Assembly: GCF_019711495.1 (NCBI RefSeq)
Contig: NZ_JAIGNM010000001.1
Location: 1,550,001-1,614,000, forward strand
DNA length: 64,000 bases
From: Qipengyuania xiamenensis
GTDB lineage: Bacteria; Pseudomonadota; Alphaproteobacteria; Sphingomonadales; Sphingomonadaceae
Reading direction: 5' to 3'
Shown: piece after piece, positions 1 to 64,000 of the stretch
How positions within the stretch are numbered: position 1 is the first letter of the stretch
Layout: the number at the start of each line of letters is the position of its first letter
Made by a program: the position numbers and the translations under genes
The notes under the pieces: model-generated
What the model was told of the DNA's origin: nothing
Database searches by the model: none
Seen by the model: only the letters and a program-made list of their open reading frames with translations

Positions 1-1
1 G

Positions 2-331
2 ACCGAGGCAAAGGATTTCACCGCGGCCAAGGCGGACTTCGAAAAGGCAGGCACCTACCTTCTCGGCGTGAGCAAGGATTCGGCGAAGAAGCACCAGAAC
101 TTCATCGCCAAGCACGATCTCACGGTAGACCTCGCCACCGATGCGGAGGAAAACGGCCTGTCGGACGAGCTCGGCGTCTGGGGCGAGAAGAAGAATTACG
201 GGCGCACCTATATGGGCATGATCCGTTCGACCTACCTGCTGGACGAAGACGGCAAGATCCTGCGCATCTGGCCCAAGGTCCGCGTGAAAGGTCATGTCGA
301 CGAAGTGCTGGAGGCCGCGCGCGGCGCATGA
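2..331 (+). CDS. bcp: Thioredoxin-dependent thiol peroxidase Bcp, 3' part
   Basis: This is the C-terminal two thirds (about 109 residues) of a Bcp/PrxQ-type peroxiredoxin, which reduces peroxides with thioredoxin in the cytoplasm. The first visible residues, TEAKDF, are those that normally follow the peroxidatic cysteine in the PGCT-TEA motif, so the window starts just after the active site and the catalytic Cys lies off the edge. Downstream family features are present: a GVSKDS strand-loop, LATDAEE, and the STYLLDEDGKI beta strand near the end. The stop overlaps the ATG of the next gene (ATGA), which suggests translational coupling. The assignment rests on remembered family patterns and is strong despite the truncation. 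Confidence 0.9.
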   Translation, partial: TEAKDFTAAKADFEKAGTYLLGVSKDSAKKHQNFIAKHDLTVDLATDAEENGLSDELGVWGEKKNYGRTYMGMIRSTYLLDEDGKILRIWPKVRVKGHVDEVLEAARGA

Positions 332-1116
332 CCTCTGTCGCCCGTGCCATTCGCGATGCCCTGCTGACAGGTGACAAGACCGCCAAGGTCTTCGCCACCC
401 GCAAGCTCGCACGCGACTGGCGGCAGGGGCGGCTCGACTTCACTTTCGACTGCCCCATGCCAGAGCGACCCGAATGGCCCGACGAGCTGGAATTGCGCCT
501 GCCCCGCGACATGCCGCGGCGCGGCAAGGGCGGTAGCGAGAAGGGCCGCATCGCGCTGTGGCACGCGCTCGCCCATATCGAGTTCGTCGCCATCGACCTT
601 GCGCTCGACATGGCCGGGCGATTCGGCGAATCGATGGGACAAGTCTTTGTTTCTGATTTTCTTTCTGTCGCCGCAGACGAGGCGATGCACTTCGCATTGC
701 TCGAGCGAAAACTCGATTCGCTCGATTCGCACTATGGAGCGTTGCCTGCGCACGACGGGCTGTGGAGCGCCGCGCAAGACACTGCGCATGACGTGGCCGC
801 GCGGCTTGCGATCGTTCCCATGGTCCTCGAAGCGCGCGGCCTCGACGTCACTCCGGCGACGCTTGAAAGGGTCGCCAGGCAAGGTGATGAAAACGGGGCG
901 AAAATTCTGCAGCGAATCCTTGACGACGAAATCCGTCATGTCGCCTTCGGTTCAAAGCACTTTCGCGCAGTCTGCCGGGCGCGTGGCGAGAACCCGCCGG
1001 AATCATGGCAGAAATTAGTCAAAACGCATTTTTCGGGAGGGCTAAAGCCACCATTCAACGACTCGGCGCGTTCCGCAGCCGGTTTATCGCGGGACTTCTA
1101 CGCTGGTATTGCGTGA
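328..1116 (+). CDS. DUF455 ferritin-like domain protein
   Basis: The 262-aa product matches the DUF455 family, a ferritin-like four-helix fold of uncertain function. Candidate metal-binding carboxylate/histidine pairs are visible in order: HIEFVAIDLALD near residue 87, DEAMHFALLE near 116, an MVLEARGLD segment near 168, and DDEIRHVAFG near 201. This spacing is typical of a di-iron or tRNA-hydroxylase-like ferritin helix bundle. The start overlaps the bcp stop by four bases, so the two genes are probably co-translated. A role beside a peroxiredoxin in oxidative stress or iron handling is only inference. No signal peptide or membrane segment is seen. Confidence 0.85.
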   Translation: MTSVARAIRDALLTGDKTAKVFATRKLARDWRQGRLDFTFDCPMPERPEWPDELELRLPRDMPRRGKGGSEKGRIALWHALAHIEFVAIDLALDMAGRFGESMGQVFVSDFLSVAADEAMHFALLERKLDSLDSHYGALPAHDGLWSAAQDTAHDVAARLAIVPMVLEARGLDVTPATLERVARQGDENGAKILQRILDDEIRHVAFGSKHFRAVCRARGENPPESWQKLVKTHFSGGLKPPFNDSARSAAGLSRDFYAGIA

Positions 1117-1255
1117 TTAACCTTTAGGCCCATAACCCATACTCACGAATTGCCGGGGGGTTCCGGCGGGACAGAAATTATGACGGATGAGCAGCCGGGA
1201 CGCTCTCATCGGTCAGGGATAAGAAGGCGCATCAGCGCCGACGGACGGGTTTAGC

Positions 1256-1954
1256 ATGATCATCAAGCGCGCATCGCTTGCTTTCACCATGGCTGCTGCA
1301 GGAATGCTGGTTGCCGCCGCTCCGGCTCAGGCCGGAACCGACGGCGTCACCGCTGCGACCTCCGCTGCCGAAGGCGCGATCGATATCTCGAAGGTCAGCG
1401 ACAGCGCTGCCGGAAGCGAAGATGCACAGTTCACCGAACTGTTCGCTCGTTGGGAAAACCCGACCGCTGCTCCGGCCATCACCGCTCCGCAGGTTTCGGT
1501 TCCTTCGCGCATGCCGCTCGAAGATGCACGGCTGACCAGCGATTACGGCATGCGCACGCATCCCGTTCTCAAGCGTCGCCTCGGTCACAAGGGCGTCGAT
1601 CTCGCCGCTCCGACCGGCACGCCGATCTACGCCACTGCCGACGGTTACGTCTCGAAGGCACAGCGCTGGTCGAGCTACGGCAACTTCGTCTCGATCGAGC
1701 ATGGCGCCCGGATCCAGACCCGTTATGCGCACATGTCGAGCATCGCGGTCGCCCCGGGCACCCGCGTCAAGAAGGGCGAACTCATCGGCTACGTCGGTTC
1801 GACCGGCCGTTCGACCGGCCCGCACCTTCACTATGAAGTCCGCATCGACGGCGAAGCGGTGAACCCGGTTCCCTACATGATCGAATCGGAAGCCCAGCAG
1901 GCCTTCGCGATCGCGATCGGCGAAGGTGGCCAGGGCGGCAACGACGAAGAATAA
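1256..1954 (+). CDS. Secreted M23 (LytM) peptidoglycan endopeptidase
   Basis: This is a 232-aa exported protein. Residues 1-26 form a Sec signal peptide ending APAQA. A low-complexity linker (about 27-90) is followed by a LytM/M23 domain at about 95-205. The zinc ligands are visible as H111 and D115 (GHKGVD) and H192 (HLH), with the catalytic His at 159 (YAHM), so the enzyme should be active on cell-wall cross-links in the periplasm. The domain is short and carries no LysM module. The gene stands alone, preceded by a 139-base gap with no clear Shine-Dalgarno and followed by a strong terminator, so it is probably monocistronic. Confidence 0.93.
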   Translation: MIIKRASLAFTMAAAGMLVAAAPAQAGTDGVTAATSAAEGAIDISKVSDSAAGSEDAQFTELFARWENPTAAPAITAPQVSVPSRMPLEDARLTSDYGMRTHPVLKRRLGHKGVDLAAPTGTPIYATADGYVSKAQRWSSYGNFVSIEHGARIQTRYAHMSSIAVAPGTRVKKGELIGYVGSTGRSTGPHLHYEVRIDGEAVNPVPYMIESEAQQAFAIAIGEGGQGGNDEE

Positions 1955-1986
1955 TTCGTCGAACCGGCTTCACTGGAAAGAATAAG

Positions 1987-2019
1987 AAAGGCGGCGGGGA
2001 CATCCCGACCGCCTTTTTT
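1987..2019 (+). terminator. Rho-independent terminator of the LytM gene
   Basis: The arm AAAGGCGG (1987-1994) pairs with CCGCCTTT (2009-2016). An inner CGGG/CCCG helix extends the stem, and six T follow. It sits 32 bases after the stop codon. Confidence 0.85.
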
Positions 2020-2107
2020 CTTGCCCGCAGGCCTGTGGTGGTTACGTTTCACCTTGCAACCGGACGAGTCCCGAAACGTGGACCGCCGGAAGGAGAGAGG
2101 ACCATAG

Positions 2108-3655
2108 ATGCACCCGATCACGCATGCACAGGCGCGCCCCGACCATCCCGCAATCATCATGTCGGGCAGCGGAAAGACGATGACCTATGGCGAGATGGAC
2201 GACTATGCCAACCGCTTCGCCCAGCTCCTGCGCGCAAGGGGTCTGAACCGGCACGATCACTTCGGCGTATTGATGGAAAACACCATTCACTACCTGCCGA
2301 TCGCCTGGGGCTCGCAGCGCGCAGGTACGATGATGGTCCCCGTTTCGACCCGCCTGACCGCACCCGAGATCTGCTACATCCTCAATGATGCGGGCGTGAA
2401 GCTGCTGATCACCACCCGCAAGTTCGATGACCGCATCGACGATATCCGCGCAGGGTGCGGCGACATGGAAATCCTCGTGCTTGGCGGAGAGGGTGACGAG
2501 GATTACGAGGCCGCGCTCGCCGCACAGCCTTCGGACCCGATCGTCGACCAGGCCCCGGGCCAGTACATGCTCTATTCCTCGGGCACGACCGGCAGCCCCA
2601 AGGGCGTGCGACCCGCACCGCCCGACAGCGAAGATATCGAGGCTGTCCCCGCGCTGGTCGGCCTCGCCGTCATGGGTGCCGGCATGCCGGCGGATGGCAG
2701 CATGGTCTATCTCTCGCCCGCACCGCTCTACCACGCCGCCCCGCTCGGCTGGTGCACTACCGCCCAGCGTCTCGGCGGGACGGTCGTGGTGATGGAGCAT
2801 TTCGAGCCCAAGCACGCGCTGGAGACGATCGAGAAATACAAGGTCACCGACAGCCAGTGGGTGCCGACGCATTTCGTACGCATGCTCAAGCTCGAGCCGC
2901 ATGAGCGCGAGGGTTACGACCTTTCCAGCCACCAGCGCGCCCTCCATGCGGCGGCGCCCTGCCCCGTGCCGATCAAGCGCGAGATGATCGAATGGTGGGG
3001 TCCGATCATCAATGAATATTACGCCGGCAGCGAAGGGATCGGCATGACGTTGATCAAGGCCGAGGACTGGCTGACCCATCCGGGCAGCGTGGGTCGGGCG
3101 ATCTACGGCAAACTCCATGTCTGCGATGGCGACGGCAACGAGATCCCCGCCGGACAGGACGGCCTGCTGTTCTTCGAAAACGACCTCATCCCGACCTATC
3201 ACAACGATCCGGAGAAGACGGCCGAGGCGATGCATCCCAAGGGCTGGATGACACTGGGCGATATCGGCCACCTCGACGAGGACGGTTTCCTCTACCTGAC
3301 CGACCGCAAGAGCCACATGATCATTTCGGGCGGGGTGAACATCTACCCGCAGGAAATCGAAAACCTGCTGGTCACCCATGACAAGGTCATGGACGCCGCC
3401 GTCATCGGCGCCCCCTGCCCCGATTTCGGCGAGAAGGTCGTCGCGGTAGTCCAGCCGATGGACATGGCGGAGGCTGGCGACAGCCTCGAGGCGGAACTGC
3501 GCGATTTCCTTGCCCCCAGCCTTGCCAAGATCAAGATGCCGAAGCTGTTCGACTTCCGCCCCGAACTCCCGCGCGAAGCGAACGGCAAGCTCTACAAGCG
3601 AGAACTCCGCGATGAATACGCACGGAAGGCAGAAGAAGAAACGGAGCAGGCGTGA
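2108..3655 (+). CDS. AMP-forming acyl-CoA synthetase / ligase
   Basis: This 515-aa member of the ANL superfamily should activate a carboxylic acid through an acyl-adenylate to the CoA thioester. The core motifs are all present: YSSGTTGSPKGV (A3, about residue 156), NEYYAGSEG (A5, about 302), YLTDRKSHMIISGG (A8, about 396) and the catalytic lysine context REANGKLYKREL near 485. A GGAGAGAGG ribosome site precedes the ATG. The next gene, a cytochrome P450, starts at the stop codon, so the pair likely handles one substrate. An aromatic, terpenoid or fatty acid derived from P450 oxidation is plausible, but the specificity cannot be read from the sequence. Confidence 0.9.
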   Translation: MHPITHAQARPDHPAIIMSGSGKTMTYGEMDDYANRFAQLLRARGLNRHDHFGVLMENTIHYLPIAWGSQRAGTMMVPVSTRLTAPEICYILNDAGVKLLITTRKFDDRIDDIRAGCGDMEILVLGGEGDEDYEAALAAQPSDPIVDQAPGQYMLYSSGTTGSPKGVRPAPPDSEDIEAVPALVGLAVMGAGMPADGSMVYLSPAPLYHAAPLGWCTTAQRLGGTVVVMEHFEPKHALETIEKYKVTDSQWVPTHFVRMLKLEPHEREGYDLSSHQRALHAAAPCPVPIKREMIEWWGPIINEYYAGSEGIGMTLIKAEDWLTHPGSVGRAIYGKLHVCDGDGNEIPAGQDGLLFFENDLIPTYHNDPEKTAEAMHPKGWMTLGDIGHLDEDGFLYLTDRKSHMIISGGVNIYPQEIENLLVTHDKVMDAAVIGAPCPDFGEKVVAVVQPMDMAEAGDSLEAELRDFLAPSLAKIKMPKLFDFRPELPREANGKLYKRELRDEYARKAEEETEQA

Positions 3656-4974
3656 TGGCAACCCAGGCGAAACCAAGGCTCGATCCCGAAACCGCCTATG
3701 AGGTGATCTCTCCCGAGAGCTACGCGCACTGGGACCCGCTGCTCGATACATTCGACCGCCTGCGCGAAGAAGCTCCGGTCGCCTGGGTCGAGGATCCGGA
3801 AGGCCGCCACCCGCCGTTCTGGCTGGTCACCCGCTATGACGACGTGATGCGCATTTCGAAGGACAATGCGACCTTCCTGAACAATCCGCAGACGGTCGTC
3901 TTCAGCCTCACCGAGGGGATCGAGTTCGCCAAGAACCTCACCGGCGGCAGCCCCCACATGGTCGCCAGCCTCGTCACCTTCGACGCACCCATTCACATGA
4001 AGTACCGCAAGCTTACGCAGGAATGGTTCATGCCCAAGAACCTGCGCCAGATCGAGGACGAGGTTCGCGAGCTTGCGCACAAGACCGTCGACCGGTTGCT
4101 CGAAGCGGGAGAGGGCGGGCCTGGGGGACAAGACAGCGTCGATTTCTGCAAGCTCGTCTCGCAGCCCTATCCGCTGCACGTCGTGATGCAGATTCTCGGC
4201 GTGCCCGAAGAGGACGAGCCGCGCATGCTCATGCTCACCCAGCAGATGTTCGGCGGACAGGACGAGGATCTGAACCAGTCGGGCATGAAGGATTTGCCAC
4301 CCGAGGCGATCACCCAGCTGGTCGCCGGCGCGGTGAAGGATTTCGAGGCCTATTTCGCGAAGCTGACCGCCGAAAAGCGTGCCAATCCAACCGACGATGT
4401 TGCCAGCACGATCGCCAATGCCACTGTCGACGGAGAGCCGCTCAACGACCGCGACATGATGGGCTATTACATCATCGTCGCCGCCGCGGGGCACGACACC
4501 ACGAGCGCCAGCACCGCAGGCGCGATGCTGGCTCTCGCGCAGGACCCCGAACAATGGGCGCGGGTGCGGGAAGACCGCTCGCTGCTGCCCGGTATCGTCG
4601 AGGAAGCGATCCGCTGGACCAGCCCGGTACAGCACTTCATGCGCACCGCGGCAGAAGACACCGAGGTCGGCGGGCAGGAAATCGCGAAAGGCGACTGGCT
4701 GATGATCAACTACGTCGCCGCCAACCACGATCCCGCGCAGTTCGAGAACCCGCGCAAGTTCGACGCCAGCCGGAGCCCGAACCGCCACCTCGCATTCGGC
4801 GCGGGCGCGCATCAGTGCCTTGGCCTGCACCTTGCCCGGCTGGAGATGCGCATCCTCTTCGAAGTCCTCCTCGACCGGATCGAGACAGTCGAATTGGCGG
4901 GCGAACCCAAGCGCGCCAAGTCGACCTTCGTCGGCGGGCTGAAGACGCTGCCGCTACGCATCAGGACCGCCTGA
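3655..4974 (+). CDS. Cytochrome P450, CYP108-like
   Basis: This 439-aa soluble bacterial P450 has the I-helix oxygen-activation motif AAAGHDTTSAS near residue 279, the K-helix E-A-I-R, and the heme loop FGAGAHQCLG with axial Cys at 388. Overall it recalls the CYP108 family (terpineol or aromatic hydroxylases known from sphingomonads), a resemblance judged from memory and not computed. I chose ATG 3655, which overlaps the ligase stop (TGATG); an in-frame GTG at 3652 is the alternative. It needs electrons from a ferredoxin and a reductase. A candidate reductase is encoded at 28620, but no [2Fe-2S] ferredoxin gene was found in the window. Confidence 0.93.
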   Translation: MATQAKPRLDPETAYEVISPESYAHWDPLLDTFDRLREEAPVAWVEDPEGRHPPFWLVTRYDDVMRISKDNATFLNNPQTVVFSLTEGIEFAKNLTGGSPHMVASLVTFDAPIHMKYRKLTQEWFMPKNLRQIEDEVRELAHKTVDRLLEAGEGGPGGQDSVDFCKLVSQPYPLHVVMQILGVPEEDEPRMLMLTQQMFGGQDEDLNQSGMKDLPPEAITQLVAGAVKDFEAYFAKLTAEKRANPTDDVASTIANATVDGEPLNDRDMMGYYIIVAAAGHDTTSASTAGAMLALAQDPEQWARVREDRSLLPGIVEEAIRWTSPVQHFMRTAAEDTEVGGQEIAKGDWLMINYVAANHDPAQFENPRKFDASRSPNRHLAFGAGAHQCLGLHLARLEMRILFEVLLDRIETVELAGEPKRAKSTFVGGLKTLPLRIRTA

Positions 4975-4975
4975 G

Positions 4976-5626
4976 ATGGGGGCCTGGGGTGCAGGGCCGT
5001 TCGACAATGACGATGCTCTCGATGCAATCGACGAATTCGACAGTGTCGAGGCGATCGGTGCACAATTCACCGTTGCCGGCCTCGAAGGCTATATCGAAGC
5101 AGATCAGGCAAGCCTCATCATTGCCGCCGCCGAATGCGTCGCGGCAATGCGTGGACATCCGCACCCCGACCTACCCAACGAGCTGGCAGAGCGCACCAGC
5201 ACTTTCGGAAAACCATCGCTCGAACTCTTCAACAGCGCGCGCGACAACATCTCGGCAGTTATGTCGCGCAGCGAATTGTGCGAATTATGGGCAGAGGAAG
5301 GCTCCGGAGACTGGAACCGCGAGATGACCGACCTGGTCGCGCGGCTGAACGAGCCCCAGGCCGCGCCGGGCAAGAAGAAGGCCAAGAAAAAGCCGGTCGA
5401 CAATCCCTCACCTTGTGCGTTCTGCGACCGGCCGATGGGCAAGGAGGAAATGTCGATGTTCGACATCTCGCTGGCCGACGGCATGGGGAACTCCCTCAAG
5501 CAGGGCGGCTGGGCACATATCTCCTGCCTCAACGCCGCGCTTCATCCCAAGCACATGATCCAGAACTGGCAATTCGACCAAGAGCTGCTCGACTTCGCGA
5601 TGAAGAAATTGCGCGAGGACGACTAG
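4976..5626 (+). CDS. DUF4259 protein with C-terminal Cys/His-rich module
   Basis: The 216-aa protein begins with the DUF4259 signature GAWGAGPFDNDDALD. After a lysine/alanine-rich linker (about 125-140) comes a second module. It has CAFCDRPMG followed about 30 residues later by a WAHISC stretch, a CxxC...HxxC arrangement that looks like a zinc ribbon. Its function is unknown. It starts one base after the P450 stop and so belongs to the ligase/P450 operon, although a role in that pathway is only suggested by position. No membrane segment or signal peptide is present. Confidence 0.75.
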   Translation: MGAWGAGPFDNDDALDAIDEFDSVEAIGAQFTVAGLEGYIEADQASLIIAAAECVAAMRGHPHPDLPNELAERTSTFGKPSLELFNSARDNISAVMSRSELCELWAEEGSGDWNREMTDLVARLNEPQAAPGKKKAKKKPVDNPSPCAFCDRPMGKEEMSMFDISLADGMGNSLKQGGWAHISCLNAALHPKHMIQNWQFDQELLDFAMKKLREDD

Positions 5627-5827
5627 CAGCTCCAAAGCGAAATCGTTCTTGCGCTTCCCCAAGTCAAACCCGCGCAATTGCGGGGAAAATCGAACTCGGT
5701 TCGTCGCATATTCCTACGGTTCATCGCAGGAATTTGCTAAGTGAACCACATGACTACAACAGTAGGACGATCCGCTTTCGGGTGAAACCGGAGGGCGGGA
5801 CTTCCTGCGCATAAGAAAGGGGGGAAC

Positions 5828-6466
5828 ATGACATTACTAGAGCCGCACAACATGCCGTTTGCGGCCGCTCTTGGCATCATGCTCGTCCTCGCGATCGTAC
5901 AGATGATCGGTGTCGCCGATTTCGGTGATGCGGATGTCGATCTGGACGTGGATGGCGAGGGTTTGCCGGACGCGGGAATGTTCGACGGGCTGCTGACGCT
6001 GCTCGGCATCGGACGCATCCCGCTGACGATCTGGCTGGCGCTGTTCCTGCTCATGTTCGCAGGTATCGGCCTGTCGATCCAGGAGCTCGCGACAAGCCTC
6101 ACCGGCGGCCCGCTCTACAGCTGGCTTGCCGCGCTGATCGCCGGCGTCGCCGCGCTTCCCGTGACGGGCCTCTTCGCCCGGCCGCTGGGACGCATCTTGC
6201 CCAAGGACCACACGACCGCTGTCAGCACCGAAAGCCTCGTCGGCCGGCGTGCGACGATCAGCATCGGTGTGGCCCGCGCGGGATCTCCTGCGCGAGCGAG
6301 GGTGAAGGACATTCACGGCCAGACCCACCGGGTCATGGTGGAGCCACACGAGGAATCGAGCGAACTCCACGAAGGCGACGAGGTCCTGCTCGTCCGCCGC
6401 GATGGCAACCAATTCTACGCGACCGCGCTCGCCGAGCGCCGCCTGTCGCCAACAGACAATCAATAA
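5828..6466 (+). CDS. YqiJ-like membrane protein with OB-fold (flotillin partner)
   Basis: This 212-aa inner-membrane protein has an N-terminal hydrophobic helix, an acidic loop (DADVDLDVDGE), two further membrane helices at about 58-80 and 95-115, and a soluble C-terminal beta-rich OB-like/NfeD-type domain (about 135-205). It matches the YqiJ family, which is encoded next to YqiK flotillins. That arrangement holds here: the flotillin gene starts 9 bases downstream behind a perfect AAGGAGGAG site. A strong AGGGGGG site precedes this start. The likely role is assembly of, or proteostasis in, flotillin-organised membrane domains. No NfeD-type serine-protease domain is present. Confidence 0.85.
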   Translation: MTLLEPHNMPFAAALGIMLVLAIVQMIGVADFGDADVDLDVDGEGLPDAGMFDGLLTLLGIGRIPLTIWLALFLLMFAGIGLSIQELATSLTGGPLYSWLAALIAGVAALPVTGLFARPLGRILPKDHTTAVSTESLVGRRATISIGVARAGSPARARVKDIHGQTHRVMVEPHEESSELHEGDEVLLVRRDGNQFYATALAERRLSPTDNQ

Positions 6467-6475
6467 GGAGGAGCA

Positions 6476-8212
6476 ATGGACAATCTATTTGGAACATCAC
6501 TGGTAATGATCGGGGGTGCCACTCTACTCGGCATCATCATCATCACCTTCCTGCTGAAGATGTATCGCCGTGCCTCGAAGGAAATTGCCTTCGTGCGTAC
6601 CGGCGTGGGCGGCGAAAAGGTCGTGATGAACGGGGGCGCTCTGGTGCTACCGGTCTTCCACGAAACCATGCCGGTCAACATGAACACGCTGGTGCTTTCG
6701 GTCATCCGCCGCGATGGCGAAGCGCTCATCACGCTCGACCGCCTGCGGATCGACGTGAAGGCGGAGTTCTACGTCCGCGTGAAGCCCGATGCCGAAGCGA
6801 TCGCCATGGCGGCGCAGACGCTGGGCCAGCGCACGATGCAGCCCGAAGCCCTGAAGGACCTCGTCGAAGGCAAATTCGTCGACGCGCTGCGCAGCGTTGC
6901 TGCCGGCATGACGATGAACGAGCTGCACGAACAGCGTGCCGACTTCGTCCAGAAGGTGCAGCAGGTGTCGTCGAACGACCTCGCCATGAACGGCCTGGAG
7001 CTGGAATCGGTCTCGCTGACCGGTCTCGACCAGACGAGCATCGAGCACTTCAACGCGAACAACGCCTTCGACGCCGAAGGTCTGACCAAGCTGACCGAGC
7101 AGATCGAGGCGCGCAAGAAACTGCGCAACGACATCGAGCAGGACACGCGCGTGCAGATGGAAACGAAGAACCTCGAGGCGGACGCCAAGAGCTTCGAAAT
7201 CGGGCGCGACAAGGAATATGCCCGCCTCCAGCAGGAGCGCGAGGTGGAAATCCGCCGCGCCGCGCAGGCCTCGGAAATCGCCCGCGAACAGGCAGAGCGC
7301 AGCCGCGAGGCGGACGCTGCCCGGATCGAGGCGAAGAAGCAGGTCGACGCGCAGCAGATCGAAGCCGACCGTCTCGTCGAAGAGGCACGGATCGACCAGC
7401 AGCGTGCGCTCGAAATCGCCCGGCAGGAGCAGCAGATCGCGGTCCAGAACAAGAGCCGCGAGGAAAGCCAGGCCAAGGCAGAGGCTGACGAAGCCCGCGC
7501 CAAGGCGGTTGCCGCCGAGGAGCAGGTCTCGACCAGCCGCGAAACCGAGATCGCCGAGCGTCAGAAGCGCATCGAGCTGATCGAGGCATCGAAGCAGGCC
7601 GAGCGCGACGCGATCAGCGTCCGCGTGGAAGCCGAGGCCGAGAAGGACGCTGCCACCAACCGCGCCGAAGCGCTGCGCCTCGAAGCGCAGGGTGAGGCCG
7701 AGGCCGAGAAGCTGCGTGCCGAAGCTGCACGCGTCCGCTTCGAAGTCGAGGCAGCGGGTCAGAAGGCGATCAACGAGGCAGCGAACATCCTGTCCTCGGA
7801 CCAGATCAGCCTGCAGACCAAGATGGCCCTGCTCAAGGTCCTGCCCGAACTGGTCAAGGAAAGCGCCAAGCCGATGGAGGCGATCGAGAGCATCAAGATC
7901 GTCCAGGTCGACGGCCTTACCAATGGCGGCGGCAAGGGAGACTCCGGCGGAGCAGCCAGTGTCGGCGGATCGGGCAACCTCGCGACCGACGCGGTCAGCG
8001 CAGCACTTGCCTACCGCGCGCAGGCTCCGGTGCTCGACGGGCTGATGAAGGAACTGGGCCTCGACGGCTCGAGCCTCAACAGCCTGGTCAAGGGCCCGGC
8101 AGAGCAGACCGGCGGGTTCGCAGTCGAAGAGGAAGCCGAAGCAAAGGAAGAGCCGAAAGCGCTTCCGGCGAACGGCAAGTCCGACGACAGCGACAAGACC
8201 GCCGATGCCTGA
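6476..8212 (+). CDS. Flotillin-family protein (YqiK-like)
   Basis: The 578-aa product has one N-terminal membrane helix (about 8-27), an SPFH/band-7 domain (about 30-190, including FVRTGVGGEKVVMNGG and the LDRLRIDVKAEFYV strand), and a very long coiled coil of E/A/R/K repeats (about 200-430). A flotillin-type C-terminus with glycine-rich and acidic tails follows. Such proteins form large oligomers that organise membrane microdomains. Two tandem copies of a QAEAEKLR-like AEAE segment lie near residues 395-420. It is co-transcribed with the YqiJ-like gene upstream and followed by a terminator. The length is close to E. coli YqiK (about 550 aa). Confidence 0.93.
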   Translation: MDNLFGTSLVMIGGATLLGIIIITFLLKMYRRASKEIAFVRTGVGGEKVVMNGGALVLPVFHETMPVNMNTLVLSVIRRDGEALITLDRLRIDVKAEFYVRVKPDAEAIAMAAQTLGQRTMQPEALKDLVEGKFVDALRSVAAGMTMNELHEQRADFVQKVQQVSSNDLAMNGLELESVSLTGLDQTSIEHFNANNAFDAEGLTKLTEQIEARKKLRNDIEQDTRVQMETKNLEADAKSFEIGRDKEYARLQQEREVEIRRAAQASEIAREQAERSREADAARIEAKKQVDAQQIEADRLVEEARIDQQRALEIARQEQQIAVQNKSREESQAKAEADEARAKAVAAEEQVSTSRETEIAERQKRIELIEASKQAERDAISVRVEAEAEKDAATNRAEALRLEAQGEAEAEKLRAEAARVRFEVEAAGQKAINEAANILSSDQISLQTKMALLKVLPELVKESAKPMEAIESIKIVQVDGLTNGGGKGDSGGAASVGGSGNLATDAVSAALAYRAQAPVLDGLMKELGLDGSSLNSLVKGPAEQTGGFAVEEEAEAKEEPKALPANGKSDDSDKTADA

Positions 8213-8236
8213 CCTCAAGGCGCAAGGCAAACGGGA

Positions 8237-8261
8237 GGGGGCGCTTCGGCGTCCCCTTTTT
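8237..8261 (+). terminator. Terminator after the flotillin operon
   Basis: GGGGGCGC (8237-8244), a TTCG tetraloop, and GCGTCCCC (8249-8256) form an 8-bp stem with one G-T pair, followed by TTTTT. It lies 25 bases after the stop. Confidence 0.85.
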
Positions 8262-8326
8262 CTTTGCCCTCTCCCTTGAACCCTTTTTTGTTGCCTGACC
8301 TCGGGTCGCAGGCCTAACCGCACCCC

Positions 8327-9331
8327 ATGAACGACACGCCCCGATGGACCATGCCCCCCGAATGGGCGCCGCAGGATTGGCTCTGGATCGGCTTCCCGCA
8401 CGATGCCGACGAATGGCCCGAGGTTCTCCCGGCGGCGCAGGAGCAGATTGCCGCCTTCGCCAATGCCGTGGCCGAAAGCGGGCAGCAAGTGCGCCTGCTG
8501 GTCCGCGATGCGAATAACGAGCAGCGCGCGCGCGACCTCGTCAGTAGCTCTGTGAAGCTGGAACGGCGCGCCTATGGCGATGTCTGGCTGCGCGACACCG
8601 GCCCGCTGGTCCTGACCGATGCGACCGGTCATCGCATGGCGCAGCGCTTCGGCTTCAATGGCTGGGGCGGGAAATACCTGATGGAGGGCGACCAGACCAT
8701 CGGCGCGCAACTCGCTGAAGACGAAGGTCTACATGTCGACATCGGCGACTGGATCCTTGAAGGCGGCGCGATCGATGGCGACGGCACCGGCTTGGTCGCG
8801 ACTACCGAGCAATGCCTGCTCAACCCCAATCGCAACCCGCAGCTGACCCGCGAGGAGATCGAGGAGCGGCTGAAGTCCGATCTCGGCTTCAACCGTGTGC
8901 TCTGGCTCGGAGACGGGCTGATCAACGACCACACCGACGGGCATGTCGACAATCTCGCCCGTTTCGTTGGCGCGAACACGCTGGCCCTGCCCCGCGCGAC
9001 CGGCAGCGACGATCCCAATGCGGAAATCTATGCCGATGCCAAGGCCCGCGCGGAAGCGGCCGGTGTCGCCGTTGTCGAGATTCCGTCACCGGGCCGTATC
9101 ACCAGCGGCGACCGGATCGAGCCCGCGAGCTACGCCAATTTCGCGATCACGAGCCATCTCGTCGTCGTGCCGACCTTCGGCAGCCCCTATGACGAAGAAG
9201 GCGTTGCGGCGATTGCGGACCTCTTCCCGGATCGCGCCACGATCGGCCTCAGGGGCGACGCAGTGCTCGCTGGTGGAGGCGGATTCCACTGTGCCAGCCA
9301 GCAAATGCCGGCCGCCCGGGCCCGAATTTAA
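8327..9331 (+). CDS. aguA: Agmatine deiminase
   Basis: This 334-aa member of the peptidyl-arginine-deiminase-like fold hydrolyses agmatine to N-carbamoylputrescine and ammonia in putrescine synthesis. Diagnostic residues are seen: the substrate-binding YGDVWLRDTGP near 85, the DHTDGHVDN catalytic histidine region near 205, and the nucleophile C322 in GGGGFHCASQQ. The length is typical for AguA. N-carbamoylputrescine amidase (aguB), often adjacent, is not in the window. The ribosome site is weak, and the start was chosen because the family N-terminus (MPPEW) begins a few residues later. Confidence 0.93.
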   Translation: MNDTPRWTMPPEWAPQDWLWIGFPHDADEWPEVLPAAQEQIAAFANAVAESGQQVRLLVRDANNEQRARDLVSSSVKLERRAYGDVWLRDTGPLVLTDATGHRMAQRFGFNGWGGKYLMEGDQTIGAQLAEDEGLHVDIGDWILEGGAIDGDGTGLVATTEQCLLNPNRNPQLTREEIEERLKSDLGFNRVLWLGDGLINDHTDGHVDNLARFVGANTLALPRATGSDDPNAEIYADAKARAEAAGVAVVEIPSPGRITSGDRIEPASYANFAITSHLVVVPTFGSPYDEEGVAAIADLFPDRATIGLRGDAVLAGGGGFHCASQQMPAARARI

Positions 9332-9357
9332 CCTTTCGTTAGGGTTTCGCACCGAGA

Positions 9358-9495
9358 ATGAGCCGCATGGCAAAAGCTATCGCTCTCGCACGCACGCATG
9401 TCCCGGCGCTTCCGCTGCCCGAAATCGCGCGCGCTGCCATCGTGAGTGGTTGCGGCCTCGCGCTGGTCCTCGCCGGTCCCGCGCTCCCCTTCTGA
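9358..9495 (+). CDS. Small hypothetical protein (45 aa)
   Basis: A short reading frame of 45 codons begins 26 bases after aguA, in the gap before the convergent membrane-protein gene. The product starts MSRMAKAIALART and ends in a hydrophobic stretch, SGCGLALVLAGPALPF. It could be a small membrane-associated peptide. No strong Shine-Dalgarno is visible and no family is recognised, so it may be chance coding. Confidence 0.3.
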   Translation: MSRMAKAIALARTHVPALPLPEIARAAIVSGCGLALVLAGPALPF

Positions 9496-9505
9496 CAATC
9501 GCCGG

Positions 9506-11404
9506 TTAGCTTTTTCGCGCTTCGTCCTGGCCGATCCAGGCGAATACTGCCGCGCGCAGTTCCTGCCACTTCACCGCTGCCCACAGGACGAGCGCGCTGA
9601 AACCAAGCAGCGCGACGCTGCCCGACCCGAAACCTTCGAAGACATCGCCCAGCGTGAAGGCAAGGAATGGCAGGCCGACGATCAGTCCCGCACGCCGGTT
9701 TGCCGCCAGCGCGAACATGGCAATGCCGAGGAAGATGACCAGCGCGCCGAGCAGGGCGAAGTCGCCGCTTGCCGCGAAGTGGAAGAGGTTGGGGACCAGT
9801 AGCAGGCTGCCGAGCATGTGGAGCCAGAAGGCCGTGTCCGAGGTTTGCGTGCGCCGCTCGCGATCCGACAGGTCGAGCCAGATGCCGAGCCCTGCGGCGC
9901 AGGCACCTGCCAGCAGCAGCCGGATGCGGATGCCGGTCTCGGTCGGTCCAGGAAGGGTACTCGCCGGATCGGTGTTGGCCAGCAGGTCGATGAAAAACAC
10001 CGGCAGCATCGATGCCGCGGCCATTGCCAGCGCATAAGGTACGCGGTGGCGCAGCGCGAAGAGCACGTTGAGCAGGGCAGCAACAAGGCAAGCGATAATG
10101 ACGCCGAGCGGTTCGATCCCGTCTCGGAAGCCCGAAAGATCGCGGCCACCGGGATTGATGGCCAGATAGCCGAGCAGGATGCCGGCGATGAATGCCACTG
10201 TGGCGAACTGTCCGGCGAGTACGATAGCGGGAAAGGCCATGCGGCGGATACGCACGAAGAACTCGGCCACCGCCCAGGTGACCACGCCCGGGATCAGCAG
10301 CGCGGCGAGCGAGCGCGGAAGCCAGTCGGTCGCCAGCTCTCGCTCCACGATGATCCCCGAACTGTGAAGCCAGACACCTGCGAGGATCCACGCGCCGAAA
10401 GAGACCGGCAGGAAACCCATCACGACGAAGATATCGTTGAAGCCCGACACCAGCCGTATGGGCTCTTCCTCTGCCGGTGTCTCTTCCGCGACCGGTTTGG
10501 GCGGCGGGACGAATTTCCCTGCGCTCGGCAGCTTGGCCCTCAGCGAAGCTGGTACCAGCAGCAAAGCGGCGCGCCGCATGGGCGACCAGAAGGCGGCCAT
10601 GGCGAGGATGCCGAAACCGAGCGTCAGGCTGACACCGATCAGCCGGGTCTCGAGCGCCAGCCCTTCACCGAGCGAGGCCAGCGCATAGGCGACATAACCA
10701 AGGCTGGAGGCCAGCAGCGGCCTGCGGTCGATGATGAGTGCCACCAGCGCGAGCACGGCGACGATGACGAGTACGGGAGCTGCCGCGATGGGCTGCTCGA
10801 AGCTCGGCTGGAAACCGCCGATAAGAAAGATGCCGTGCACGAGGAGCGGGGCAGCGAAGATATGCAGCCAGAAACCCATGCCCGAGCGGCGCGTGGTGCG
10901 TTCCGGGTCCGACATGTCGGCTGCCATTGCGAAACCGAACAGGACGATACCCGCAAGCAGGCTTTCCCACGGTCCGCTCCCGCCCCATGCAGTTTCGAAC
11001 AGGTTGCGCATGCCGAGGATGGTCGCGACCGGCGCGGCCACCACAAGCGCACCAGCAATGGGGATGCGGTAGGCTTTCCAGAACCACGCCATGAAGCCGG
11101 CAACCACGAAGCCAGCCACGAACTCGAGCAAGGCCGCCGCGACCAGCATGCCGAAGGCTCCGCAGACGGCGAGGACGATGGCGCTGAAGGCAAAGTTGCG
11201 CTGCTTGACCAGCGGAATAGCGAGACCTGCGGCCGCTGCCGCAACGGCTGCCCCTGCAAAGGGGCCGGCCGCTCCAAGGATCACGCCCAGCGCCAGCAGC
11301 CCCAGCAGGCTGGCGATCCCGGCGAGTATGTCTGCCGCGCCCGTGACGAGCCGCGCATCTTCCTCGTCACGGCGCTGCGCCGCGATATCCATGGTATTGT
11401 CCAT
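9506..11404 (-). CDS. Multi-pass membrane protein with internal duplication
   Basis: The 632-aa integral membrane protein has about 18 hydrophobic helices and no recognised enzymatic motif. It contains two diverged copies of a module: SDPERTTRRSGMGFWLH near residue 170 and SDRERRTQTSDTAFWLH near 510. Each is followed by a hydrophobic helix pair and an RR turn. Similar modules occur in uncharacterised alphaproteobacterial membrane proteins. I start it at ATG 11404, preceded by GAGGGG; 29 upstream codons are open but lack such a site. It lies 58 bases behind the second TauE/SafE gene, on the same strand, so it may be the last gene of the thrS operon. The function is unknown. Confidence 0.75.
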   Translation of the reverse strand: MDNTMDIAAQRRDEEDARLVTGAADILAGIASLLGLLALGVILGAAGPFAGAAVAAAAAGLAIPLVKQRNFAFSAIVLAVCGAFGMLVAAALLEFVAGFVVAGFMAWFWKAYRIPIAGALVVAAPVATILGMRNLFETAWGGSGPWESLLAGIVLFGFAMAADMSDPERTTRRSGMGFWLHIFAAPLLVHGIFLIGGFQPSFEQPIAAAPVLVIVAVLALVALIIDRRPLLASSLGYVAYALASLGEGLALETRLIGVSLTLGFGILAMAAFWSPMRRAALLLVPASLRAKLPSAGKFVPPPKPVAEETPAEEEPIRLVSGFNDIFVVMGFLPVSFGAWILAGVWLHSSGIIVERELATDWLPRSLAALLIPGVVTWAVAEFFVRIRRMAFPAIVLAGQFATVAFIAGILLGYLAINPGGRDLSGFRDGIEPLGVIIACLVAALLNVLFALRHRVPYALAMAAASMLPVFFIDLLANTDPASTLPGPTETGIRIRLLLAGACAAGLGIWLDLSDRERRTQTSDTAFWLHMLGSLLLVPNLFHFAASGDFALLGALVIFLGIAMFALAANRRAGLIVGLPFLAFTLGDVFEGFGSGSVALLGFSALVLWAAVKWQELRAAVFAWIGQDEARKS

Positions 11405-11462
11405 CGACCCCTCGGTCCCCTGCTTGAGGCGAGAGGCATAGCAGTCCCGTCTTGAGAAAACC

Positions 11463-12203
11463 CTACCCTTGCAACAACTTCCACACGGCACCCGCCGCCG
11501 CGCCGCCCAGCACGAGGGCTACGCTCACCTGCCACTGGCGCGCGGTGACACGGCCGAAAGCGGCATGGCCGAACAGGTCGCCAACGAGGACCGCGGGGAA
11601 GAGCAGTAGCGCAAGCAGCACTTCGCGCATTCCGCCAACGCCAAGGGCAACGAACAGGATCGACGACAGCGGCGTGAGCACGAGGAAGATCGCCATCATC
11701 GAGGCGCGCGCCGCTCGGGGCTCCAGCCTGCCGCGCAGGTAGAACGGCGCCATTCCCGGTCCGGGCATCCCCGCAAAGCCGCCGAAGAAACCGGTGAAGA
11801 AGCCCGACAGGCCCATGGCAGGCTTGCGGGGCATGGCAACCTTGCCGAGCGGCACGACCACCAGCACGAAGGCTCCGAGCGAGACCATTGCTATCAGCAC
11901 CCGGGCCCAGTCCGCGCTTAGTGTGACGAGCGCCCACAGGCCGAGCGGCATGCAGGCCAGCGCGAGCAAGGTGATCGGGATCGCAGACCTGTCCGCATCG
12001 CGACGGATGCGGCCGATATCCGTCAGGCCGATCAGGAAGAGCGAGATATTGCCCACCAGCACCGCTTCCTTCGGCGCGATGGTGAGCGCGAGAACCGGCA
12101 CGATTACGACCGAGAGTCCGAACCCCGCGAGGCCGCGCACGAAACCGGCGGCGAGCGCAGTGAGCAGCGCGATGGCAATCGCTTCGAGGGGCAGGCCGAG
12201 CAT
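11463..12203 (-). CDS. TauE/SafE family sulfite/organic-anion exporter (copy 2)
   Basis: This 246-aa membrane protein has about eight helices arranged as two TauE/SafE repeats. The N-terminal GFVRGLAGFGLSVVIVPVL and the central GFAGMPGPGMAPFYL motifs are characteristic of the family, which exports sulfite, sulfoacetate or related anions. Its ATG follows the stop codon of the upstream paralogue directly (TAG-ATG), so the two are translated from one message. Substrate cannot be predicted. The pair probably arose by tandem duplication, since motif order and length are nearly identical while the sequence has diverged. Confidence 0.88.
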   Translation of the reverse strand: MLGLPLEAIAIALLTALAAGFVRGLAGFGLSVVIVPVLALTIAPKEAVLVGNISLFLIGLTDIGRIRRDADRSAIPITLLALACMPLGLWALVTLSADWARVLIAMVSLGAFVLVVVPLGKVAMPRKPAMGLSGFFTGFFGGFAGMPGPGMAPFYLRGRLEPRAARASMMAIFLVLTPLSSILFVALGVGGMREVLLALLLFPAVLVGDLFGHAAFGRVTARQWQVSVALVLGGAAAGAVWKLLQG

Positions 12204-12947
12204 CTAGCCGAACGCCTTCCACAGCGCCGCGAGCGCGGCCGCACCCAAAACGACGCCCACGCATATGCGCCAGATCCTGTCTTCGATGCTTCCCGAGGCC
12301 TTGTTGCCGAGCCAGTTACCCAGCAGCACCGCCGGGAACAGCAGCACGGCAAGCAGGAGAAGCGACCAGTCGAGCACGCCGATCGCAGCGCCGCTCACCA
12401 GCCCGGTGGTCGAAGCGCAGGTGAAGATGAGAAGCATCGAGGCCTTGGCCGTCTCGCGCGGGATGTCGCGACCGACATAATAGGGCACGACCGGCGGGCC
12501 GGGCATGCCGGCATATCCGGTCATCAGTCCGCTCAGGATGCCCACGCCGCCGGTAGTCGCCGGATGATGATCGAGCGCGCCTCGGCGGGGCAACAGGATG
12601 GCGACGAAGGCCGACAGGGCAATGAAGGCAATCACCACGCGCGCGATGGCGGGCGATGTCATGCTGAGCAGGTACAGGCCGATCGGCGTCGTCACCGCGA
12701 CCAGCGCAATGATCGCCCACGCCGATTTCTCCGCGCTGCGCAGCAGCCGTCGGATCTCCGACATGCCGATAAAGACCGAGAGGAAATTGGTCAGCAGCAC
12801 CGCATCGACCGGCGACAGTGCAAGCGCCAGCACCGGCACGATCAGGATGGCCATGCCGAAGCCGGTCAGCCCGCGCACAAAGGCAGAGCCGAACGCGGCC
12901 ACCAGCGCGGCGACGACTTGCACGAGTGAATATCCGAGGACGATCAT
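12204..12947 (-). CDS. TauE/SafE family sulfite/organic-anion exporter (copy 1)
   Basis: This 247-aa paralogue of the next gene has the same fold: AFVRGLTGFGMAILIVPVL in the first repeat and GYAGMPGPPVVPYYVG in the second. Its start overlaps the stop of the metallophosphoesterase by four bases (ATGA), and its stop abuts the start of copy 2. Two such carriers in tandem may form a heteromer or move different anions. No sulfur-metabolism gene is nearby to point to a substrate. Confidence 0.88.
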   Translation of the reverse strand: MIVLGYSLVQVVAALVAAFGSAFVRGLTGFGMAILIVPVLALALSPVDAVLLTNFLSVFIGMSEIRRLLRSAEKSAWAIIALVAVTTPIGLYLLSMTSPAIARVVIAFIALSAFVAILLPRRGALDHHPATTGGVGILSGLMTGYAGMPGPPVVPYYVGRDIPRETAKASMLLIFTCASTTGLVSGAAIGVLDWSLLLLAVLLFPAVLLGNWLGNKASGSIEDRIWRICVGVVLGAAALAALWKAFG

Positions 12948-13780
12948 TCAGGTGGGCCCAGCGTCACGAGCCACACGTCTGGCGGCGCGCCATAGCGCAG
13001 CGGGAGTAGACTGGTGCCAAGTCCCGCACCCACGAAGACCGTCTGCTCGCCGTCGCGTATCATACCGCAGGCGAAGCGGTCGCCAAAGCGCGACATGGTC
13101 GAAACCGGCCCGATGACCGGCAGGCTGATTTGCCCGCAATGCGTGTGGCCGGCGAAGACTGCCGAAACCGCACGCGGAAGGTCGGGAACGATATCGGGTG
13201 TGTGGCTGACTACCACCGCCGGCCCCGCGCCTAGTGCCTCAAGCGCGGCAAATGTCGCGGGCACGTCGTCGTGGCCAGTAAAATCGTCATCCACCGCGCC
13301 GATAAGCAACGGCCCTCGCCGAGCAGCGGCATTGCGCAGGACAGTAATGCCATGACCTTCGAGCGCGGTGACCATCGCGTCCAAATCGACCCAATGGTCG
13401 TGATTACCGGGGGCAACCACCACGCCAAAGCGCGCTTCGAACGCTGCGAAGGACGCGGCCACTTCCTCCTCGGAATAGAGCTTCGTCGCGGTGCGTTTCT
13501 CGCTGATTAGATCGCCCGCCACGAGGATGAGGTCAGGCGACAGCGCATTCAACTGCCGCGCGATATGCTCCACCCGCGAAGGCGGCATATCGGGCCCTGC
13601 CACATGGACATCCGACAGGGCGAGAACCCTGAGAGGCGCTTCGCCCTCCGGCCAGCCAGCCACCGGCACATAAGCCTTGCGCACGATCGGGTCCGCTCGC
13701 GCGTTGGAATAGCCGAGCGCGAGGACGAGCAGGCCGGCCAGCACGGCGACCAGCGCCGCAAGTCCCAATCGCCGGATCAC
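12944..13780 (-). CDS. Membrane-anchored metallophosphoesterase (YkuE/YaeI type)
   Basis: This 278-aa calcineurin-like phosphoesterase has an N-terminal membrane helix (about 5-25), so the catalytic domain probably faces the periplasm. All dinuclear-metal motifs are visible: LALSDVHVA, VAGDLIS, PGNHDHW, VSHTPD and FAGHTHCGQ. Relatives act on lipid-linked or nucleotide phosphoesters such as UDP-diacylglucosamine. It starts with GTG six bases after the thrS stop and overlaps the TauE gene downstream, so it lies in the thrS transcript. The physiological substrate is not evident. Confidence 0.9.
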   Translation of the reverse strand: MIRRLGLAALVAVLAGLLVLALGYSNARADPIVRKAYVPVAGWPEGEAPLRVLALSDVHVAGPDMPPSRVEHIARQLNALSPDLILVAGDLISEKRTATKLYSEEEVAASFAAFEARFGVVVAPGNHDHWVDLDAMVTALEGHGITVLRNAAARRGPLLIGAVDDDFTGHDDVPATFAALEALGAGPAVVVSHTPDIVPDLPRAVSAVFAGHTHCGQISLPVIGPVSTMSRFGDRFACGMIRDGEQTVFVGAGLGTSLLPLRYGAPPDVWLVTLGPPE

Positions 13781-13786
13781 GGAAGA

Positions 13787-15799
13787 CTAGTCCCGCAGGT
13801 CCGGCGGGGTCGCTTCGGCCTTGAGCATCGCGATGGCTTCCTCGAGCGGCATGACCTTCTGGTGCTGCTGGCCAAGCGTTCGGACGGCAACTGTGCCTTC
13901 CTCGGCCTCGCGATTGCCGACCACCAGCAGGTGCGGGACCTTGGCGACCGAGTGTTCGCGCACCTTGTAGTTGATCTTCTCGTTGCGAAGATCGCTTTCC
14001 ACGCGGATGCCTGCAGCTTCCAGCTTGGCGACCGCTTCCTTCGCATAGTCGTCGGCGTCCGAAACGATCGTTGCGACCACCGCCTGTGTCGGCGCGAGCC
14101 AGCAAGGCAGGCGGCCGGCGAAGTGCTCGATCAGGATGCCGATGAAGCGCTCGTAGGAACCGAAGATCGCACGGTGCAGCATGACCGGGCGGTGCTTCTC
14201 GCCGTCTTCGCCGACATAGCTTGCATCGAGACGTTCGGGCAGCACGCGGTCGCCCTGGATCGTGCCGACCTGCCAGGTGCGGCCGATGGCATCGGTGAGG
14301 TGCCATTCGAGCTTGGGCGCATAGAAGGCGCCTTCGCCTTCCAGCTCTTCCCAGCCGAATTCCTCGTTCATCATGCCGGCTTCCTCGACGGCATCGCGCA
14401 ATTCCTGTTCAGCCTTGTCCCAGTCCGCATCCGAACCGAGCCGCTTTTCGGGGCGCAGCGCGAGCTTGATCGCGAAGTCGAAGCCGAAGTCCTTGTACAC
14501 GCCCTCGGCCAGCTTGCAGAACGCACGGACCTCTTCGACGACCTGAGCCTCGGTGCAGAAGATATGTGCATCGTCCTGTGTGAACTGGCGCACGCGCATG
14601 AGGCCGTGGAGCGCTCCATGCGGTTCGTTGCGGTGGCAGCAGCCCATCTCGCCAAGGCGGATCGGCAGGTCGCGATAGGACGTGATGCCCTGCTTGAAGA
14701 CCAGCACATGGGCCGGGCAGTTCATCGGCTTGATCGCCATCCAGTCGGCGTCCTTGGCAACGCTCGGATGCGCACCGGCACCGCTGTCGTCGACCTCGGG
14801 CACCATGTCGGGCACGGCGAACATGTTCTCCGCATACTTGCCCCAGTGGCCGGACTGCTCCCACTGGCGGACGTCCATCAGCTGCGGCGTCTTGATCTCG
14901 CGGTAGCCCGCGCCGTCCATCTTGCGGCGCATGTATGCTTCTAGCTCGCGCCAGATGCGATAGCCGTTGGGATGCCAGAAGACGCTGCCGTGGGCCTCTT
15001 CCTGCAGGTGGAAGAGATCCATTTCGCGGCCCAGTTTGCGGTGGTCGCGCTTGGCGGCCTCTTCCAGCCGCATGAGGTGCGCATTGAGCTGCTTCTTGTT
15101 GAGCCAGCCCGTGCCGTAGATGCGCGTCAGCTGCGCATTCTTCTGGTCGCCGCGCCAATAGGCACCGGCGACGCGCATCAGCTTGAAGGCCTGCGGGTCG
15201 AGCTTACCCGTCGAAGCAAGGTGCGGGCCGCGGCACATGTCGAGCCAGTCTTCACCCGACCAGTAGACCGTCAGCTCCTCGTTCTCGGGCAGTTCCTTGG
15301 CCCATTCGGCCTTGAATACCTCGCCCTCGGCTTCCCACTTGTCAATCAGCTGCTGGCGGCTCCAGACCTCGCGGCGCAGCGGCTTGTCGGCCTTGATGAT
15401 GCGGCGCATTTCCTCCTCGATCGCGGGGAGGTCGTCCATGGAGAACGGCTCGCGCGTGTCGGGCGCCTTCACGTCGTAATAAAAGCCATCGTCCGTTGCT
15501 GGACCGAAGGTGATCTGCGTGCCGGGGTAGAGCGACTGCACGGCTTCTGCGAGCACGTGCGCGAAGTCGTGACGTGCGAGTTCAAGCGCGTCTTCCTCGT
15601 CGCGGCTCGTCACCAGCGCGAGCTCGGCATCGCCTTCGAAGGGGCGGTTGATGTCGCGCAGCTCACCATCGACACGCGCGGCGATGGCGGCCTTGGCGAG
15701 GCCCGGGCCGATCGCGGCGGCGACGTCGGCAGGCGTGCTGCCGGGTTCCATTTCGCGCACCGAACCGTCGGGCAGGCTGATCTTCAAAAGTTCCGTCAT
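13787..15799 (-). CDS. thrS: Threonyl-tRNA synthetase
   Basis: The 670-aa class II synthetase charges tRNA-Thr. It contains a TGS domain (about 1-62, [12 protein letters not shown]), the editing domain with the [10 protein letters not shown] histidine pair (about 72-230), the catalytic core with the zinc-binding [11 protein letters not shown] and HRNEPHG motif 2, and the C-terminal anticodon-binding domain (about 560-660). I start it at ATG 15799 (MTELLKIS), which matches the usual N-terminus; an in-frame ATG 12 codons upstream lacks support. The 230 bases upstream hold a threonine-rich leader ORF and competing hairpins, so expression is probably set by threonyl-tRNA supply. It heads a likely operon with the genes down to 9506. 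Confidence 0.97.
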
Positions 15800-15854
15800 C
15801 GTCTCATCCGTTGCTTGTCGAGGCCCATGGCACAACAGGGCGCACGCTTGAAGC

Positions 15855-15893
15855 GGCGTTTTGGGAGAATTTCGCGATTTCGGGAGGAACGCC
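15855..15893 (-). promoter_or_regulatory. Second hairpin in the thrS leader
   Basis: On the minus strand, GGCGTT (15893-15888) pairs with AACGCC (15860-15855) around a loop of about 27 bases. It follows the attenuator hairpin directly. There is no clear U tract, so its role, whether an extra terminator element, a pause site or a transcript stabiliser, is uncertain. Confidence 0.4.
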
Positions 15894-15952
15894 TGCCACC
15901 CGAAACCGGGTGGCGGCAGCTCGCGTCAGTCCGCGACTACCCGCCCCCGGTT
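15892..15952 (-). promoter_or_regulatory. Threonine attenuator: antiterminator and competing hairpin
   Basis: Two mutually exclusive helices can form on the minus-strand RNA. Region 2 (15952-15941, AACCGGGGGCGG) pairs with region 3 (15916-15904) in 12 Watson-Crick pairs with one bulged A at 15911. The 5' part of region 3 can instead form the 3:4 hairpin GCCACCCG (15914-15907), loop GTTT, CGGGTGGC (15902-15895), extended by GCC/GGC. A short 1:2 helix is also possible between ACTACC in the Thr codons and GGTAGT at 15941-15936. This is the layout of classical ribosome-mediated attenuators. A U run after the 3:4 hairpin is missing, so termination may be Rho-aided or the control may work another way. 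Confidence 0.7.
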
Positions 15953-15997
15953 GCCCGAGGTGGTGGTAGTAGTGGTCGTGATGCATGCCTGCGTCAT
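15926..15997 (-). CDS. Threonine-rich leader peptide of thrS (23 aa)
   Basis: A 23-codon reading frame begins MTQACI and continues with seven threonine codons in a row (15979-15959: ACG ACC ACT ACT ACC ACC ACC), then SGNRGRVVAD and TGA. Eight of its 23 residues are threonine, and it lies about 130 bases upstream of the threonyl-tRNA synthetase gene in the same orientation. Its composition resembles E. coli ThrL, which also ends its Thr run in a Gly-Asn context. A ribosome stalled on these codons would leave region 2 free to form the antiterminator, raising thrS expression when Thr-tRNA is scarce. No Shine-Dalgarno is seen, which fits a leaderless start at the predicted transcription start. 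Confidence 0.75.
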   Translation of the reverse strand: MTQACITTTTTTTSGNRGRVVAD

Positions 15998-16004
15998 GCA
16001 GCCA

Positions 16005-16033
16005 CAGATAGCGGCGAGAGGTTAAATTCTCAA
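16005..16033 (-). promoter_or_regulatory. Predicted thrS leader promoter
   Basis: On the minus strand, TTGAGA (16033-16028) is followed after 17 bases by TATCTG (16010-16005). Seven bases further on lies the A of the leader ATG (15997), so transcription would begin at or within a base of the start codon. The -35 box overlaps the phoD stop codon. Confidence 0.5.
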
Positions 16034-17694
16034 CCCGCTTCCAGCTTGCGCGCACCGGCGAGGGTCGAGAGGCGCTTGGTGGCGATCACGCCGGCACCCT
16101 TCTCGCGCACGCTCGAGAGGAAGCGGTATTCGCTGGTGGCACGGGTCGGCGTCAGTTCGACGGCCATGTAGCCGCGCTGGGACGCATCCATCCATTGCAG
16201 TTCCGGATTACGCTGCACCAGTGCGCCGGCAATCGCTTGCGGCGGGATCTGCGGCAGGAAATTCTCGAACCCAGGCGAGCAGACGGACTGCCCGCCGAAC
16301 TCCACGCCGACAGCCTCGCCGCCATGCGCAAGATCGAAGGCCCAGGCATTATGCGTGTCGCCCGCAAGGCTAACCAGGTTCGCATCCGCCGCGAGCGCCG
16401 CCTCGAACAATCGCGCGCGCGCCGCGGGATAGCCATCCCAGGCATCCATGTTGAGCGGCAGTTCTGCGCGGCTCGCCAATGCGCCGGCGACCACGCGCTC
16501 GCGCACATAGGAGGGCAAGTTGTCTGGCAGCGTATCGGTGATCGACGTGGCCGATGCGAGCTTGCCCATCAGCACCTGCTGGACGAGCACCTGCCAGGTC
16601 GTGCCGCCCGTTTTGGAGCGTGCGAGCCCTTCCGCCAACCATGCCTGCTGGCCGGCGCCGAGCACTTCGCGGGAAGGATCGGCATAGTCGCCGTCGCGGA
16701 AGGCGGTGAGGCGGGCGATTGCTTCTTCAGGCGAAGACGTTCCGCGCAGGAGCGTGTTGTAGTCGAACTGCTGCGAGCGGGCGGACAGGCGGGTTTCGAG
16801 ACGGAAGAGCGTGGCAAGGTCGCCGACCTCGTATTCCGCCCATGGCTCGTCCGATACCGGCATCCATTCGCGATAGGCCTTCATCGCCGCGCGCTTGCGT
16901 ACCGACCAATCGCCTTCAGTGTCGCTCTGGTGGTTCTGCGCGCCGTCCTTCCAGCTGTCGTTCGCGCTTTCGTGATCGTCCCAGCCGGCAATCATCGGAT
17001 AGAGCTGGTGGAGGCGCTGGAGGTCGCGGTCCTCGCGGTAGAGTGCATAGCGCGCGCGGTAGTCCGCCAGCGCCACGGTTTCCGATTGCGGATCGAGCAG
17101 GGCGCGGCCCGGCAATGTCTCCGCATCCGAGGGGTAGGTGCCTTGGGGGTATTCGTAGAAATAGTCGCCGAGATGGAGCGCACAGTCGAACTCGTTCGCC
17201 TCGGCGGCGTGGCGGTAGGCGTTGAACCAGCCGAAGCCGATGTTCGAGCAGGAGAATACCGCCATGCGCCAGCTTGCGGTCGGCCCTTCGGGCAGCGTCC
17301 GCGTGCGGCCCATGTCGGACACCGATCCGTCAGGGGCGGTGAAGCGGAAATAGTACCACTTGCCCGGCTCGAGACCTTCGGCCGAAGCCTTGCAGCAGAA
17401 ATCATTGGCGGGCGAGGCGGTGACTTTCCCCTCGGCCACCACGCGGCGGTTCGCGTCCGCCTCCATCACCTGCCAGCCGATCTCGGTGTCCTGCGCGGCG
17501 ACATAGCGCGTCCAGAGGAGCGTGCGGTTCTTTCCCGGTTCGCCGCTCGCAACGCCGTGCGTGAAGCCGGTTGCCGTTGTCCGCGCGGCCAGCGGCGCCG
17601 CGACGAGACCCGCCCCCGCCGCCGCTCCCTTGAAGAGCGACCGCCTGTCCAGCGCGGGCATTCCGGGCGACTGCGGCGGTTCGGTCAAAGACAT
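16030..17694 (-). CDS. phoD: PhoD-like alkaline phosphatase/phosphodiesterase (Tat-exported)
   Basis: The 554-aa protein has a twin-arginine signal (DRRSLFKGAAAGAGL near residue 16) followed by an N-terminal Fn3-like domain (about 40-140, GVASGEPGKNRTLLWTR). The PhoD metallophosphatase domain contains LHLGDYFYEY near 183, the AGWDDHESAND metal-ligand segment near 240, and SLAGDTHNAW near 445. PhoD enzymes hydrolyse phosphomonoesters and diesters in the periplasm or outside the cell, with Fe/Ca cofactors. A GAGGAG site precedes the ATG. The gene ends where the thrS promoter begins, and readthrough into thrS is possible. Confidence 0.92.
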   Translation of the reverse strand: MSLTEPPQSPGMPALDRRSLFKGAAAGAGLVAAPLAARTTATGFTHGVASGEPGKNRTLLWTRYVAAQDTEIGWQVMEADANRRVVAEGKVTASPANDFCCKASAEGLEPGKWYYFRFTAPDGSVSDMGRTRTLPEGPTASWRMAVFSCSNIGFGWFNAYRHAAEANEFDCALHLGDYFYEYPQGTYPSDAETLPGRALLDPQSETVALADYRARYALYREDRDLQRLHQLYPMIAGWDDHESANDSWKDGAQNHQSDTEGDWSVRKRAAMKAYREWMPVSDEPWAEYEVGDLATLFRLETRLSARSQQFDYNTLLRGTSSPEEAIARLTAFRDGDYADPSREVLGAGQQAWLAEGLARSKTGGTTWQVLVQQVLMGKLASATSITDTLPDNLPSYVRERVVAGALASRAELPLNMDAWDGYPAARARLFEAALAADANLVSLAGDTHNAWAFDLAHGGEAVGVEFGGQSVCSPGFENFLPQIPPQAIAGALVQRNPELQWMDASQRGYMAVELTPTRATSEYRFLSSVREKGAGVIATKRLSTLAGARKLEAG

Positions 17695-17796
17695 TGGGGG
17701 GCTCTCCTCTCACTCGCCCCATGACTGCGCCCGATGTCGGCTTCGTGACAAGCAGAATTCGCGATGACGACAAGCACACTGTCCATGTTGGAAAGT

Positions 17797-17839
17797 AAGC
17801 TTGACATGGCTGCCGAATCATGACAAACAAGCTTTACAT
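17797..17839 (+). repeat. Pair of direct repeats upstream of the membrane protein/XRE operon
   Basis: AAGCTTGACAT (17797-17807) and AAGCTTTACAT (17829-17839) differ at one base and are centred 32 bases apart, about three helical turns. Both include a -35-like hexamer (TTGACA, TTTACA). They lie just upstream of ATG 17859 and could be operator sites for the XRE regulator encoded at 18652. Confidence 0.5.
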
Positions 17840-17858
17840 CAAGAAAAGGACGCTTGCC

Positions 17859-18044
17859 ATGAAACAGATCCATCTCTCCCTGCTTGTCGCCGCCGCCATG
17901 ATCGGCATCGCCGTACTCTCGGTCTATGAAATCGTGCCGCAGGAGGTGGCGCAGTTCTCGCCCTTTCTCCTCCTCGCCCTCTTTCCCGGCGCATGGCTGG
18001 GTTCTGACCGGTCCTGCAATCTATTGAAGAAGAGCAAGGCATGA
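17859..18044 (+). CDS. Small membrane protein (61 aa)
   Basis: The 61-aa product MKQIHLSLLVAAAMIG... has two hydrophobic segments (about 4-22 and 31-47) and a short basic tail, so it is probably a small inner-membrane protein. I chose ATG 17859, preceded by AAAGGA at good spacing. An upstream in-frame ATG at 17820 would place the start inside the direct repeats and has no ribosome site. The stop overlaps the next ATG (ATGA), so it is the first gene of a three-gene operon with a larger membrane protein and an XRE regulator. No known family is recognised. Confidence 0.65.
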   Translation: MKQIHLSLLVAAAMIGIAVLSVYEIVPQEVAQFSPFLLLALFPGAWLGSDRSCNLLKKSKA

Positions 18045-18655
18045 GCACCGAGGCGAAGCGCGGCTTCACCCGCACCGTTCCCTTCTGGGCCGGGCTGGCG
18101 TTCGGTACCTTCGGGGCGGTTATGGGCCTCGCGCTTTCGGACGCCATTAATGCGGCGACAGCCCTCATACTGATGATCGTTCCCGCGGGCCTGTTCTTCC
18201 AGACCATGCGGGTCGCCAACACCACCGCCGCCTGCAGCGGACGCGGGGAGGCACAGCGCCTCTACGTGAAGCGGGTCGCCATCTTCGCCTCGACCTATCT
18301 CGTCGTCATCGCCCTGCAGGTCAGCCTGCTCGGCGGCGACGAAACGACAGAGGCCTCGCTCGCCGCTCGCGCGGCCCTGTCGGTCATGCCCGGCCTCGCC
18401 ATCTGCGGGATCTTCTGGGCCATCGGACGCCTGATCCTCGACGAGAAGGACGAGTTCATCCGCATGCTGATCGTGCGTCAGACGCTGATCGCGACCGGCT
18501 TTGCCCTCGGCTTTGCAACCATCTGGGGCTTCCTGGAAGCGGGCGAAGTGGTGCCGCACATCCCTGCCTACTGGTTCGCGGTCGCCTTCTTCGGCGGCCA
18601 GTTCATCGGTGCTGTGTCCAACCGCATCACCCATGGTTCGTGGGGTGCGCTGTGA
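18041..18655 (+). CDS. Integral membrane protein of the XRE operon
   Basis: The 204-aa protein has about six hydrophobic helices (starting near 12, 38, 80, 110, 145 and 175) separated by short loops. One loop is acidic (LILDEKDEFIRMLIVRQ) and reminiscent of DUF2178-like membrane partners of small XRE regulators. It overlaps its neighbours on both sides (ATGA, GTGA). The conserved pairing of such a membrane protein with a 60-70-aa Cro/CI-type regulator suggests that the pair senses a membrane or envelope signal, but the ligand is unknown. Confidence 0.7.
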   Translation: MSTEAKRGFTRTVPFWAGLAFGTFGAVMGLALSDAINAATALILMIVPAGLFFQTMRVANTTAACSGRGEAQRLYVKRVAIFASTYLVVIALQVSLLGGDETTEASLAARAALSVMPGLAICGIFWAIGRLILDEKDEFIRMLIVRQTLIATGFALGFATIWGFLEAGEVVPHIPAYWFAVAFFGGQFIGAVSNRITHGSWGAL

Positions 18656-18843
18656 AGAACCGCCTCAAGGTCCTTCGCGCCGAGCGCGACTGGAGCCAGC
18701 AACATCTCGCCGACCTGCTCGAAGTCAGCCGGCAGAGCGTCAATGCGATCGAGACCGGGCGCTATGACCCCTCGCTCCCGCTCGCCTTCAAGATCGCCGA
18801 TGTTTTCGAAATGGCGATCGAGGAAATCTTCCAGCGCGACTAG
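18652..18843 (+). CDS. Small XRE-family HTH regulator
   Basis: The 63-aa protein consists almost only of a Cro/CI helix-turn-helix (about 5-58: RAERDWSQQHLADLLEVSR then QSVNAIETGRYDPSLPLAF). It starts with GTG overlapping the previous stop (GTGA). Regulators of this size and sequence (ending IEEIFQRD) are common beside small membrane proteins in alphaproteobacteria and in Bacillus. It lacks a dimerisation or ligand domain, so it probably acts with its membrane partner and may repress its own operon through the direct repeats at 17797-17839. Confidence 0.88.
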   Translation: MKNRLKVLRAERDWSQQHLADLLEVSRQSVNAIETGRYDPSLPLAFKIADVFEMAIEEIFQRD

Positions 18844-18862
18844 CCGATCACGCGCTTGACTT

Positions 18863-18934
18863 AAGCGACCCTTAAACCGCATGTCGTACCCGGACGGGAT
18901 TTGAATACGACATCGAGTTTGGGGGTCGCTTTTT
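18863..18934 (+). promoter_or_regulatory. Nested hairpin before the DUF898 gene
   Basis: Two perfect nested inverted repeats are present. The outer arms are AAGCGACCC (18863-18871) and GGGTCGCTT (18923-18931), followed by TTT. The inner arms are ATGTCGTA (18881-18888) and TACGACAT (18906-18913), with CCC/GGG in the loop. The structure ends three bases before ATG 18938 and takes in the only purine-rich ribosome site (GGGGG). It is either the terminator of the XRE operon or a translational switch for the next gene. A TTGACT hexamer (18856-18861) lies at its left edge. Confidence 0.6.
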
Positions 18935-18937
18935 AAC

Positions 18938-20023
18938 ATGCATTACGAAAACATGCAGGCCGACAGTGCGTTCGGCTTCGACGGCACATGGCAGGATTTC
19001 GCGAAGATCGCTCTGCCGAACCTTCTGCTGACCATCGTCACACTGGGGATCTACCGTTTCTGGGCGACCACCCGCGAGCGGCAGTACCTGTGGTCGCACA
19101 CGCGCTTCGTCGACGAGCGCCTCGAATGGACCGGCACCGGCAAGGAGCTGTTCGTCGGCTTCGTGCTTGTCATGCTGCTGTTCGCGCTACCGGTCTTCGG
19201 CATCCAGTTCGTTTCGCAGGCACTGGTGATGCGCGGTTACGAGGCGGCCGGCGTGCTTCTCGGCATGCTCCCGCTGTTCGCGATCTTCTACCTCACCGGC
19301 CTCGCCCGCTTCCGCGCGCTGCGTTACCGGCTCTCGCGCACGCGCTGGCGCGGTATCCGCGGGGGCAGCAACAACCAGGGCCTCGGCTATGGCGTTTCCT
19401 ATATGTGGAAGACCTTCGTCGGCTACCTGGCGATCGGCCTTCTCATCCCCTGGTCGATGACCAGCCTGTGGAACGAACGCTGGGGCAAGATGAGCTTCGG
19501 CCCCTACGAGTTCAACGCGCACGCGGATTCGGGCAATATCTTTGCGCGTTTCCTGCTGTTCTACCTCTCGCCGATCATTTTCGTCGTGGGCGGCGTGATC
19601 GCTGCGGCAACCGGCGGACTGGCCGGATATGGCCTTGGCGGCGAGGAAGGGGCCGGCATCGGCGCCATGGCCTCCTTCTTCATCCTCGCGATCTTCTTCT
19701 ACTTCGGCCTCGGCGTGATCGCGGTGGCTTTCTATGCCAAGTTCTACCGCGAGGCAGTCGGATCGACGCATTGGGAAGACCTGCACTTCTCCTTCGAAGC
19801 CTCCACCATGGACTGGATCAAGCTGCTGATCGGAGACGTGCTGATCGTCATGTTCACGCTCGGCCTTGGCTTCATCTTCCTGAGCTATCGCCACTGGAAG
19901 TTCATGATCGAGAACCTCGAGGCGAGCGGTGACATCCTGCTGGACGACCTCACGCAGTCGACCACCAAGACGGCCAAGCACGGCGAAGGCCTGCTCGACG
20001 CTTTCGACATCGGGGCCTTCTAA
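18938..20023 (+). CDS. DUF898 (YjgN) family membrane protein
   Basis: The 361-aa protein matches DUF898/YjgN. It has an N-terminal FDGTWQDFAKIALPNLLLT segment and the LGIYRFWATTRERQYLWSHTR motif that links the first helix to a cytoplasmic loop. About seven more membrane helices follow, with further TLGLGFIFLSYRHWKF-type repeats near 315. Function is unknown, although homologues are usually paired with an M48 metalloprotease, as here: the next gene starts three bases after this stop. The structured leader upstream suggests regulated expression. Confidence 0.85.
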   Translation: MHYENMQADSAFGFDGTWQDFAKIALPNLLLTIVTLGIYRFWATTRERQYLWSHTRFVDERLEWTGTGKELFVGFVLVMLLFALPVFGIQFVSQALVMRGYEAAGVLLGMLPLFAIFYLTGLARFRALRYRLSRTRWRGIRGGSNNQGLGYGVSYMWKTFVGYLAIGLLIPWSMTSLWNERWGKMSFGPYEFNAHADSGNIFARFLLFYLSPIIFVVGGVIAAATGGLAGYGLGGEEGAGIGAMASFFILAIFFYFGLGVIAVAFYAKFYREAVGSTHWEDLHFSFEASTMDWIKLLIGDVLIVMFTLGLGFIFLSYRHWKFMIENLEASGDILLDDLTQSTTKTAKHGEGLLDAFDIGAF

Positions 20024-20026
20024 CCG

Positions 20027-21097
20027 ATGGAAAGCAGCTTCCGCACACCGGCCCAGTGGTACGATGGCCATAATGCCATCCGCCACGAGGGCGAGGCCCT
20101 CTGGGACGGCAGCGGTACGCTGTCGCTGCGCGGCTTTTCCAGCGAACTGACCCTGCCTTTCGCCGATCTCGAATTCGGCGAGCACCGTGGCGGGGAAATG
20201 GTCTATCGCCGGGCGAGCGAACCCGACTTCCGGCTGATCCTGCCCGAAGACCTGCCACCCGGCCTCGCAGCCAAGCTGCCCGAAAAAAAGGTCTATGGCG
20301 GCTGGATCGACAAGGTCGGTCTGGGCAAGGCCTCGGCCGCGTTCGCGGCGGTCAGCGTTGCCGCCGTGGCGCTGTTCCTGACTGCGCCCGACTGGCTCGG
20401 CCCGCGGGTTCCGCATAGCTGGGAGCGCAATCTGGGCGACGCCATGGTCGGCGATTTCGGCAACCGGCTGTGCAGCACGCCCGAAGGCGATGCCGCACTG
20501 GCGAAGCTGCTCGATGCCGTCGATCCAGACGAGCAACAGGTCCGCGCGGGCGTCGCCAATATCGGCATGGTCAATGCAGTCGCGCTGCCGGGTGGACAGG
20601 TGCTCCTGTTCGACGGTCTCGTGCAGGACGCGGAAACGCCCGAAGAACTCGCCGGAGTGCTCGGCCACGAAGTCGGCCACGTGCGCGAACGTCACGTGAT
20701 GACGGCCCTCCTACGGCAATTCGGACTGTCGATCCTGTTGTCGGGTGCCAATTCGGGCGTCGGGGACACGGTCTTCGGTCTCGCCTCGATGGGCTATTCG
20801 CGAGACGCCGAACGCGAGGCGGACGAATTCGCCCGCGAGCGCATGGAGGAAAGCAGGGTCTCGCCGCTGGGTGCAGCGCGCTTCTTCGAGCGTATCGGCG
20901 GCGATAGCGAGGCGGAAGAGGATTCGCTGGTCGGCTGGGTGGCGAGCCACCCCGCTCCGCGCGAACGCGCCAAGGCATTCCGCAAGGCCGCCGAGGGCAA
21001 GACCTTCGCCCCCGTGCTGACGGCGCAGGAATTCGAAGCGCTCAAGTCGATGTGCGAGGATGATCCCGACGTCGAGGAATTCGACTTCTTCTTCTAG
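20027..21097 (+). CDS. M48-family membrane zinc metallopeptidase
   Basis: The 356-aa protein carries an N-terminal domain of beta character (1-90), a single membrane helix at about 104-125, and a peptidase domain with HEVGH (zinc ligands H214 and H218, catalytic E215). The third ligand lies in SRDAEREADEFA near 262. The C-terminus is strongly acidic (DDPDVEEFDFFF). M48 peptidases of this Oma1/BepA-like type process or degrade misfolded envelope proteins. Co-occurrence with the DUF898 protein immediately upstream suggests that the two act together at the membrane. Confidence 0.9.
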   Translation: MESSFRTPAQWYDGHNAIRHEGEALWDGSGTLSLRGFSSELTLPFADLEFGEHRGGEMVYRRASEPDFRLILPEDLPPGLAAKLPEKKVYGGWIDKVGLGKASAAFAAVSVAAVALFLTAPDWLGPRVPHSWERNLGDAMVGDFGNRLCSTPEGDAALAKLLDAVDPDEQQVRAGVANIGMVNAVALPGGQVLLFDGLVQDAETPEELAGVLGHEVGHVRERHVMTALLRQFGLSILLSGANSGVGDTVFGLASMGYSRDAEREADEFARERMEESRVSPLGAARFFERIGGDSEAEEDSLVGWVASHPAPRERAKAFRKAAEGKTFAPVLTAQEFEALKSMCEDDPDVEEFDFFF

Positions 21098-21137
21098 CCC
21101 TTGCAATCGCGCGCTGCCCATCCGACAGCGTCACGCC

Positions 21138-21887
21138 ATGAACGATATCCGGTTTCACGAGATGGCCGATGGTCGCAGGATCGCTTTCCGCCATGCCGAA
21201 GGGCGCGGGCCGACGCTCGTCTTCCTGCCCGGCTACATGTCCGACATGGATGGCGGCAAGGCGACCGCGCTGTTCGACTGGACCAAGCAAAACGGTCGCG
21301 CCTGCCTGCTGCTCGACTATTCGGGTTGCGGGCGCAGCAGCGGCGACTTTGCCGACGGCACGCTGTCGAAATGGCGCGGCGAAGTGCTCGAACTTGTCGA
21401 GGCATATGTCGAAGGCGAAGTCGTGGTCGTCGGCTCCTCCATGGGTGGGTGGCTGATGCTCCTGGTCGGCCTGGCGCTCGGCGCGAAGCTGGCCGGGATT
21501 GTCGGCATCGCCGCGGCTCCGGACTTCACCGATTGGGGATATTCGGACGCGCAGAAGGCGCAGATGGCAGGGGGCGAGACGGTCTACGAAGTCAATCCCT
21601 ACGGCCCCGAACCGACGCCGACCTACGCCGGCTTTTTCGCCGACGGACAGGCCCGGCGCCTGCTCGACAGTACGATTGCCATCGACGCACCGGTCCGCCT
21701 CATCCACGGCCAGCGCGATAGCGATGTGCCCTGGCAGATCAGCCAGCGCCTTGCCGACGCGCTGCGTTCGGACGAGGTTCAAGTGACCTTCGTCAAGGAC
21801 GGCGACCACCGCCTGTCGCGCCCGCAGGATATCGACCTGCTGCTGCGTACGATCGGCGGACTGCTAGACCTTTCGGAGACCACGTGA
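21138..21887 (+). CDS. Alpha/beta hydrolase (ABHD10-like thioesterase)
   Basis: The 249-aa serine hydrolase has the nucleophile elbow GSSMGGW near residue 98, an oxyanion strand FLPGYMSDMDGGKA near 30, the acid in HGQRDSDVP near 200, and the histidine in DGDHRLS near 225. The organisation resembles ABHD10-type acyl-thioesterases and carboxylesterases found beside M48 genes in alphaproteobacteria. I start it at ATG 21138, the first Met whose downstream sequence matches the family; the open frame extends 26 codons into the preceding gene. The stop overlaps the GTG of the TPR gene (GTGA). Confidence 0.88.
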   Translation: MNDIRFHEMADGRRIAFRHAEGRGPTLVFLPGYMSDMDGGKATALFDWTKQNGRACLLLDYSGCGRSSGDFADGTLSKWRGEVLELVEAYVEGEVVVVGSSMGGWLMLLVGLALGAKLAGIVGIAAAPDFTDWGYSDAQKAQMAGGETVYEVNPYGPEPTPTYAGFFADGQARRLLDSTIAIDAPVRLIHGQRDSDVPWQISQRLADALRSDEVQVTFVKDGDHRLSRPQDIDLLLRTIGGLLDLSETT

Positions 21888-22738
21888 CCGCAACTCTCCT
21901 TCCCGCCTTCCTCCTGCTCATGCAGGTCGGCCCCGACCCCTCTGCAGGCGGCATGCCTGGCCTGCCGGACGAGCTGGCCAACCGGCCCGAGCGTCCCGGG
22001 GCGAGCGAGCCGCAACCCCAGACAGATACGCTCGCCACCTGCCTGCGTATCGCATCCTCGGACCCGCAGGCGGCGCTCGATCGCGCACAGGCGTGGCGCG
22101 AGGAAGCGCAGACCGATCTCGAATTCGCACAGTCCGCGCATTGCCTTGGCCTCGCGCTAGTGCAGCAGGGCCGGCTCGGCGAAGCCCGCCGTGCTTTCGA
22201 AGTCGCGAGCGGCGAAGCTCCGGCGGACAACCTCTCCTATTCAGCACGACTTGCCGCGATGGCCGGCAATGCCGCGCTTGCATCGGGTGATCCCGAGGGC
22301 GCCTTGCCGTTGCTCGATCGCGCCGGCGGACAGGCGCTGGCCGCAAACGACGGGGCGCTCGCCGCAGATCTCCGCGTCGATCTCGCCCGCGTCCTCGTAA
22401 GGCTGGACCGCGAGGAAGATGCCGCGATGGCGCTAGCCGAGGCACGCGAAGCCGATGGCGACGATCCCGAGGCGTGGCTGCTGTCCGCGACCCTTTCCCG
22501 CAGGCTCGAACGCCTCGGCGAGGCACAGGCACAGATCGAGCGGGCTGCACTGCTCAACCCGCGCAATCCGCAGGTAGGCCTTGAAGCCGGCGTGATCGCC
22601 GCCATGTCGGGGCGCGAAGGAGATGCACGCGCCAGCTTCCAGTCGGTGATCGACGTTGCGCCCGGCAGCCGCGAGGCCGAACGTGCCCAGCGCTATCTCG
22701 ACCAGCTCGCGCCAGAAGAGGACAACTTCCCCGAATGA
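21884..22738 (+). CDS. Exported TPR-repeat protein
   Basis: The 284-aa protein starts with GTG and a short hydrophobic stretch (TATLLPAFLLLMQVG) that could act as a signal or anchor. It is followed by a proline-rich linker and about five degenerate tetratricopeptide helices (about 45-275; for example AHCLGLALVQQGRLGEARRAF and GVIAAMSGREGDARASF). TPR proteins serve as protein-interaction scaffolds. It overlaps both neighbours by four bases. No enzymatic motif is present and the partner is unknown. Confidence 0.75.
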   Translation: MTATLLPAFLLLMQVGPDPSAGGMPGLPDELANRPERPGASEPQPQTDTLATCLRIASSDPQAALDRAQAWREEAQTDLEFAQSAHCLGLALVQQGRLGEARRAFEVASGEAPADNLSYSARLAAMAGNAALASGDPEGALPLLDRAGGQALAANDGALAADLRVDLARVLVRLDREEDAAMALAEAREADGDDPEAWLLSATLSRRLERLGEAQAQIERAALLNPRNPQVGLEAGVIAAMSGREGDARASFQSVIDVAPGSREAERAQRYLDQLAPEEDNFPE

Positions 22739-23712
22739 CCGCTTACTCGATCCTCGATCTCGTTCCCGTCCGCGAAGGGGGGACGCTGGGCGAGGCATTC
22801 GAGGCGGCAACCGGCCTTGCCCGCGCCGCCGAAGAGGCAGGCTGCAAGCGCTACTGGGTAGCAGAACATCATGCGATGGAAGGCATCGCGGGCGGCGCGA
22901 CGTCGGTCGTGCTCGCGCATGTCGGCAATGCGACCAGCACCATCCGCATAGGGTCGGGCGGCATCATGCTGCCCAACCACACGCCGTTCCAGATTGCCGA
23001 GCAGTTCGGCACGCTCGATGCGCTCTTCCCCGGGCGGGTCGACCTCGGGCTTGGCCGCGCGCCGGGAGCAGGCCCCGAACTCCAGCGCGCCTTGCGCAAG
23101 GACCTGCACAGGGCGGCAGAAATGTTCCCGCAGGACGTCGTCGAACTGATGGCTCTGATGGCGGGTGACGGCGAGATTCATCCGACACCGGGACGCGGGG
23201 CAAAACCGGAGTTCTGGATGCTGGGCTCGAGCCTGTTCGGCGCGCAACTCGCCGCGCGGCTCGGCATGCCCTACGCCTTTGCGAGCCACTTCGCGCCCGA
23301 CCATCTCGACAGCGCGCTCGAAGTCTATCGCCGCGATTTCCGCCACAGCGAGGTGGGCCAGAAACCGCATGTGATGGCGGCGATGAACCTTTTCTGCGCC
23401 GATACCGAGGAAGAGGCAGAAACCCTCGCGACCTCGCAGATGCAGGCTTTCGTCGCCCTGCGCACCGGCAAGCCGTCGAAGCTCAAGCCGCCCGTCGAAG
23501 GATATCGCGACCAGTTGCCCGCTCCGGCACAGGCCATGCTCGCCCATATCGGTCAGGCGAGCGCCATCGGAACACCGGAGCAATGCGCCGAGGCGGTGCG
23601 TGCATTTGTCGAGCGCACCCGGACGGACGAGATCATCTTCGCCGGGCCGACCTTCGATCCGCAGGCGCGGATTTCTTCGCTGCAAAAGGCGATGCGCGCA
23701 CTGGCCTCCTGA
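22735..23712 (+). CDS. Luciferase-like (LLM) FMN-dependent oxidoreductase
   Basis: This 325-aa TIM-barrel flavoprotein belongs to the MsnO8/YhbW branch of bacterial luciferase-like monooxygenases. Recognisable segments are YSILDLVPVREG at the start, RYWVAEHHAMEG near 40, the SGGIMLPNHTPFQIAEQFGTL core near 80, and GRVDLGLGRAPG near 103. It probably uses reduced FMN from a separate reductase to oxidise an unknown substrate. It starts inside the stop of the TPR gene (ATGA) and ends the run of coupled genes that begins at 18938. Confidence 0.9.
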   Translation: MTAYSILDLVPVREGGTLGEAFEAATGLARAAEEAGCKRYWVAEHHAMEGIAGGATSVVLAHVGNATSTIRIGSGGIMLPNHTPFQIAEQFGTLDALFPGRVDLGLGRAPGAGPELQRALRKDLHRAAEMFPQDVVELMALMAGDGEIHPTPGRGAKPEFWMLGSSLFGAQLAARLGMPYAFASHFAPDHLDSALEVYRRDFRHSEVGQKPHVMAAMNLFCADTEEEAETLATSQMQAFVALRTGKPSKLKPPVEGYRDQLPAPAQAMLAHIGQASAIGTPEQCAEAVRAFVERTRTDEIIFAGPTFDPQARISSLQKAMRALAS

Positions 23713-23872
23713 CGCTACGGAAAGGACGCCGTGCATAGGATTGCAAAAATGCGCGCGAGTTGCCTTGAAGTGGTCCGACAACAGGCCTAATCGCCCTCCA
23801 GACCGTCGCATTTGACGACTCGGAAATTTCCCGGCGCCGCACATATCGTGCGCCGCAAGCGAGAGGCCCCCG

Positions 23873-26800
23873 ATGGGTTCCAAGACCGCCACTACCCCCG
23901 CCGCCCAAGCAAAAGCCCTCGCGCAGCACATGCGCGATTCCATGCTGCCCGGGGACACGCCCTTCGATCCCGCACGCCTCAAGGACGCCGCGGCATTCGT
24001 CACCGAAGCCGCGCAGCAGCGCAAGTATGGCGAAGTGGCGATGGCGGTGGAATCGGTCACCGAAGGACACCGCTACACGCGTATCGCGATCATCAACGAC
24101 GACATGCCGTTCCTCGTCGATTCCACCGCGAGCACGATCGCTGCGCTCGGCATCTCGATCGACCGCCTCGTCCACCCCGTCGTACCGGTAGAGCGCGCCG
24201 ATGACTGCTCGCTGGCGACCATCCGAGAGGGCGAGCCGGAAGACGCCTATTGGGAATCGATGATCTATCTCGAAACGGCGCGCGTCGATGCCAAGCAGCG
24301 CCGCCTGCTCGAAGAGAATCTCGAAAAGACGCTGGCCGACGTCCGCGCCGCAGTGACCGACTGGCCCAAGCTGCAGGAACAGATGCAGCAGGATGCCGCC
24401 TCGATCGATGACGACGAAGGCAAGGCACTGCTCGAATGGCTCGATTCCGGCATGTTGACCCAGCTCGGCCATGTCGTGCGCATGCGCGATGGCGAGCAGA
24501 CCGGTGCATTGGGCATCTGCCGCGCAGGCGAACCCGAACTTCTGGTCGATGCAAGCTTCGAGCGCGCCTTCAAGTGGTTCGAAGGCAAGGGCGAGAAGCG
24601 CAATCCGCTGATCATCAAGGCCAACCACCTGTCGCGCGTGCATCGCCATGTTCCGCTGGACCTGTTCATCGTGCCCCGCCGCGAAGGCAAGAAGCTGGTC
24701 GCCCTATCGGTCCATGCCGGTGTCTGGACCAGCGCTGCACTGGCCGCTCCGCCGCGCGGTGTGCCTGTCCTGCGCGAACGTCTCGACCGTATTCGCGACA
24801 AGCTGAATTTCGACGAGGGCGGTCATGCCGGCAAGGCGCTGGTCCACGCCATGACCGCGCTGCCGCACGACCTTCTGATCGGTTTCAGCGAGGAAGATTG
24901 CGAGCGCGTGGCTACCACCATGATGGGCCTCGTCGATCGTCCGCGTCCGCGCCTGGCGCTGGTCGAGGCTCCGCTTGCCCGCCACCTGTTCGCTTTTGTC
25001 TGGCTTCCGCGCGACATGCTGGCCACGCAGGTCCGCCTGCAGATCAAGGCGCTGCTCGAAGACAATGCCGCTGCCCGCCTGCTCGACTGGAGCCTCGAGG
25101 TGGAAGGCGGCAACCTTGCCATGCTGCGCTTCGTCCTCGACATTCGCGACGGCGCGAAGGCGCCCGATGAAAAGGCGCTCGAACAGCAGCTCCAGACCCT
25201 GCTTCGCGGTTGGAGCGAAGCGGTCGAGAACGAACTTCTCGACATGGTCGAAAAGGGCCGCGCCGCTGCGCTTACCCTTCGTTTCGCAGAGCATTTCCCG
25301 ACTTCCTACCGCGCCCGTTTCGGCCCGCGCGAAGCGGCCGAGGACATCGCCCGCCTGCGCGCACTCGGCATCCATGCGGACGATGACGAGGACGGCGATG
25401 CGCCCCACCGCGGCGCCCGTCTCTACTTGTGCGAGCGCGAGGAAGAGGCCTGCCTGCGCCTTAAGCTCTACCAGGCCGAAGGCAGCCTGCCGCTGTCGGA
25501 CGCAGTGCCCGTGCTCGAGAATTTCGGCTTCCACGTGCAGGCCGAGACCCCGACCGTGCTCAACGAAGGCATGTTCGGCACGATCCACGATTTCGCCCTG
25601 CAGATGGCGCCCGGCGTCAAGGCCGAGGACCTCGTGGCGCGCGCCGAAGAGATCGAGGAAGCGGTTGCTGCCGTGCTCAACGGCCATGCGGAAAACGACG
25701 TCTTCAACCGCCTCGTCGCCGATGCCGGGCTCGATGCCGACGAAGCGAACTGGCTGCGTGCTTTCTATCGCTACCTGCGCCAGGCGGGGATGGGCTTCAC
25801 CATCTACACCGTGGTCGACGCGCTGGCGAAGAACCCGGACATCACCCGTGCGCTCATGGCTTTGTTCAAGGCGCGTCACGATCCCGAGTTCAAGGGCAAT
25901 CGCGAAGAGGCCACTGCCGAAGCGCAGACTTCGATCAGGCGCGGCCTCGCCAAGGTCAAGGCGATCAACGACGACCGTCTGCTGCGGCTCTACAACTCGC
26001 TGATCGACGCGATCCTGCGCACCAACTCCTTCGCCCCCGCAGCGAACGAGGCGCTCGCGTTCAAGATCGACAGCTCGCTGGTTCCGAACCTGCCCAAGCC
26101 GATCCCCTGGCGCGAGATCTTCGTCTATTCGCGCCGCGTCGAGGGTATCCACCTGCGCGCAGGACCTGTCGCCCGCGGCGGCCTGCGCTGGTCCGACCGG
26201 CGCGACGACTTCCGCACCGAGATCCTCGGCCTGATGAAAGCCCAGCGCGTGAAGAACGCGGTGATCGTGCCGACCGGCGCGAAGGGCGGCTTCTATCCCA
26301 AGCAGCTCCCCGACCCCGCGCTCGACCGTGATGGCTGGGCTGCGGAAGGCCAGGCGAGCTACGAAGTCTTCATCCGCACGCTCCTGTCTGTCACCGACAA
26401 CATCGTCGACGACAAGGTCGTGCACCCCGAAGGCGTGGTCATCACCGACGGTGAAGACCCCTATTTCGTGGTCGCCGCCGACAAGGGCACCGCACGCTTC
26501 TCCGACGTTGCCAATGCGATTGCCGAGAACCGCGACTTCTGGCTCGACGATGCCTTCGCTTCGGGCGGCTCGAAGGGTTACGACCACAAGGCCATGGGCA
26601 TCACGGCCAAGGGCGCATGGGTATCGGTCCAGCGACACTTCCTCGAAATGGGGATCGACGTGCAGACCGACACGATCCGCGTCGCCGGCTGCGGCGACAT
26701 GTCGGGTGACGTCTTCGGCAACGGCATGCTGCTGTCGAAGGCGATCCAGCTGGTCGCAGCCTTCGACCATCGCCACATCTTCCTCGATCCCGATCCCGAT

Positions 26801-28567
26801 CCGGCGAAGAGCTGGAAGGAACGCCAGCGCATGTTCGACCTGCCGCGTTCGAGCTGGGAGGATTACAACCCCAAGCTCATCTCGCGCGGTGGCGGCGTCT
26901 TCCCGCGCGATGCGAAATCGATCAAGCTGTCCAAGGCAGTGCAGTCGATGCTCGGCCTCGAAGTCAAGGAAATCGAGCCCGAAGCCCTGATCTCCGCAAT
27001 TCTCAAGGCGCAGGTCGACCTGATCTGGTTCGGCGGCATCGGGACTTACATCAAGGCCTCCACCGAGAATAACGTCCAGGTCGGCGATCCCGCCAACGAT
27101 CCGCTGCGCGTCGATGCAAAGGACCTGCGCGCCCGGGTGATCGGCGAAGGTGCGAACCTTGGCACGACGCAGGCAGGCCGCATCGAGTTCTCGCTTCATG
27201 GCGGACGCTGCAACACCGACTTCATCGACAATTCGGCAGGCGTCGATTGCTCGGACAACGAGGTCAACATCAAGATCGCGCTCGCCGCTGCCAAGCGTGC
27301 GGACAAGCTGACCGAACCCAAGCGCGTAATGCTGCTCGAGGCGATGACCGACGAGGTCAGCGCGCTTGTCCTCGAAGACAACCGCCTGCAGGCGCTTGCC
27401 CTGTCGATCGCCGAGATCGGCGGCGCGCGCTCGATGGCGCCGCAGCTGCACCTGATCGAAACGCTCGAGGCGGGCGGCAATCTCGACCGCCGCACCGAAG
27501 GGCTTGCGGACAACCAGACACTGCAGCGCCGCGCTGCCGATGGCATCGGCCTCACGCGGCCCGAGCTGGCCGTGCTGCTGTCCTCGGCCAAGCTCGTGCT
27601 GCAGGACGCAATCGAGCACAGCGACCTGCCCGACGATCCGATCCTCGAGGACCTGCTGCTGCGCAGCTTCCCCGAGCCGATGCGCAAGAAGTTCAAGACG
27701 CAGATCGAGAACCACCGCCTGCGTCGCGAAATCATCGCGACCAAGCTTGCCAATGCCATGGTCAACCGCCTCGGCATGATCCACCCCTTCGAGCTCGCCG
27801 AAGAAGAAGGCGTCGAATTGTGCCAGGTAGCCGCGGCGTTCGTGGCGGTGGCGCACCTCTTCGATGTCCGCAGCCTGTGGACCGATCTCGACACGGCGAA
27901 AATGGACGAAAGCGCGCGCCTGCTCATGTTCGACAGGCTCGCCGCCGCGACCGCCAACCTCATGTCGGACGTGCTCCGCACGAGCGCCGGCTCGGTCAAT
28001 CCGAGCGCACTCGTGGAAGAGCTCGGCAAGAACGTCACCGTGCTCATCAACTGCTCGGACGAACTGCTCGGCCGCGAACTGAAGAGCCAGTCGGCGGCGC
28101 AGAAGGAAGTCTTCACTGCCGCCGGAGCGCCCGAAGCGATCGCAACGCGCGTGACCCACATGTTCGACCTCGACGGGTCGATCGGTCTTGCCCGCCTCGC
28201 CGCCGATACGGAAATCGATCCCAAGCTGGTGACGCGCGGCTTTACCGCGATCGGCGCACGCATGGGTATCGACTGGGCACAGAGCACGGCGGCGAAGATG
28301 AATTCTTCCGACGTGTGGGAGCGCCTCCTGGTGTCCAACCTTGCGCGCGATTTCCAGCAGATGCGGCTCGAATTGCTGCGCCGTCTTTCGCGCCGCAAGG
28401 ACGCCAAGGAAGACATGCCGCAGGTCGTGGCCAACTGGGCGGAAGACCAGTCGGTCGCGATGACCCAGTTCCGTACAATGGTCGATCGTGCGCAGGCCGA
28501 AACGCCTGTCGCGGCGGCGATGCTGGCGCAGATTGCGAGCATGGCGCGCAACCTGCTCGCCCGGTGA
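23873..28567 (+). CDS. gdhZ: NAD-specific glutamate dehydrogenase, large (GDH180) type
   Basis: This 1564-aa enzyme oxidises glutamate to 2-oxoglutarate and ammonia with NAD. The N-terminal half contains ACT-like regulatory segments. The catalytic domain runs from about 700 to 1210 and includes PVARGGLRWSDRRDDFRTE near 765, the catalytic lysine context VPTGAKGGFYPKQ near 805, and the FGGIGTYIKAS and GEGANLGTTQ nucleotide-binding region near 1055-1100. The size fits the alphaproteobacterial type, known in Caulobacter as GdhZ, where it is also linked to cell-division control. A GAGAGG site precedes the ATG. It stands alone with 160 bases upstream. Confidence 0.97.
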   Translation: MGSKTATTPAAQAKALAQHMRDSMLPGDTPFDPARLKDAAAFVTEAAQQRKYGEVAMAVESVTEGHRYTRIAIINDDMPFLVDSTASTIAALGISIDRLVHPVVPVERADDCSLATIREGEPEDAYWESMIYLETARVDAKQRRLLEENLEKTLADVRAAVTDWPKLQEQMQQDAASIDDDEGKALLEWLDSGMLTQLGHVVRMRDGEQTGALGICRAGEPELLVDASFERAFKWFEGKGEKRNPLIIKANHLSRVHRHVPLDLFIVPRREGKKLVALSVHAGVWTSAALAAPPRGVPVLRERLDRIRDKLNFDEGGHAGKALVHAMTALPHDLLIGFSEEDCERVATTMMGLVDRPRPRLALVEAPLARHLFAFVWLPRDMLATQVRLQIKALLEDNAAARLLDWSLEVEGGNLAMLRFVLDIRDGAKAPDEKALEQQLQTLLRGWSEAVENELLDMVEKGRAAALTLRFAEHFPTSYRARFGPREAAEDIARLRALGIHADDDEDGDAPHRGARLYLCEREEEACLRLKLYQAEGSLPLSDAVPVLENFGFHVQAETPTVLNEGMFGTIHDFALQMAPGVKAEDLVARAEEIEEAVAAVLNGHAENDVFNRLVADAGLDADEANWLRAFYRYLRQAGMGFTIYTVVDALAKNPDITRALMALFKARHDPEFKGNREEATAEAQTSIRRGLAKVKAINDDRLLRLYNSLIDAILRTNSFAPAANEALAFKIDSSLVPNLPKPIPWREIFVYSRRVEGIHLRAGPVARGGLRWSDRRDDFRTEILGLMKAQRVKNAVIVPTGAKGGFYPKQLPDPALDRDGWAAEGQASYEVFIRTLLSVTDNIVDDKVVHPEGVVITDGEDPYFVVAADKGTARFSDVANAIAENRDFWLDDAFASGGSKGYDHKAMGITAKGAWVSVQRHFLEMGIDVQTDTIRVAGCGDMSGDVFGNGMLLSKAIQLVAAFDHRHIFLDPDPDPAKSWKERQRMFDLPRSSWEDYNPKLISRGGGVFPRDAKSIKLSKAVQSMLGLEVKEIEPEALISAILKAQVDLIWFGGIGTYIKASTENNVQVGDPANDPLRVDAKDLRARVIGEGANLGTTQAGRIEFSLHGGRCNTDFIDNSAGVDCSDNEVNIKIALAAAKRADKLTEPKRVMLLEAMTDEVSALVLEDNRLQALALSIAEIGGARSMAPQLHLIETLEAGGNLDRRTEGLADNQTLQRRAADGIGLTRPELAVLLSSAKLVLQDAIEHSDLPDDPILEDLLLRSFPEPMRKKFKTQIENHRLRREIIATKLANAMVNRLGMIHPFELAEEEGVELCQVAAAFVAVAHLFDVRSLWTDLDTAKMDESARLLMFDRLAAATANLMSDVLRTSAGSVNPSALVEELGKNVTVLINCSDELLGRELKSQSAAQKEVFTAAGAPEAIATRVTHMFDLDGSIGLARLAADTEIDPKLVTRGFTAIGARMGIDWAQSTAAKMNSSDVWERLLVSNLARDFQQMRLELLRRLSRRKDAKEDMPQVVANWAEDQSVAMTQFRTMVDRAQAETPVAAAMLAQIASMARNLLAR

Positions 28568-28619
28568 TCTGCCTCTCTTTGCTTGACCGCGCGGGCGTTT
28601 GACGCCAGCCATTTGCGCC

Positions 28620-29846
28620 ATGGAGCATTACGACGTCGTCATCGTGGGGTCGGGACACGGCGGCGCGCAGGCTGCGATAGCCTTGCGCCAGGCGGGCCAT
28701 GAGGATTCGATCCTTATGGTCAGTCGCGACCGCAACCCGCCATACGAGCGCCCGCCGCTGTCGAAGGAATATCTCGCCGGCGACAAGCCCTTCGAGAAGA
28801 TCCTGATCCGGCCCGAGCAGTTCTGGGCAGACCGGAACGTGACCCTTCACCCCGGCGCCAATGTAAACGAGGTCGATCCGGTCGGCCACGTCCTCAGGCT
28901 GTCGGACGACAGTAGCGTCACCTATCGCAAGCTCATCTGGGCTGGCGGGGGCGATGCCCGCCGTCTCGGCTGTCCGGGTGCGGAACTGGCCGGCATCCAC
29001 ACGATCCGCACGCGCCGCGATACCGACTCATTGAAGGACGAACTCGAGGCAGGCGCGCGCCGTGCCGTGGTAATCGGTGCGGGCTACATCGGTCTGGAAG
29101 CCGCCGCCGTGCTGCGCAAGATGGATTGCGACGTCACCGTGGTCGAGATGCAGGACCGCGTGCTGGCGCGCGTCGCAGGGCCGGAAATCTCCCAGTTCTA
29201 CGCCGCCGAACATCGCTCGCATGGCGTCGACCTCAGGCTCCAAACCGGCGTCGAGCGGATCGAGGGCGACGGAGAGAAGGTGACCGGCGTCACGCTGTCG
29301 ACCGGAGAGACCGTGGCCTGCGATATCGTGATCGTCGGCATCGGTATCGTCCCGGCCGTCGGACCGCTGATCGCGGCGGGCGCAGCGGGCAGCAACGGCG
29401 TCGACGTCGATACGTTCTGCCGCACATCGCTCGACGATATATACGCCATCGGAGACTGTGCGGCGCATCCCAATCCCTATGCCGGCAATGCGGTCATCCG
29501 TCTCGAATCGGTCCAGAATGCCAATGACATGGCGACCGTCGCCGCAAAGGCGATCATGGGCGACAAGCAGGATTACGACGCCGTGCCGTGGTTCTGGTCG
29601 AACCAGTACGACCTGCGCCTCCAGACGGTGGGCATTGCCAATGGCTATGATGCGACCGTGCTGCGCGGCGATCCGGCAGAGCGCAAGTTCAGCCTGATCT
29701 ACCTGAAAGAAGGTGTGGTGATCGCGCTCGACTGTGTGAACAACACCCGCGACTATGCGCAGGGGCGCAAGTTGGTGATGGGCCGGGCCGAGATCGATCC
29801 GGACCTGCTCGCCGACACCGAGACCCCGCTCAAGGAGATGGGCTGA
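28620..29846 (+). CDS. FAD-dependent ferredoxin-NAD(P) reductase
   Basis: The 408-aa flavoprotein has two Rossmann folds: [14 protein letters not shown] at the N-terminus (FAD) and [13 protein letters not shown] near 145 (NAD). It also has the [16 protein letters not shown] motif near 275 and a C-terminal reductase domain with the [11 protein letters not shown] signature. It resembles rubredoxin/putidaredoxin reductases that feed P450s and Rieske oxygenases. Two P450 genes lie in the window (3655 and 33286), so it may serve one of them, but this is inference. ATG 28620 is used because the family starts at this Met. The 3' end overlaps queG by 17 bases. Confidence 0.92.
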
Positions 29847-30891
29847 GCCGCCGGGCTGCCCAGTCGGCCGCTTCTGCTACCACCGCGTCGGGATCGCTCC
29901 TGAGCGCTTCGACTTGCGCAAGAAGCGTCGCATCACCGCTGTTCCCGGCGGCGTAAAGACAGTTGCGCACGAAACGATCGCGCCCGACCCGCTTGATCGG
30001 CGAACCGGAGAAGAATTGCCGGAAACCGGCATCGTCGAACGCAAGGAATTGCGAGAGCGCAGGCGCGGCGAGTTCTTCGCGCGGGGCCAGCTTCATGTGA
30101 CGATGCGCGGTGTCGGCAAACTTGTTCCAGGGGCACACGGCGAGGCAATCGTCGCAGCCGTAGATGCGGTTGCCCAGCGCCTCGCGGAATTCCTCCGGGA
30201 TCGGCCCCTTGTGCTCAATCGTGAGGTAGGAAATGCAGCGCCGCGCATCGAGCTTGTAAGGCTGCGGGAAGGCGTCAGTCGGGCAGGCATCCTGGCAGGC
30301 GCGGCACGATCCGCACATGTCGCGGTGCGGCGCGTCGGGCGCGAATTCCAGCGTCGTATAAATCGCGCCGAGGAACAGCCATGAGCCCTGTTCGCGGCTG
30401 ACCAGATTGGTGTGCTTGCCCTGCCAGCCGATACCTGCCGCCTGCCCCAGCGGCTTTTCCATAACGGGAGCGGTGTCGACGAAGACCTTCAGTTCGCTTT
30501 CCGGCTCGCGCGCGATCAGCCAGCGCGCCAGCGCCTTCAGCGCCTTCTTCACGACATCGTGATAGTCGCGGCCATGCGCATAGACCGAGATGCGCGCCTT
30601 GTCGGGATGCTCCTCAAGCGCCAGCGGGTCGACATCGGGCGCATAGCTCATGCCGAGCGCGATCACGCTCCTCGCCTCGGGCCACAGGCCTTGCGGGCTG
30701 GCGCGCTCGACCTTGCGGCTCTCCATCCACTCCATCGAGCCGTGACGCCCTTCGGCAAGCCACTGTTCGAACCGCTCCGAACGCAGCACGTCTTCACCGG
30801 CAGGCGCAAAGCCGCAGGCGGAAAAGCCGAGTGCTTTCGCCTCCTCCCTCAGGGCCATTTGCAGGTCATCGGGTGATGCGGCCTTAACCAA
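29830..30891 (-). CDS. queG: Epoxyqueuosine reductase
   Basis: The 353-aa cobalamin- and Fe-S-dependent enzyme performs the last step of queuosine biosynthesis on tRNA (epoxyqueuosine to queuosine). Two [4Fe-4S] motifs are clear: [16 protein letters not shown] near 190 and [11 protein letters not shown] near 240, with a Cys in ARRCISY between them. The N-terminal [12 protein letters not shown] and PGNHxH-like substrate region agree with the family. The gene converges on the reductase gene and overlaps its end. An alternative start is Met 12 (ATG 30858). Confidence 0.95.
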
Positions 30892-30937
30892 ACTTGCTGT
30901 TGCTCCCGTTCACTTCGCGCGCCTATGCCTTGGGTCC

Positions 30938-31936
30938 ATGTTGACCAAGACAGGTGCGATGTCGCGAAATCCCGCAGAACACAACCGCCAGCTCGCCATC
31001 GAGGCGCGCGGGCTGGTCAAGCGCTTCGACGACACGCTTGCCGTCGACGGGGTCGACATATCCGTTCCCGAAGGTGCGATCTACGGCATCCTCGGCCCCA
31101 ATGGCGCCGGCAAGACCACGACGCTGCGCATGCTGCTCGGCATTATCGATCCCGACGAAGGCGTGCGCCGCGTTTTCGGGCATGACCGCCCGCACGAAAT
31201 CGCCAAGTGGATCGGCTACCTGCCCGAGGAGCGCGGCCTCTATCCCGCCATGAAATGCGACGAGGCCATCGCCTTCATGGGTTCGCTGCGCGGCCTGTCG
31301 CTCGACGAAGGGCGCAAGCGCGGGCGCGAGCTGATGGAGAACCACGGTCTCGGCCATGCCATCGACCGCCAGATCCGCCAGCTTTCCAAGGGCATGGCCC
31401 AGACGGTACAGCTGCTCGGAACGCTGGTACACAGGCCGAGGCTCGTGGTGCTCGACGAACCCTTCAGCGGGCTCGACGCGATCAACCAGGGTAAGCTCGA
31501 AGGCCTGATCCGCGAACTTGCCGATCAGGGGACCACGGTCATCTTCTCGACCCATGTGATCCATCACGCCGAACGGCTCTGCAACGATGTCGCAATCATC
31601 GCCGGGGGGCGCGTGCCCTATGCCGGCTCGGTCGACGCGGCACGTGACCGCATTCCGGCGCAGGTCCGTCTCGAAACCCGCAACGAGAGCGGCGAGTGGC
31701 GTTCCGCCCTGCCCGACGATGCGCGCCACGACACCAAGTCGGGCGGTGGGCATTTCTGGTATTTCCCTATTCCCGATAGCGGGATCGAAGCGCTGCTCAA
31801 GCGCCTGATCGACGGCGAGGCGGGCATCCTCTCGCTCTCGATCGAACGCGCGGGGCTCCATGATGCCTTCGTCGAAATCGCCGGCGAGGCGGCGGCACGG
31901 GCGCTCGAGGAAGGCACAGCGGAGGCAGGCCAATGA
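30938..31936 (+). CDS. ABC-2 exporter ATP-binding subunit (NatA-like)
   Basis: The 332-aa nucleotide-binding subunit has Walker A GPNGAGKTT near 53, signature LSKGMAQ near 149, Walker B LVVLDEPFSGLD near 170 and the switch histidine in FSTHVIHH. Its last 90 residues form a DUF4162-type domain typical of NatA/YhaQ subunits that partner with ABC-2 permeases. The next gene, overlapping by four bases, encodes that permease. The substrate (Na+, drug or lipid) cannot be told. The start is uncertain: ATG 30959 is an alternative seven codons downstream. Confidence 0.92.
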   Translation: MLTKTGAMSRNPAEHNRQLAIEARGLVKRFDDTLAVDGVDISVPEGAIYGILGPNGAGKTTTLRMLLGIIDPDEGVRRVFGHDRPHEIAKWIGYLPEERGLYPAMKCDEAIAFMGSLRGLSLDEGRKRGRELMENHGLGHAIDRQIRQLSKGMAQTVQLLGTLVHRPRLVVLDEPFSGLDAINQGKLEGLIRELADQGTTVIFSTHVIHHAERLCNDVAIIAGGRVPYAGSVDAARDRIPAQVRLETRNESGEWRSALPDDARHDTKSGGGHFWYFPIPDSGIEALLKRLIDGEAGILSLSIERAGLHDAFVEIAGEAAARALEEGTAEAGQ

Positions 31937-33159
31937 ACACGTCCGACGAAGCGTCACGCCTTTCGCTCCTGCAGGCGGCATGGGTGGTCGCCCGACGCGA
32001 CTTCAAGGCGATCCTGTTCAGCCGCGCCTTTTTCATCTTCCTGCTCGGCCCGCTGTTCCCCTTCATCGTTGCCAGCCTGGCAAGCGGTGTAGGCGGTCAG
32101 GTCCAGCGCGAAGTGTCGGTCAATTCGATCGCGCTCGTCATGTCCGAAGAGGATAGCGCGGCGATCCTCGCGGCACGCGAACGCGCGCTCGGCACGATGG
32201 ATGGACTGCCCGAACTGGTTGTCCTGACGCCCGAGGAGGGCGAGGAAGCCGAGGAGGTCCTGGGGAGGACTAATCACGCAGTCCTGCTTAGCGGCGACCT
32301 TGAGAACCCCGTCCTCACCGGCCCGCATATCCAGATCCACCGCTGGGACGGGGCCGTCTCGCTGATGGCCGCCATGGCGACCGGAAGTGCGCCGACCACG
32401 TTCCCGAAGATCGAGGAGCGCCCGCTTGCCGATACGGCGGCCGCTGCGCGCTCCGATCGCATACGCACGGCACAGGCGGGCCAGCTGCTGCTGTTCCTGC
32501 TGATGATGCTGCTGGCAGGCATGGTGCTGTCGAACCTGGTCGAGGAAAAGGCCAATAAGGTGATCGAGGTGCTGGCCGCGGCAATCCCGATGGACGCAGT
32601 GTTCTTCGGCAAGCTCTTCGCGATGCTCGGCGTCAGTTTCGTGGGCATCGCGGTCTGGGGGAGCTTTGGCGGGGCGCTGTTCCTGCTCGCCGGCGAAGCC
32701 CTGCCCGACATTCCCGACCCCGCGCTGGGCTGGCCACTCTTCGCACTGCTCGGTGTCGCCTATTTCGCCATGGGTTACCTGTTGCTCGGATCGCTGTTCC
32801 TGACGATCGGCAGCATGGCGACCACCGTGCGCGAAGTGCAGACGCTGTCCATGCCGGTCACCATGGCTCAGCTGGTGGTCTTCTTCCTTGCCGCCTACGC
32901 GATGACCTCGCCCGGAACGCCGCTCGAGATCTTCGCGGCGGTCTTCCCGCTTTCCTCGCCCTTCGCAATGCTCGCACGCGCGGCACAATCGCCCGACATC
33001 TGGCCGCACATCCTGGCGCTCGGATGGCAGGCCTTGTGGGTGGCGCTCTTCATCAAGGGCGGGGCGACGCTGTTCCGCCGCCGGGTGATGAAATCGGGCA
33101 AGGGCTCAGGCGGACGCAAGGGAATATTCGGCCTCTTCGCGCGCAAACAGGGCACATAG
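31933..33159 (+). CDS. ABC-2 exporter permease (NatB-like)
   Basis: The 408-aa permease has an N-terminal membrane helix near 30-50, a large extracytoplasmic domain (about 55-185), and five to six C-terminal helices (about 190-385). The characteristic MVLSNLVEEKANKVIEVLAA coupling segment lies near 205. This is the NatB/YhaP architecture. It is translationally coupled to its ATPase (ATGA). The basic C-terminus (KSGKGSGGRKG) faces the cytoplasm. Together the two genes form a complete ABC-2 exporter of unknown cargo. Confidence 0.92.
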   Translation: MNTSDEASRLSLLQAAWVVARRDFKAILFSRAFFIFLLGPLFPFIVASLASGVGGQVQREVSVNSIALVMSEEDSAAILAARERALGTMDGLPELVVLTPEEGEEAEEVLGRTNHAVLLSGDLENPVLTGPHIQIHRWDGAVSLMAAMATGSAPTTFPKIEERPLADTAAAARSDRIRTAQAGQLLLFLLMMLLAGMVLSNLVEEKANKVIEVLAAAIPMDAVFFGKLFAMLGVSFVGIAVWGSFGGALFLLAGEALPDIPDPALGWPLFALLGVAYFAMGYLLLGSLFLTIGSMATTVREVQTLSMPVTMAQLVVFFLAAYAMTSPGTPLEIFAAVFPLSSPFAMLARAAQSPDIWPHILALGWQALWVALFIKGGATLFRRRVMKSGKGSGGRKGIFGLFARKQGT

Positions 33160-33187
33160 ACCTCCGGCCTGGCGGCGTCGTATCCTT

Positions 33188-33242
33188 GCAATGAGCCGCC
33201 ATTTCATTGCGATAGGTTCGCTTTTGAAACGCACTATTGACA
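33188..33242 (+). promoter_or_regulatory. Inverted repeat and -35-like box upstream of CYP153
   Basis: GCAATGA (33188-33194) and TCATTGC (33204-33210) form a perfect 7-bp inverted repeat with a 9-base spacer. TTGACA follows at 33237-33242, with no good -10 hexamer after it. The repeat may be an operator for alkane-responsive control of the P450 gene, or a hairpin after the ABC operon. Confidence 0.35.
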
Positions 33243-33285
33243 CGCCTGTCAGTTAAGGCAGGATGGTGTGCGAGAGGAGAATCCA

Positions 33286-34623
33286 ATGGCTACCATCGCG
33301 CCCGCGCGGCCAGAATGCCGCACCTCGCCGACGGCATATGAAGCGCTCAAGAAGCATTTCGCCGAGCATCCCGAGGAACGTCTGAACCACACCCACAAGT
33401 GGGATGTCAGCCGCAGCGATATCTATGCCGAGAACACCTGGCAGCCGATCTTCCGCGAAATGCGCGAGGCGGGACCGCTTCATTACATCCCCGAAAGCCC
33501 CTTCGGCCCCTACTGGGCAGTGGTCGGCCACAAGGCGATCCAGCATATCGAGGCGCTGCCCGAGACCTTCTCGTCCAGCTGGGAGCATGGCGGGATCACC
33601 ATCCTCAACCGCCTGAGCGAGGAAGAAATCGCCGAGGCAGGCGTGGACCGGCGCGAATTGCCGATGTTCATCGCGATGGACCGCCCGCAGCATACCGGCC
33701 AGCGCCGCACCGTGGCGCCCAAGTTCACGCCCTCCGGCATGGCCGAGATGGAAGGCGAGATCCGCCAGCGCACGGGCGAGCTGCTCGATTCGCTTCCGCG
33801 CGGCGAGGTTTTCGACTGGGTCGACAAGGTCTCCATCGAGCTTACCACCGGCATGCTCGCCATCCTCTTCGGCTTCCCCTGGGAAGACCGCCGCCTGCTG
33901 ACGTTCTGGTCCGACTGGTCGGGCGATACCGAACTCGCCACAGTCCGCTCGCTCGACGAGATGCGCTGGGGCTTCCTCCACGAGATGGCGGCCTATTTCC
34001 AGTCGCTGTGGGTAGAGCGTACGCACGACAAGGAGCCGGGCGACGACCTCATCAGCATGATGATCCACTCCGAGGCGATGAACCAGATGCGCCCGGAAGA
34101 ATTCATGGGCAATCTCGTCCTGCTGATCGTGGGCGGCAACGACACGACCCGCAATTCGATGAGCGGGATCATCTACCAGCTCGACAAGAACCCCGACCAG
34201 CGCAAGCTGTTCGAGCAGCAGCCCGACCTGATCCCTAACGCGGTGCAGGAAATCCTGCGCATGCAGACCCCGCTGGCGCATATGCGCCGCACCTGCACCG
34301 AGGATACCGAGGTTTTCGGCCAGCAGATCAAGAAGGGCGACAAGGTCGTGCTCTGGTACCTGTCGGCCAATCGCGACGAGACCGTCTTCGAGAATCCCGA
34401 CAAGCTCGACATCACGCGCGAGAATGCCCGGCGCCACATCGCCTTCGGCTACGGCATCCACCGCTGCGTCGGTGCGCGTCTCGCCGAACTGCAACTGCGC
34501 GTCCTGCTCGAGGAAATGCACAAGCGCCGCATGCGCGTGCATCTTGCAGGCGACGTGGAACGCGTGCGGGCGAACTTCGTCCACGGCTTCCGCAAGCTCG
34601 AGGTCGAGATCACCGAGTTCTGA
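33286..34623 (+). CDS. Cytochrome P450, CYP153 (alkane/fatty-acid omega-hydroxylase)
   Basis: This 445-aa P450 has strong CYP153 features: the N-terminal IYAENTWQPIFREMR stretch, ELPMFIAMDRPQHTGQRRTV near 120, I-helix GGNDTTRNSMSG near 283, and heme loop FGYGIHRCVGARLAEL with axial Cys 394. CYP153 enzymes hydroxylate terminal carbons of medium-chain alkanes and related compounds, drawing electrons from a ferredoxin and reductase. The start at 33286 sits behind GAGGAGA; six upstream codons are open. A reductase gene lies at 28620, but no ferredoxin was found in the window. Confidence 0.93.
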   Translation: MATIAPARPECRTSPTAYEALKKHFAEHPEERLNHTHKWDVSRSDIYAENTWQPIFREMREAGPLHYIPESPFGPYWAVVGHKAIQHIEALPETFSSSWEHGGITILNRLSEEEIAEAGVDRRELPMFIAMDRPQHTGQRRTVAPKFTPSGMAEMEGEIRQRTGELLDSLPRGEVFDWVDKVSIELTTGMLAILFGFPWEDRRLLTFWSDWSGDTELATVRSLDEMRWGFLHEMAAYFQSLWVERTHDKEPGDDLISMMIHSEAMNQMRPEEFMGNLVLLIVGGNDTTRNSMSGIIYQLDKNPDQRKLFEQQPDLIPNAVQEILRMQTPLAHMRRTCTEDTEVFGQQIKKGDKVVLWYLSANRDETVFENPDKLDITRENARRHIAFGYGIHRCVGARLAELQLRVLLEEMHKRRMRVHLAGDVERVRANFVHGFRKLEVEITEF

Positions 34624-34666
34624 TGTAACTTTCGCGCGTTCCGGGCGTATTCATGGGCAGGAGCCT

Positions 34667-35173
34667 ATGAGAAGACCCATGCACGATACACTCAGGAACC
34701 GGCGCGCCTTTCTCGGACTGCTGGGCACAGGCGTGGCTGCAACCACGCTTGCGGCCTGCGGATCTAGTGCGGCGCAGGCGAAGGATTTCCCGATCTCGCT
34801 GAGCGAGGCGCAGTGGCGCAAGAAGCTGACGAAGAGCGAGTTCTACATCCTGCGCGAGGCGGGCACCGAACGGCCCTACTCCTCCCCGCTCAATGACGAG
34901 AAGCGGGCAGGCACCTTCGTGTGCGCCGGCTGCGGCAACAAGCTCTATTCCTCGAAGACGAAATACGATTCGCGCACCGGCTGGCCCAGTTTCTGGAAAG
35001 CCCTCCCCGACGCGGTGGGCACCAGCACCGATTACAAGATCGGCTACCCGCGCACCGAAGTGCATTGCGCCGATTGCGGCGGGCATTTGGGGCATATCTT
35101 CAACGACGGGCCCCGGCCGACCGGCAAGCGTCACTGCATCAATGGTGCCGCGATGGACTTCGTCCCGGCCTAG
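34667..35173 (+). CDS. msrB: Exported peptide-methionine (R)-S-oxide reductase
   Basis: The 168-aa protein joins an export signal to an MsrB domain. The signal has a twin-arginine motif (NRRAFLG, residues 11-17) and a lipobox ending LAAC at Cys 31, so it is probably a periplasmic lipoprotein. The MsrB domain (about 40-168) has both zinc-binding pairs (CAGCG and CADCGGH) and the catalytic RHCINGAAM near 158. It repairs R-methionine sulfoxide in envelope proteins. GCAGGAG precedes ATG 34667. Its stop and that of the convergent gene share one CTAG. Confidence 0.93.
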   Translation: MRRPMHDTLRNRRAFLGLLGTGVAATTLAACGSSAAQAKDFPISLSEAQWRKKLTKSEFYILREAGTERPYSSPLNDEKRAGTFVCAGCGNKLYSSKTKYDSRTGWPSFWKALPDAVGTSTDYKIGYPRTEVHCADCGGHLGHIFNDGPRPTGKRHCINGAAMDFVPA

Positions 35174-36942
35174 TCGACTACGCGGTAGACCAGGAATTCT
35201 TCCGGCCCGCCGAGGTCCACAGGCTCGAGCCATTCGGGCGGATTGCCAGCTACCAGATCGGCGCCAAGCCCGTCCGGCGCGAGCGCCGTGAACATCGAAG
35301 CTTCGACCAGGTCGCTGCACAGCGCGACGTAGTCTGCACCGCGCGATGCTATGATCGGTCGCGCCTCGTCTGCCGCCTTCGTGAACCCGTTGATGACGTC
35401 CGCCATCGCCTCGTTGGCGCGGTGATGCCCCGTCGCGACCACACCGTGATGGCTTTCGAGCAGGATCGACGGTCCGATATCGAGCGTCGCGAAGACGGTC
35501 CCCTGCGGGAGCTTGCCGAGCAGGCCCGCCTGTTCGCGGATGACGCAGCGCGCCTCATCCACGCTGCGAGCGGGCTTTCCTTCCACTTGCGTATCGGGCG
35601 CAAGGTTCTGCCACAGGGTGACCGGGGTCATGGGCACGAGCAGCATGATCAGGATCAGGACCGAGGCGATACGCGCCGCGATCGCTTTCTCCATCCGCAC
35701 ACGTTCCAGCAGGCGGGTTGCCAGCCAGCCGAGCGGGATCGCGGCAATGATCGATGCGAGCGCGAGCGAACGGGCGACCAGCAGGGCCAGCACGATCGAT
35801 GCGAGCAGCAGCGCGAGATATTCGGTCCACCAGACGCGCATCCAGCCCATGGACTGCGCGCGGATCGCAATGGTCGCGCCGACAGCCGCGGTCATCTGGA
35901 TCAGGGCAGGGACGACGACCGCCGCGGCCTGCACCCAGAAGGGCTGGCCTTCGAGGACGCGGCGATACCAGAAGGCATCGACCGCCGGATCGAGTGCGGC
36001 AAAGGGTGTCCGCAGGCAATCGGGCGAAGACAGGGCGTAGGTCGCAAATGCCGCCGCCCCGACCAGCGAGAACAGCAGGATCAGGCCGAAGCCGCGCAAC
36101 TTGGTCGTCTTGGCCAGGATCCAAGTTCCGAGCGCGGCAACAAGGAAGAAGCCGAGATGCGCGGGCGAGATGGAATCGCAATATTGCGTCCAGGCCGAGG
36201 GGCCACGGGTCGCGAGATAGAACAGCAGCAAGCCGCCCGACAGCGCCTGCATATAGGCCACCAGCCAGCCGCGCTGCGCATGGTCGAGCCACCAGCGCAC
36301 GAACAGGATCGCCCCGAATGCGCCGGCCATGGGAAGGATTTCGAGCGAGATCGACAGGCCGAACGCCATGGCGATACCCGCTACCCAGCCGCCCTTGCGC
36401 GCATCGCGCCAGCTGATCGCCCATAGCGCCACCGCGACGCTGAATATCTGCCAGCCGTGATGGTCGATCCGCATCGGGCGGAACTGGAACAGCAGCGCAG
36501 GCAGGAAACCGCAGGCAAGCACGGCAAAGATCGCGGCGCGGGTGCCGAGCAGGCGCCATGCGAGGCGGCCGATGACGGCGGCGGCCAGGCCGAAGGTGAT
36601 GATCGGCAGCGCGATCAGCGCCACCTGTTCGGCATTCGCCTGCCCCACGAGCGGGGTGAAGAGCATGATGACGGCGGCAAGCGGCACATCGACCAGCCGC
36701 GACCAGTGCATCGCCGTGCCTGCGGGCGGATCGATGCGATACTGCATCGGATCGAACCATGCCTGTCCCGCCAGCAAATCGCGCACCTGCACGAGGCGGA
36801 GCACGTCGTCGGGATCGGGAAACTGGCCCTTCAACAGCGAAGGCAGACCGGTCAGGAACAGGATCGCGCTGACTGCTAGCCAGGCAAGAATGATCTGTCC
36901 GAGGGGAAATTCCCCGAGGCGCGCACGCCGGTCGTAAGCCAT
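35170..36942 (-). CDS. GT-C-like polytopic membrane protein (putative glycosyltransferase)
   Basis: The 590-aa protein has about 12 membrane helices. An early extracytoplasmic loop carries acidic residues (FPDPDDVLRLVQ and the MHWSRLVDVPLAA region, residues 35-85), and a soluble C-terminal domain covers about 460-590. This matches the layout of GT-C glycosyltransferases, in which the first loop Asp residues bind a polyprenyl-linked sugar donor. It follows gtrA by one base and probably works with it and the UGM-like flavoprotein in transferring a lipid-linked sugar. I start at ATG 36942; the open frame extends 35 codons upstream into gtrA. Donor and acceptor are unknown. Confidence 0.7.
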   Translation of the reverse strand: MAYDRRARLGEFPLGQIILAWLAVSAILFLTGLPSLLKGQFPDPDDVLRLVQVRDLLAGQAWFDPMQYRIDPPAGTAMHWSRLVDVPLAAVIMLFTPLVGQANAEQVALIALPIITFGLAAAVIGRLAWRLLGTRAAIFAVLACGFLPALLFQFRPMRIDHHGWQIFSVAVALWAISWRDARKGGWVAGIAMAFGLSISLEILPMAGAFGAILFVRWWLDHAQRGWLVAYMQALSGGLLLFYLATRGPSAWTQYCDSISPAHLGFFLVAALGTWILAKTTKLRGFGLILLFSLVGAAAFATYALSSPDCLRTPFAALDPAVDAFWYRRVLEGQPFWVQAAAVVVPALIQMTAAVGATIAIRAQSMGWMRVWWTEYLALLLASIVLALLVARSLALASIIAAIPLGWLATRLLERVRMEKAIAARIASVLILIMLLVPMTPVTLWQNLAPDTQVEGKPARSVDEARCVIREQAGLLGKLPQGTVFATLDIGPSILLESHHGVVATGHHRANEAMADVINGFTKAADEARPIIASRGADYVALCSDLVEASMFTALAPDGLGADLVAGNPPEWLEPVDLGGPEEFLVYRVVD

Positions 36943-36943
36943 G

Positions 36944-37354
36944 TCAGGCGTTAGAGCGGAAGACCACGCGGCTGCGCAAGAGCCAGGTCGCCGCAAAGCT
37001 GACGACAATTGCAGCCAGCTTGGAGAGACGCGGATCGATACCGGCAATCTCGCCCAGGCCTACGATTGCCGTGGTCAGCGCAAGGCCGACAAGCGCGGAG
37101 CCCACGAACAGTGCCTTCTGGCGGGTGCGTTCGGGACCGCGCTCGGCGACGGTGTCGTTGAAAACCGCACGGCTGGAAATCAGCCAGTGGGTCAGGATGC
37201 CGGCCGAATAGGCGGCCGCCGACCCGAGTGCGGCGGGAACCGCGAAGGCGAGGAGGGCGAGGAAGAGGCCCATGTCCACCGCCAGCGCCGCAACGCTGGC
37301 GAAACCGTAGCGCAGGAGGCGTATGCGCTGCAGCCTCGAGATCACTTCACTCAT
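36944..37354 (-). CDS. GtrA-family membrane protein (polyprenyl-sugar flippase type)
   Basis: The 136-aa protein has four membrane helices and the GtrA features RYGFASVAALAVDMGLFLAL at the start and FAATWLLRSRVVF at the end. GtrA proteins are thought to flip or help present undecaprenyl-linked sugars for O-antigen or cell-wall decoration. It lies 27 bases downstream of the flavoprotein and one base upstream of the GT-C-like gene, forming a three-gene operon. The helices and length fit the family fully. Confidence 0.9.
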   Translation of the reverse strand: MSEVISRLQRIRLLRYGFASVAALAVDMGLFLALLAFAVPAALGSAAAYSAGILTHWLISSRAVFNDTVAERGPERTRQKALFVGSALVGLALTTAIVGLGEIAGIDPRLSKLAAIVVSFAATWLLRSRVVFRSNA

Positions 37355-37381
37355 GCCCCGTTCCCCCTCGTTCGTCAGGCC

Positions 37382-38956
37382 TTAAGCGGCCTCGCGATCC
37401 TTGGCGTCGACCTTGGTCGGAACATCACGGACCGAGTTCAGCGCGGCGGCCTGGTCTTCGGTCAGCTGGCGGTTGGGCAGCGTGCTTTCGGCACCCTCGT
37501 CGCCGGCTTCGTGATATTCGGCGTCCTCGTTGACGCACCAGGTGTCATAGACGCGCTCGCCGGCGATGATGTTCTCCACCGTCAGCATGGCGGTCATCAT
37601 GGCGTGATCCTGGTTGTTGTAGCGGTGCATGCCGTTGCGGCCCACGAGGTGCAGCGTCGGGTGCTTTTCCTCCAGCTCGATGCGCATGGCATCGACATTG
37701 GCGGCATAGTCCTCGTCATAGACCGGATAGGCCTTTTCCTGGCGGACCACGGCGCCCGATTTGACCTTCTTGCGGTCGACAAGGCCGAGAATTTCCATTT
37801 CGTCGGTCGCGAGTTTGACGAGGTCTTCGTCATCCATCGACCAGAGGCCATCGCCTTCGAAGCAGAAGTATTCGAGACCGACGCAGGCCATGTCTTCGTC
37901 CGGGATCATTTCCGGCGACCAACTGCGGAAGTTCTGCACGCGGCCGACCTTCACCTTGCTGTCGTGGATGTAGATCCAGTTGTCGGGGAAGAGGTCTTCG
38001 CCCTCGACCATCAGCGCCACGGTCAGGAAGTCGCGATACTTGAGGTCGTTCGCCTGCAGCGTCGACTGCGGCAGCGGGTGCAGACGCTTCGACAACTCGC
38101 GCATCGGCGCGCTGCTGATCGCGTGTTCCGCTTCGATGACGATGTCGCCATCGGGGCCTTCGGCGCTCATGCGCCAGCTGCCATCGGTGTTGGCCGAAAG
38201 CTGCTTAAGGCCATGACCCATGATGATGTGGCCCTTGCCCGAGGCAATGATCTTGTCGCGCGCGGCATCCCACATCATGCCCGGGCCGAGACGCGGGTAG
38301 CGGAAGGTTTCGAGCAGCGTCTTGGTTGCCATGCCGTCGTTCGGCTTCTTGTTGAGGCCGAGGCTGCGCTTGAGGCCATCGACCACCGCGCCCCAGAGCG
38401 AGAGGCCCTTGATGCGCTGGGCGGCCCAGTCGGCGCTCATCTCGTCGCAGGGCATACCCCACACCTTCTCGGTGTAGGTCTTGAAGAAGATCGAATAGAG
38501 CTTGTGGCCGAACTGGTTCACGGTCCAGTCCTCGAAGCTCTTCACGTCCTTCTTGGGGAAGAGCTTGTACTGGAGGTAGCTCGCCATGCAGACGGTCGAG
38601 CGCAGGATCCCGAGGTTCCAGAGCGCTTCGAAGGCACGCAGCGGATAGCTGTAGAACTTGCCCTCGTAATAGATGCGGCTCATGCGCGGGCGCTGGATGA
38701 AGTCGTCCTCGCCCAGGATCTCGTTCCACAGGTCGACGACCTGCTGGCTCTTGGAGAAGAAGCGGTGGCCGCCGATGTCGAAGCGGTAGCCTTCATGTTC
38801 GACCGTACGGCTGATGCCGCCGACGTAGGTGTCGTCTTTCTCGATGATCGCGACAGTCTTGCCCTGCTTGGTCAGCAGATAGCCTGCAGTGAGACCGGCA
38901 GGACCCGCTCCGATGATTGCAACGTCGACTTTGAGCGGATTGTTGGTCGTACCCAT
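37382..38956 (-). CDS. FAD-dependent UDP-galactopyranose mutase-like oxidoreductase
   Basis: The 524-aa flavoprotein has an N-terminal FAD-binding GAGPAGL (about 16-22), the IGGHRFFSK segment near 60, and a VWGMPCDEMSADWAAQRIKG helix region near 165 typical of UDP-galactopyranose-mutase/protoporphyrinogen-oxidase-like enzymes. A conserved RNGMHRYNNQDHAM motif is seen near 445. A charged extension of about 45 residues ends the protein. In operon with gtrA and a GT-C-like gene it may modify a lipid- or nucleotide-linked sugar. It is longer than UGM itself (about 370-400), so a mutase reaction is not certain. GGGGGT precedes the ATG. Confidence 0.8.
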   Translation of the reverse strand: MGTTNNPLKVDVAIIGAGPAGLTAGYLLTKQGKTVAIIEKDDTYVGGISRTVEHEGYRFDIGGHRFFSKSQQVVDLWNEILGEDDFIQRPRMSRIYYEGKFYSYPLRAFEALWNLGILRSTVCMASYLQYKLFPKKDVKSFEDWTVNQFGHKLYSIFFKTYTEKVWGMPCDEMSADWAAQRIKGLSLWGAVVDGLKRSLGLNKKPNDGMATKTLLETFRYPRLGPGMMWDAARDKIIASGKGHIIMGHGLKQLSANTDGSWRMSAEGPDGDIVIEAEHAISSAPMRELSKRLHPLPQSTLQANDLKYRDFLTVALMVEGEDLFPDNWIYIHDSKVKVGRVQNFRSWSPEMIPDEDMACVGLEYFCFEGDGLWSMDDEDLVKLATDEMEILGLVDRKKVKSGAVVRQEKAYPVYDEDYAANVDAMRIELEEKHPTLHLVGRNGMHRYNNQDHAMMTAMLTVENIIAGERVYDTWCVNEDAEYHEAGDEGAESTLPNRQLTEDQAAALNSVRDVPTKVDAKDREAA

Positions 38957-39035
38957 GAATACCCCCGATTTGTTGTCAAACCGGAAGTGAAGGATATTGG
39001 TTAAAAGGTACTTAATGCCTTGAGCAAAAACAGCG

Positions 39036-39671
39036 TCAGAGGGGCTGTTCCTGCAACATGCCAGGGCACTGGACCGCGGCGGCGAGCATCGCGAATTCCC
39101 TCAGCGAGAGCGTGTTGTCGAACACCAGGCCGTATTCGGCATCGCGGCGCCAGCGCACGGTCGCGCGCGTCTCCGGAAGCCCTTCCCCGGTCACGGCGAG
39201 CCGCTGGTCGATCGCGAAAGCCTCGTCGCACTCGACGCGCGCACCCTGCTGCGACAGGTTGACTGTCGTCGCCTGCGCCTTGCCCGACAGGGTCGAAATG
39301 GTCAGCGGGATCGCGAGATTCAGGCGCAGTTGGCGCTTGGGGAAATTCCAGGTCTCGTGGATCAGCTTTTCCACCTCGACCGGCTCTTCGAAACGGTAGC
39401 TCGCCTCGAAACCGTCGCGGCGTACCTCGGTGATCTCGTAGCTCTCGCCGTTCTGGAGCTCGAGCGCGAGCTTTGTGTCGTCGGGAAGGGCATGGAAGCT
39501 GCGGAAGGAGATGCCGGTGGCCGACACGTCCCTGATGACGCAGAGAAACTCGCCCTGCCCGCTCACGATCTTCGCGGCCCGGATCAGCGATGTGAACCGC
39601 GGTGCCCCGCGCAGCTCGACCGCGTCGGCTTCGTTCCTGTCATCCGCATTCAGCGCAGCGGAGTAATCCAT
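39036..39671 (-). CDS. Double PilZ-domain protein (c-di-GMP effector)
   Basis: The 211-aa protein contains two PilZ-like domains. The first (about 20-105) has an RGAPRFTSLIR stretch and DVSATGISF. The second (about 110-205) has KRQLRLNL and NLSQQGARV, the R-x3-R...(D/N)xSxxG signature that binds cyclic di-GMP. The arginine spacing in the first domain is less canonical. It probably links c-di-GMP levels to surface or motility functions, and it lies upstream of the glycan operon on the same strand with 79 bases between. I start at ATG 39671 with GGGGGT upstream. Confidence 0.85.
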   Translation of the reverse strand: MDYSAALNADDRNEADAVELRGAPRFTSLIRAAKIVSGQGEFLCVIRDVSATGISFRSFHALPDDTKLALELQNGESYEITEVRRDGFEASYRFEEPVEVEKLIHETWNFPKRQLRLNLAIPLTISTLSGKAQATTVNLSQQGARVECDEAFAIDQRLAVTGEGLPETRATVRWRRDAEYGLVFDNTLSLREFAMLAAAVQCPGMLQEQPL

Positions 39672-39847
39672 CGTATTTCGTACCCCCAAGATCGGTCACG
39701 GACGCGATGTCCGCTGGCGATGGTCTTGGCCTAATGCCCCTTCGGTTTCGTCTATTATCGGCCTACGGGTTAATACGAATATAAGATGCCCGGCCCGGCA
39801 CTGCGCGACTGGGGGCCGCGCCTGCGACGATGGTTCGGGAAAGGGCC

Positions 39848-39932
39848 TGGTGCGGGTGGTGGGACTCGAACCCACACGTCCAAGGGACAGGGGATTTTAA
39901 GTCCCCGGCGTCTACCATTCCGCCACACCCGC
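39848..39932 (-). tRNA. tRNA-Leu (UAA anticodon)
   Basis: A complete leucine tRNA of 85 bases, including an encoded CCA, is read on the minus strand. The acceptor stem is GCGGGTG/CACCCGC, the anticodon stem GGGGA/TCCCC carries loop CTTAAAA with anticodon TAA (39899-39897), a variable arm follows, and the TTCGAGTCC T-loop region is normal. It decodes UUA/UUG codons, rare in a genome of this GC content. Confidence 0.95.
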
Positions 39933-40003
39933 TTGATCAGCAGGGAGCGTGCCTAGCCATTGATTGGATTGGCTGCAATCGCTCAAACGGAGCGGCGGCG
40001 CGA

Positions 40004-40285
40004 TTACTTCTCGTTCAGGCGCTCGCGGATTTCCTTGCCCGGCTTGAAATAAGGCACGCGCTTGGCGGGCACGTCGACCATTTCGCCGGTGCGCGGATTG
40101 CGGCCCTTGCGGGCTTCGCGTTCGCGCGTGGAGAAGGCACCGAAGCCGCGCAATTCGACACGGCCACCCTCGGACAGGCGCTGGGCGATTTCCTCGAAAA
40201 ATATGTCGACGACCTGCTCCACCTCTTCGGCGCGCAGTTCGGGATTGTCTTCAGCAATCGCCGTGAGAAGTTCGGATCGGATCAT
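40004..40285 (-). CDS. ihfB: Integration host factor subunit beta
   Basis: The 93-aa DNA-bending protein belongs to the HU/IHF family. The N-terminus [17 protein letters not shown] and the [20 protein letters not shown] beta-arm with the intercalating proline match IhfB rather than HU. It forms a heterodimer with IhfA (not in the window) and shapes promoters and recombination sites. An AGGAG site precedes the ATG. It is flanked by the tRNA-Leu gene and appears monocistronic. Confidence 0.95.
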
Positions 40286-40435
40286 CTACGCTCTCCTGAC
40301 TAACGCTTACGCGGTAGTCAAATACCTTTTATGCGACCCTTACGGGCGTAATCGAGACGACCCCTCAAGTCGATTTTGTGGCAGATAAGGTGGATTTCCG
40401 CAAGCTGTCAGTTACTTGCCGGTATGCGCCCTTGA

Positions 40436-40777
40436 TCAGGCGTCCGCGAGCAGGTCTGCAGGAGCGATTCCAAGGCGGTCCATCCGCGTACGGATCTCGG
40501 GCCATTCTTCCTTGAGAAAGGCTTCACGCTCGCGCTCGCGCAAAGTGGCAGATGCCCCCTTGGCCACATACATGCCGACGCCGCGCTGTACTTCGACGAG
40601 GCCGTCGTTCTGGAACTGCTGGTAGGCCTTCGCAACGGTAAGGGGGTTGGCGCCCTGCTCTGCCGCCAGCGCGCGTACCGACGGCAACATCTCGCCTTCA
40701 CGGTACTGCCCGTCGATGATCGCCGCCGCGATCATGTCGCGCAGCTTGAGGTAGACGGGCTTGGACTGGTTGCTCAT
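40436..40777 (-). CDS. GntR-family (YtrA subfamily) transcriptional regulator
   Basis: The 113-aa regulator has a winged helix-turn-helix at about 5-75 (KLRDMIAAAIIDGQYREGE, PSVRALAAEQGANPLTVAKAYQ) and a short C-terminal dimerisation helix. It lacks the large effector domain of other GntR proteins. YtrA regulators usually control ABC transporters or themselves. Here the nearest neighbour is a divergent POT peptide transporter. I start at ATG 40777, where the family N-terminus begins. A 25-bp partly symmetric site lies 19 bases upstream. Confidence 0.88.
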   Translation of the reverse strand: MSNQSKPVYLKLRDMIAAAIIDGQYREGEMLPSVRALAAEQGANPLTVAKAYQQFQNDGLVEVQRGVGMYVAKGASATLREREREAFLKEEWPEIRTRMDRLGIAPADLLADA

Positions 40778-40790
40778 GGCGAATCCCCGA

Positions 40791-40820
40791 TTGTCGTATA
40801 GTGCATCAGTGCCATAATAC
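40791..40820 (+). promoter_or_regulatory. Candidate promoter and operator between gntR and the POT gene
   Basis: TTGTCG (40791-40796), 16 bases, then CATAAT (40813-40818) could form a plus-strand promoter. Overlapping it, 40796-40820 runs from GTAT to ATAC with an internal direct repeat of AGTGC. The imperfect symmetry would suit a YtrA-type dimer. The evidence is pattern-level only. Confidence 0.35.
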
Positions 40821-40976
40821 AGCGCGGCGCGCAAGGTTCCCGACAATCTCGTGACAGTTGGTCTCGCCTGTAACTAATGCTTCACATTGCGCGCCAGACC
40901 GCTAGGGTGCGCGCTTCTTCGGGGAGGGGTCGCGCACGAAGCCGGCCTTTCGACAAAACAAGGGATACCGGATTCG

Positions 40977-42623
40977 ATGGTAGAAGGCGTCTTCTTCACA
41001 TTCGACTCAGCGTTCGAAATGTGGACTTTCAGGGTTGCCGTGGTCGCACTGGCAGCATTTCTCATCGGCGGCGTGGTGCTGATCACCCGCCCGCAGGAAG
41101 AGGTTATCGGGCACCCCAAGGGCCTGTTCCTCCTGTTCATGGCCGAAATGTGGGAGCGTTTCTCCTACTACGGCATGCGCGCCCTGCTGATCTTCTACCT
41201 CATCCAGCACTGGATGTTCGCGGAAGAAAAGGCCTACGTGATCTACGGCGCCTACACCGCGCTCGTCTACATCGCACCGGTGGTGGGCGGCTATCTGGCC
41301 GACCAGTATATCGGCCAGCGCAAGGCGGTCCTCTTCGGCGCAGTCCTGCTGACCTTCGGCCACTTCTTCATGGCCTTCGAAGGGTCGGGCGGACAGGCAG
41401 ATCCGATGATCAACGTCTTCTGGCTGGCACTTGCCCTCATCATCGTGGGCTCGGGCTTCCTCAAGGCCAACATCTCGGTCATCGTCGGCCAGCTTTATCC
41501 GCGCACCGACGTGCGCCGCGATCCGGCCTACACCATCTTCTACATGGGCATTAACGTCGGTGCGGCTACCGCATCGATCATCTGCGGCTATCTCGGCCAG
41601 ACCTACGGCTGGGAATACGGCTTCGGTCTTGCCGGCATCGGCATGCTCATCGGCCTCATCTTCTTCGTCATCGGCAAGCCACTGCTGCTCGGCCAGGGCG
41701 AACCCAAGGACCCGGCCAAGATCAAGGGCGGCAAGGAATTCGTCATCTACGGTGCGGGCCTTGCAATGGTCGCACTGTGCTGGGCCGCTATCCAGTACCA
41801 GGAACTGGTCGGCACCGTGCTCGGCGTGTTCGGCGGCGGTCTCGTGCTCTACGTGCTGTTCACCGCAGTGACCAAGCTGGCTCCCGAAGAGCGTGACCGC
41901 ATCTTCGCGGCCATGTTCCTCATCCTGACCTCGATCGTCTTCTGGGCGCTGTTCGAGCAGGCCGGTTCGTCGCTGAACGTCTTTACCGATCGCCATGTCG
42001 ATACGCAGGGCGTGAACGCATCGATGTTCCAGTCGATCAACGCGATCTACATCGTGCTGCTGGCCCCGCTCTTCGCGATGCTGTGGCAGGGCCTCGCTCG
42101 CAAGGGCGCGGAACCCAGCACGCCGATGAAGTTCGGCCTCGCCGTGATCCAGGTCGGTCTCGGCTTCCTCGTCCTCGTGTGGGGCGCGGAAAGCGTTGGC
42201 ATCAACGTACCGACGCCGGTCATCTTCATCTTCCTCATCTACCTGCTGCACACCACCGGCGAGCTTTGCCTTTCGCCTGTCGGCCTCTCGGCAATGAACC
42301 GCCTGAGCCCGGCCCACATGGCCTCGCTCATCATGGGTACCTGGTTCTTCGCCTCGGCCACCGGTAACTTCGCAGCCGGCCTGATCGCTGCCGCAACCGG
42401 CGGCGAAGGTGTCGGCGAGGAAGCCGGCAAGCAGGTCGTGCTCGACGTCTACTCGACCGTCGGCTGGTACGCGATTGCCATCGGTGTCGGCGTCATGGTC
42501 GTCAGCCCGCTGATCAAGCGCCTGATGCACCTCGACACGATCAAGGACGATGCGCTCGAAGGTCAGGCGGAAGCCGGTCTCGAGGCGCAGGAAGCCGGCG
42601 TCCACCCGACGTCGCGCAGCTGA
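40977..42623 (+). CDS. Proton-dependent oligopeptide transporter (POT/PTR2 family)
   Basis: The 548-aa inner-membrane carrier has about 14 helices and the POT signature EMWERFSYYGMRALLIFYL near residue 57, with the proton-coupling E-x-x-E-R-F motif. GFLKANISVIVGQLY and FYMGINVGAA near 165-190 match PTR2 motifs. It imports di- and tripeptides with protons. I chose ATG 40977; the frame is open 30 codons upstream, but that stretch lacks hydrophobic or family-like sequence. It stands divergent from the GntR regulator and ends in a strong terminator. Confidence 0.95.
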   Translation: MVEGVFFTFDSAFEMWTFRVAVVALAAFLIGGVVLITRPQEEVIGHPKGLFLLFMAEMWERFSYYGMRALLIFYLIQHWMFAEEKAYVIYGAYTALVYIAPVVGGYLADQYIGQRKAVLFGAVLLTFGHFFMAFEGSGGQADPMINVFWLALALIIVGSGFLKANISVIVGQLYPRTDVRRDPAYTIFYMGINVGAATASIICGYLGQTYGWEYGFGLAGIGMLIGLIFFVIGKPLLLGQGEPKDPAKIKGGKEFVIYGAGLAMVALCWAAIQYQELVGTVLGVFGGGLVLYVLFTAVTKLAPEERDRIFAAMFLILTSIVFWALFEQAGSSLNVFTDRHVDTQGVNASMFQSINAIYIVLLAPLFAMLWQGLARKGAEPSTPMKFGLAVIQVGLGFLVLVWGAESVGINVPTPVIFIFLIYLLHTTGELCLSPVGLSAMNRLSPAHMASLIMGTWFFASATGNFAAGLIAAATGGEGVGEEAGKQVVLDVYSTVGWYAIAIGVGVMVVSPLIKRLMHLDTIKDDALEGQAEAGLEAQEAGVHPTSRS

Positions 42624-42680
42624 TAACGGGCGGGGGATCGTCCGACGGACGATTTCCCTCGACCAAATTGGATTGACCGG

Positions 42681-42718
42681 ACGGGCCGGGGCAGCAATGC
42701 TCCGGCCCGTTCACTTTT
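42681..42718 (+). terminator. Terminator of the POT transporter gene
   Basis: ACGGGCCGG (42681-42689) pairs perfectly with CCGGCCCGT (42702-42710). TCACTTTT follows. The stem lies 58 bases after the stop and just before the next gene's start, so readthrough could also feed the amidohydrolase operon. Confidence 0.75.
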
Positions 42719-42728
42719 GGGGGACTGC

Positions 42729-44120
42729 ATGAAAAGACTTGCCCCGCTTGCGCTCGCCGCAGGCCTCGCCGCATGTGCCACTTCTGGCACCGGAAACGAA
42801 ACCGCGTCTGCGTCCAAGCCGGACAAGGAATGGACGGTGCCCACCGGCCAGGACGGCAACGAGCCGTTCCCCAGCACCTACCGTCCCTATCCCGGACGCC
42901 CGACTGCGCTGGTCGGGGCTACCGTATTCGACGGCAAGGGCGGCAGGATCGACAACGGCACGGTCCTGTTCCGCGACGGCGAAGTCGTGGCTATCGGCGA
43001 TGCCTCGCTTTCGACCGACGGCTATGACCGCGTCGATGCGGCCGGCAAATACGTCACTCCCGGCATCATCGACATCCATTCGCACCTCGGCGACTACCCC
43101 AGCCCCGCAGTCGATGCGCATTCGGACGGCAACGAGGCGACCAGCCCGACGACCCCGGAAGTCTGGGCCGAACATTCGATCTGGCCGCAGGATCCGGGTT
43201 TCTCGCGCGCGCTTGCCAATGGCGGCGTGACCAGCCTCCAGATCCTGCCCGGCTCGGCGAACCTGATGGGCGGCCGCAGCTCCACCATCAAGAACGTGCC
43301 CGCGCGCACCGTGCAGGGAATGAAGTTCCCCGGCGCGCCCTATGGCTTCAAGATGGCCTGTGGTGAGAACCCCAAGCGCGTCTATGGCGGCCGCGGACGC
43401 ATGCCTTCGACCCGCATGGGCAACTTCGCAGTCAACCGGCAGACATGGCTCGATGCCCGTGCCTATGCCGAGGGCGACCGCGAGAAGCGCGACCTCGCCA
43501 AGGAAACGCTGGTCGGCGTGCTCGACGGCGACATCCTCGTCCACAACCACTGCTACCGCGCCGACGAAATGGCGCTGGTGATGGATATGGCCAAGGAGAT
43601 GGGCTACAAAGTCTCCGCCTTCCACCACGCTGTGGAAGCTTACAAGATCGGCGATTTGCTGCGCGAAAACGGCGTCTGCAGCGCGATCTGGGCCGACTGG
43701 TACGGCTTCAAGATGGAGGCCTATGACGGCATCCTCGAAAACGCCGCCTACCTCCAGCGCGAGGATGCCTGCGTGGTCATCCATTCCGACGATGCGAACG
43801 GCATCCAGCGCCTCAACCAGGAAGCCGCCAAGGCACAGGCGGCAGGTCGCCGCGCCGGCATCGAGATTTCCGATGCGACGGTGATCTCGTGGATCACATT
43901 GAATCCAGCAAAGGCGATGGGCATCGACGCGATGACCGGCAGCCTCGAGCCGGGCAAGATGGCCGATGTCGTCCTGTGGAACGGCGATCCGCTATCCGTC
44001 TATTCGCGGCCCGAAAAGGTCTGGATCGACGGCGCCCTGATGTACGATTCCATGGACCGCAAGCGCCGGCCGGTAAGCGATTTCGAGCTCGGCCAGCCCG
44101 GTGAAGGAGATGTGAAATGA
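42729..44120 (+). CDS. Amidohydrolase-family lipoprotein (active partner)
   Basis: The 463-aa protein has a lipoprotein signal ending GLAAC at Cys 16 and an amidohydrolase superfamily barrel. The metal-binding PGIIDIHSHLG lies near 117, the HNHC and AFHHAVEAY histidines near 270-300, and the VIHSDD aspartate near 350; the imidazolonepropionase-like C-terminal strand ends GDPLSVYSRPEKVWIDG. The metal ligands look complete, so it is probably a periplasmic metallo-hydrolase of an amide, lactam or peptide. The downstream paralogue overlaps by four bases and has lost its metal motif, which points to a heteromeric pair. Confidence 0.88.
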   Translation: MKRLAPLALAAGLAACATSGTGNETASASKPDKEWTVPTGQDGNEPFPSTYRPYPGRPTALVGATVFDGKGGRIDNGTVLFRDGEVVAIGDASLSTDGYDRVDAAGKYVTPGIIDIHSHLGDYPSPAVDAHSDGNEATSPTTPEVWAEHSIWPQDPGFSRALANGGVTSLQILPGSANLMGGRSSTIKNVPARTVQGMKFPGAPYGFKMACGENPKRVYGGRGRMPSTRMGNFAVNRQTWLDARAYAEGDREKRDLAKETLVGVLDGDILVHNHCYRADEMALVMDMAKEMGYKVSAFHHAVEAYKIGDLLRENGVCSAIWADWYGFKMEAYDGILENAAYLQREDACVVIHSDDANGIQRLNQEAAKAQAAGRRAGIEISDATVISWITLNPAKAMGIDAMTGSLEPGKMADVVLWNGDPLSVYSRPEKVWIDGALMYDSMDRKRRPVSDFELGQPGEGDVK

Positions 44121-45409
44121 TGCGCCTCCTCACACTTGCCGCCAGCGCAATCGCGCTCGCGGCCACTCCGGCCATGGCACAGGACTTCGCGCTGAGCGGC
44201 GTAACGCTCGCCACTGGCGACGGCAGCGAACCGATCGAGAACGGCGCCGTCCTCGTACGCGGCGGCAAGGTCGTCTATGCCGGTCCCGCTTCCGGCATGC
44301 CCGAAACACCCATCCAGCTGATCGAGCTTCCTGCGGATACGTGGGTCACTCCCGGCCTCTTCGCCACGGTCACGACGCTCGGCCTGTGGGACGTCGGCGC
44401 GGTCAGCGAATCGAACGATACGCGCGCCGGGGATTCGCCCTTCAATGCAGCGCTCGACGTGAGCCGTGCGATCAACCCGGATTCGCAGCATATCAAGATC
44501 CACCGCGCTGCAGGTGTGACCCGCGCTGCGACCGTGCTGACCAACACCGGTTCGATCTTCGGTGGTCAGGGCACGGTGATCGACCTCGGCGACGATGCCG
44601 ATCCGGTCACCACGCCGCGTGCCTTCCAGGTCGTGCACCTCGGTGAAACCGGGGCGCGTCTTGCAGGCGGAAGCCGTGCTGCGACCTACGCCGAGTTCGC
44701 CAATGCGCTGCGCGAGGCCCGCGACTTCGCCAATGGCCGCTGGGACGCGGAAAGCGCCATGCTCACCCGCGCCGATGCAGAGGCGCTGGTGCCAGTCGTG
44801 AACGGCCGTCAGAAGCTGTATGTCGCGGTGGAACGTGCCTCGGACATTCGTGCCGTGCTCGGCCTCAAGCGTGAATACCGCTCGCTCGATCTCGTGCTGG
44901 TCGGCGCAAGCGAGGGCTGGCTGGTCGCTCCCGAAATCGCAGCGGCCGGTGTCCCCGTGATTGCCGATGGCCTCGACGATCTGCCGCGCAGTTTTGAAGA
45001 ACTCGCCAGCACCCAGTCGAATGTCGGTCGCATGGCGGCAGCAGGCGTGAAGGTCGCGATCAACGCTTCTGCAATGGAGAACCCGCGCAACCTCAACCAG
45101 TATGCCGGCAACCTCGTCGCGCTGACCCGCGTGCCGGGCGCCGACGGGCTGAGCTGGGGACAGGCCTTTGCTGCGATCAGCTCGGTCCCTGCCGAGATCA
45201 GCGGCCTGGCTGGACGCGCAGGGTCGCTCGTGCCGGGTGCCGCTGGCGATATCGTGGTCTGGGACGGCGATCCGCTGGAGGTCGGCTCGGTGCCGACGCA
45301 GGTCTATATCGACGGGGTTGCGCAGCCGCTCGAAAACCATCAGAGCCGCCTCAAGGATCGCTACCGCGACCTCGACGAGAGCGATCTTCCCAAGGCATTC
45401 GACTGGTAA
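44117..45409 (+). CDS. Amidohydrolase-family protein with degenerate metal site
   Basis: The 430-aa paralogue has a Sec signal peptide (about 1-22, ending PAMAQ) and the outer amidohydrolase strands at both ends (ENGAVLVRGGKVVYAG and AAGDIVVWDGDPLEVGSVPTQ in two parts). Where the family has PG-x-x-D-x-H-x-H, this protein reads TPGLFATVTTLGL, so both ligand histidines are gone. It is probably catalytically inactive and serves as a structural partner of the preceding gene, with which it is coupled (ATGA). Met 2 (44120) is an equal start candidate. Confidence 0.82.
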   Translation: MMRLLTLAASAIALAATPAMAQDFALSGVTLATGDGSEPIENGAVLVRGGKVVYAGPASGMPETPIQLIELPADTWVTPGLFATVTTLGLWDVGAVSESNDTRAGDSPFNAALDVSRAINPDSQHIKIHRAAGVTRAATVLTNTGSIFGGQGTVIDLGDDADPVTTPRAFQVVHLGETGARLAGGSRAATYAEFANALREARDFANGRWDAESAMLTRADAEALVPVVNGRQKLYVAVERASDIRAVLGLKREYRSLDLVLVGASEGWLVAPEIAAAGVPVIADGLDDLPRSFEELASTQSNVGRMAAAGVKVAINASAMENPRNLNQYAGNLVALTRVPGADGLSWGQAFAAISSVPAEISGLAGRAGSLVPGAAGDIVVWDGDPLEVGSVPTQVYIDGVAQPLENHQSRLKDRYRDLDESDLPKAFDW

Positions 45410-45423
45410 GGACCCAAAGACCG

Positions 45424-45918
45424 ATGCGTTCGATGATACTCGCCCTGCTGGCGGCCTTTGCGGCTGTCGGTTTCCAGGCTGCCACCGCGCAGGACGAGAG
45501 CGGGCCCGACCGCTCGCAGGACCTTGCGTGGATGAGCGCGCAGCAAGCCTATCTCGCCGGTCTCAAGGCCGAGGATGGCTGGTATTCGATGGATGGCGGG
45601 CTGCGCTGGCGATATGTCGAATATACCGGGTCGCAGGATAAGCCGAGTGTCGCGGATACGGTGACCGTGCATTACGCGGGCACCTTCATCGACGGCGAGA
45701 CCTTCGATTCCAGCTTCGACCGCGGCGAACCGGCGACCTTCCCGCTGAGCCGCCTTATCAAGGCCTGGCAGATGGCGATCCCGCAGATGGGCGTCGGCGA
45801 CACGATCGAGATCGCTGCGCCCGCGGACGTCGCCTATGGTCCGAAGGGCAAGGGCCCGATCCCGGGCGGGGCGACCCTATTGTTCAAGGTCAAGCTGATC
45901 GGCATCGAGAACAACTGA
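45424..45918 (+). CDS. Exported FKBP-type peptidyl-prolyl isomerase
   Basis: The 164-aa protein has a signal peptide (about 1-22, ending ATAQ) and one FKBP domain (about 60-162). Typical motifs are VTVHYAGTFIDGETFDSS and DVAYGPKGKGPIPGGATLLF. It would help fold periplasmic proteins. It starts 14 bases after the amidohydrolase pair and probably shares its transcript, perhaps helping those exported enzymes fold. Active-site aromatics (Y, F, W in KAWQ) are present. Confidence 0.92.
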   Translation: MRSMILALLAAFAAVGFQAATAQDESGPDRSQDLAWMSAQQAYLAGLKAEDGWYSMDGGLRWRYVEYTGSQDKPSVADTVTVHYAGTFIDGETFDSSFDRGEPATFPLSRLIKAWQMAIPQMGVGDTIEIAAPADVAYGPKGKGPIPGGATLLFKVKLIGIENN

Positions 45919-45973
45919 GCGAGATTTGCCGCCGGAGCGGCTTGTGATAGCTTCCCTCCATCGGGAGGGACCT

Positions 45974-46657
45974 ATGACACCTATGCTTGCGCTTCTTGCC
46001 GCCTCGGTTGCCTTTGTCGGCACGCATTTCGCCCTGTCGCACCCGCTGCGCGCGCCCATCGTGGCCAGAGCGGGGGAGAAGGGTTTCCTCGGAATCTATT
46101 CGATCGTCGCATTGGCGACGCTGGTCTGGATGGTTCTTGCGTTTAGGGACGTCGGGCCCGGCGGGACACCGGCATGGAACGGTTCGGGTGACGTGATCTG
46201 GATCGCAGCTACGCTGATCATGCTGGTCGCCTCGGTCATGCTGGCCGGCTCCTACATCGGCAATCCTGCCCTGCCTGCTCCCGGTGCCGAAAAGCTCGCC
46301 GCGAAAGAGCCGCATGGCGTCTTCCTGATCACGCGCCACCCGATGATGTGGTCCTTTGCCCTCTGGGCGCTGGTGCATGTGCTGGTCAGCCCCACGCCGC
46401 GCCAGTTCATCCTTGCGGGAGCGATCGGATTCCTCGCGCTGGTCGGCGCGCATATGCAGGACCGCAAGAAAGAGGTGCTGATGGGCAGCGCCTGGACCGG
46501 ATGGGAGGCGAAGACCAGCTACTGGCCGCGCTTCGGTGCGCTCTTGAAAGCCGGGCCTGCGGCGTGGATCGGCGGCATCGTGATCTGGCTTCTGGCGACC
46601 TTCGGCCACATCCATGCCAACGGCATGCCCGCAGGCATCTGGCGCTGGGTCGGCTAG
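45974..46657 (+). CDS. NnrU-family membrane protein
   Basis: The 227-aa protein has six membrane helices. The NnrU features are FVGTHFALSHPLRAP near the start and the RHPMMWSFALWALVH core near 115, with histidines that could bind heme or metal. NnrU was named for nitric-oxide reduction clusters, but relatives are broadly distributed and may methylate or bind quinone-like substrates. I start at ATG 45974, preceded by GGAGGGA; an upstream open frame lacks such a site. Its TAG stop shares a CTAG with the convergent gene. Confidence 0.88.
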   Translation: MTPMLALLAASVAFVGTHFALSHPLRAPIVARAGEKGFLGIYSIVALATLVWMVLAFRDVGPGGTPAWNGSGDVIWIAATLIMLVASVMLAGSYIGNPALPAPGAEKLAAKEPHGVFLITRHPMMWSFALWALVHVLVSPTPRQFILAGAIGFLALVGAHMQDRKKEVLMGSAWTGWEAKTSYWPRFGALLKAGPAAWIGGIVIWLLATFGHIHANGMPAGIWRWVG

Positions 46658-47079
46658 GCCTTAGGCGACATATCGAGCCACTTGCCGAAATTGCGCAGTG
46701 TCGGCGGCCAATCGTCGGGCCAGTCGGCGAGATTGCTCGCATTGAAGCCTTTCATCTCCGCATACTCGTCAGGCCAGTAAATGCTCCAGTCCTCATCCGC
46801 GATGGGCAGGTCCTTGGCGAGATCATCATCGGGATGCGGGGCAAGCCGGGGTTCCAGATACTCGATTGCAGTGTCCCACAGGAAGCAAGCCGTTTCCCCG
46901 GATACATCCGGCGCCATCATCGCGATGAACTGGTCTCGCGTTGGAGAAACTCTCTTCGCCTCGGTGCGCGCGATCTGGCGTGCCGTGTTTCGCCAGGCAA
47001 CCGCACCCACGATCAGGAGAAAACCGACGACGAACAGGGTGCCCGCCAACCACTCGGGAATTCCCAGCGCCGCGCCCAT
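46654..47079 (-). CDS. Hypothetical membrane-anchored protein (141 aa)
   Basis: No family is recognised. Residues 8-28 form one membrane helix (AGTLFVVGFLLIVGAVAW), followed by a basic segment and a soluble acidic, tryptophan-rich domain with many Pro-Asp turns (SIYWPDEYAEMKG, DWPDDWPPTLRNF). The domain probably faces the cytoplasm. It lies two bases downstream of the enoyl-CoA hydratase start region on the same strand, behind that gene in a possible pair. The stop overlaps the NnrU stop in a shared CTAG. Confidence 0.6.
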   Translation of the reverse strand: MGAALGIPEWLAGTLFVVGFLLIVGAVAWRNTARQIARTEAKRVSPTRDQFIAMMAPDVSGETACFLWDTAIEYLEPRLAPHPDDDLAKDLPIADEDWSIYWPDEYAEMKGFNASNLADWPDDWPPTLRNFGKWLDMSPKA

Positions 47080-47081
47080 GG

Positions 47082-47879
47082 CTATTGCCCGGTGAACTTC
47101 GGCGCGCGCTTCTCGATCAGCGCTTCGACGCCCTCCATATGATCCTGCGTCGAGTGCATCAGAGCCTGCGCATTTGCGGCCATCTCGAGCGCCGCGTCAT
47201 AGGAAGTCGAGCGCCCCTGCCGCATCAGGTTCTTCGCCTGTCGCAGCGCATGCGGAGGCATGGCGGCGACCTTGGCAGCGAGCGTTTGCGCCTCGTCCAT
47301 CAACGCATCATGGTCGACCACACGGCTCACCAGCCCCCAGTCGAGCGCGGTGGGCGCGTCGATCACATCGCCGGTGTAGAACAGCTCTGCCGCGCGTGCC
47401 TCGCCGATGATCCGCGGCAGGATCCACGTACCTCCATCGCCCGGAATGATGCCGAGCTTGAGGAAGGTGACGCCGAACTTGGCCTTGTCGCTCGCGATGC
47501 GCATGTCGGCGAGGCACGCAAGATCGCAGCCGAGCCCGATTGCCGGCCCGTTGACGGCTGCGATCAGCGGCACGCGCAGGCCATAGAGCGCGCGCAGGAT
47601 CTTGTGGATGTTGTTGCGGTAGCCGTCGGCGATCTCGGGCGCGGTGCCGCCGAAATTGCCGGTCTTCTCCTTCATCGCCTTGATGTCGCCGCCCGCGCTG
47701 AAGGAGCGGCCAGCCCCTGTCAGGATCACGCAGCGTACATCCATGTCGGCATTGATCGCGTCGCATGCGGCGACGAAAGCATCGCCGTCTCCCGCTGCGC
47801 CGAGCGGGTTCATGCTGTCCGGGCGGTTCAGCGTGAGGGTCGTAACGTGATCGGCATTGTCTATGGTCAGCAGGCTCAT
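47082..47879 (-). CDS. Enoyl-CoA hydratase/isomerase (crotonase) family
   Basis: The 265-aa crotonase has the two oxyanion-hole segments SAGGDIKAMKE near 60 and NGPAIGLGCDLACLADMRIA near 105-120. The KFGVTFLKLGIIPGDGGTW stretch follows near 125. It likely hydrates or isomerises enoyl-CoA in fatty-acid or aromatic acid breakdown. The start at ATG 47879 matches the family; 12 open codons lie upstream. The usual catalytic glutamate at the end of the third segment appears as Asp (PGDGG), so isomerase activity is also possible. Confidence 0.9.
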   Translation of the reverse strand: MSLLTIDNADHVTTLTLNRPDSMNPLGAAGDGDAFVAACDAINADMDVRCVILTGAGRSFSAGGDIKAMKEKTGNFGGTAPEIADGYRNNIHKILRALYGLRVPLIAAVNGPAIGLGCDLACLADMRIASDKAKFGVTFLKLGIIPGDGGTWILPRIIGEARAAELFYTGDVIDAPTALDWGLVSRVVDHDALMDEAQTLAAKVAAMPPHALRQAKNLMRQGRSTSYDAALEMAANAQALMHSTQDHMEGVEALIEKRAPKFTGQ

Positions 47880-48093
47880 GGGCGTGGGGTCCTTTCTCGG
47901 CTTCCATGGCAGCACACGGGACGCCCGTCACCCTGTCCCTCCGCTGCACTGCGCGTGCTCTCCCCCGACAACGTGGCCCTAGGAGGTTTACGGATGTTGC
48001 TCTTCCCGTTGCCCGCGCACTGTAAATACTCGGATCGAGGTGCCGGGCAGGCGCGTCGAAAGAGAGACGGCAAGTTAGCCGAAAGGATCTGTC

Positions 48094-48447
48094 ATGGGGA
48101 AAGGTTTGCAAGAATTGGCGTTTGTCGCCGCAGCGGTCTGCCTTGCGTCATCCGCACAGGCCGCAATCGCCCAGGATAGCGATATCGTGGTGACGGCGCC
48201 GCGCGATGTCCCGCCGGGGACCGAGCCCGTATCGAAGGCGGTGAAGATCGGCGATCTCGACCTTTCCACCGATGAGGGTGAAGCGGAGATGAGGAAGCGT
48301 GTGAACGCCGCGATCAAGCATATCTGCTGGTCCCATCCCAAACCCGCTCGCTGGCAGGTCAGGCAAAACGAAGAATGCGATGCATTCGCCCGCGAAGGGG
48401 CCGAGACACAGATGGAAGCCGCGCTGGCAAGAGCCCGCGGTATCTAA
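48094..48447 (+). CDS. UrcA-family exported protein
   Basis: The 117-aa protein has a signal peptide (about 1-27) and a UrcA domain with the KIGDLDLSTDEGEAEM motif near 50 and two cysteines (KHICW near 78 and ECDAF near 95) that could form a disulfide. UrcA proteins are small periplasmic proteins of unknown function, common in Sphingomonadales and Caulobacterales. It is separated from the divergent crotonase by 214 bases. Confidence 0.85.
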   Translation: MGKGLQELAFVAAAVCLASSAQAAIAQDSDIVVTAPRDVPPGTEPVSKAVKIGDLDLSTDEGEAEMRKRVNAAIKHICWSHPKPARWQVRQNEECDAFAREGAETQMEAALARARGI

Positions 48448-48490
48448 TCCCGGACCCCCTACCTCCCGCAGTACGGGCGGGTATCTTCGA

Positions 48491-50413
48491 TCAGGCCCGC
48501 GCCTCTTCCACACCCGTGCTGTTATGGCGCAGTGCGCTCAGCACCTTGTCGACGATTTGCGGCGCATTGAGGCCCGCCTCGTCATACTGCTTGGCGGGAT
48601 CGTCCTGGTCCTGGAAGACATCGGGCAGGCGCATGGTGCGGACCTTGAGGCCGTTGTCGGTCAGCCCTTCGTCCGATGCGAAGGTCAGCACATGCGCGCC
48701 GAGGCCGCCGATCGCGCCTTCTTCGACAGTTACCACGACCTCGTGGCTGCGCATCAGCTTTTCGATCAGGTCGGTATCGAGCGGCTTGGCGAAACGCATG
48801 TCGGCAACCGTGGTCGACAGGCCCTTGGCCTCGAGCTGGTCGGCAGCCTTCTTGGCTTCTTCAAGGCGCGCGCCGAGCGAGAGGATCGCGACCTTGGTGC
48901 CCTCGCGCACGATACGCCCCTTGCCGATTTCGAGCTTCTCGAGCTTCTCCGGGATCTCGACGCCCGTGCCTGCGCCGCGCGGATAGCGGAAGGCGATGGG
49001 GCCATCGTCATATTCGGCGGCCGTATAGGTCATGTGGGCCAGCTCCGCCTCGTCGGCAGCGGCCATGACGACCATGTTCGGCAGCGTCGCGAGATAGGTG
49101 ATGTCGAACGAGCCCGCGTGGGTGCAGCCATCGGCGCCCACCAGGCCAGCGCGGTCGATGGCGAAACGGACGGGCAGGTTCTGGATCGCCACGTCGTGCA
49201 CGACCTGGTCGTAGGCGCGCTGAAGGAAGGTGGAATAGATCGCGGCGAAGGGACGCATGCCTTCGGCGGCAAGACCGGCGGCGAAGGTCACGCCGTGCTG
49301 TTCGGCGATGCCGACATCGAAAGCCTTGTCCGGATGCGCCTGTGCGAACTTGTCGACGCCCGTACCGCTCGGCATGGCGGCGGTGATGGCGCAGATGCGC
49401 GGATCGTCATTGGCGATCTTCGCCAGCGTTTCGCCGAAGACGTTCTGGTAGGCGGGCGGGCCACCCTTCGACTTCTTCTGTTCGCCGGTGACGACGTCGA
49501 ACTTGGCGACGCCATGATACTTGTCGGCGCTGTTCTCGGCAGGCGCGTAGCCCTTGCCCTTCTTGGTGACGACATGGATCAGGACCGGGCCCTGTTCGCT
49601 GTCGCGCACATTCTCGAGCACCGGGATGAGGTGGTCGAGATTGTGGCCGTCGATCGGGCCGACGTAATAGAAGCCGAGTTCCTCGAACAGCGTGCCGCCG
49701 GTGACCATGCCGCGGGCATATTCCTCGGCCTTCTCGAGACCGTCATGCACCTTGCGGCTGAGCTTCTTCGACAAGCGCGAGGCGAGGCTGCGCAGGCCGA
49801 GATATTCGCTGCTCGACACGGTCCGCGCCAGATAGGCGGACAGTCCGCCGACCGGGGGTGCGATCGACATGTCGTTGTCGTTGAGGATCACGATCAGGCG
49901 ATTGCCCGCCTGTTCGGCATTGTTCATCGCTTCATAGGCCATGCCCGCGCTCATCGCGCCGTCGCCGATGACCGCGATGCCGCGACCCGGGCGATCCTGC
50001 ATCTTGTTCGCCATGGCAAAGCCGAGTGCCGCGCTGATCGAGGTCGAGCTGTGCGCTGCGCCGAACGGGTCGTATTCGCTCTCCGCGCGCTTGGTAAAGC
50101 CGGAGAGGCCGCCGCCTTGGCGCAGTGTGCGGATACGGTCACGGCGACCGGTCAGGATCTTGTGCGGGTAGCACTGGTGGCCGACGTCCCAGACAAGCTT
50201 GTCGGTCGGCGTATCGAAAACGTAATGAATCGCCGCAGTCAGTTCGACGACGCCGAGGCCCGAACCGAGATGCCCCCCGGTCGTGCCGACGGCATCGATC
50301 ATCTCCGCGCGCAGCTCGTCGGAGAGCTGGCGAAGCTGGCTTTTCTCTAGCTTGCGGAGGTCGGCGGGGGTGTCGACCGTGTCTAGCAGGGGCGTCTTGG
50401 GGCGTTCACTCAT
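48491..50413 (-). CDS. dxs: 1-deoxy-D-xylulose-5-phosphate synthase
   Basis: The 640-aa TPP-dependent enzyme joins pyruvate and glyceraldehyde-3-phosphate in the first step of the MEP isoprenoid pathway. It contains [19 protein letters not shown] near 48, the TPP motif [16 protein letters not shown] near 150, and the transketolase C-terminal domain with FMR/YPRGAG near 400. In this lineage it supplies carotenoid and quinone precursors. AAGG precedes the ATG. It stands alone, with zur 74 bases upstream on the same strand. Confidence 0.97.
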
Positions 50414-50487
50414 ACGAATGCCTTACACGCGGTTTTCCGAACTGTCGATGAACGGTTTATCGCTGAAAATGCACAACTTGGCGCAGG

Positions 50488-50955
50488 CTAGGCCGCGCAG
50501 TCGTCGCACAGCCCGCGTAGCTCGACCACGGGCCGGACATCGGTAAAGCCCGCGTCCTTGCCCGCGTCTCGCAGCGCGCCGGTAACGCGCTCGTCGTCGA
50601 TGTGGGTTGCCTTCCCGCAATCGTCGCAGATCAGGAAGATGCAATCGTGACGGCAGCCGGGGTGGGTGTTGACCAGATAGGCGTTCGCGCTCTCGATCCG
50701 GTTCGCAAGATTGGTGCGCACGAAGAGGTCGAGGATGCGATAGACGCTGTTGGGCGCCACGCGCTTGCCGCGCGCTGCCGAGAGGTTGTCGGCAATGTCA
50801 TAGGCGCTGGCGGGTTTTTCGTGACGCGCGAGTTCCTCGAACACGGACTGGCGCATGCCCGTCCACTGTTCGCCGGAATCGGTGAGCGTGATGCGGGCTG
50901 CGTCGATCAGATCGTCGCCCGAATGTTCCTTATGCGCGTGCGAGTGTCCTGCCAT
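50488..50955 (-). CDS. zur: Zinc uptake repressor (Fur family)
   Basis: The 155-aa Fur-family regulator has a winged helix at about 28-92 and two zinc-site cysteine pairs, CRHDCIFLICDDCGK near 103 and CDDCA at the end. A histidine-rich N-terminus (HSHAHKEH) is typical of Zur. It should repress zinc-uptake genes when zinc is plentiful. The znu transporter genes are not in this window. It sits 36 bases from the msrA end on the same strand. Confidence 0.92.
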   Translation of the reverse strand: MAGHSHAHKEHSGDDLIDAARITLTDSGEQWTGMRQSVFEELARHEKPASAYDIADNLSAARGKRVAPNSVYRILDLFVRTNLANRIESANAYLVNTHPGCRHDCIFLICDDCGKATHIDDERVTGALRDAGKDAGFTDVRPVVELRGLCDDCAA

Positions 50956-50991
50956 GCGAAACAGGTAGGATCACACGGCGATGCGCGCAAG

Positions 50992-51672
50992 TCAGTTGCG
51001 GCGGAACTCGGCGCGGTAGAGCGAGGGGTAAAGACGCTTGAGCGCGGCGACCTTGGGCGCATCCCAGCGCACGATGTAGCCGTGGCGCGGGTTCTTGTCG
51101 GCGAAATCCTGATGGTAGGTTTCCGCAGCATAGAAAGTGCGGGCCGGTTCGATGCTGGTGACGATCGGCTTGTCCCACAGCCCGCTCTTCTTCAGCTGGG
51201 CCAGATAGGACGCGGCAACACGGCGCTGTTCGGCCGATACCGGGATCAGCTCGGCATTGTAATGCGCGCCCCGATCCGGGCCCTGGCGGTTCTTGAGCGT
51301 CGGATCGATCACGACCGAAAAGAAGATCTGCAGCAGCTGATCATACCGCACGACCTTGGGGTCGTAAGTGACCTTTACCGCCTCGACATGATCGGTGATG
51401 CCGGAGGAGACGAGCTTGTAGTCAGCCTGCCGCTTGGTCCCGCCGTGATAGCCGGAGACCGCGCTGGTGACGCCCCTGGTGTGGCTGAAGACAGCCTCCA
51501 CGCCCCAGAAGCAGCCGCCTGCAAAGATCGCCGTCTTGAGACCGGTGCCCTCGTTCGCCTTGCGCGCTGCAGCAGGTGCCTCGACCACCTTTTCGGCGGC
51601 AAGCGCGGGCTGTTGGCAGGCGGCGGTCGTAGCAAGCGCGCCTGCGGCAAGGAGGAGGGCAAAGCGCTTCAT
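50992..51672 (-). CDS. msrA: Exported peptide-methionine (S)-S-oxide reductase
   Basis: The 226-aa protein has a signal peptide with a possible lipoprotein cysteine (TTAAC, Cys 19) and an MsrA domain (about 45-220) with the catalytic GGCFWGVEAVF (Cys 54). It repairs S-methionine sulfoxide outside the cytoplasm. With the exported MsrB at 34667 this gives both stereospecific activities in the envelope. The start overlaps the stop of a 39-aa membrane protein, so the two are coupled. Confidence 0.93.
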   Translation of the reverse strand: MKRFALLLAAGALATTAACQQPALAAEKVVEAPAAARKANEGTGLKTAIFAGGCFWGVEAVFSHTRGVTSAVSGYHGGTKRQADYKLVSSGITDHVEAVKVTYDPKVVRYDQLLQIFFSVVIDPTLKNRQGPDRGAHYNAELIPVSAEQRRVAASYLAQLKKSGLWDKPIVTSIEPARTFYAAETYHQDFADKNPRHGYIVRWDAPKVAALKRLYPSLYRAEFRRN

Positions 51673-51791
51673 CAGACGATAGCGGCCACGGCGGAGACGA
51701 TTTCCGCGCCGTTCGAAAAAGCGACGATGATGGCGCCAGCGAAAAATCCGATGCCGAAATTGCGATAGAGGTCGGGGGTAAAGAGGCTCAT
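51672..51791 (-). CDS. Small single-helix membrane protein (39 aa) coupled to msrA
   Basis: A 39-codon ORF starts MSLFTPDLYRNFGIG and holds one membrane helix of about 25 residues (FFAGAIIVAFSNGAEIVSA). Its TGA overlaps the msrA ATG by one base (TGATG), strong evidence for translation. It may anchor or assist the exported MsrA. A perfect 6-bp hairpin (51804-51820) lies 12 bases upstream of the start. No family is recognised. Confidence 0.65.
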   Translation of the reverse strand: MSLFTPDLYRNFGIGFFAGAIIVAFSNGAEIVSAVAAIV

Positions 51792-51803
51792 AGTGTTATC
51801 TTT

Positions 51804-51820
51804 CGTGGGAATACCCCACG
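51804..51820 (-). promoter_or_regulatory. Hairpin before the 39-aa ORF/msrA
   Basis: CGTGGG and CCCACG form a perfect 6-bp stem with a 5-base loop, ending 12 bases before the ATG at 51791. It may be a 5' UTR element or operator. Confidence 0.35.
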
Positions 51821-51912
51821 TGGTTACACGCCGCCCAATTGCAACGTGCTGAATGCGATGGTTGTGAACGGTTCAGCCGATCAGTCGGCCACCCCGTGGC
51901 AGGGCAGCCCGA

Positions 51913-53499
51913 TTAGTGCCGGAAGTGTCGCATTCCGGTAAACACCATGGCGAGATTCTGCTCGTCCGCCGCTGCAATCACTTCCTCGTCGCGGATCGAA
52001 CCGCCCGGCTGGATGATCGCGGTCGCACCCGCTTCGGCAGCGGCCAGCAGGCCGTCGGCGAAGGGGAAGAAGGCGTCCGAGGCCACCGCGCTTCCGACGG
52101 CGCGGCTCTGCTCCCAGCCATACTTCTCGGCAGCTTCCGCAGCCTTGATCGCGGCGATGCGCGAGGAATCGCGGCGGTTCATCTGGCCTGCGCCGATACC
52201 CGCGGTCGCGCCGTCCTTGGCGTAGACGATCGCGTTCGACTTTACATGGCGCGCGACCATCCAGGCAAAGAGACAGTCTTTCAGTTCCTGCTCGGTCGGC
52301 TCACGCTTGGTGACGACCTTGAGATCGGCCTCGGTGATCGCGCCATTGTCGCGCGTCTGCACCAGCAGGCCGCCGGTGATCGGCTTGACCAGCAATCCGC
52401 CACGACGCGGATCGGGCAGGTCGCCGGTGACGAGCAGGCGCAGGTTCTTCTTCTTGGCGAAGGCCTCGCGCGCCTCGTCCGAAACCGAGGGGGCGATGAC
52501 GACTTCGGTGAAGATCTCGCAGATCGCGCGGGCGGTCTCGCCGTCGAGTTCGGTGTTCACGGCCACGATGCCGCCGAAGGCCGACACGCTGTCGCATGCC
52601 AGCGCCTCGTTCCAAGCCTCGATCAGCGTCGAGCCTTGCGCCACGCCGCAGGGGTTGGCGTGCTTGACGATGACGACTGCCGGTTCGTCACCGGCGAATT
52701 CGGCGCACAGTTCGAGCGCGGCGTCGGCATCGTTGTAATTGTTGTAGCTCAGTTCCTTGCCCTGCAGCTGCTCGGCCTGCGCGATGCCTTTTCCGTGGGG
52801 TCCGCTGGGGGTGTAGAGCGCCGCCTTCTGGTGCGGGTTCTCGCCATAGCGAAGCTCGACCGGCGCCTTGCCGTTGACCGCGAGGAAATCGGGGAAGAGC
52901 TGCTGCTGGTCGGCGAAGGCGAACCACTGGCTGATCATCGAATCATAGGCCGCAGTCGCCGCGAAGGCCTTGGCCGCGCACTTGCGGCGGAAGTCGAGCG
53001 AGGTCGCGCCGGTTGCTTCGAGTTCGCCCACCAGAGTGTCGTAATCACCCGGATCGGTGACGATGGTGACGAACTGGTGGTTCTTGGCCGCGCTGCGCAC
53101 CATGCTGGGGCCGCCGATGTCGATATTCTCGATGATTTCGTCGCGCTCGGCACCGCGCATCACGGTGGCTTCGAACGGGTAGAGGTTCACCACCACGAGA
53201 TCGATCGCGCCGATCGCGTGCTCTTCCATGGCAGCGGCATGTTCGGGATTGTCGCGCACGGCCAGCAGGCCGCCATGGACCATCGGGTGCAGCGTCTTCA
53301 CGCGGCCGTCCATCATCTCGGGGAAGCCGGTGAGATCGGAGACGTCCTTCACCTCGAGGCCCGCCTCGCGCAGCGCCTTTGCGGTACCGCCGGTCGACAC
53401 CAGTTCCACGCCCTTGGCGGCCAGCGCCTTGCCCAGCTCAACCAAACCGCTCTTGTCGGACACCGAGAGAAGCGCCCGCTTGATCGCCACGTCTGCCAT
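51913..53499 (-). CDS. purH: Bifunctional AICAR transformylase/IMP cyclohydrolase
   Basis: The 528-aa enzyme catalyses the last two steps of IMP synthesis. The N-terminal IMP cyclohydrolase domain (about 1-195) has [14 protein letters not shown] near 30 and the [12 protein letters not shown] region near 115. The AICAR transformylase domain (about 200-528) has [13 protein letters not shown] near 205 and the catalytic [10 protein letters not shown] near 260. I start at ATG 53499, where the family sequence begins; the frame is open 39 codons upstream. It follows the heparinase gene with an 8-base gap, so purH is probably the last gene of an rpe-heparinase-purH operon. Confidence 0.97.
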
Positions 53500-53507
53500 T
53501 GAAACTT

Positions 53508-55454
53508 CTATCCCATTTTCTTGAGCAGCCAGGGGAAGCGTTCCCCGCTGCGAGCGGCCATGCCTTCGACCACGATCTGCTGCACCTCGTGCGGACGGCC
53601 GTGGCCATCGACCCACAGCGAATCCTCGAGCGTGCAGTGCGCCTCGCCGCTAGTGCCTGCGAGGCGAAATTGCCAGTAGCTTGCGTCGGGAAGGGCAAGG
53701 TGCACACCGTGTCCATCGTCGCTCACCCGCGCCTCGATCCCGCGGCCGAGATGGAAGCGCATGGCGAAACCGATCCTGCCGCGCTTGCCCTTGCGGGTGG
53801 AGGGTTCGAGCACGTCCTCGCCGCGCAATTCGCCGCCATCGTCCGACAGGATCAGGATGCGGCGGTGAAGCAGGCCGAAGCGCGAGGCATAGCCATTGTG
53901 GACCGCCTCGAACTTGGTCGCCTTGCGCGCGCCCTGCTCGATCGTCTCGCGGGAGAAATCGACTTCCTCGACACCCTTGCCGACCTGCCCGTGGAGGAGG
54001 ACGGCGGTAGAATTCGTTTCCTCCAGCACCAGCGTCGAATGGGCGGAGGTTCCGCGCAGGCCCTGTTCGATGCGCGCCGGAACCATCGCGCCTGCAAGCT
54101 CTGCGCCGCCGCAATTGACGATGATCCGCTGCGCGCGATGCGAGAATTCGAAGGCGAGCGTGGAGGCGCAGGCATGGCGTGCATGGCGCGGCTTGGGCGG
54201 CGGCGCGGCGTCGAACACCAGCACGCCGTCCTTGCCGCGAATGCGCTGGTATCCCCAGTGCCGCGATTCGAGCATCGGGCGGCTCCGCACCCCGCTTGCA
54301 GTGACCAGCGCGTCGAGCGCTTCCTCGCTCATCGCTGGAGAGCCTTGCCAACTGCCCAGCCCGCGGTCGCCCATGCGCAGCGAAAGAAGCGCGGGCACGA
54401 GCAGGCCGAGGATCGATTCAATGCCCTGCGGCGGCTCGCGGCCGACAGCGGCGTAGCAGGCGCGAAGGTCGATCAGCAGCGCAATCGCTTCGGCCTGCGC
54501 GCTCGGGCTGCGCGAAAGCACGCCGCCGTCGTCGCTGACCAGTTCGCCCAGCGATCGCAGCAGCCCCGCCTCGCCATAGAGGCGGCGCGGCTTGCCATCG
54601 GGCATGAGCAGGCCGGCGGCGGTGATCCCCGCCCAGCCGCAAACCTGTGCCAGCCGGTCGTTCTCGCTCGCGACTTGCCGGTCAAGCCAGCGCGCGGTGG
54701 TCTCCATCGCTTCGAGCATGGCGGGCTTGTGCTTCTCGCCCTCGCCGATCAGCAGGATCGGTGCGTGGACCAGCCAGTTGAGCAGCCTCAGCCCGGCCAG
54801 CTCCACACTCCATGCCGGACCCTTGCCGACCTGCGGATTGGCCTTGAGCCATGCGGCGAAGATCGGGCCTGCCGTCCCGGCGCATTGCGCGCGGGTCGCG
54901 CAGGAAGAGAGATCGCGCATCCAGAGGAAGCCGTGCACCGCCCGCACGAAGGGCGGTGTGAGCTTGGACGGCGAATTGTAGTCGATCTTGTCGAGCGGAG
55001 CCTTGAGCCCGGCAACCTGCATCTGCCCCGCACGCAGCGAAATGCCTGCGATGCGATCACCTGCAAGCGGCGTTTCGACTGTGCCGAGCAGGCGTGGCTT
55101 TGCCGGCTTGCGCAAGGGTGCGGCGAGGATCGGCCCCGGGATACCGAGGCGGTAGCCCCAACGCATGACGCTTTCGATCGGACCGGTGCGCGGCAGGGCG
55201 AAATCTGCCGGCACCAATGCGCGCGCAGGCTCTAGCGGCTCGGGCTCTGCATCATTGGCAGGCGGCGGAACGGATCTGGGCTGCGGCGCCGGTTCTGGCG
55301 GAGCTTCGACTGCAGATTCCTCGGCCTGAACCTCGGGCTCGTCGCCCTCGACGACGTGGGGCTCGGGGTCGTCGAACAGGGGCAGCGCGACCTGCATCTC
55401 GTCGGCCGCGTCCTCGCGCGCCGCGTTCAGCAGGTCGGAGTGCCCCTCGCTCAT
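53508..55454 (-). CDS. Heparinase II/III-family protein
   Basis: The 648-aa protein has an acidic, proline-rich N-terminal tail (about 18-75) and an alpha-toroid domain (about 95-400). The C-terminal beta-sandwich of the heparinase II/III fold (about 420-640) contains [19 protein letters not shown] near 395 and [18 protein letters not shown] in the catalytic His region near 530. It could cleave an acidic polysaccharide. No signal peptide is evident, which is unusual for a polysaccharide lyase and may mean intracellular trimming. It overlaps rpe (ATGA) and precedes purH, an arrangement that looks conserved in sphingomonads from memory. Confidence 0.85.
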
Positions 55455-56113
55455 CCCTGGCCCTTCAGCGCAGCGATGTTGCTCGCGTATTTCTCCGGCC
55501 CGCCGCGGAAGGTGGCCGAGCCCGCGACCAGCACGTCGGCACCCGCATCGACACACAGCGGCGCAGTGGTCGGATCGACACCGCCATCGACTTCGAGCCG
55601 GATGTCCTTGCCCGTCTTGTCGATCATCTTGCGGATCGCCTCGATCTTGCGGAGCTGCGAATGGATGAAGCTCTGCCCGCCGAAACCGGGATTGACGCTC
55701 ATCACCAGCACGAGGTCGACTTCCTCGATGAGGTAGTCGAGCATCTTCGCAGGCGTGCCCGGGTTGAGCACCACGCCCGCCTTCTTGCCGAGGTTCTTGA
55801 TCGCCTGGAGCGTGCGGTGGATGTGCGGCCCCGCCTCGGGATGCACGGTAATGATATCCGCGCCCGCTTCGGCGAAGGCTTCGAGATAGGGATCGACCGG
55901 CGCAATCATCAGGTGGACGTCGAAGGTCTTCTTCGTGTGCGGGCGCAGCGCCTTCACCACCGCCGGACCGATGGTGATATTGGGCACGTAATGCCCGTCC
56001 ATCACGTCGATGTGGATCCAGTCGGCGCCCGCCTCGTCCACGGCGCGCACCTCTTCGCCAAGCCGCGCGAAGTCGGCAGAAAGGATCGAGGGCGAAATCA
56101 GCGGAGTGGTCAT
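55451..56113 (-). CDS. rpe: Ribulose-phosphate 3-epimerase
   Basis: The 220-aa TIM-barrel enzyme interconverts ribulose-5-phosphate and xylulose-5-phosphate in the pentose phosphate pathway. Catalytic and metal residues are visible in [47 protein letters not shown] and EVDGGV. I start at ATG 56113, where the family begins; the longer frame upstream is not conserved. The stop overlaps the heparinase start. It is divergent from the RiPP locus with 138 bases between. Confidence 0.96.
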
Positions 56114-56251
56114 GCAGGCCTGCCTTGACGCGGGTCGGGAAGCGTTGCTGCGAAATACAGGTCTCCACCGAACCTCCACAAGCTTATGCGCAGGCTTATC
56201 CACGAGCGATCGGGCTTGGATTGCATTAAAGGCAACGCTAGGGAGGTGGAC

Positions 56252-56533
56252 ATGGGCGCCATCCGCAAATGCACCGGGAATTTCGTCGCAACGCAGGTCG
56301 ATGACGAGATCCTGATCGTGGACCTCGAGGGGGGCGAGCTGTTTTCGCTTACGGGAACGGCGAAAGCGGTGTGGCAGGCCATCGACGGGCAGCGCAGCGA
56401 GGAGGAGATCGCCCGCCAGATGGCCCAGCTCTACGAAGCCGATCCGCAGGTGATTTCAAACGATGTCGCCGGCCTCCTCGGCCAGTTCGAGGACGCCTCC
56501 CTGATCGAGCGGGGGCAGCACAAGCCGCTTTGA
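56252..56533 (+). CDS. PqqD-family RiPP recognition element (lasso B1-like)
   Basis: The 93-aa protein matches the PqqD/RRE winged-helix fold, which binds the leader of ribosomally made peptides and delivers it to the modifying enzyme. Typical features are [24 protein letters not shown] (given in parts: [12 protein letters not shown] and [15 protein letters not shown]) and the [10 protein letters not shown] helix. GGGAGGTGG precedes ATG 56252. It is the first gene of a compact locus with a 45-aa peptide, an asparagine-synthase-like cyclase and an ABC transporter, as in lasso peptide clusters. The usual neighbour, the B2 leader peptidase, is absent. Confidence 0.88.
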
Positions 56534-56557
56534 CCTTCCCGGACGGTTTGTTAGGGT
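56530..56557 (+). promoter_or_regulatory. Predicted promoter of the RiPP precursor gene
   Basis: TTGACC (56530-56535), a 16-base spacer, and TAGGGT (56552-56557) overlap the pqqD stop and end 21 bases before the precursor ATG. A separate promoter would allow the small precursor to be made in excess. A similar TTCACA-N16-TAGGGT lies before the POT gene (40882-40909). Confidence 0.45.
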
Positions 56558-56578
56558 GCGCGAAGAAGGATTGCTGAC

Positions 56579-56716
56579 ATGAAGACGACTGACGACAACG
56601 CACAAGGCCACAAGCCGCAGTGGGAAAAGCCCGCACTGGTCCGTCTCGGCACGATCCGCGATATCGCCCAGGGTCCCATTCCGCTCGACCAAGCGAACAA
56701 CAACAAGAGATCCTGA
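56579..56716 (+). CDS. Candidate lasso-like RiPP precursor (45 aa)
   Basis: The 45-aa peptide has a charged leader (MKTTDDNAQGHKPQ), a lasso-type recognition motif (W15-E-K-P18-A-L20, then LGT at 23-25; family pattern YxxP...L..G), and a C-terminal GPIPLDQANNNKRS. AAGGA precedes the ATG at good spacing. Genes on both sides encode the RRE and an asparagine-synthase-like cyclase, so this is very likely their substrate. Tyr of the YxxP motif is replaced by Trp, and the Thr usually found two residues before the core is not seen. The only acidic residue in the C-terminal part is D37, so ring size depends on where the leader is cut. Confidence 0.75.
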   Translation: MKTTDDNAQGHKPQWEKPALVRLGTIRDIAQGPIPLDQANNNKRS

Positions 56717-56742
56717 ACCGGCGCATCTGCGCTTAGGTCGAT

Positions 56743-58632
56743 ATGATTGCCTTCTGGCATGCAGCGCATGGAGACCGGCACGCTCCGCTCGACGCGTTGA
56801 GCGAGGCGCTGGAACGGTTTGATCGCAAGTCGGCGCACGTCCTGTCCGGCCCGGCATCGATCGCGCTGGCAGGAAGCCGTGACCACGTGGGTGAAAGCGG
56901 TGGCACGGTGGCAGCCTTCACCGGCTGGATCGACAATGCGGCCGAGCTTTCGGACCTGACCGGCGCCGCCACAGACAATCCCGCACAGCTTTATGCAGCA
57001 TGCCTAGCGCAATGGGGCGAGGATGCGGATCGCAGGGTTGTCGGAAGCTATGCCGCTGCCGCCCTGCTGCCCGACCGAACGTTGCACCTTTCGCGCGCAC
57101 CATGGGATGCGCCGCCGCTCTACTATCATCACGCGGAAGGCCGGATCATCGCATCGCCGTTGCTGCGGGCCCTGTTCGCAGCCGGTGCCCCGCGCGAGCC
57201 CGACTATGATCGGGTTGTCGATGAACTGGCCTATGATTTCCGATCCGGCGACGAACAGTCATGGTACCGCGAAATCTCCATGGTTCCGCTGGGCTCCCAT
57301 GTCCGCATCAGGGGCGCCGTGCGGCAGGTCACCCGCTGGTACCAACCACCAGAGCCGATGCGGCCTGCGGATTATGACGAAGGCGCAACGGTCGAAAAGG
57401 CGCGGACCTTGCTCGAGGAAGCTGCCTCACGGGCCGCCGCCTGGGCATCGCGGCCTGCCGTCGCGCTATCCGGAGGCCTCGATTCCACCCTCGTCGCCGA
57501 CGCCATGCTGCGCGCCTCACCCGCGGTAAGGCACTTGCACGCGATCACTTTCGTGCCGGACCGGAACTGGCAGGGGGAATGCGCGCCGGGCACGATGGGT
57601 GACGAGCGCCCCCTAGCGCAGCTGTTCGCACGCGCGCATGACCGGATAGATTGGCACATTGCCGACGACGACCACGGTCCACACGATCGCCGCGCGCGCG
57701 ATATCTTTGCTGCGAGCGAGACCTTCGCTCCCGGCCTCGCCAATGTCGGCATGTACCACAAGGTCTATGCAAAGGCGCGCGAGCTGGGTTGCGACGCGCT
57801 CCTCACGGCCGACTTCGGCAATTCGACGATCAGCGATGCCGGACGCAGCGCCTATGCCGAATATGCGAGAGCGGGAGAGTGGAAGCAGCTGATCCGCCTG
57901 CTGAAGAACCGCCCCGGTGACGCAAGGCCGCTCTGGCGCAAGCTGGCCGCCATGAGCCTGTTGCCTCACCTGCCGCGCGCATTGCGGCAACATCTACGCA
58001 GCCTCGTGCACCCCGAGCGCACCGACATGACCGCGCTGATCACGCCGCTTTCTGCACAAGCGCGGGAAAGACAGGCCGCAAGAGCCCGCGCTCGTGGATC
58101 GAAGAGCGCTTGGTCCGACCTCACCAACGACCTCAGCCGCGCGGGAACGGTCGAGCGCGAATGGCGGGATGCCGACGGGCCAGGTCGCGACGTCGACCTC
58201 GCCTTCGAGCAGCTATACGGTGTGCGCAAACGCGATGTGCTGACCTATCGCCCGCTGGTCGAATTCTGCATGTCGCTGCCGACGAAAGCTTTCGCATGGG
58301 ATGGCGAGGAACGCCGCCTTGCCCGGCTGATGGGCAAGGGGCGCGTGCCCGAGGCGATCCGGGTCAATCGCCTGCATGGCCAGCACAATGTCGATTGGCA
58401 TGCGCGCATGACGCCCGCACGGCAGGACATGCTCGACCTGCTCGAACGAGCACGCGACCACGACTTCCTCGGGCACACGCTCGACATCGATCGCCTGAAG
58501 CGCCTGGTCGAAGAGTGGCCAGAGGCTCCCGACTTCAGCTGGGAGAGCGACTTTCCGCGCCGCCTCGCACTGCCGCGCGCGATCCTGGCCGCCCGCTTCA
58601 TCGGACATGTCGAAAACCGCAATGAATTCTGA
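56743..58632 (+). CDS. Asparagine synthase-related protein (lasso cyclase-like)
   Basis: The 629-aa protein resembles lasso cyclases: an N-terminal Ntn-type glutaminase-like domain (1-200) and a C-terminal AMP-forming domain (about 205-560) with the PPi loop ALSGGLDSTLVAD near 243. The N-terminus (MIAFWH) lacks the catalytic Cys 2 of true asparagine synthetases, so it cannot use glutamine in the normal way. It would activate a side-chain carboxylate of the precursor as an adenylate and form an isopeptide ring. It lies 26 bases after the precursor gene. Confidence 0.88.
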   Translation: MIAFWHAAHGDRHAPLDALSEALERFDRKSAHVLSGPASIALAGSRDHVGESGGTVAAFTGWIDNAAELSDLTGAATDNPAQLYAACLAQWGEDADRRVVGSYAAAALLPDRTLHLSRAPWDAPPLYYHHAEGRIIASPLLRALFAAGAPREPDYDRVVDELAYDFRSGDEQSWYREISMVPLGSHVRIRGAVRQVTRWYQPPEPMRPADYDEGATVEKARTLLEEAASRAAAWASRPAVALSGGLDSTLVADAMLRASPAVRHLHAITFVPDRNWQGECAPGTMGDERPLAQLFARAHDRIDWHIADDDHGPHDRRARDIFAASETFAPGLANVGMYHKVYAKARELGCDALLTADFGNSTISDAGRSAYAEYARAGEWKQLIRLLKNRPGDARPLWRKLAAMSLLPHLPRALRQHLRSLVHPERTDMTALITPLSAQARERQAARARARGSKSAWSDLTNDLSRAGTVEREWRDADGPGRDVDLAFEQLYGVRKRDVLTYRPLVEFCMSLPTKAFAWDGEERRLARLMGKGRVPEAIRVNRLHGQHNVDWHARMTPARQDMLDLLERARDHDFLGHTLDIDRLKRLVEEWPEAPDFSWESDFPRRLALPRAILAARFIGHVENRNEF

Positions 58633-58673
58633 CCGGGCTATGCGCCGCAACGTCGCTGCGCCATAGGGACGCG

Positions 58674-60341
58674 GTGACATTCGACGGGACCCTGAAAGCC
58701 ATGTTCGCCATCGCATCGCGCCGACAGGCTGCCGCGCTGGCAATATTGTCGCTCATCACTGCAGCGAGCGAAGGGCTGGGCTTCGTGCTGCTGGTACCGA
58801 TCATCGCCCTATTTTCCGGCAGCGAGCCCGCGACGCCGCTTCCCCTCACCCTGCCCGACGTGCCGCTTTCGGCGATGCTCGCGATCTTCGTATTGCTGGT
58901 CGCCGTGCGCGCAGTGGCCGAGATTGCGAGACGGCTCGTCGCCCAGGACCTGCGCGCGGGGCTGGTCGACAGCCTTCGGATGCAGGCAGTGACAGCGCTG
59001 CTTGGCGCGAACTGGCGCTGGACGATGACGCAGCGGCGCGGGGTGAGCGAGGCGCTCATCATCACCAATATCGACCGCGCCGGCTATGCGGCTGAAATGG
59101 CAACCACGCTGGTCCGCCTCGTGCTCGCGCTGGTGGCACTGGTGGCCGCCGCAATGGTCGTTTCTCCAGCCGCCGCACTGACCGGAGGGGCAGCGGGGGC
59201 GATCGTGCTCCTCCTCTACCGGCCCCTGACGCACCGCGCCCGTTCGCTCGGCAATGCCCTGTCGCGAAGCTACGACGCGCTGCACGGACGGCTCGGCGAA
59301 ACGCTGGGCGCCATGCGGATCATCAAGAGCTTCGGGCGCGAACGCGAAGCGGCGCAATCGCTATCCGAGGACCTGCGAAACCTGCGCGCAGCAGAGCGCG
59401 GCTATGTCCGCGATGCCGCCATCGGCCATGCGGCACTGCAGGTCGGCGGTGCGCTGGTGGCGGCCTGCCTCGCCTGGCTGGCGCTGGCCTGGCTTGGCCT
59501 GCCGCTGGCGATCGTGCTCCCGCTTGCGGCCATCTTCGTGCGCGCCCTTCCCCTTCTTGGCGAGGCGCAGGTCGCAATGCAGGGATGGGGCCACGCCAGC
59601 CCTGCCATCGAAGACGCGCTGACCATGATCGAGCGGGCCGGAGCCGCCGCAGAGCCCGCGGCGGCCGCCTCTGCACCGCGCCTTTCGCGCATGCTGTCGT
59701 TCGACCGCGTTTCGCTGGCACATCGTCCGGACCGCCCTGCTCTGACGGAAGTCTCGCTGGACATAGAAGCGGGCACGATGCTCGCGCTGACCGGCCGCTC
59801 GGGAGCGGGCAAGAGCACGCTGGCCGACCTCGCCTCGGGCCTGATCGGCCCCGATGCGGGCACGGTCAGCATCGACGGGTCGGAACTCGACGCCGCAAGC
59901 CGCCGCGCGTGGCGGGGAAGGGTTGCCTACGTCCAGCAGGAGCCGCTGCTCTTTTCCGGCACCGTGCGCCAGAACCTGCTCTGGGCGTGCCCCGATGCGG
60001 ACGAGGCGCAGGTGAGGCGGGCGCTCGAGGAAGCCGCCGCACAGTTCGTGTTCTCGCTGCCCGAGGGAATCGACTGCGACCTGGGCGAAGGCGGCCGCGC
60101 GCTGTCCGGCGGCGAGCGCCAGCGTATCGCGCTCGCACGCGCGCTGATGCGCGATCCGGACCTCATCGTGCTCGACGAGGCAACCAGCGCAGTCGATTCC
60201 GAAAGCGAACAGGCGATTGCCGCAGCGCTGCACGAAATGACCGGCAAGCGCACCGTGCTGGCGATTGCCCACCGGGGCTTGCTGACCGAAATCGCGGACC
60301 GGGTCGTGCGGATCGACAAGGGCCGCATCGCTAGCGACTGA
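58674..60341 (+). CDS. ABC transporter, fused membrane and ATPase domains (peptide exporter)
   Basis: The 555-aa half-transporter has six membrane helices (about 20-315) and a nucleotide-binding domain with Walker A TGRSGAGKST near 377, signature ALSGGERQRIALARAL near 480 and Walker B LIVLDEATSAVDSE near 502. This is the type that exports lasso peptides. It lacks a C39 peptidase domain, so it cannot cleave a leader. GTG 58674 is preceded by AGGGA; ATG 58701 is an alternative. It lies 41 bases after the cyclase gene. Confidence 0.92.
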   Translation: MTFDGTLKAMFAIASRRQAAALAILSLITAASEGLGFVLLVPIIALFSGSEPATPLPLTLPDVPLSAMLAIFVLLVAVRAVAEIARRLVAQDLRAGLVDSLRMQAVTALLGANWRWTMTQRRGVSEALIITNIDRAGYAAEMATTLVRLVLALVALVAAAMVVSPAAALTGGAAGAIVLLLYRPLTHRARSLGNALSRSYDALHGRLGETLGAMRIIKSFGREREAAQSLSEDLRNLRAAERGYVRDAAIGHAALQVGGALVAACLAWLALAWLGLPLAIVLPLAAIFVRALPLLGEAQVAMQGWGHASPAIEDALTMIERAGAAAEPAAAASAPRLSRMLSFDRVSLAHRPDRPALTEVSLDIEAGTMLALTGRSGAGKSTLADLASGLIGPDAGTVSIDGSELDAASRRAWRGRVAYVQQEPLLFSGTVRQNLLWACPDADEAQVRRALEEAAAQFVFSLPEGIDCDLGEGGRALSGGERQRIALARALMRDPDLIVLDEATSAVDSESEQAIAAALHEMTGKRTVLAIAHRGLLTEIADRVVRIDKGRIASD

Positions 60342-60459
60342 ACGGCGAATTCAGCCGCAATTCAGCGCCCTTCCCTATAACCGGCAGCATATCGGCGCAG
60401 TATCGCGCCATCCCGCCATGCGCTTGAACGCAGGCGGTGACCACTTATTGAAGGGGGCC

Positions 60460-60963
60460 ATGACCATGACCACCAAACTTGCTGCCGTAACCGGTGCCGC
60501 GGCTGTCGCGCTTACGGGCCTTGCGCTCGCCACGCCCGCCGAAGCCCAGTACCGCGAGAAGATCACGCACGACCCGTCGCGCTGCGAGGCGGGCAAGGGT
60601 GCCGGCGTCTGGGTGACGATCAACGAGATCAAGGAAAGCAAGGGCACCATCCGGGTCCAGTCCTATCGCGCGACGAAGGAAGACTGGCTGAAGAAGGGCC
60701 GCTGGATCTATCGCATGGAAGCCCCGGCCAAGGCCGGCTCGATGCGCTTCTGCATGCCCCTGCCCGGCGCAGGCCATTACGGCATTGCCGTACGCCACGA
60801 TCTCGATGGTGATGGCGAGACCGACATCTTCGGCGATGGCGGCGCCATGTCGAACGATCCCAGCATCAACATCTTCAACCTCGGCAGGCCGAGCTACAAG
60901 AAGGTCGGTTTCGATGTGGGCGACAGGGTCGAGAAAATCTCGATCCGCATGCGCTACCGCTGA
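60460..60963 (+). CDS. Exported DUF2141 protein
   Basis: The 167-aa secreted protein has a signal peptide (about 1-28, ending ATPAEAQ) and a DUF2141 domain (about 45-165) with the Ca-binding-like loop DLDGDGETDIFGDGG near 125. Function is unknown. I start at ATG 60460 after GAAGGGGG; 14 upstream codons are open but lack a ribosome site. It lies 118 bases behind the ABC gene. Whether it belongs to the RiPP locus is not clear. It converges on and overlaps the nucleotidyltransferase gene by 10 bases. Confidence 0.85.
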   Translation: MTMTTKLAAVTGAAAVALTGLALATPAEAQYREKITHDPSRCEAGKGAGVWVTINEIKESKGTIRVQSYRATKEDWLKKGRWIYRMEAPAKAGSMRFCMPLPGAGHYGIAVRHDLDGDGETDIFGDGGAMSNDPSINIFNLGRPSYKKVGFDVGDRVEKISIRMRYR

Positions 60964-61850
60964 CGGCGCCTCGCGCGCCACAGCTCCCACGCCGCTCCGG
61001 GCATCGCAAGCAGCGGGTGCTTTTCGCGGAAAGGCGTCACTTCCAGCCTGATGCCGGTGTGGCGTTCCAGCTTCCACGCGCCGTAGCGCGCCGCGCCCTC
61101 GAAGGTCGTGGTGGCCTTGGCCAGCCGCAGGATATTGAGCGGCTTGCCCAGCCGTTCGCGTGCCGACCAGCTCTTCAGGATCAATGCCCGCCTGCCATCC
61201 TCCAGTGAGGGGTTAAGCATCGCGCCATCGCGCGTATAAGCGATGCCGTCCGCTTCCCATGCGAGCGGCAGCAAGCCTTCGAAATGGTCCTCATTGACCG
61301 ACAGGATAGAATTTTCGCGCCCCGGGTTTTCGACCCGGAATTCGGCCCGATAGGTCGCCTGGAAGAGCGCGCGCCAGTAATCGTCGGGTGTGCCGCTTTC
61401 GGGGCCTAGCGCCGCCGCAAACCGCGCTGCGGTCCGAGCCGCCTGCGCAATTGCGTCCGAAACCTTTTCGCGCGTGCCCTCGCTCTTGCTCCAGATCAGC
61501 GCGCTCGGCTGCACGAAGCGCGTCCAGATCGTCGTATCGCGGCTATCGCCCCGTGCGGCTTCGGCAAACTTGTCGAGGCTCATGGTGGCGATCTTGGCGC
61601 GCAGGATTTCCCCGCCATGCTCCCATTCGCGGTAGCTGACCTTTGGCCAGACACGCTCCTGCTGCGGGCCTGGCAAGAGGATGTAGAAATCGAGCACCCC
61701 TTCGAGCGAGCCGGTCCTGAGATTGGAGCCGTAGAACAGCACCGCGTCCGCCCCGGCCTCCTCGCCCAGCATCCGGGCATAGGCCGCGACTTCGCCCCGC
61801 ACCTCGCGCTCCAGCGATTGCGCGATCCGTTTTTCCAGCGTGTCGGTCAC
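60954..61850 (-). CDS. Nucleotidyltransferase-like protein (Tam41-reminiscent)
   Basis: The 298-aa protein has a nucleotidyltransferase signature near residue 38: FYGSNLRTGSLEGVLDFYILL, with G-S followed by an acidic D-x-x... strand. The spacing recalls Tam41-like phosphatidate cytidylyltransferases. It starts with GTG inside the stop of the diacylglycerol kinase gene (GTGA), so the two are co-translated. Since that kinase makes phosphatidate, a CDP-diacylglycerol synthesis role is an attractive inference, but the family assignment is from pattern memory only. It ends in a basic tail (RARRRQR). Confidence 0.6.
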   Translation of the reverse strand: MTDTLEKRIAQSLEREVRGEVAAYARMLGEEAGADAVLFYGSNLRTGSLEGVLDFYILLPGPQQERVWPKVSYREWEHGGEILRAKIATMSLDKFAEAARGDSRDTTIWTRFVQPSALIWSKSEGTREKVSDAIAQAARTAARFAAALGPESGTPDDYWRALFQATYRAEFRVENPGRENSILSVNEDHFEGLLPLAWEADGIAYTRDGAMLNPSLEDGRRALILKSWSARERLGKPLNILRLAKATTTFEGAARYGAWKLERHTGIRLEVTPFREKHPLLAMPGAAWELWRARRRQR

Positions 61851-62878
61851 CCGGTAACGAAGGTCAGTTCGGGGCCCTGTTCGACCCGGTAGCTGCCCGC
61901 GGGGAAATGTTCGCCGTCGAGGATGAACTGCGAATCCAGCGTGATGGCAAAGCCCTCGGCCGAAAGGTGATGCAGGCCCGCATCGGCCAGCCAGCGCGGA
62001 TGCCAGCCAGCGAGGATCGCGGGAACCGAGAACATGATCCGTCGGCGCGGATGATCGAGCACCAGCAGCCTGATCCCGTCCTGCCCCTTGCCGAACAGCT
62101 TGATGTCGAGCGGCATCATCTTGAGCGTCGAAGCGAGGATCAGGTTGCGAAGCGAAGGATTGCCGTGACGCGAGTGCGGCATCGGATCGCCCGAGGGCAG
62201 ATATTCCAGCTCCATCCGCGTGCCGCGGCGCCAGACATTGCTGTCGCTTCCGAGCAGCGACTGGACCACACCCCAGGCGCTCGTCACGCCGACGGCGAGC
62301 GAGTTGAAGAAGCCCGCCTTATGCGCATCCTGCCCGGCATCGACCCCAAGCGTGAACGCGCCCGCGCCGAAGATGAAACCGAGCATGGGCGGGTTGTCGT
62401 CGCCGACCTTGGCGATAGTCAGCGGGCGACGCATGATCCGGCGGCCGCCTGCGCGATCCTCGAAAGCGGCGATCGCCTGGGCGAGCGACCAGTCGCGCGG
62501 GCTGCCCAGATCGACGTTGAGCGCATTGGTCTTGCCGCGCGGAAGGACAGCGAGTTCGGGCCAGCTGTCGCCGAATACGGCCTGCCCCATGGTAAGCACA
62601 TCGCGCACCGTGCCGTCGCCGCCGCTGATAACGAGGAATCCGATCCCGTCACGCGCGAAACCGACCAGCGCATCGGCCAGCTCCTTGCGGGTCGAGGGGC
62701 GCGCAATCGTAACGTTCGAGCGGTTGCCAAAATCGGGCTCGCGACCCTTGTTGTGATGGCTGCGCGCACTGAAGATCACGCCGATACGCTGCGCCTGCGT
62801 ACCGTCATCCGCATGGCGCGCCGCCGCAATTTCCGCTTGCGTCGGGAGATCGTCGAATTGGTAGATCTTGCGCTCCAT
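61847..62878 (-). CDS. Diacylglycerol/lipid kinase family protein
   Basis: The 343-aa protein has a DAGK catalytic domain with the nucleotide loop SGGDGTVRDVL near 82, the PRGKTNALN segment near 112, and a C-terminal beta-rich domain. It phosphorylates diacylglycerol or a related lipid. The start at ATG 62878, after GAGAG, fits the family; the longer upstream frame is not conserved-looking. It is coupled to the nucleotidyltransferase gene downstream. Confidence 0.85.
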   Translation of the reverse strand: MERKIYQFDDLPTQAEIAAARHADDGTQAQRIGVIFSARSHHNKGREPDFGNRSNVTIARPSTRKELADALVGFARDGIGFLVISGGDGTVRDVLTMGQAVFGDSWPELAVLPRGKTNALNVDLGSPRDWSLAQAIAAFEDRAGGRRIMRRPLTIAKVGDDNPPMLGFIFGAGAFTLGVDAGQDAHKAGFFNSLAVGVTSAWGVVQSLLGSDSNVWRRGTRMELEYLPSGDPMPHSRHGNPSLRNLILASTLKMMPLDIKLFGKGQDGIRLLVLDHPRRRIMFSVPAILAGWHPRWLADAGLHHLSAEGFAITLDSQFILDGEHFPAGSYRVEQGPELTFVTG

Positions 62879-63158
62879 GTTTTCTCTCGGCGCGGGGTCT
62901 AGGCAATTTGCAGCAGTTTGGCGAGTGCCGCGAGTATTTCCCACAGAAGTGGTTGCTCCCCTCAGCAAGAGGCGGCCCGGGCGCTTCCGGTCATGCTCCT
63001 GACGGGCGGCGATAATGTGGTAATCCGGTATCGTAGCTGCGGCAGCTCGCGACGGCTGGTATTTCAATTTCCCAAGATAAGGTTCCGCTTCGCATTTGCG
63101 AGGCACGATCGACTATTCGCCCCAACCCACGTCACCCAACCGGAGTACCCGCCGCCCA

Positions 63159-64000
63159 ATGCAGTTCGACGACATAGATTTCGTCATTATCGGAGCCGCC
63201 AAATCGGCCACTACCTGGCTGCAAAGGCGTCTCCAGTCGGATCCCGCCGTCTACATGCCCGATCCCGAGCTGCACTATTTCTCCCGCGAATACGATCGTG
63301 GTGCGGAATGGTACCTTTCGCAATTCAGCGACGAGGGGCTTGGCAAGACGGTCGGCGAGAAATCCAATTCCTACCTCTACGAACCGCAGGCGGCAGAGCG
63401 CCTGCACCGCGACCTGCCGCACGTGAAGCTGGTCGCCCAGCTGCGGAACCCGGTCGCGCGGGCCTATTCGGGCTACTGCATGCTATACCGGCGCGGCGAG
63501 ATCGGGGCGGATATCGAGACGCATCTCGATCCTGCCGGAAACCCCGACGAAAGGCTCCTCGGCTCGGGCAATTTCGCTTCCCACCTTCAGGCATTCATCG
63601 ATCTTTTCGGGCGCGATAAACTCCTGATCACCTTTTTCGAAGGTGTCGCCGATGACCCTGACGGCCAGATCCGGCAGGTCCGCGCACACCTTGGGCTGCC
63701 GCCGCTCGAACTGGAGGAGGATGCGCGGCAAAAGGTCAAGGACAAGACCGACCCGCGTATCCCGCCCCACATGCGCAAGCGCCTTGCGTGGCTCAAGCCG
63801 ATCGTGCGTCCCCTGCGCGGAAATCCGGCCTTCGAGGCCGCTCGCGGGCTGTTCGTCCGCAATTCCGAATACCCGCCTCTGACGGACGATTTGCGCCAGC
63901 GCCTGAACGACTATTACGCGCCCTCGATCGAGGCGCTGGAGAAGATGAGCGGGCAGTCTCTGGGTCACTGGTACGGACCTTCGGAAAGGTCGGGACGCTA
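63159..64000 (+). CDS. Sulfotransferase family protein (3' end at window edge)
   Basis: At least 280 residues of a PAPS-dependent sulfotransferase are encoded. The 5'-phosphosulfate-binding loop IIGAAKSATTWLQ is at residues 9-21 and the 3'-phosphate-binding QLRNPVARAYSGY segment is near 95. The final two bases of the window are TA in frame, so the stop codon probably falls exactly at the edge and the protein is nearly or fully complete. The acceptor (polysaccharide, lipid or small molecule) is unknown. It is divergent from the DAG-kinase gene, separated by 280 bases in which I see nothing else. Confidence 0.88.
   Translation, partial: MQFDDIDFVIIGAAKSATTWLQRRLQSDPAVYMPDPELHYFSREYDRGAEWYLSQFSDEGLGKTVGEKSNSYLYEPQAAERLHRDLPHVKLVAQLRNPVARAYSGYCMLYRRGEIGADIETHLDPAGNPDERLLGSGNFASHLQAFIDLFGRDKLLITFFEGVADDPDGQIRQVRAHLGLPPLELEEDARQKVKDKTDPRIPPHMRKRLAWLKPIVRPLRGNPAFEAARGLFVRNSEYPPLTDDLRQRLNDYYAPSIEALEKMSGQSLGHWYGPSERSGR

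Follow-up and report, generated by a model that had tools for sequence, protein, structure and literature searches.

Is the threonyl-tRNA synthetase gene, thrS, controlled in a sphingomonad through threonine codons that lie upstream of it? The question is raised by a locus in the 64,000-nt stretch of Qipengyuania xiamenensis DNA analyzed here (the window), where an earlier note had described a 23-codon ORF with seven Thr codons on the same strand as thrS and had proposed ribosome-mediated attenuation. The ORF is exact to the base:

13787–15799, (–) strand: thrS (threonyl-tRNA synthetase), the presumed target, from the ORF list and Pfam domains
15926–15997, (–) strand: leader ORF of 23 codons, from the sequence (ATG 15997–15995, TGA 15928–15926)

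The ORF starts 198 nt upstream of thrS and encodes the peptide MTQACITTTTTTTSGNRGRVVAD. Its seven Thr codons are consecutive (ACG ACC ACT ACT ACC ACC ACC, 15979–15959), and the run is cognate to the operon, as in a classical attenuator. Pfam domains at the locus are those of thrS, a calcineurin-like phosphoesterase and two TauE genes, with a PhoD-like phosphatase upstream. The genes following thrS had been described as overlapping, which holds for the metallophosphoesterase gene and the first TauE gene (4 nt shared) but not for thrS and the metallophosphoesterase gene, as thrS ends at 13787 and the next ORF starts at 13780. From the comparisons set out below, we consider it likely that this region is a ribosome-mediated, Thr-codon-dependent cis-regulatory leader of thrS with a pseudoknot-like arm.

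Two sets of loci were compared. thrS was found in 41 of 41 genomes, that of the window included; the second set comprised 80 named thrS loci, the nearest from Qipengyuania, Erythrobacter and Altererythrobacter, with the window's own record possibly excluded. A Thr-rich leader ORF is present in 74 of the 103 loci of the two sets (71 without the duplicate records L033, L067 and L077). It is absent from the other 29, as judged by inspection and with the Thr-containing GTG ORFs of L019 and L108 left uncounted, and these related loci count against our main reading. In seven loci from other families of the order (L024–L030), the 320 nt preceding thrS lack such a leader, the exception being L028, which carries a 47-codon TTG ORF with three Thr.

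A covariance model, R2, was built with helices 1:2 and 3:4, which are defined below; model R1, for which the RNAalifold consensus had joined region 2 to segment X, was unused in searches. Across the GTDB family, 104 of 298 genomes, in 37 of 96 genera, have an R2 match. Within the order R2 matches 48 of 196, with E-values as low as 4e-20 and every listed match belonging to the same family, and within the class 3 of 289, again in that family; the large scans used stricter filters, and weak matches were lost. A leader ORF that starts with ATG and contains 4 to 12 Thr lies 184–235 nt before thrS in 38 of 40 fetched regions, which consisted of 39 best matches, mostly weaker ones, and one second match. 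The two exceptions are L159, which stops at a contig end, and L178, the weak second match of genome G087, away from thrS. We conclude from these comparisons that the leader is a real, conserved element of thrS. A second copy in the window's genome was ruled out by the single R2 match there. A known Rfam family was likewise ruled out: no family matched 15850–16010 up to E 10, and the T-box model gave no match in that stretch and 0 matches at gathering in 8 related loci.

How strong is the Thr bias of the ORF? Thr makes up 30% of residues in 107 leaders, compared with 2.5% and 1.1% in the other two frames, although the leaders were selected by Thr content, so that Thr richness alone is partly circular. 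Less circular are the narrow length (23 codons in 64 of the 107 leaders), the use of all four Thr codons (ACC 408, ACT 163, ACG 140 and ACA 34) and the scarcity of Thr in the other frames. The longest run falls to just two Thr in five leaders of the whole set. Past the run, the peptide sequence is variable. Runs of seven Thr-type codons occur at two places in the 2.8-Mb genome, the leader being one (3 overlapping pattern matches at 2 places; a reversed control pattern likewise gave 3).

The region behind the Thr codons can form three competing helices:

15955–15960, (–) strand: segment 1 (CCUCGG), directly past the last Thr codons, pairs with segment 2; from the minimum-energy fold and swap test
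15941–15952, (–) strand: segment 2 (AACCGGGGGCGG), pairs with 1 or 3; from paired-cell counts and sister pairs
15904–15916, (–) strand: segment 3 (CCGCCACCCGGUU), pairs with 2 or 4; from paired-cell counts
15895–15914, (–) strand: hairpin 3:4 (GCCACCCG-GUUU-CGGGUGGC), the presumed OFF hairpin; from paired-cell counts and sister pairs

All three had been drawn in the earlier note, and each was recovered. The 12-bp helix of region 2 (15952–15941) with region 3 (15916–15904) bulges A15911, the 8-bp hairpin is found exactly at 15914–15895 (GCCACCCG-GTTT-CGGGTGGC in DNA letters), and the 6-bp helix at the Thr codons is CCUCGG/CCGGGG (15960–15955 with 15950–15945), which forms part of the minimum-energy fold. 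At –67.4 kcal/mol (z –4.28), the fold of 15885–16015 was not reached by any of 200 dinucleotide shuffles. In 63 of 64 leaders, segment 2 ends 12 nt ahead of the stop codon; in the 64, segment 3 starts 7–14 nt past it. Given the size of its footprint, a ribosome at the stop codon would mask segment 2, and one stalled in the Thr run would keep that segment accessible, so that the stop codon is placed for masking of region 2 as in a classical attenuator.

Alignment A1 holds 66 of the 71 leaders (L009, L048, L059, L064 and L073 were excluded as degenerate, inserted or deleted). In A1, 94.8% of cells are paired for 2:3, 98.3% for 3:4 and 84.2% for 1:2, and both 2:3 and the combination of 1:2 with 3:4 exceed all 500 shuffles on paired cells and on covariation score, in counts that, like those for 4:X below, take no account of relatedness. 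A swap test, in which own partners are compared with those of other genomes, gave z of –3.5 for 1:2, –5.8 for 2:3 and –4.2 for 3:4 on 51 representatives (49 where segments 6 and 7 are concerned). The 36 divergent loci outside A1 (of 38, two being duplicates) gave –2.9, –4.1 and –2.3, the last, for a hairpin that hardly varies, at noise level, with the control likewise at –2.3. Eleven other pairs, including 6:7, 5:7 and the ORF-start control (–2.3), ranged from –2.4 to +1.8 on the representatives; on the 36 loci the other pairs ranged from –2.3 to +2.3. Among informative path-disjoint sister pairs drawn from 102 loci, own pairing was better in 24 of 30 for 1:2, 22 of 31 for 2:3 and 17 of 25 for 3:4 (sign test p 0.054), with non-partners ranging from 11/28 to 13/22. 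In 14 leaders, G-C is replaced by A-U in hairpin 3:4, whose pair 105–132 changed together on the thrS tree in 4.9 of 6 independent contrasts and never oppositely. Comparison thus indicates compensatory change in 1:2, 2:3 and 3:4, and these mutually exclusive helices covary as in a classical attenuator, 3:4 most weakly. Relatives therefore carry both the Thr-rich leader ORF and the compensatory helix changes that the earlier note had proposed to look for in them.

The control pair, ORF start with the stretch past the stop (A1 columns 1–21 with 77–95), also leaned towards its own partner (27 of 40 sister pairs, p 0.02), and we have no explanation for this mild preference. A 6:7 hairpin was dropped (z –2.4 on the 51 representatives, –0.3 on the 36 loci and 16 of 29 sister pairs).

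What follows hairpin 3:4? In a textbook attenuator, a U-tract would stand here. Behind 3:4, the next 8 nt contain 0–4 U in 64 leaders, so there is no standard terminator, and the place is occupied by a covarying module:

15899–15908, (–) strand: segment 4 as used with X (CGGUUUCGGG), overlapping the loop and 3′ arm of 3:4; from swap tests
15888–15893, (–) strand: segment 5 (GGCGUU), at the expected place of the U-tract; from 5:6 complement counts
15875–15884, (–) strand: segment X (CCCGAAAUCG), 10 bp with segment 4; from counts, swap tests and sister pairs
15855–15860, (–) strand: segment 6 (AACGCC), pairs with segment 5; from swap tests, the tree and sister pairs

Swap-test z for 4:X was –10.6 on the 51 representatives and –9.4 on the 36 loci outside A1; for 5:6 it was –8.1 (49 representatives for segment 6) and –3.5. 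Replication on the 36 loci thus holds for 1:2, 2:3, 4:X and 5:6. Own pairing was better in 29 of 30 informative sister pairs for 4:X and in 20 of 28 for 5:6. In A1, 90.0% of 4:X cells are paired, and paired cells and covariation score exceed all 500 shuffles; pairs with double-sided change are not above shuffles, as 125 of 500 reach the count. On the thrS tree, independent double changes are few at 4:X columns 126–156, 128–155 and 124–159 (0.5, 1.1 and 2.6 in the same direction and 0.2, 0.0 and 1.1 oppositely, of 4, 4 and 6 contrasts). The claim for 4:X therefore rests on the swap tests, which allow indels. For 5:6, a perfect 6-bp complement occurs in 48 of 63 leaders versus a mean of 14.6 with arms swapped, the four main forms being GGCGTT/AACGCC (21), GGTGTT/AACACC (9), GGTGTC/GACACC (8) and GGCGTC/GACGCC (8). 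On the tree, all 5 independent contrasts at its third pair were joint changes, as were on average 4.3 of 6 at its sixth, and neither pair ever changed oppositely; both this test and the complement count are biased towards 5:6, since they used the best complement as the 6 arm. The 5:6 tree, loop and insert checks used 60 leaders, and alignment A2 held 52.

Since the segments follow one another in the order 4, 5, X, 6, the stems 4:X and 5:6 interleave as in an H-type pseudoknot. The loops would be 4–7, 2–5 and 9–15 nt, and H-type pseudoknot loops of such lengths are feasible. The two helices fit such a pseudoknot, in which both stems would be formed at once. Pairing of 4 with X excludes 3:4, with which it shares a segment, while 2:3 and 4:X compete for two G's at their shared border. 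When the window's leader is forced to fold with 3:4, its energy is –73.8 kcal/mol, which is also the free minimum; forcing 2:3 yields –69.5, and retaining eight of the ten 2:3 pairs while adding 4:X yields –67.3, a value that leaves out whatever 5:6 might contribute as a pseudoknot. Fold energies alone are no proof of a switch. Two side observations concern this part of the leader. Three congeners (L004, L017 and L036) have a long palindromic insert between X and 6, with AACGCC kept behind it in all three. L073 retains the Thr-rich ORF, and its segments 3–6 are apparently deleted, a case that weighs against our main reading.

Where would transcription begin? The sequence holds two candidate promoters:

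16005–16033, (–) strand: candidate promoter P1, TTGAGA (16033–16028), 17 nt, TATCTG (16010–16005); from the sequence
15824–15853, (–) strand: candidate second promoter P2, (C)TTCAAG (15853–15847), 17 nt, CATGGG (15829–15824); from motif conservation

In the window, TATCTG of P1 is followed by 7 nt and then the leader ATG. Aligned at ATG, 107 leaders (L064 and L175, which are identical, are counted twice here and in the Thr-content count) show T/G/A peaks at –35 to –33 and T/A at –13/–12; they lack a Shine-Dalgarno-like signal, no position from –9 to –2 exceeding 0.37 bits. The P1 start is predicted at or beside 15998–15997, and the message most likely begins at or next to the leader ATG; because the motif places the transcript start there, the leader ORF is probably leaderless. 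A P2-like motif (CTTY-N15-T-N5-A, at most 130 nt from thrS) occurs in 66 of 71 and 33 of 36 loci with a leader and in 9 of 29 without, versus shuffled means of 0.6–1.1. As its spacing is constant and it survives without the leader, the motif suggests a promoter for thrS alone, and P2 may drive thrS while bypassing the attenuator. If P2 is real, the leader contributes a starvation-induced share on top of a basal thrS level. A P2-like motif is kept 55–61 nt before thrS in leader-free L019, L051 and L091 and in six other loci.

How might these elements act together? The comparison supplies the ORF with its Thr bias, the geometry, the covarying helices and the two promoter-like motifs; from these we infer stalling, the direction of the switch, simultaneous pseudoknot stems, the OFF step and the role of P2. 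A P1 transcript would have the AUG of the Thr-rich ORF at or next to its 5′ end, so that ribosomes would initiate on a leaderless message. When charged Thr-tRNA is scarce, the ribosome would stall in the Thr run and mask segment 1, allowing 2 to pair with 3; segment 4, left free, could pair with X, 5:6 could close the pseudoknot, and transcription would reach thrS. With ample charged Thr-tRNA, the ribosome would run on to the stop codon, 12 nt past segment 2, and mask that segment; hairpin 3:4 would then form, precluding 4:X, and the P1 transcript would be shortened or in some other way withheld from thrS. Candidate P2 would give the basal thrS level. Of the attenuation architecture proposed in the earlier note, the Thr codons, the covarying 1:2, 2:3 and 3:4 and the stop codon 12 nt past region 2 stand, whereas 3:4 is no more than a putative terminator, as the U-tract is absent and 4:X and 5:6 take its place. 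Operon-wide control reaching the genes behind thrS, also suggested there, is likewise conjectural. Weak intrinsic termination, Rho, pausing and decay are all candidates for the OFF step.

One alternative concerns this step alone: the output may not be intrinsic termination at all, the choice between 3:4 and the pseudoknot instead determining access for Rho, decay of the RNA or pausing by the polymerase ahead of P2. The missing U-tract and the covarying 4:X and 5:6 in its place favor this idea. However, the missing U-tract says little, since positions 1–40000 of the window contain no more U-tract terminators than shuffled sequence does (12 versus 13.4, and 11 versus 12.0), and we regard this alternative as unlikely. 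Chance sequence combined with easy folding of GC-rich DNA might also be invoked, as the stretch is GC-rich and leaders were chosen by Thr content. Fold stability, the rarity of the Thr run and the swap tests oppose this explanation, to which we give practically no credence, and the distribution of R2 (104 of 298 genomes) and the sister-pair results led us to reject it.

Two further alternatives accept the element and assign it another role. The P1 transcript could be mainly trans-acting, either by itself as a small RNA or by way of its peptide, in the manner of rnTrpL/peTrpL in Sinorhizobium meliloti, with thrS expressed from P2. Indeed, the leaderless ORF and the structured RNA behind it resemble rnTrpL as far as the text consulted describes it (PMC7298713), and the P2-like motif is present in 99 of 107 loci. 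Yet thrS lies downstream in all 38 placed regions, the codons match the gene and the peptide is variable past the Thr run, making a mainly trans-acting role very unlikely. It is also conceivable, if highly improbable, that ThrS binds the leader RNA and represses its own synthesis as in E. coli, the Thr ORF being incidental. By eye, many loci have a hairpin-like stretch with a UGUG-containing loop 30–60 nt before thrS; but the UGU is inconstant (UUUGCC, UAUGCC and UUCUGCC forms occur), the fixed spacing better fits a promoter, and the stop codon geometry requires translation.

The E. coli thrS translational operator, which belongs to the same gene, binds ThrS and has no leader ORF; a conserved anticodon-like loop lies before its start codon. 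The E. coli thrA leader, which shares the regulatory codon, controls biosynthesis. In our loci, the sequence before thrS often shows UGUG by eye, but not constantly. E. coli ThrS autoregulation is mentioned in the part consulted of PMC2965389.

How does the leader compare with described attenuators? The consulted text of PMC1262725 reports ribosome-mediated attenuators of trpS and leuS in Streptomyces and cites that of pheST in gammaproteobacteria; in these, too, a synthetase gene is preceded by competing hairpins and by a leader ORF containing cognate codons, whereas the thrS leader has Thr codons, occurs in another bacterial class, lacks a U-tract and has the extra 4:X and 5:6. In Streptomyces lividans, a leaderless thrL with one hairpin and no U-rich stretch precedes thrS (PMC8079986, in the part consulted). 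Although alike in being leaderless, in preceding thrS and in lacking a U-rich stretch, thrL has two Thr codons only (MKRVRPFLETTPGFVPAR) and belongs to another phylum; compared by description and not by DNA, it comes with no competing or covarying helices in that text (PMC8079986). Although no thrS attenuator of this kind was familiar to the earlier note, a leader peptide upstream of thrS is on record in S. lividans, described without covariation evidence in the portion consulted (PMC8079986). The LEU element of actinobacterial leuA has an amino-acid-run ORF, a pseudoknot, an alternative hairpin and no obvious terminator, and the portion consulted describes a base stem pairing the Leu codons with the leuA Shine-Dalgarno box and cites a codon mutation as leaving regulation unaffected (PMC1262725). 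In the thrS leader, interleaved and covarying 4:X/5:6 together with 3:4 appear to provide the same combination of pseudoknot and alternative hairpin beside an amino-acid-run leader, but the helices end ~55 nt before thrS. Finally, rnTrpL of S. meliloti trpE(G), which starts with the trpL ATG, is likewise an alphaproteobacterial attenuator with a leaderless ORF at its 5′ end, but it has Trp codons, a biosynthetic gene and, in the text consulted, a described transcription terminator and trans roles (PMC7298713).

Leader peptides before synthetase genes, including Streptomyces thrS, are thus already known, and the new part is the pseudoknot-like arm. Among the matches listed from the open-access literature, we recognized no leader-peptide control of thrS in Proteobacteria and no earlier report of a codon-controlled synthetase gene in sphingomonads; subscription papers, such as the survey of proteobacterial attenuators by Vitreschak et al. 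(2004; cited in PMC1262725), lie outside this scope. Tentatively, and with a little less than even confidence, we propose that a switch in which a pseudoknot (4:X with 5:6) opposes a repressive hairpin through the chain 1:2, 2:3, 3:4, 4:X, with a leaderless ORF ahead and a bypass promoter behind, is a new attenuation layout, found in one family and at one gene, thrS.

With this leader, sphingomonads provide a concrete and widely conserved example of control of a synthetase gene by its cognate codons, and the RNA family is easily detected by R2. If the pseudoknot is real, the position of a ribosome could be read without a standard intrinsic terminator, which would be relevant to genomes in which U-tract terminators are not above chance, as in the 40 kb scanned here. 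As U-tract yardsticks we looked at trpE and ilvB of the window's genome, where the stretches read contain no amino-acid-run leader ORF. A strong GC-rich hairpin, GGCCCGGCGC...GCGCCGGGCC, lies upstream of ilvB (L187), where no leader peptide is evident.
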